From NCBI GenBank assembly GCA_024278345.1, contig JAJRTK010000430.1, positions 1 to 15,298 on the forward strand: a stretch of DNA of 15,298 nucleotides, in the 5' to 3' direction. A program made the translations under genes and the position numbers. This stretch comes from a bacterium (GTDB taxonomy: Bacteria > CSSED10-310 > JAJRTK01). Positions 1 through 15,298 of this stretch are shown in pieces. The number at the start of each line of letters is the position of its first letter. Positions within the stretch are counted from its first letter, which is position 1. The notes below the pieces were generated by a model. That model saw nothing but the letters and a program-made list of their open reading frames with translations. It searched no databases and was not told the DNA's origin.

Positions 1-212
1 CGATTCCGACTCACTCTTGCGAGGCTGGCTCGTAGGTTCCATAATGAGTAGACTTTATCTATCAAACTGAACCATTTACCTCCTTTAACCCCTCTTTCCA
101 GGGCTGCCAGCATGTTTCCAGTCCAGACGTTTGGTTCCACCCACCACCATCGGCGGCGCGGTTCTTCCGCTTGCTTATTCGCCTCCGAAACTCTCGCGGA
201 TTTTTCTTCCAT
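1..212 (-). CDS. ltrA: Group II intron reverse transcriptase/maturase, N-terminal 70 residues (partial)
   Basis: This is the start of the intron-encoded reverse transcriptase/maturase, which promotes splicing and reverse-transcribes the intron into new sites. The frame opens with ATG at 212-210, 7 nt after AAGGAG, and stays open for 70 codons to the window edge. After a charged leader (residues 1-20) come WWWVEPNVWTGNMLAALE (22-39) and then GVKGGKWFSLIDKVYSLWNL (41-60). This matches the segment (VKGGKWFSLIDKVY type) that precedes RT motif 0 in many bacterial group II intron RTs. The catalytic YADD, maturase and endonuclease regions are not visible. The overlapping 72-codon open frame at 62-280 is a different frame inside intron RNA and is not coding. 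Family assignment rests on this N-terminal motif plus the surrounding intron RNA. Confidence 0.85.
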   Translation of the reverse strand, partial: MEEKSARVSEANKQAEEPRRRWWWVEPNVWTGNMLAALERGVKGGKWFSLIDKVYSLWNLRASLARVSRN

Positions 213-760
213 TCGTCTTCTCCTTCTCCATCTACCTTCCTGCCCCCCTTTGCTCCACGGGCGTTACCCCGCTTCATCACTACTATGAGGGCTCTGACTC
301 CTGATTCCCGGATTCAAGCGGTTTAGGCCAACTCGCTTCCATTGTTTCCGCCCTTTCGAGCTACGTGGCAAATAGCGGTCAGACCCTGCCTCTTGATTTC
401 TTCCTGCGTCTCACGACGGGGGAAGCCCCTTGCTGGGAATCAGGTCTCCCTGATTCACACATTCGTCCTTTGCTTCCATTCCATCTCCAACCACCTGATG
501 CCGCACCATTGCACCTTTTACACACAACCCCTCAGGTCAATGGCTCCGCCGTCTTCTCGACGGTCTAGACTTCACCATTAGTCCGCAGGTTCGTCACGAC
601 AACCGGCCGAATCGAGTTTGTCATCCTATGGACTGGTAGCTCTCCTTCAGTTGCTCCCCACCCCGCCTCACGGCGACGCAGTTTCTGTCGGATACAGACC
701 GGAGTGTGCATGTCTGAGAAGGACTCTCACCTTCCTGTACGAATGTGCTTACAGGCGCAC
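1..760 (-). mobile_element. Group II intron, 5' portion (cut by window edge)
   Basis: A self-splicing retroelement, read on the minus strand from 760 downward. Its first bases are GTGCGCC, matching the conserved GUGYG 5' end of group II introns, and GGTGAGAGTCC follows within about 40 nt. About 550 nt of domain I-III type sequence precede the reverse transcriptase start at 212, the usual spacing to a domain IV ORF. Late in this stretch comes the intron-typical ATGAAGCGGGGTAACGCC segment (near 255-275). The insertion site is 3 nt after a perfect 8-bp hairpin (764-782), as is usual for class IIC introns, which home to terminators. A candidate EBS1 (GGACT, 584-580) is complementary to the last five exon bases AGTCC. 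The subclass is not settled, because the maturase N-terminus is not the one I associate with classic IIC elements. The 3' part (most of the ORF, domains V-VI) lies outside the window, so activity cannot be judged. Confidence 0.88.
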
Positions 761-763
761 GGA

Positions 764-782
764 CTGGGGACGGAGTCCCCAG
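764..782 (-). terminator. Perfect hairpin downstream of the OLD gene; group II intron target
   Basis: On the minus strand, CTGGGGAC and GTCCCCAG form a perfect 8-bp stem around a TCC loop, about 160 nt after the stop codon of the OLD-family gene. There is no T-tract next to it; the intron begins 3 nt later, so any original tail has been displaced. It may be the former terminator of the OLD transcript, or one of the palindromic modules found elsewhere in this window, several of which share the 3-nt loop. Confidence 0.55.
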
Positions 783-899
783 ACGACCGCCGAGCAGCGC
801 GAGGCGTTGGCGCTTGCGGTTCCACAGTCCTGGAATTGTCCCGCGTTGCGTGGATGCCCTCTTTTGTGTTGTCGAGTGTCCCGCCTTCCATGGATGCCC
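764..899 (-). repeat. Dispersed repeat, copy 1 (two GGGCATCCA units plus palindromic module)
   Basis: The minus strand carries a 39-bp segment (859-821) starting GGGCATCCACG and ending TGTGGA. It matches 33 of 39 bases at 13640-13678 on the plus strand. A diverged second unit with GGGCATCCATGG and GCGGGACACT lies at 899-871. After the 39-mer both loci continue with CAACGCCTCGC...GCTCGGCGG and then GGCGGTCGTC(T/C)GGGGAC (here 791-775; 13784-13800 at the other locus). The stretch lies between the OLD stop and the intron and has no credible gene. The pattern of short repeated units resembles multi-repeat IS ends, but no transposase is present, so the origin is unknown. Confidence 0.7.
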
Positions 900-939
900 C
901 GGAGCACTGGGTTGGAATCTTTGTCCCGCGGTTTCGCCA

Positions 940-2670
940 TCACTCATCCTGGACCGGCTTGGCGCTGGTAGCGACAGAAACGATGTCATCAAGAACAGAG
1001 AGCACTTCTGGATCGATTTGATCCTTCGGAAGAAAACTAACAAGAACATGATAGTTGGTCTTGCGCATCAGATTCGGCAGCTCAAGCTTGGAAAAGAACT
1101 TATCAAAAAGAGGATCGAGGAACTTGTCTGAAACCTTGACATCTGGACCCCACGGAGATCCTTGGCCAAGTGTCTCCATGGCCCCTTCCACGATGGTGAT
1201 ACAATCTTCCATCTCCGCACGCCAATGACTGGCAAAAAGCGGTCCCACTCTATCCGCGCCGGTCGCCTCCGCCCAGGCGAGCAAAACATCCTTCGTACAG
1301 CAGTAACTCTCGATTTCGCGCCGGGACCAGATCCGCTGTCGCAGCCCAATCGAGTCCGGCAACTCTTGACTCAATCGGTCAAAGAGGGCAAAGCCAACCA
1401 AATCCCCTTTGGCTTCGCGGAGGCCATAGAAATGATCGCGAGCTTTTTGGGGGGAGTTGAAAACATATTGTACGAATGGCCGCTCCAGAGCGTCGCGGGC
1501 GGGATGCTCCAACGTTTGGGCAAAGACTCTCAGAATGGCAAGATCGGTGGAGCCTTCCAGGTAGAGGACCCAGCCTGTCTGCTCCGCCTGATAGTAATGA
1601 TCAAAACTGATCTGCTTCAACGATTTGCGGACCTGTGACCCCCGATCATCAATCCGGTGAGGTCTACCGACGAATGCTACGACCACATCGCGCTTTGCGG
1701 CTTCATTCAAGAAAACTTCGGAATGACTGGCCGCAATGATTTGACTTCCATTCTTTCGGGCGAAATCCGAAAGAATCTGATAAATCTGCCGTTGGCGAAG
1801 GATTTCCAGATGAGCATCAGGCTCATCGAGGAGAAGAACGGAATGAGGATGACCAGCCAGGTGTGCCATGATCAGCAAGGTTTGCTGCAGTCCCCGCCCA
1901 GAAGCTGAGATGTCCAGGCGCGGGCCAGCGGATTCCCGATAAGTCAGCACAAGCTCGCCACGTTCGGAAATGTACTTCGGCCGATCAAGGGTGATCCCAA
2001 AGAGATCCTCCATTGATCGGCGCAAATCATCCCATAAATGCGGTTGTTGCAGATTCTCTGAGACCTGGTAGCAAAGGTTTCGAAGAACCTCGGCAGTGCG
2101 CGCCTCTCCAATCCGAACATTGATGGCGCCCGGATCCAGGCGAGTTTCGTTTGCTGCCAGACCGGACATGGGAGGGAGAAAGGCCATCTGAACCGTGGCC
2201 GCTTCGCCTGGAATCGTCATTCTGTCGGGCTTATTCTTCTCTTCCAGACGCAATGGGCGACAGTAGAATGATTCCTCGTTGGCATAGTCGAACTCCAGGC
2301 CACACCTCCATTGACTCCCGTTGCTGAATCCTTCGACAATAATATCGACTCGGACGTTCCTGGTCCGCTGCTTGCCTTTGCCTCTTCGAACATCGCGGAC
2401 ATGCAGATTTCGCCAAAGATGATTTGCGCTTGGCACGGGCAGCGCGCTCAGATCACGGCGGTTGATGGTCACTCCCGGCCTTTTTTCCGGGATCGACTTT
2501 CCCTTCCGTTTCTCATTCCATTTCCTCAGTCCAAGATCCCAGAGAGCCAGCGCCTGAAGAGCGGTTGTTTTTCCAGAATTATTGGGCCCAATGAAAACAA
2601 CAGGATTTCCTAGCTCAATTTCGACGTCCCTGAAACGCTTAAATCTTCGGATCGTGATTTTCGTCAACAT
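940..2670 (-). CDS. OLD-family ATP-dependent endonuclease (AAA ATPase plus Toprim)
   Basis: A 576-residue protein with an ABC/SMC-like ATPase half followed by a Toprim nuclease half, the layout of OLD-family nucleases (phage P2 Old, GajA), several of which act in phage defence. Visible motifs: Walker A GPNNSGKT (28-35), a signature-like SASGRGLQQ (255-263), Walker B LLLDEPD (279-285), switch histidine in AASHSEVF (313-320), then Toprim LEGSTDLAIL (371-380), the acidic strand FALFDRLS (427-434) and RREIESY (450-456). The second acidic residue expected in the DxD motif is replaced (DRL), so metal binding may be altered. ATG 2670 is preferred because the family fold starts at once (LTKITIRRFKRF). 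A GTG at 2748 or ATG at 2742 would add about 25 residues without an obvious ribosome site. The start overlaps the stop of a 14-codon leader ORF. No partner gene such as GajB lies beside it in the window. Confidence 0.9.
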   Translation of the reverse strand: MLTKITIRRFKRFRDVEIELGNPVVFIGPNNSGKTTALQALALWDLGLRKWNEKRKGKSIPEKRPGVTINRRDLSALPVPSANHLWRNLHVRDVRRGKGKQRTRNVRVDIIVEGFSNGSQWRCGLEFDYANEESFYCRPLRLEEKNKPDRMTIPGEAATVQMAFLPPMSGLAANETRLDPGAINVRIGEARTAEVLRNLCYQVSENLQQPHLWDDLRRSMEDLFGITLDRPKYISERGELVLTYRESAGPRLDISASGRGLQQTLLIMAHLAGHPHSVLLLDEPDAHLEILRQRQIYQILSDFARKNGSQIIAASHSEVFLNEAAKRDVVVAFVGRPHRIDDRGSQVRKSLKQISFDHYYQAEQTGWVLYLEGSTDLAILRVFAQTLEHPARDALERPFVQYVFNSPQKARDHFYGLREAKGDLVGFALFDRLSQELPDSIGLRQRIWSRREIESYCCTKDVLLAWAEATGADRVGPLFASHWRAEMEDCITIVEGAMETLGQGSPWGPDVKVSDKFLDPLFDKFFSKLELPNLMRKTNYHVLVSFLPKDQIDPEVLSVLDDIVSVATSAKPVQDE

Positions 2671-2708
2671 GAGAGACCCACTGCGCTCTCGAAAGAAGTT
2701 GCCTTCAT
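2664..2708 (-). CDS. Possible 14-codon leader peptide overlapping the OLD start
   Basis: ATG at 2708-2706 follows AAGGAGG with a 6-nt gap to the start, the strongest ribosome-binding site near the OLD gene. The frame reads MKATSFESAVGLSC and stops at TGA 2666-2664, overlapping the OLD start as ATGTTGA. This fits translational coupling, with ribosomes terminating at the leader stop restarting at the OLD ATG. The alternative is that the same AAGGAGG lies inside an N-terminally extended OLD ORF by chance. No known leader family is recognised. Confidence 0.35.
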   Translation of the reverse strand: MKATSFESAVGLSC

Positions 2709-2776
2709 CGATTGCCTCCTTCAAATCCGTATTCTTGAGCATCGCCACTGGCTGCCCGACGAGGACGCCGGTGGGG

Positions 2777-2792
2777 GCCGAGCGTCAGCGAG
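2777..2792 (-). repeat. CTCGCTNNNGCTCGGC motif copy, OLD-AlkP gap
   Basis: The minus strand reads CTCGCTGACGCTCGGC. The same pattern, CTCGCT-(2-4 nt)-CTCGGC, recurs on the plus strand at 13701-13716, 13827-13841, 14079-14094 and 14097-14111, with a shorter variant on the minus strand at 803-789. It is an imperfect palindrome (GCC/GGC and GC/GC pairs around a TC/TC internal loop). The rest of the 214-bp gap between the OLD and AlkP genes shows no gene or clear terminator. Confidence 0.5.
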
Positions 2793-2884
2793 AGCCGCCG
2801 AAGGCGCCACCGATGGATCGGCTGCCGCGGTAGAGACGTGATGAGAGTTCCGGGTTCAAGCTCCATGCATTGTTCTGGCACACG

Positions 2885-4552
2885 CTACTCCACGTAGCCC
2901 AGGGCCTTGAGTTCTTCCACCGCGCGATCCGTGATCGATTCTTCTTCCGCCTCGGCGGCGGCGGGGAGCGCCTCTAGGAGGGTCTCGTAGGACGACCCGT
3001 AACGCGGAGGGCGGCCGGAGAGGAGCTCTGGCTCCAGCGCCTGAGTCAGGATGCGCCCCCCCATGTCCGCCGGGACGGGGAGATTCAGAAGATAAAGCAC
3101 CGTGGGAGCAATATCGGCTACTTGGGCGCCATAAAGAACCCCCGGCTTGATGCCCGACCCTGAAAGAACGATGAACCCGTTGTTCTGGTGGACTCCAGGC
3201 TGCCCTTCCGGCGCCAGTTGACCGTGATCCGTCACCAAGATCCAAATTGCATCGGCCGGCACTACGCGCTGGATCCGGCCGATGGCCTCATCCAGAATGC
3301 CATAGCTATCCTCCACCAAACCGGCCAGTTTGGCGACATTACAGTCCGGCGACTCCCGGCAACGCTGCAAAGGTTTCGGATTGCTCAGCCCCAAGAACTG
3401 GTGGGATGCCGTGTCCACGAGGCGCAAGTAGATCGCCACGAGATCCGCCGGCTCCGTGGAAAACTCTTCCAAGATCCGCAGTCGGAGCTCATCCACCCAG
3501 CGGTGCTCCAGATAGAGCTTTCCCTGGACCTTCCCAAGACAGTCACACTCCAGGGCATCGGCAAGCTCGATTCGCCACTCCTTCACCGCCCGCTCACGGC
3601 TACCCATCAGCCGTTCCACCCGAGGCCAGAGCCCCGACGGGGCAACCAGATCCCGCTCAACATCAGAACCGGAAGAGCCCACAAGATCGCTGAACACCTC
3701 TCCACGGTCGGCCGTGGCCGGCCAAGTGGCCCACCAACCGATGACCCGGGTCTTGCGCCCATGCTCCGCGGCAATCTCCCAAAGGGGCCGGGCCAACATG
3801 TGCTGCCGTGACGCACGCACGGGCTTGTAACCACCGGGGAAATGCCAGCCCTCCTTCATGGAAGCCGAATCCTGCCGGGGATGAAGCCAGCGAATGAGGC
3901 GCCGGGAAGGATCCAAGAGACCCAAACGGCGGATGCGAAGCGCTGGAATCCGCTCTCCCGAAGAGACCACCTTGAGGCGAACCTGAGCCCGGCCGCCTTT
4001 CACCAGAGCCGAAGGAAGCTCCACGAGCCGCACCCGCGGCTCACCACCAAATTCGAACCTCCCCACAGGCCGTCCTTGAAGTGTGACTTCAATCCGAACG
4101 GCAGCATCGGGCCAATTCGACCGGGCGTCCAAGAGCAGAAATCCCGGACGCAACAGGTCGAGATCCAGGAGGCCGCCGCCAGGCCCGCCCATCAAATAAA
4201 AATCCCTCTCCTGAACCGGCGGAAGCACGAAATCCTCGATCCCATGCTGATTGGGGCGCTTTCCGGTGGCGATTGTGGTCCAGACGATGGGACTGAAGTA
4301 GCCCCGGTGCCGCCGCTCAAAACGACGCCAAAGAAGCGAATTCAAGTAGCCGCCGGAACCACTCTCCAAAAGCTTGGCCAGGTGAGGCAGCCCGCCATCC
4401 CGAGTGTACTGGAAGAGGAGATCCCAGCTCCCACCATCAACCCCTACAAGGATCACCGGAGGCCTCGACTCTGACTGGCATCCGGCAACGAACGCCAGAA
4501 AAAAAACCGCGGCAACCCATCCCCATGCGCCGGAACGCCGGGCCTCGTCCAT
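2885..4552 (-). CDS. Alkaline phosphatase superfamily (type I phosphodiesterase/pyrophosphatase-like) lipoprotein
   Basis: A 555-residue predicted lipoprotein. A hydrophobic signal, WGWVAAVFFLAFVAGC, ends in the lipobox cysteine (Cys25), so the mature protein should be lipid-anchored outside the cytoplasm. The catalytic domain shows AlkP-superfamily metal and nucleophile motifs: VGVDGGSWD (Asp39), SPIVWTTIATGKRPNQHG with the likely Thr nucleophile (about 92), DTASH (380-384), DHG (442-444) and a histidine at about 455 in GVHQNNG. An insertion at about residues 140-210 is rich in beta-prone sequence. The C-terminus LKALGYVE is a tail common in bacterial members of this group. Substrate cannot be inferred. 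The frame is open back to 4744, but that extension translates the palindrome array, lacks a signal peptide and is rejected. The Shine-Dalgarno sequence before ATG 4552 is weak. Confidence 0.88.
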   Translation of the reverse strand: MDEARRSGAWGWVAAVFFLAFVAGCQSESRPPVILVGVDGGSWDLLFQYTRDGGLPHLAKLLESGSGGYLNSLLWRRFERRHRGYFSPIVWTTIATGKRPNQHGIEDFVLPPVQERDFYLMGGPGGGLLDLDLLRPGFLLLDARSNWPDAAVRIEVTLQGRPVGRFEFGGEPRVRLVELPSALVKGGRAQVRLKVVSSGERIPALRIRRLGLLDPSRRLIRWLHPRQDSASMKEGWHFPGGYKPVRASRQHMLARPLWEIAAEHGRKTRVIGWWATWPATADRGEVFSDLVGSSGSDVERDLVAPSGLWPRVERLMGSRERAVKEWRIELADALECDCLGKVQGKLYLEHRWVDELRLRILEEFSTEPADLVAIYLRLVDTASHQFLGLSNPKPLQRCRESPDCNVAKLAGLVEDSYGILDEAIGRIQRVVPADAIWILVTDHGQLAPEGQPGVHQNNGFIVLSGSGIKPGVLYGAQVADIAPTVLYLLNLPVPADMGGRILTQALEPELLSGRPPRYGSSYETLLEALPAAAEAEEESITDRAVEELKALGYVE

Positions 4553-4581
4553 CGTCTCGGACACCCAGTGAATTTCGGACC

Positions 4582-4715
4582 CAGCGCCTGGGCTTCCAGC
4601 CCTGGAACCTGATGGAGGCTCCGCCTCCGGACCTCCGCCAGGAGCGCTGCTCCTGGACCTCGCCAGGGAGCTAGCTCCCTGGACCCACATCTTTTTACGC
4701 TCCGCGTTTTTTGGG
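4582..4715. repeat. Palindromic module array, copy A
   Basis: Four short palindromes follow one another on the plus strand, most ending in (G)GACC or GAACC: GGGCT-TCC-AGCCC (4590-4602), GGAGGC-TCC-GCCTCC (4614-4628), CCAGGAGC-GCT-GCTCCTGG (4638-4656) and CCAGGGAGC-TA-GCTCCCTGG (4663-4682). After ACCCAC comes a short ACGC-TCC-GCGT element with six T (4697-4713). The same modules in the same order occur at 15206-15298, and the last ones recur at 13876-13930. This makes up most of the 294-bp gap between the AlkP and DUF4301 genes. The remainder, 4716-4846, holds only a degenerate TACGCTTCGCGCTTTT piece at about 4779-4794. It lies just upstream of the AlkP gene, so it may also affect that gene's 5' leader. 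Confidence 0.85.
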
Positions 4716-4846
4716 AGGGTGGCTACAGTCGCCATCAGACCCACCCCGGGGATCCAGATCCCTGGCCCCCTCTTTGTACGCTTCGCGCTTTTGGCGGCTG
4801 GCCGAACTGATGACCGGGTCCGTGGAAACGCACCTCTGACTCCTCG

Positions 4847-6463
4847 CTACTCACAACAAAAACCATAAGAGCCCAAGGACCGGCCCCGGCAGTCGGTGAA
4901 AACTTTGTGAGGCCGAAATAGGCGCCTGGAAATCTCCACGAACAGCAGGTTGTTGGTCAAACTGTTGCCAATCGCCTCGTAGAGCACGGTCTCATGATAA
5001 TAGACGTCGCGGCCGGCATAGGGCTTCCTTGTGAGCATCCAGAACCTTGGGTCCGTCCGCTCCCGGGCGGGTCGATCCGGGACCAGCTCGTGAAGGACAA
5101 AGGCGGGATTGAAGTGGGTCGCCCGCCGAGGATTTCGGAAGATCTCCTTCTGATCTCGCGCCGAGGCGTGGGGCATTTCCAGGCAAATCTTCACGCGAGC
5201 GCCGCCCAACTCGATGACCGCTGGAATCCCTCCCACGTCCCGCCCATTGTTGGGCACGACTCCCAGGACAGACAACGGCCGGCTCCAAAGCCTGAGAAGC
5301 AACTCCCAACGATCCTCGCCCTCCTTGGCAAGAGCCACCCAATCGGTATGGAAAAACCGTTCCTGAATCTCCTCCAATAAGAGCGCGCCATCTCCCCAAG
5401 AATCTTCCTCTCCAGCCTCGCCATCCGGCAAGGCCAAGAGCTCGACTCCCACCTCCCGGCAGCCGGCACGCAACTGCCGTGCTAATCCCGACGAGACCCG
5501 CCGCTCACCGCACGCCTCCCGCACTCGGTCCAGCAGCTCGAGCCAGCGGTGGTGGAACCCGTAAAAACGGGTAAACTCCTCCACCACCGGCCCGCTATCG
5601 CCAATCACGTTGTCGATATTGTAGACAAGAATGCTCCGATGCCCGCCCAGGGCCGCCACCTGAGGAAAGAGATGGATCAGTTCGCCATGCCCACCCACCA
5701 CCGGCACGTAGCCACCATCCTCGCCAATGACGGGCACCCCTTCTCCGTCGAAGCGAAGCGTCGATAACTGGCTTCCCTGCACCAAGAAGGAAACAGAATC
5801 CGGGCAACCTTCAAAACCGCCAGCTCTGGCGAAGCACTGACGAAAGGCGCCTTCAACTCCTTCGCCCACCACCAGACAGAGCGGCCCAAACGGGTTCAGT
5901 GCCCCATGCTCCCTCAGCTTGAGCTCAAAAAAGGTCTTCCCCTCCAGCGTGGCCGGCACAAGGCCTTTGGGCAAAGAGGCAACCTTCTCCCGTACCTCTA
6001 GAGCCCACCGAATGAGTTCCCCATCCGCCTGGCTCGCCGGAAGCTCCACCTCGAACGGCAAGTCCCCCAAATCCCCCAACCTTCGGATCTCCTCCAAGCA
6101 ATCCACTACGGGACGGGAAAGCAGTTCCCCGGTTTCCAACGCGGCGGCCAGTTCCTGGAAAAGCTTCAAATAGCGACTGGCGGCGCCAGCCGCCGGCACG
6201 AAAGTACAGAGCCTCCCAGCCTTCAGCCCGGCCCGCCCCAGCGCAACAAGCTGTTCCCCGTCGCCCGATGAAAGGTCGAGCACGATACCATTCTTCCGGC
6301 CGCCGACCTCCAGGATCTCGAAAGTGACGCCACGGCCAGCCCGGATCCGTGTGCGAACTTTCCTCCGGTGCGCCTCCACAACATCGGGATCAAGGCCAAC
6401 CCTCAACACCTGGTTCCTATCCAAAGCCACTCCCTCCATTCCTCCAGACGGCGCCCCTCCCAT
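4847..6463 (-). CDS. DUF4301 domain protein
   Basis: A 538-residue soluble protein matching the DUF4301 family, whose biochemical role is unknown to me; the N-terminal glycine-rich motif resembles sugar-nucleotide transferase folds. Family-like blocks in order: FVPAAGAASRYLK (88-100), LVQGSQLSTL (227-236), GGHGELIHL (257-265), YNIDNVIGD (281-289), LGVVPNNGRDVGGIPAV (400-416), RATHFNPAF (447-455) and a C-terminal SLTNNLLFVEI (501-511). The bacteroidal members I recall have the equivalents PASGAASRMFK, GHGAL, KNIDN and THFNP. The start is unresolved: ATG 6463 and ATG 6439 both lie in a 49-bp tandem duplication, while TTG 6424 (GGAGG 8 nt upstream) and GTG 6409 (AGGA 5 nt upstream) have better-spaced ribosome sites. 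The longest ATG form is listed. No signal peptide is seen. Confidence 0.85.
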   Translation of the reverse strand: MGGAPSGGMEGVALDRNQVLRVGLDPDVVEAHRRKVRTRIRAGRGVTFEILEVGGRKNGIVLDLSSGDGEQLVALGRAGLKAGRLCTFVPAAGAASRYLKLFQELAAALETGELLSRPVVDCLEEIRRLGDLGDLPFEVELPASQADGELIRWALEVREKVASLPKGLVPATLEGKTFFELKLREHGALNPFGPLCLVVGEGVEGAFRQCFARAGGFEGCPDSVSFLVQGSQLSTLRFDGEGVPVIGEDGGYVPVVGGHGELIHLFPQVAALGGHRSILVYNIDNVIGDSGPVVEEFTRFYGFHHRWLELLDRVREACGERRVSSGLARQLRAGCREVGVELLALPDGEAGEEDSWGDGALLLEEIQERFFHTDWVALAKEGEDRWELLLRLWSRPLSVLGVVPNNGRDVGGIPAVIELGGARVKICLEMPHASARDQKEIFRNPRRATHFNPAFVLHELVPDRPARERTDPRFWMLTRKPYAGRDVYYHETVLYEAIGNSLTNNLLFVEISRRLFRPHKVFTDCRGRSLGSYGFCCE

Positions 6464-6523
6464 CAGGGCATCCAGCCACTCCCTCCATCCCTCCAGACGG
6501 CGCCCTTCCCATCAGGGCATCCA
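6426..6523. repeat. 49-bp tandem duplication over the DUF4301 start
   Basis: Two adjacent 49-bp copies (6426-6474 and 6475-6523) differ at only 2 positions; each starts GCCACTCCCTCC and ends AGGGCATCCA. The unit length is not a multiple of three, so the upstream copy is in a different frame relative to the gene. The near identity implies a recent duplication. It holds two of the candidate start codons, so it may alter the translation start or 5' leader of the DUF4301 gene. Confidence 0.92.
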
Positions 6524-6753
6524 TCGGCCTTCGCTGCGCCCCGGCCAGGAACCTGTTGCATAACCACCCAAACTCAAAACTCGGGTTTCTTGGAGACCAT
6601 CGCACCGCATATAGCGCGGATGGTCAGGTCGGGCAGGGTATGTTCTCCGGTTTCTGGCCAATGTGCGACAGACCCCTAGAGCTCTTCGGGACCTCGGTCG
6701 TCGTCCAGGGTTGTCAGGCACGATGACCGAGACCCTCTTTGGAACCGGCCCCC
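6524..6753 (-). other. Noncoding stretch with inverted repeats; possible structured RNA
   Basis: No credible ORF lies between the small membrane gene and the DUF4301 gene. On the minus strand there is a 12-bp near-perfect inverted repeat (6732-6721 with 6703-6692; CTCGGTCATCG against CGACGACCGAG) just after the membrane-protein stop. Next comes GACCATC...GATGGTC (6625-6619 with 6601-6595) enclosing CGC/GCG, then ACCCGA...TTGGGT around a T-rich loop (6586-6566). A possible long-range closing stem pairs GTCTGTCGCA (about 6673-6664) with TGCAACAGG (about 6558-6550). None has a T-tract, so they are not obvious terminators. I considered 6S-like RNA but cannot match it to a known family; it may be only a leader or intergenic spacer. 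Confidence 0.3.
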
Positions 6754-7200
6754 TCATCCGCAAAGCCTCGAAACTCCCCAAAGGGCTCCCACCCCCACCG
6801 CCGCAACCAGAGCGGCAAGCCCGGTGACCAGCAACACCAAGATCCAGCGCTGGCATCTGCCAAGAATAGCCCCCACCACCAGCAGACCGCCACTCCCAAC
6901 CACCGCCCGCCAAGGCTCCCCGTAAATGCGGGCGAACTCCAAAAGAAACCGTGTCAACCTCGAATCGCCACGGCCACACTGAGACAAGCGGGCCAACACC
7001 TCCGGGGAAAGGGCAACGGCCATCACCAAGTAAAACGCACCAAGGCTTACCAGCAAGAGAAACAAAGGAAGCCCCAACCCGGGGCGACACTTTCTGCCTT
7101 CCGGTTTCGAGTCACCACCGGCCCCGGAATTCGTAGAGCGCCCGTTGGATTCAGACGTCGAATCCGGGCCGCCCTCATGAGCTTTGGCTTTGGCTTCCAT
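6754..7200 (-). CDS. Small three-helix membrane protein of unknown function
   Basis: A 148-residue protein I do not recognise. Residues 1-40 are polar and Ser/Gly/Lys-rich (likely cytoplasmic, disordered). Three hydrophobic segments follow, at about 41-63 (LGLPLFLLLVSLGAFYLVMA), 98-114 and 119-143. The middle part SRLTRFLLEFARIYGEPWRAV distantly resembles the loop before a membrane helix in GspF/PilC-type proteins, but the protein is far too short for that family and no other secretion gene is nearby. ATG 7200 is chosen because the frame upstream runs into tRNA-proximal sequence; GGGA lies about 9 nt before it. It sits 168 nt downstream of tRNA-Leu on the same strand and may be transcribed by read-through. 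Confidence 0.6.
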   Translation of the reverse strand: MEAKAKAHEGGPDSTSESNGRSTNSGAGGDSKPEGRKCRPGLGLPLFLLLVSLGAFYLVMAVALSPEVLARLSQCGRGDSRLTRFLLEFARIYGEPWRAVVGSGGLLVVGAILGRCQRWILVLLVTGLAALVAAVGVGALWGVSRLCG

Positions 7201-7367
7201 TCGATGGCAATCCCACGACTCTCCCGGCAGTCGTCCCAGCGGAAGGAACAGTCCACCACCGTCAACATGCCCCTCTAACGACAAACGCCAACAAGAAGTC
7301 GCACCTTTGCCCGACCAACCCCGGACGAGGCAACCGCGGAGCAACGTTTCCTGCTGGCGAACCGAGA

Positions 7368-7457
7368 TGGTGCCGAAGGGGGGACTCGAACCCCCACGAG
7401 GAAAACCCCTCACTAGATCCTGAATCTAGCGCGTCTACCAAATTCCGCCACTTCGGC
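7368..7457 (-). tRNA. tRNA-Leu (CAG)
   Basis: The minus strand gives a complete class II tRNA: acceptor stem GCCGAAG/CTTCGGC, D-arm with TGGTAGAC, anticodon stem CTAGA/TCTAG around the loop TTCAGGA (anticodon CAG, reading CUG), a long variable arm (GTGAGGGGTTTTCCTCGT) typical of leucine tRNAs, and T-arm GGGGGTTCGAGTCCCCC. The discriminator base is A, and CCA is encoded (7370-7368). All stems pair cleanly, so it looks functional. Confidence 0.97.
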
Positions 7458-7475
7458 TTTTCGGAGTGTGCAGAG

Positions 7476-7504
7476 TCTATAGGATCCACGCGGCCAATTG
7501 TCAA
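7476..7504 (-). promoter_or_regulatory. Sigma70-type promoter of tRNA-Leu
   Basis: On the minus strand a perfect -35 TTGACA (7504-7499) and a -10 TATAGA (7481-7476) are separated by exactly 17 nt. Transcription would begin near 7469, about 12 nt before the mature tRNA 5' end at 7457. It is the clearest promoter in the window and points to housekeeping sigma control of the tRNA. Confidence 0.85.
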
Positions 7505-7701
7505 ATCTACCGCTTTCTGCTCTCTATGAGGGAGAAGTAGACCCAAATTCCGCCCCTTCGATTCTCTGCAATCCGCCTCCAGTAACCGCCATTTTGTCAC
7601 GAGATCGCCATTTTTCTTCATTGTTGTGTTCCGCTCCCATCGGTCGCAGCCGCTCCCGCTGCTCGCCCTGTTCCCCCCCTCCCCATCCCAACGGAGCTTC
7701 C

Positions 7702-8175
7702 ATGACCGCTTCCCCCGGATGCGCTCTTTGCAAACGCCCCCGAATAGGGAGCTGGCGCGGCATGGAAATATCTCTTCGCAAGGAGCGGAAGGGCCGCATC
7801 ATCCTCCGCGAATCCGACGGCCTCATCCCTCTTTGCGACTCCTGCCTGGAAACACTGGAGAAGGGCCGAAACCGCCGCCACTGGCCTTTCTTCCTCCTGG
7901 CCGCAAGCTTGGTGATGGCCCTCAGCTCCGCTCTCGCTGGTGGGATCCTCCTGATGGCCGCTCTGATCCCTCTAGCCGCCGCTTTGATCGGCCTGGCCTA
8001 CGATTTTATGCTGCCGGGCAGCGAAACCCTAAAAAGAAGGCTCCGGAAAGAGTCCCTCACCTACACCTCGGTGGAGCTGCCCGACTTCGAAGCCTCCGAT
8101 CTCCAGGAGCTTCTTCTTGACAGACGCCTGAGAATGGAGTTCCCGCTTGGTGACAATTGCGGTGGAATCCGATGA
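7702..8175 (+). CDS. Small membrane protein with N-terminal CxxC zinc-ribbon-like motif
   Basis: A 157-residue protein of unknown function. Residues 7-10 (CALC) and 45-48 (CDSC) form two CxxC knuckles 35 residues apart, consistent with a small zinc-binding or redox unit in the cytoplasm. A basic stretch (KGRNRRH) precedes two hydrophobic helices at about 61-80 and 82-101 separated by a short turn (a hairpin). A charged C-terminal tail of about 50 residues follows. ATG 7702 is preferred over upstream in-frame starts because GGAG lies 5 nt before it and the upstream translation is low-complexity Ser/Pro/Arg. It is on the same strand as the 719-residue lipoprotein 161 nt downstream; the gap holds GAGCGG-type direct repeats but no clear promoter. 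Confidence 0.65.
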   Translation: MTASPGCALCKRPRIGSWRGMEISLRKERKGRIILRESDGLIPLCDSCLETLEKGRNRRHWPFFLLAASLVMALSSALAGGILLMAALIPLAAALIGLAYDFMLPGSETLKRRLRKESLTYTSVELPDFEASDLQELLLDRRLRMEFPLGDNCGGIR

Positions 8176-8336
8176 AAGGCGAACGGCGCGAGCGGATGTG
8201 AGCGACGTGAGCGGAAAGCAACCCAAAGGGAGAACGCGACAATGGAACAGAATCGGTCTCAGGCAGTAAAAGGGTAGATGTGCTAGGAAGATTCGGTGGT
8301 GCTTTTCTGGATGCCGGTGAACACGGAGGAGACCCC

Positions 8337-10496
8337 ATGGCCCGATCCAAATCCGCCAACCGCCTGTTGGCTATCCTCATCACTGTTTCCCTGGCTGGGG
8401 GCGGCTGCACTGGCCCCTTGACCGAACCTGAAGGCACCGTTCCGGCCAAGCCAAGGCACAGCCGGGCGGCAGAACACCTTCCCGCAACCACCATGGCCTA
8501 CCTTTCGGTGGTCGATCTCGCGTCCATGGAGCATCACCTGCGTCAGACCCAGCTCAATCAGCTCCTTGCCAAGAGTCAGGCCGCTGGCGCGGTCTCCTCC
8601 CTTCCTCCGGAAACTCTCCGGGAGCTGCCCCCGTTCCTGGCCAAGCTGCTTCCCCAGCTCCGCTCCCTGCTCACGGGTCCCATCACGTTCGCGGTCATGG
8701 ATCTGGGCTCCATGGGCAAGGAACCGCTCCGGATTCCCCGGATCGCCCTTTTTTTGGGGATTTCCCCCGGCGCCAGCACTATCATTGGCGAGCTCATCGA
8801 AGAATGGACTCAGAAGCCGGACCGGCAAGGGGAGCTCTCTTTGGAAACCGAGGCCACCCCCCGGGGTCAAGTCTATCGCATCTTCAAGGGTCCGCGCCTT
8901 GCGGCGGCGCTCCGCGTCGGGGAAGGTGATCTGGTCCTGGTCACCCATGAAGCGGACCTCGACCTGCTGACGCAGGTTCCAAAGAAGAGCTTGGCGGAGA
9001 ACCCGTTCTTCGGGAAGGATGACTTCTGGAAAGAGTCAGACATCGTTGGGTTTCTCAATCTTTCGGCCGCGGTGTCTCAGCTATTCGAGCGATTGGAAGA
9101 AGACCGGCCAAAGGCCAAGAGCAATCTGAAAGCCGCGGGTATGGGCGCTCTCCAGGCTGTCTCTTACATGATCCGGTCGGAAAGAAACGGCTATCTTGAG
9201 CGGCTCGTCATCGAATGGCAATCGGGCGAAAAGAGCTTGGTGGATGGTCTTCTGGCTCCGGAAACGGGGAAAGGCCTCATGGCCCTCCAGCGGACGCCAC
9301 CAAAAACGACGGCCTTCCTTGATTTTACCGTGGGCTCTCCTCTTCGCCTCTTCCACCGGATCACGGAGCTTGAGGCGAAGCAAAGCCCCGATTCGGCAAA
9401 AGAAACTCGCCAAGGCCTCAAGGAGTTCCGGGAGTTCTTCGGGTTCGACCTGAAAAACGACTTCCTCCGGCAGCTCACGGGCGAAGCCGCCCTTGTCCTC
9501 CAGCTTCCGCCCATCTCGGCCACAACCATCGACAACCCGCTTCTCCTCCTGGGCTATATGTCGAGCCTGCACCTTTCTCTTTACCTTGGTGTTCGGGATG
9601 AAGCCATCATCGGGGAGTGCCTGGAAAAGCTCGTGGCGAAGACCCCCATCACCCTCCGCCCCGAAACGCACCGGGGCATCGAGATCCACTACATGAGCTC
9701 CCCCGCGCCGTTGCCAGTCATTCCGGTTTACACTCTGCACAACGGCATGCTCGGGTTCCACATCAACGACAGCTCCGCCACGGCTTCTCTGGACGCGGCT
9801 CTCGATGGCCGGTCCCTGGCGACGGATGACGACTACCGATTCGTCACCAGGAGATCCCGTGGCAGGAAACCATGCTCCATCGCCTACCTCCGTCTGGGGC
9901 AGATCCTGCCGCTGGCAGCCAAGCTGACCCGCCGCGCCGCACAGCTACGGCAATCCCAAGGCGAGGCCACTCCGGAAGAGAAAGAAAGACTGGAGCTCCT
10001 GGCGGATCTGGAGAGGTTCGGCGGAAGCCTCCACGGGCTTGGCCGCTTCGTCTGGGCAAAGCCGGGACGCCTCACCATGGACACCTACGCCCCGGGCGCT
10101 CTGATGTCGGGGCTCGTGTCGGTGGCGGGGATGAGCATCGTGGGCGCCGTGGCGATTCCCGCGTTCATCAAGACTCGCCAGAAGGGGCGTCACGCGGGCG
10201 TCGCTCTATTCCTCAGAAGCGCGGCCTCGGCTCAAGACCTCTACCGCCTCGACCGAGGCCATTACGCGAAAAGCTTCGACGAGCTTGTCAAAGCCGAGCT
10301 TCTGGCATCGATACCGGAAGAGAATTTGGGCTACGAATTTCGGCTGCAGCTCTCCGGGAAGAGTTACAGCATTTCGGCCCGCCCCATCAGTCCCAAAAGT
10401 GGCGATTTCTCGTTCTTCCTCGCAGAGGATGGAATCCTGAGGGGCGGTCCAAAAGGCGGCGACTGGGGCGACGAATCACTGGCGGTCTTCCAGTAG
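8337..10496 (+). CDS. DUF3352-like lipoprotein with C-terminal pilin-like segment
   Basis: A 719-residue predicted lipoprotein. ATG 8337 follows GGAGGAG with about 5 nt spacing. The signal ANRLLAILITVSLAGGGC ends in the lipobox Cys24. The mature N-terminus carries LPATTMAYLSVVDL (48-61), the opening typical of DUF3352-type proteins, and a long alpha/beta region to about residue 580 follows. The last 130 residues differ: VSVAGMSIVGAVAIPAFIKT (594-613), then KGRHAGVALFLRSAASAQDLYRLDRGHYAKSFDEL. This resembles the first helix of type IV pilins/pseudopilins (hydrophobic ending AIPAFIK, then a helix with AQ and a Y-rich turn). The usual prepilin leader and Glu5 are absent because the segment is internal. 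It is probably a cell-envelope protein anchored by both lipid and helix, but its function is unknown. It converges on ppiB with a 33-nt gap. Confidence 0.78.
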   Translation: MARSKSANRLLAILITVSLAGGGCTGPLTEPEGTVPAKPRHSRAAEHLPATTMAYLSVVDLASMEHHLRQTQLNQLLAKSQAAGAVSSLPPETLRELPPFLAKLLPQLRSLLTGPITFAVMDLGSMGKEPLRIPRIALFLGISPGASTIIGELIEEWTQKPDRQGELSLETEATPRGQVYRIFKGPRLAAALRVGEGDLVLVTHEADLDLLTQVPKKSLAENPFFGKDDFWKESDIVGFLNLSAAVSQLFERLEEDRPKAKSNLKAAGMGALQAVSYMIRSERNGYLERLVIEWQSGEKSLVDGLLAPETGKGLMALQRTPPKTTAFLDFTVGSPLRLFHRITELEAKQSPDSAKETRQGLKEFREFFGFDLKNDFLRQLTGEAALVLQLPPISATTIDNPLLLLGYMSSLHLSLYLGVRDEAIIGECLEKLVAKTPITLRPETHRGIEIHYMSSPAPLPVIPVYTLHNGMLGFHINDSSATASLDAALDGRSLATDDDYRFVTRRSRGRKPCSIAYLRLGQILPLAAKLTRRAAQLRQSQGEATPEEKERLELLADLERFGGSLHGLGRFVWAKPGRLTMDTYAPGALMSGLVSVAGMSIVGAVAIPAFIKTRQKGRHAGVALFLRSAASAQDLYRLDRGHYAKSFDELVKAELLASIPEENLGYEFRLQLSGKSYSISARPISPKSGDFSFFLAEDGILRGGPKGGDWGDESLAVFQ

Positions 10497-10529
10497 CATC
10501 GGCGGACCCAACTCGGTGCCATTGGGCGA

Positions 10530-11042
10530 TCAGGCCCTCACTGTCACGCGCTGGATCTCGCAGGCATCCTTGGGCACATCCTGGAAGCCGCCGTAGCTCC
10601 CCGTGGGGATCGCGGCGATGGTATCGACTGTGTCAAGTCCTTCGATGACGCGGCCAAAGACCGCGTAACCGTGGCCGTCTGGCTGAGGATAGTCGAGCCC
10701 CGCGTTGTTCACCAAGTTGATGAAGAACTGGGCCGTAGCGCTGTTGGGATCGGAAGTGCGGGCCATGGCAACGGTGCCGCGATCATTTTTCAGGCCGTTC
10801 TTGCTTTCGTTGGAGATCGGTCCTCTCGTGGTTTTCTGAGCGAAATCGGGGGAAAAGCCCCCACCCTGGATCATGAATTCCGGAATGACCCGGTGGAAGA
10901 TCGTTCCGTCATAGTGCCCGCTCCGGACGTATTCCAGGAAGTTAGACGTACTGAGAGGCGCGTTTGATGAATCGAGTTCAAGGACAATGAGCCCCTTGTT
11001 GGTATGGATCTCGACGATGGGAAGAGTAGATTCAGAACTCAT
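10530..11042 (-). CDS. ppiB: Cyclophilin-type peptidyl-prolyl cis-trans isomerase
   Basis: A 170-residue single-domain cyclophilin that catalyses cis-trans isomerisation of X-Pro bonds; with no signal peptide it should act in the cytoplasm. Active-site blocks are intact: IFHRVIPEFMIQGGGF with catalytic Arg51 and Gln59, GTVAMAR (89-95), SATAQFFIN (101-109) and GYAVFGRVIEG (125-135). Its length matches PpiB. The start at 11042 has AAGGA 4-5 nt upstream; the longer frame to 11153 overlaps the end of the TPR gene and is unlikely. It lies 94 nt downstream of the TPR gene on the same strand and may share its transcript. Confidence 0.95.
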   Translation of the reverse strand: MSSESTLPIVEIHTNKGLIVLELDSSNAPLSTSNFLEYVRSGHYDGTIFHRVIPEFMIQGGGFSPDFAQKTTRGPISNESKNGLKNDRGTVAMARTSDPNSATAQFFINLVNNAGLDYPQPDGHGYAVFGRVIEGLDTVDTIAAIPTGSYGGFQDVPKDACEIQRVTVRA

Positions 11043-11136
11043 ACTTTCCTTCTTTGGTAGAGACGCGGGAAATTCTTCCACGCCAAATTGGTTTCCTGGG
11101 GCCGGCAGGACCCACGAAAGAAAAGAAGCTCCGCCC

Positions 11137-12333
11137 CTATGAAAGGACGCCAAGCAGGCGGGTCAGCTCGCCCACGATGGGATGGTTCGGATCGCCGTGC
11201 TCGAGTCCTTCGCGGCAAATGGCCACGGCGCCCGCCACATCACCGATCTTTTGGAGGCCAAGGGCCAGATTGTAGCGAGGCGCCAGATTCTGGGGTGGCG
11301 ATAGGTCTCGGGCCTTTTTTAGGAGCTCGACCCCCTCCATGACTCTCTCGGCGTCATCCTCAGTGATCAGGTTGAAGCCCAGGTTGTTGCAGGGCTCCCA
11401 CTGATCCGGGCCAAGGTCCAGAGCCTTCCGGTAGTGGGGCTCCGCATCCAGGAGCTGCCCCTGTTCATCGTAAACAAGCGCCAAGTGGTAGTAAGCCCGC
11501 CAATCCTCGGGGACAGCCTCAACATAGCTCATGGCAGCCCGCTCCGCCATGACGTAGTCGGCGCAGCGAAGGGCGAATCCCGAGACATTGAGCCAGGTTC
11601 GGGGGTCATTCTCCGCAAGGCGTGCCGCCAAGTCGATGGCCTGGTCACGGCGGCCCGTCCGGAGAGCCAACCCCAGTTGGCGATCCAGGATGTTCGGATC
11701 ATCCCCAAAAAGCACTCGGGCGCGCTCCAAGGTTTCCCAAACGGCGTCCATCTCCCCGGCCTCGCCCAAGACATCGACTAGGGTGATGTAACCATCGAGA
11801 CTCGTGGGATCGAGCTCCACAAACTTTCGGAAGGCCCCGATGGCTCCAGCCAGATCACCGCTTTCTTTTCGTGCAATGCCCAGGCTGTAGAAAGCCTGCG
11901 GATTACCGCTTTCCAAAGTCGTCGCCTTTTCCAGTTCCAGAACCGCCGTGGGCCAGTCGCCGATCTGGCCCGCGATGCGACCCAGATTGAAATGGCCCAC
12001 GAAGAGGGAGGGATCTTCCCTGATTCCTTGCTCCACGAGCTTCCTGGCCTTCTTCATCCGCCCTCGGATCTCGTGGACGAGCCCCATGTAAACCAGGGCC
12101 TCGCCATGGTGCGAATCCGAAGCGAGGATGGCGGATAAGAGTGTCTCCGCCCTGGCGGCCAAACGCTTGTCCTGAGCTGCCCCCACAATCAAGCAGCGAG
12201 CCATCCCCAAAAGAGCACCGGGGTGACGAGGCTCTTTTATGAGGGCCTGGTTGAAAAACTCCGCGGCCCGGTTGACTTCCCCCGCGGTCATGGCTTTATG
12301 CCCGCGATTTACGAGCCGGTCTGCCGACGACAT
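11137..12333 (-). CDS. Tetratricopeptide repeat protein
   Basis: A 398-residue protein made almost entirely of about nine TPR-like 34-residue helical hairpins, a scaffold for protein-protein contacts. Clear units include VNRAAEFFNQALIKEPRHPG (near the N-terminus), FVGHFNLGRIAGQIGDWPTA, NPQAFYSLGIARKESGDLAG, RAYYHLALVYDEQGQLLDAE and APRYNLALGLQKIGDVAGAV (near the C-terminus). No signal peptide or membrane segment is seen, so it is probably cytoplasmic. ATG 12333 is chosen, with a purine-rich GGAAGTGGGG stretch upstream; a TTG at 12354 would add seven residues. It starts 24 nt after the ABM-fold gene stop, consistent with an operon. Specific partner or role unknown. Confidence 0.85.
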   Translation of the reverse strand: MSSADRLVNRGHKAMTAGEVNRAAEFFNQALIKEPRHPGALLGMARCLIVGAAQDKRLAARAETLLSAILASDSHHGEALVYMGLVHEIRGRMKKARKLVEQGIREDPSLFVGHFNLGRIAGQIGDWPTAVLELEKATTLESGNPQAFYSLGIARKESGDLAGAIGAFRKFVELDPTSLDGYITLVDVLGEAGEMDAVWETLERARVLFGDDPNILDRQLGLALRTGRRDQAIDLAARLAENDPRTWLNVSGFALRCADYVMAERAAMSYVEAVPEDWRAYYHLALVYDEQGQLLDAEPHYRKALDLGPDQWEPCNNLGFNLITEDDAERVMEGVELLKKARDLSPPQNLAPRYNLALGLQKIGDVAGAVAICREGLEHGDPNHPIVGELTRLLGVLS

Positions 12334-12357
12334 CTTTTCCCCACTTCCTTTCAAGGC

Positions 12358-12666
12358 TCAGGGCCTGCCCATCATGTCCTGCGTATCGGGATAGACCTTG
12401 TGCCGCGGGCGATTCCGGAGAATCTTCTCTTTTCCCCACGCCGTCACTTCCCGGAACGCGTCGCTCCGAATAAAGGCCATGAAATTTTCTTTTTGATCCC
12501 ACTCCGCGATAATGGCATAACTATCGGGATCATCAACTCGCTGGTAGAGCCAACTGGCACGGTGGCCGTCAACATTTTGCATCGCTTCGAGAACAGCGTA
12601 GAACTTCTTTTCGAACTCCTTGCCCTTGCCGGGAATTACATCATAGTACAATCCAATGGTCATCAT
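12358..12666 (-). CDS. Antibiotic biosynthesis monooxygenase (ABM) fold protein
   Basis: A 102-residue dimeric alpha/beta-barrel type protein. The pattern is that of ABM/HmoA-like domains: strand MTIGLYYDVIPGKGKEFEKKF (from residue 2), helix to about 30, then GHRASWLYQRVDDPDSYAIIAEWDQKENFMAFIRSDAF (36-73). Members range from heme-degrading enzymes to quinol monooxygenases and sensors, so the activity cannot be fixed here. Two tandem ATGs (12666, 12663) lie about 10 nt after GGAGG; the longer 144-residue frame has a non-family N-terminus and is rejected. First gene of the probable ABM-TPR-(ppiB) operon, divergent from the chalcone-isomerase-like gene. Confidence 0.82.
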   Translation of the reverse strand: MMTIGLYYDVIPGKGKEFEKKFYAVLEAMQNVDGHRASWLYQRVDDPDSYAIIAEWDQKENFMAFIRSDAFREVTAWGKEKILRNRPRHKVYPDTQDMMGRP

Positions 12667-12838
12667 GGCGCCAGGCCCTCCGATTCGCGGTCTCAATCTC
12701 AAGTCGGCGCCAACCATACAGAATGGGGAAAGAGAAAGGCAATTTGACGCGCCCCACTCTTTTGTCCAGGAGCCCTCATCGCCACGATCCACGGGGCGGT
12801 ATCCGGGCTTTTGACGACTAACCTATAAGGAGCCACCC

Positions 12839-13429
12839 ATGGCGAACCGGAAAGTTCCTGCTCTCCTCCTCGGAAGCCTTCTCTTGTCAGCCATTGCGTC
12901 GGCCGAGATGATTCCCGTCCCGGGCTCCGATCTCACCTTCGAAGCCAACATTGTCCGCACCATCGGCGAACAAGAAGGAGTCAAGCTCCGCTGCACCGGC
13001 GTGGCACTCAGGGAAAAAACCTGGCTCAACGTCTACGCTATCGGCAGTTATGTCGTGGAGGACACGACGATCAAGACGGCGGGAGAGCTCGTGGCTGCCG
13101 ACATTCCCAAGGCCCTTCTTCTCAAGATCAACCGCAAGGTCAAGGGCCGGAAAATGGCCCGCGCTTTCGAAAAAGGGATCAACGCCAACTACCCCAAGGG
13201 CACCTTCGAAAACGAGCTCAAGGCATTTCGAAGATTCTTCGACGAAAACCCCGTCAAAAAAGGTGACGAAGTCTGGTTCATCCACGTGCCGGGAAAAGGT
13301 GTCTGGTGCGTCAAGAACAAGAACGAAATGCAGATTACCAGCCTTGGCTTCTCAAGAGCCATCTGGAACATTTATTTTGGAGACAGGCACGTCAAGAAAC
13401 TCAAGGAGGCCCTCATCCTGCGCCTCTAA
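12839..13429 (+). CDS. Chalcone isomerase-like secreted protein
   Basis: A 196-residue exported protein. The signal peptide VPALLLGSLLLSAIASA is probably cleaved after residue 22 (ASA-EM). The remainder follows the bacterial chalcone-isomerase-like pattern: GVALREKTWLNVYAIGSYVV (about 54-73), then DIPKALLLKINRKVKGRKMARAFEKGI (about 88-114), a GDEVWFIHVPGKGVW strand pair and a C-terminal IYFGDRHV. In bacteria this fold is periplasmic and its ligand is generally unknown; flavonoid metabolism should not be inferred. AAGGAG lies 6 nt before ATG 12839. The 172-nt divergent region towards the ABM gene has a TTGACG (12811) but no correctly spaced -10. Confidence 0.85.
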   Translation: MANRKVPALLLGSLLLSAIASAEMIPVPGSDLTFEANIVRTIGEQEGVKLRCTGVALREKTWLNVYAIGSYVVEDTTIKTAGELVAADIPKALLLKINRKVKGRKMARAFEKGINANYPKGTFENELKAFRRFFDENPVKKGDEVWFIHVPGKGVWCVKNKNEMQITSLGFSRAIWNIYFGDRHVKKLKEALILRL

Positions 13430-13448
13430 CTCCCCACCTTCGTCCTCC

Positions 13449-13678
13449 AGCGGGACACTTCGAGGATTTTGAAATTGGGGAGACCTATCAGATTCGGTTG
13501 ACAACTTCACCGCCGGGGCGGGCCTCCTTCCCGGCTCCGTGCAGCCCGGAGGGCTCTACACCGGCAAGATGCCGGTGCCACCGTTTCGGCGAAGAAAATT
13601 GTAAAGCAAAAACACGACAATTTGATAGGTCACAAATTGGGGCATCCACGTAAAGCGGGACGCTTCAAGGATTGTGGA
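13449..13678 (+). repeat. Two diverged dispersed-repeat units around inverted GACCTATCA arms
   Basis: Unit one is CGGGACACTTCGAGGATT followed by GAAATTGGGG (13451-13480). Unit two is CAAATTGGGG followed by the 39-bp repeat (13633-13678) with GCGGGACGCTTCAAGGATT. Between them lie inverted arms GACCTATCAGATT (13482-13494) and AATTTGATAGGTC (13619-13631), which pair at 12 of 13 positions. A perfect 8-bp hairpin, CACCGGCA-AGA-TGCCGGTG, sits at 13559-13577. No ORF here is credible. Total size is about 230 bp. It looks like a non-autonomous or decayed mobile element, or solo IS ends, but no target-site duplication is evident. Confidence 0.55.
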
Positions 13679-13803
13679 GTTTCCGGCATCCCGGCAACGC
13701 CTCGCTGTTGCTCGGCGGGTCACGTTTGCGTGACTCGAAGGGTCACGTTTGCGTGACTCGAAGGGTCACGCCTCGCGTTACCCGGCGGTCGTCCGGGGAC
13801 GCT
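13640..13803 (+). repeat. Dispersed repeat, copy 2 (inverted relative to the copy at 764-899)
   Basis: The 39-bp segment 13640-13678 matches 821-859 (reverse complement) at 33 of 39 positions. Both copies are followed by CAACGCCTCGC...GCTCGGCGG and by GGCGGTCGTC(T/C)GGGGAC (here 13784-13800). This copy is longer because a 23-bp tandem repeat has expanded inside it (13717-13770). The collinear order of conserved blocks with variable internal spacing argues for one mosaic element rather than chance similarity. Confidence 0.7.
13717..13770 (+). repeat. 23-bp tandem repeat with GTCACG hairpins
   Basis: Two full units beginning GGGTCACGTTTGCGTGAC (13717-13739, 13740-13762) are identical, and a third starts at 13763 and diverges after GGGTCACG. 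Each full unit contains GTCACG-TTTG-CGTGAC, a perfect 6-bp stem with a 4-nt loop, followed by TCGAA. No coding potential is evident. It is too short and regular to be a CRISPR, as there are no spacers. Confidence 0.9.
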
Positions 13804-13807
13804 GGCT

Positions 13808-13895
13808 GCGGCCCTGTGGGCCGCGTCTCGCTGCGCTCGGCATCCGGCCCCAGGCAGGGCTTTGCCCTGCACCCACCAGGGAGTTACCTCCCTGG
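13808..13895 (+). repeat. Palindromic module array, copy B
   Basis: Three perfect palindromes in succession: GCGGCCC-TGT-GGGCCGC (13808-13824), GCAGGGC-TTT-GCCCTGC (13854-13870) and CCAGGGAG-TTAC-CTCCCTGG (13876-13895). ACCCACG then leads into TACGCTGCGCGTC. The last palindrome and its ACCCAC-(T-rich)-TACGCT-CGCG continuation match the end of the array at 4663-4713. A CTCGCTGCGCTCGGC motif lies between the first two (13827-13841). Confidence 0.8.
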
Positions 13896-13910
13896 ACCCA
13901 CGTTCTTGTA

Positions 13911-14006
13911 CGCTGCGCGTCTTTTTTTGACGCTGCGCGTCTTTTTTTGACGCTGCGCGTCTTTTTTTGACGCTGCGCGTCTTTTTTTGACGCTGCGCGT
14001 CTTTTC
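13911..14006 (+). repeat. Fivefold tandem array of terminator-like 20-bp units
   Basis: Four exact 20-bp units, cgctgcgcgtctttttttga, begin at 13911, 13931, 13951 and 13971. A fifth begins at 13991 and degenerates after ctttt. Units 2-5 carry GACGC-TGC-GCGTC, a 5-bp stem with a 3-nt loop, immediately followed by a T-run (seven T in full units), the form of a minimal intrinsic terminator reading rightward; unit 1 has a 4-bp stem because it is preceded by TAC. The nearest rightward gene ends 480 bp upstream, so no gene obviously depends on it. The exact identity suggests recent slippage amplification of the TACGCTNCGCG module. From 14007 to 14180 only two further CTCGCT...CTCGGC motifs (14079-14111) were noted. 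Confidence 0.93.
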
Positions 14007-14180
14007 TTTCATTCTTCGAGGTGGTTCGATTCTCCCATGAGTGTTAAGTTGATGCCCCCACCTTCTTGTGCGGTGGGCCTCGCTTATGCTCGGCATCTCG
14101 CTGCGCTCGGCACCGCATTTTACCTTTTCTTTTCCTGTCCTGTCTCGCCTTGCGTGGCGCCCGTGGTGAGAATTACGAGG

Positions 14181-14921
14181 TCAGTAGGCCACCCTGACCA
14201 AGGTCAAGCCATGGGCTGGCGCCGTCCGGCCCGCACCGCTCCGGCTCCCTCCCTGGAGCAAGCAAGCGAAATGATCGACACTGGTCCATCCACGCCCCAC
14301 GTCCAAAAGCGTTCCCACCAGCGTGCGGACCTGATGCCTCAGAAAACCGTTTCCCTGGAAATCCAGTTCCCACAAATGGCCGTTTCGGGAAAGGCGGGCG
14401 ACCTCCATGCGCCGAATCGTGCTCCGGACATTGGAGCCTGCCGCCATGAAAGCCGCAAAGTCTTTCTCCCCGATCAGGAGCTCGCAGGCCCGGTCCATCT
14501 GTTCCGTATCAAGTTTCCATCGCACACGCCAGGTCGTGCGCCTCACGAGCGGGGGCAACTCCCGCCCCACCCAAAGACGATACCGGTACAGCTTTGAGCG
14601 CGCATCAAATCGCGGATGAAACCCAAGATCGACTTGTGTGCATTCCATGACTCGCAAGTCTCTTGGCAAACGTGCGTTCAGCGCACGCCCAATCACGGCC
14701 TCATCCAGATCCGTCGCCACCGTATAGGCCGCAACCATCCCCAGAGCATGGACACCTCGGTCGGTTCTTCCGGCAAAATGGATCGGGATCCTCTGTCCGT
14801 GAAGCAGAGCGGAAGCCCTCTCCAACTCGCTCTGCACGGTCCGCCCTTCTGCCTGGCGCTGCGACCCGAAAAAGTCTGTTCCATCGTAGCTCAATACCAG
14901 CCGAAACCGCTTCGATTCCAT
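14181..14921 (-). CDS. truA: tRNA pseudouridine(38-40) synthase TruA
   Basis: A 246-residue cytoplasmic enzyme that converts uridines 38-40 of the tRNA anticodon arm to pseudouridine. The catalytic motif FAGRTDRGVHALG carries the nucleophilic Asp54. Other TruA landmarks are present: RLVLSYDGTDFFGSQRQ (7-23), KLYRYRLW (110-117), DFAAFMAAGS (154-163), GNGFLRHQVRTLVGTLLDVG (190-209) and the C-terminal RTAPAHGLTLVRV. Length is normal for the family. ATG 14921 is chosen because GAGGAAG lies about 7 nt upstream and the fold starts within a few residues; the longer frame to 15044 adds a non-homologous leader. Upstream on the minus strand, TTGAGT and GATAAA about 18 nt apart (near 14992-14963) are a weak promoter candidate. 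Confidence 0.96.
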   Translation of the reverse strand: MESKRFRLVLSYDGTDFFGSQRQAEGRTVQSELERASALLHGQRIPIHFAGRTDRGVHALGMVAAYTVATDLDEAVIGRALNARLPRDLRVMECTQVDLGFHPRFDARSKLYRYRLWVGRELPPLVRRTTWRVRWKLDTEQMDRACELLIGEKDFAAFMAAGSNVRSTIRRMEVARLSRNGHLWELDFQGNGFLRHQVRTLVGTLLDVGRGWTSVDHFACLLQGGSRSGAGRTAPAHGLTLVRVAY

Positions 14922-15195
14922 CTTTTCTTCCTCGAAACCTCGCTGTTTTCCCCGACGACACTTGATTTTATCCTCGAAGACCCAGGAACCACTCAAAAAA
15001 CCGTTAACACCTACTTGCGTTTTTAAAAAGAAAGGCCGTAGCATCTGTCACGGCTCCAGCGGCGATCTCGCGGGAGTCAAAACCAGGAATGCAAGGTAAA
15101 ACGGACTCCCCAAACGAGCAAATGGCCGCTGGCACGGATGGCTAGTGGTAAGAACTCCGGGCCTCGGTCATGGTACCGGCCACGGTTCAGATTTC
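14922..15195. other. Intergenic region with no gene recognised
   Basis: Apart from the weak promoter-like bases upstream of truA and an AT-rich patch (TTTTTAAAAAG, about 15020-15030), I see no ORF with family-like sequence, RNA gene or clear terminator. From about 15196 the region passes into the palindrome array. Confidence 0.5.
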
Positions 15196-15298
15196 AGACG
15201 CCGCCCCGGGGCTTCCAGCCCTGGAACCCGGCGGAGGCTCCGCCTCCGGACCTCCGCTGGGAGCGCCGCTCCCAGACCCACGCCAGGGAGCCAGCTCC
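15196..15298. repeat. Palindromic module array, copy C (cut by window edge)
   Basis: Same order of modules as at 4582-4682: GGGCT-TCC-AGCCC (15209-15221), CGGAGGC-TCC-GCCTCCG (15232-15248), CTGGGAGC-GCC-GCTCCCAG (15257-15275) and CCAGGGAGC-CA-GCTCC at the window end. In the third module two base pairs differ from the other copy and both changes are compensated on the opposite arm, so the palindrome is preserved. The right end is not visible. Confidence 0.85.

Follow-up and report, generated by a model that had tools for sequence, protein, structure and literature searches.

A hairpin array in a bacterial MAG forms the interior of a short inverted-repeat element, probably a MITE moved by a DUF6399-family protein

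Hairpins, repeats and genes in the window

The DNA analysed here (the window) is the whole of contig C369 (G000:C369), 15298 bp in length, from a MAG of 6.06 Mb in 550 contigs with 88% completeness, referred to below as the host. The four successive palindromes reported at this locus in a first-pass annotation are all present (H1 to H4 in Table 1), and they are followed by a weaker stem that is terminator-like by eye only and was left uncalled by a consensus terminator scan. The same set had been claimed to occur in the same order at 15209-15298, and a collinear recurrence does lie at 15207-15298 (85% identity over 88 nt), comprising the first three palindromes and the start of the fourth, at which point the contig ends. 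For the last part of the array, said to recur at 13876-13930, the recurrence itself holds (13876-13925, 84% identity over 50 nt, last hairpin and tail), but the site does not represent a shortened version of the TIR-1-bounded element: it lies in an element bounded by a different terminus, TIR-2, and belongs to a second MITE family (see below).

A profile built from other host copies matched the window sites, and its E-values of 1.5e-47 at 4541-4723 and 8e-43 at 15160-15298 argue that the recurrence of the array is not due to chance. The host has at least 40 collinear copies, with 84-92% identity that extends along most of the array or its entire length, a lower bound given by the best 40 scored of 471 candidates. 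No match to the array was obtained in Rfam at the gathering score, the window's sole Rfam match being a tRNA at 7371-7457, and no useful match was obtained in plasmid DNA. The window also contains a 49-bp direct tandem duplication (6425-6522, 96% identical).

Table 1. Positions of the hairpins and mobile-element features in the window
Feature	Position	Strand	Basis
Hairpin H1	4587-4605		sequence
Hairpin H2, GGAGGCTCCGCCTCC	4614-4628		sequence
Hairpin H3, CCAGGAGCGCTGCTCCTGG	4638-4656		sequence and comparison with other copies
Hairpin H4, perfect 20-nt palindrome, module common to TIR-2 MITEs	4663-4682		sequence comparison
Terminal stem ACGCTCCGCGT (weaker), then T run	4697-4707	+	sequence
TIR-1 MITE copy 1 (B-like, right end decayed)	4541-4742	+	profile 4541-4723, E 1.5e-47
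Left TIR of copy 1, GGCCTCGTCCATCGTCTCGGACAC	4541-4564	+	2 mismatches to TIR-1B
Second decayed TIR-1 MITE, right half, beside copy 1	4735-4818	+	profile E 2.8e-11; 4756-4812, 81%
TIR-1A MITE, left 139 bp, cut by contig end	15160-15298	+	profile E 8e-43
TIR-2 MITE, lengthened to 524 bp by tandem 20-nt units	13640-14163	+	TIR matches and profile
Hairpin module common to both families, in TIR-2 element: GCAGGGCTTTGCCCTGC, H4 (13876-13895) and tail	13854-13926	+	sequence comparison
Decayed TIR-2 element(s), opposite orientation	761-899	-	profile 761-859, E 1.8e-19

Termini and insertion of the TIR-1 element

Terminal inverted repeats (TIRs; 4541-4564 and 15160-15183 at the two sites), not recorded in the first-pass annotation, delimit the array, and the unit proposed there, 4582-4715, proved too narrow, since what is copied is the whole TIR-bounded element of about 200 bp. 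When 30 copies were aligned with their flanks, similarity ended at a 24-bp inverted repeat, the element measuring 201 bp end to end. This terminus, TIR-1A, has the sequence GGCCTCGGTCATGGTACCGGCCAC at the left end, with the reverse complement at the opposite end, and is matched in the host genome 115 times in forward and 118 times in reverse orientation (233 ends), against 0 for the reversed-pattern control. A variant, TIR-1B (GGCCTCGTCCATCGTTTCGGCCAC), has 56 host matches against 0 in the control and takes in the left TIR of copy 1. Copy 1 is 86% identical over 181 nt to another element (L021), and the decayed element beside it ends with a TIR-like sequence at 4798-4821, while the left TIR of the TIR-1A MITE at the contig end (15160-15183) is an exact match. 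In TIR-1A copies H3 reads TGGGAGC..GCTCCCA, that is, both sides of the stem are changed.

The element thus has a length of about 200 bp, no coding capacity and no transposase inside, 24-bp TIRs (the right one decayed in the window copy) and a high copy number, and we hold with high confidence that it is a MITE. Its insertion left traces in the flanking DNA. Exact flanking repeats were surveyed at 109 non-redundant TIR pairs, taken from the host as well as from other genomes; the repeat was 8 bp long in 33, 9 bp in 8 and 7 bp in 1; repeats of 10-13 bp did not occur and nearly all remaining pairs had 0-2 bp. Target-site duplications of 8 or 9 bp were therefore found in 41 of the 109 pairs, and the roughly 60% of candidate pairs without a duplication are explained by chance pairings, decay, recombination or assembly. 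No target duplication was found for the window copies, and copy 1 showed no intact one. When the flanks of genic insertions were joined with one repeat kept, long reading frames were restored, and two of these were checked against Pfam: removal of element C5:335-535 with one GTTCAAGCG gave a continuous ISL3 transposase (residues 3-185, junction at 110, E 1.4e-48), and removal of L026 with one duplication gave a CHAT domain matched without a break over residues 34-347 (junction at 147, E 7.3e-67). This evidence of empty sites comes from excision in silico. With its order kept over many copies, its target duplications and the restored frames, the array behaves as a modular element copied as a unit, as had been suspected.

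The ATG (4550-4552) of a phosphodiesterase-like lipoprotein gene (2885-4552, minus strand) lies inside the left TIR of copy 1 (MDEARRSGAWGWVAAVFFLAFVAGC). The gene probably starts at this ATG, and the MITE may supply its start codon. Read outward, TIR-1 holds ATG-ACC-GAG-GCC or ATG-GAC-GAG-GCC; a general role of the TIR in providing start codons or fusions was considered and rejected, as outward frames are open about equally in all three phases. In the TIR-1A MITEs L036 and L050 (host contigs C25 and C55), a further hairpin (TTGCGCTGCGGCCCC..GGGCCGC..) is nested in H3, and units like it also occur in TIR-2 elements. The same interior is also found between longer termini (GGCCTCGGTCATCGGTGGTGCCTTCGGCAGCTCTCGC..CGGACCCGGCCACCC) in L006, L007 and host contigs C2 and C77, probably another TIR subfamily, and further repeat units (TTACCATGAAAGTACA.., AACACTCATGGGAGAATC..) found beside hairpin modules or elements (L014, host contigs C14, C58 and C108) could possibly belong to a third mobile family.

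Fold, genomic location and rival readings

Intact copies are predicted to fold as a single strand into a multi-branched structure in which a closing TIR stem surrounds several hairpins, with a z-score of -10.5 for L021 and a modest -2.1 for the decayed window copy at 4541-4742. Over 22 copies, 94% of the alignment cells pair, and the covariation score is 0.114 compared with 0.065 for shuffled and at most 0.047 for slid controls, which leave relatedness in, most paired changes falling in the TIR stem and the internal stems showing few distinct events. Selection on the internal fold is suggested, and the closed fold may affect the movement of the element or its effect on transcripts. The paired changes in both internal stems and TIRs would also be compatible with the array encoding a conserved functional RNA, for instance an sRNA or cis-regulator. 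However, the array has no Rfam match, the independent events are few, paired TIR changes are to be expected of a transposon, and the interior was not found outside the host genome among the loci examined, so that this explanation, although the least improbable of the rivals, is very unlikely.

TIR-1 copies are mostly intergenic: of 58 TIR-1 ends with enough flank, 18 (31%) lie in a long ORF compared with 445 of 600 random positions (74%), as judged by a crude ORF calling (greedy long ORFs). With regard to gene ends, no orientation bias was found, the 5′ and 3′ ends of the nearest genes facing the element equally often (29/29). The intergenic location, together with the right-end stem, which is G+C-rich and runs into T, might suggest that the hairpins terminate transcription intrinsically or stabilise mRNAs at gene ends, and were spread along with genes by selection. 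Against this stand the equal facing of gene ends, the TIR bounds and target duplications of the copies, their interruption of genes, and the failure of the consensus scan to call any terminator within the array; we consider it even less likely than a functional RNA, and the conserved order, TIR bounds and insertion evidence bear out the earlier view that these are not unrelated terminators. High copy number, palindromes and a mostly intergenic position are likewise features of REP/REPIN elements mobilised by RAYT-type Y1 tyrosine transposases, but such an origin is contradicted by the 8/9-bp target duplications and by the long TIRs, and the host has no Y1_Tnp match above the cut-off and one weak match, which makes it more improbable still. 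Finally, a recent segmental duplication alone, to which the three similar sites within 15 kb could have pointed and which the first-pass annotation had itself named as the outcome that would overturn its proposal, is refuted by copies throughout the genome with unrelated flanks and is the least credible of all.

A second MITE family and the DUF6399 protein

Array matches that cover the last hairpins only sit in elements with the terminus TIR-2 (GGGTATCCACGCAAGGCGGGAC). In the host genome TIR-2 has 200 + 219 = 419 ends against 0 for reversed controls; in the sample used for the host census (1.25 Mb, 120 contigs) together with the window, 98 matches were obtained against 0 in controls, and 7 of 12 TIR-2 pairs have 8-bp duplications. 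The window MITE of this family has TIR-2 at both ends, with 3 mismatches at 13640-13661 and 5 at 14142-14163, and no target duplication was found for it; the decayed sequence in opposite orientation carries it at 838-859 and 878-899 (2 and 3 mismatches). About five tandem copies of a 20-nt unit (GACGCTGCGCGTCTTTTTTT) at 13918-14004, inside the TIR-2 element of the window, had no counterpart in any other TIR-2 copy that was read over its whole length. Elements with TIR-1 and TIR-2 have in common some 43-62 nt around H4 and its tail, at 80-91% identity, and the ‘mosaic’ is thus a hairpin module common to two MITE families. Recombination would have transferred the module between the families, the perfect palindrome being the probable site. 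At locus C159, the left halves of a TIR-1 and a TIR-2 element meet at H4, the latter inverted; this could be a genuine recombinant or a misassembly.

The first-pass annotation held that no protein accounts for the spread of the array. This is not upheld, as its termini match those of elements encoding a DUF6399 protein, a putative transposase. In a relative from the same phylum (G003), the C-terminus of a DUF6399 protein follows TIR-1 ends, and among eight genomes of the phylum DUF6399 occurs only in the two with TIR-1 elements. A search of named genomes with the TIR-1 pattern gave matches in many taxa, several with TIR pairs and 8-bp repeats, some single matches possibly being due to chance. 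A complete TIR-1-bounded element of 1882 bp was found in a Magnetococcales MAG (L173, 1827-3708), with an 8-bp duplication (CCAATCTT) and one ORF that matches DUF6399 at E 1.6e-47. Another, of 1916 bp with an 8-bp duplication (GTCCAACC), lies on Thiodictyon plasmid pTs417 (L340), its CDS annotated only as DUF6399 and its TIRs detected by an inverted-repeat scan around that CDS in which the motif was not used. The TIR-1 MITEs share their terminus with these two autonomous elements, and DUF6399 C-termini are close to TIR-1 at five further loci (L101, L114, L122, L190 and L215) and in host contig C80. For TIR-2 only partial elements, and no complete autonomous one, were recovered: DUF6399 remnants adjoin it in host contigs C188 and C507, and an element with TIR-2 ends in C390 holds a remnant but no duplication. 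In the 88% complete host MAG no intact DUF6399 gene was detected; there were eight partial matches, of which the two strongest lie at the starts of contigs. An IS91-like gene beside a TIR-1 end in L061 was rejected as partner because DUF6399 is at three other TIR-1 ends in the same genome. The genome JASEGY (bacterium isolate Yes70-08) contributes a large part of the 84 loci matched by the TIR-1 pattern and has many short TIR-bounded elements with 8-bp repeats, and is a second MITE-laden genome.

DUF6399 (PF19936), matched by L173 and the host fragments and annotated in L340-L342, is a family of unknown function; it is tied here to TIRs and 8-bp duplications, unlike in the existing annotation, and no mention of it was found in the literature searched. 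Six sequences were aligned, of which four are full-length and two are fragments: the EGRNG motif is conserved throughout, and DET and SD in every full-length protein, giving conserved D, D and E residues for which a catalytic role is predicted. The protein has a weak rve match (E 0.051), and its structure model (pLDDT 51) is too unreliable for an RNase H fold to be recognised. There was no match to PF01610 and none at cut-off to NCBIfam transposase models; no relative was found in viral contigs, and a PDB sequence search returned nothing relevant. Insertion sequences of the ISL3 family (PF01610) have 8-bp duplications and TIRs starting with GG, and their E is part of an E-G-x-N motif, which appears as TEGLNN in the ISL3 gene of C5 and is paralleled by VEGRNG in DUF6399, but the DUF6399 protein differs in having no PF01610 match.

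Known bacterial MITEs (Correia/NEMIS, ERIC, RUP, Nezha, Chunjie; PMC10969869) resemble those of the host in being shorter than 500 bp without coding capacity, with TIRs no longer than about 30 bp, a stable fold, a mostly intergenic location, duplicated target sites in the younger copies and decayed partial copies. Unlike bacterial MITEs at large, the host element has a G+C-rich array of five hairpins, and the host MITEs have a hairpin module common to two TIR families and DUF6399-type termini; Chunjie and Nezha are likened to it by description. QMITE2 of Coxiella burnetii (PMC5896051), from a different host and again likened by description, is about 190 bp long with TIRs, 7-9-bp direct repeats and a strong fold, and its truncated copies look like REPs, as here.

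From these observations, we consider it very probable that the array is the passenger interior of a TIR-1-bounded non-autonomous DNA transposon (MITE) of about 200 bp. A transposase acting in trans would recognise the 24-bp TIR-1 and move the unit, generating an 8-bp (sometimes 9-bp) target duplication, and this enzyme would most likely be a DUF6399-family protein of about 570 aa with conserved D-D-E residues. Linkage in independent elements supports well the assignment of DUF6399 as the putative TIR-1 MITE transposase. The TIR-2 family appears to use another DUF6399 subfamily, and we infer that DUF6399 proteins are DDE transposases that would mobilise both MITE families, as judged from sequence. 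A wider reading is tentative, and taken as a whole we lean slightly against it: that DUF6399 is an unnamed DDE transposase family of several phyla, borne on insertion sequences with GGCC- or GGG-type TIRs and 8-bp duplications and generating large MITE populations, and that in the present case a hairpin module was exchanged between MITE families and the fold is under selection. Contig ends fall inside these elements in 56 of 217 cases inspected, and the MITE families help to explain the fragmentation of the host assembly into 550 contigs. Two MITE families with common internal hairpins also offer a case for studying the origin of MITE interiors, and a testable function, that of a transposase, can now be proposed for DUF6399, a protein domain of unknown function.
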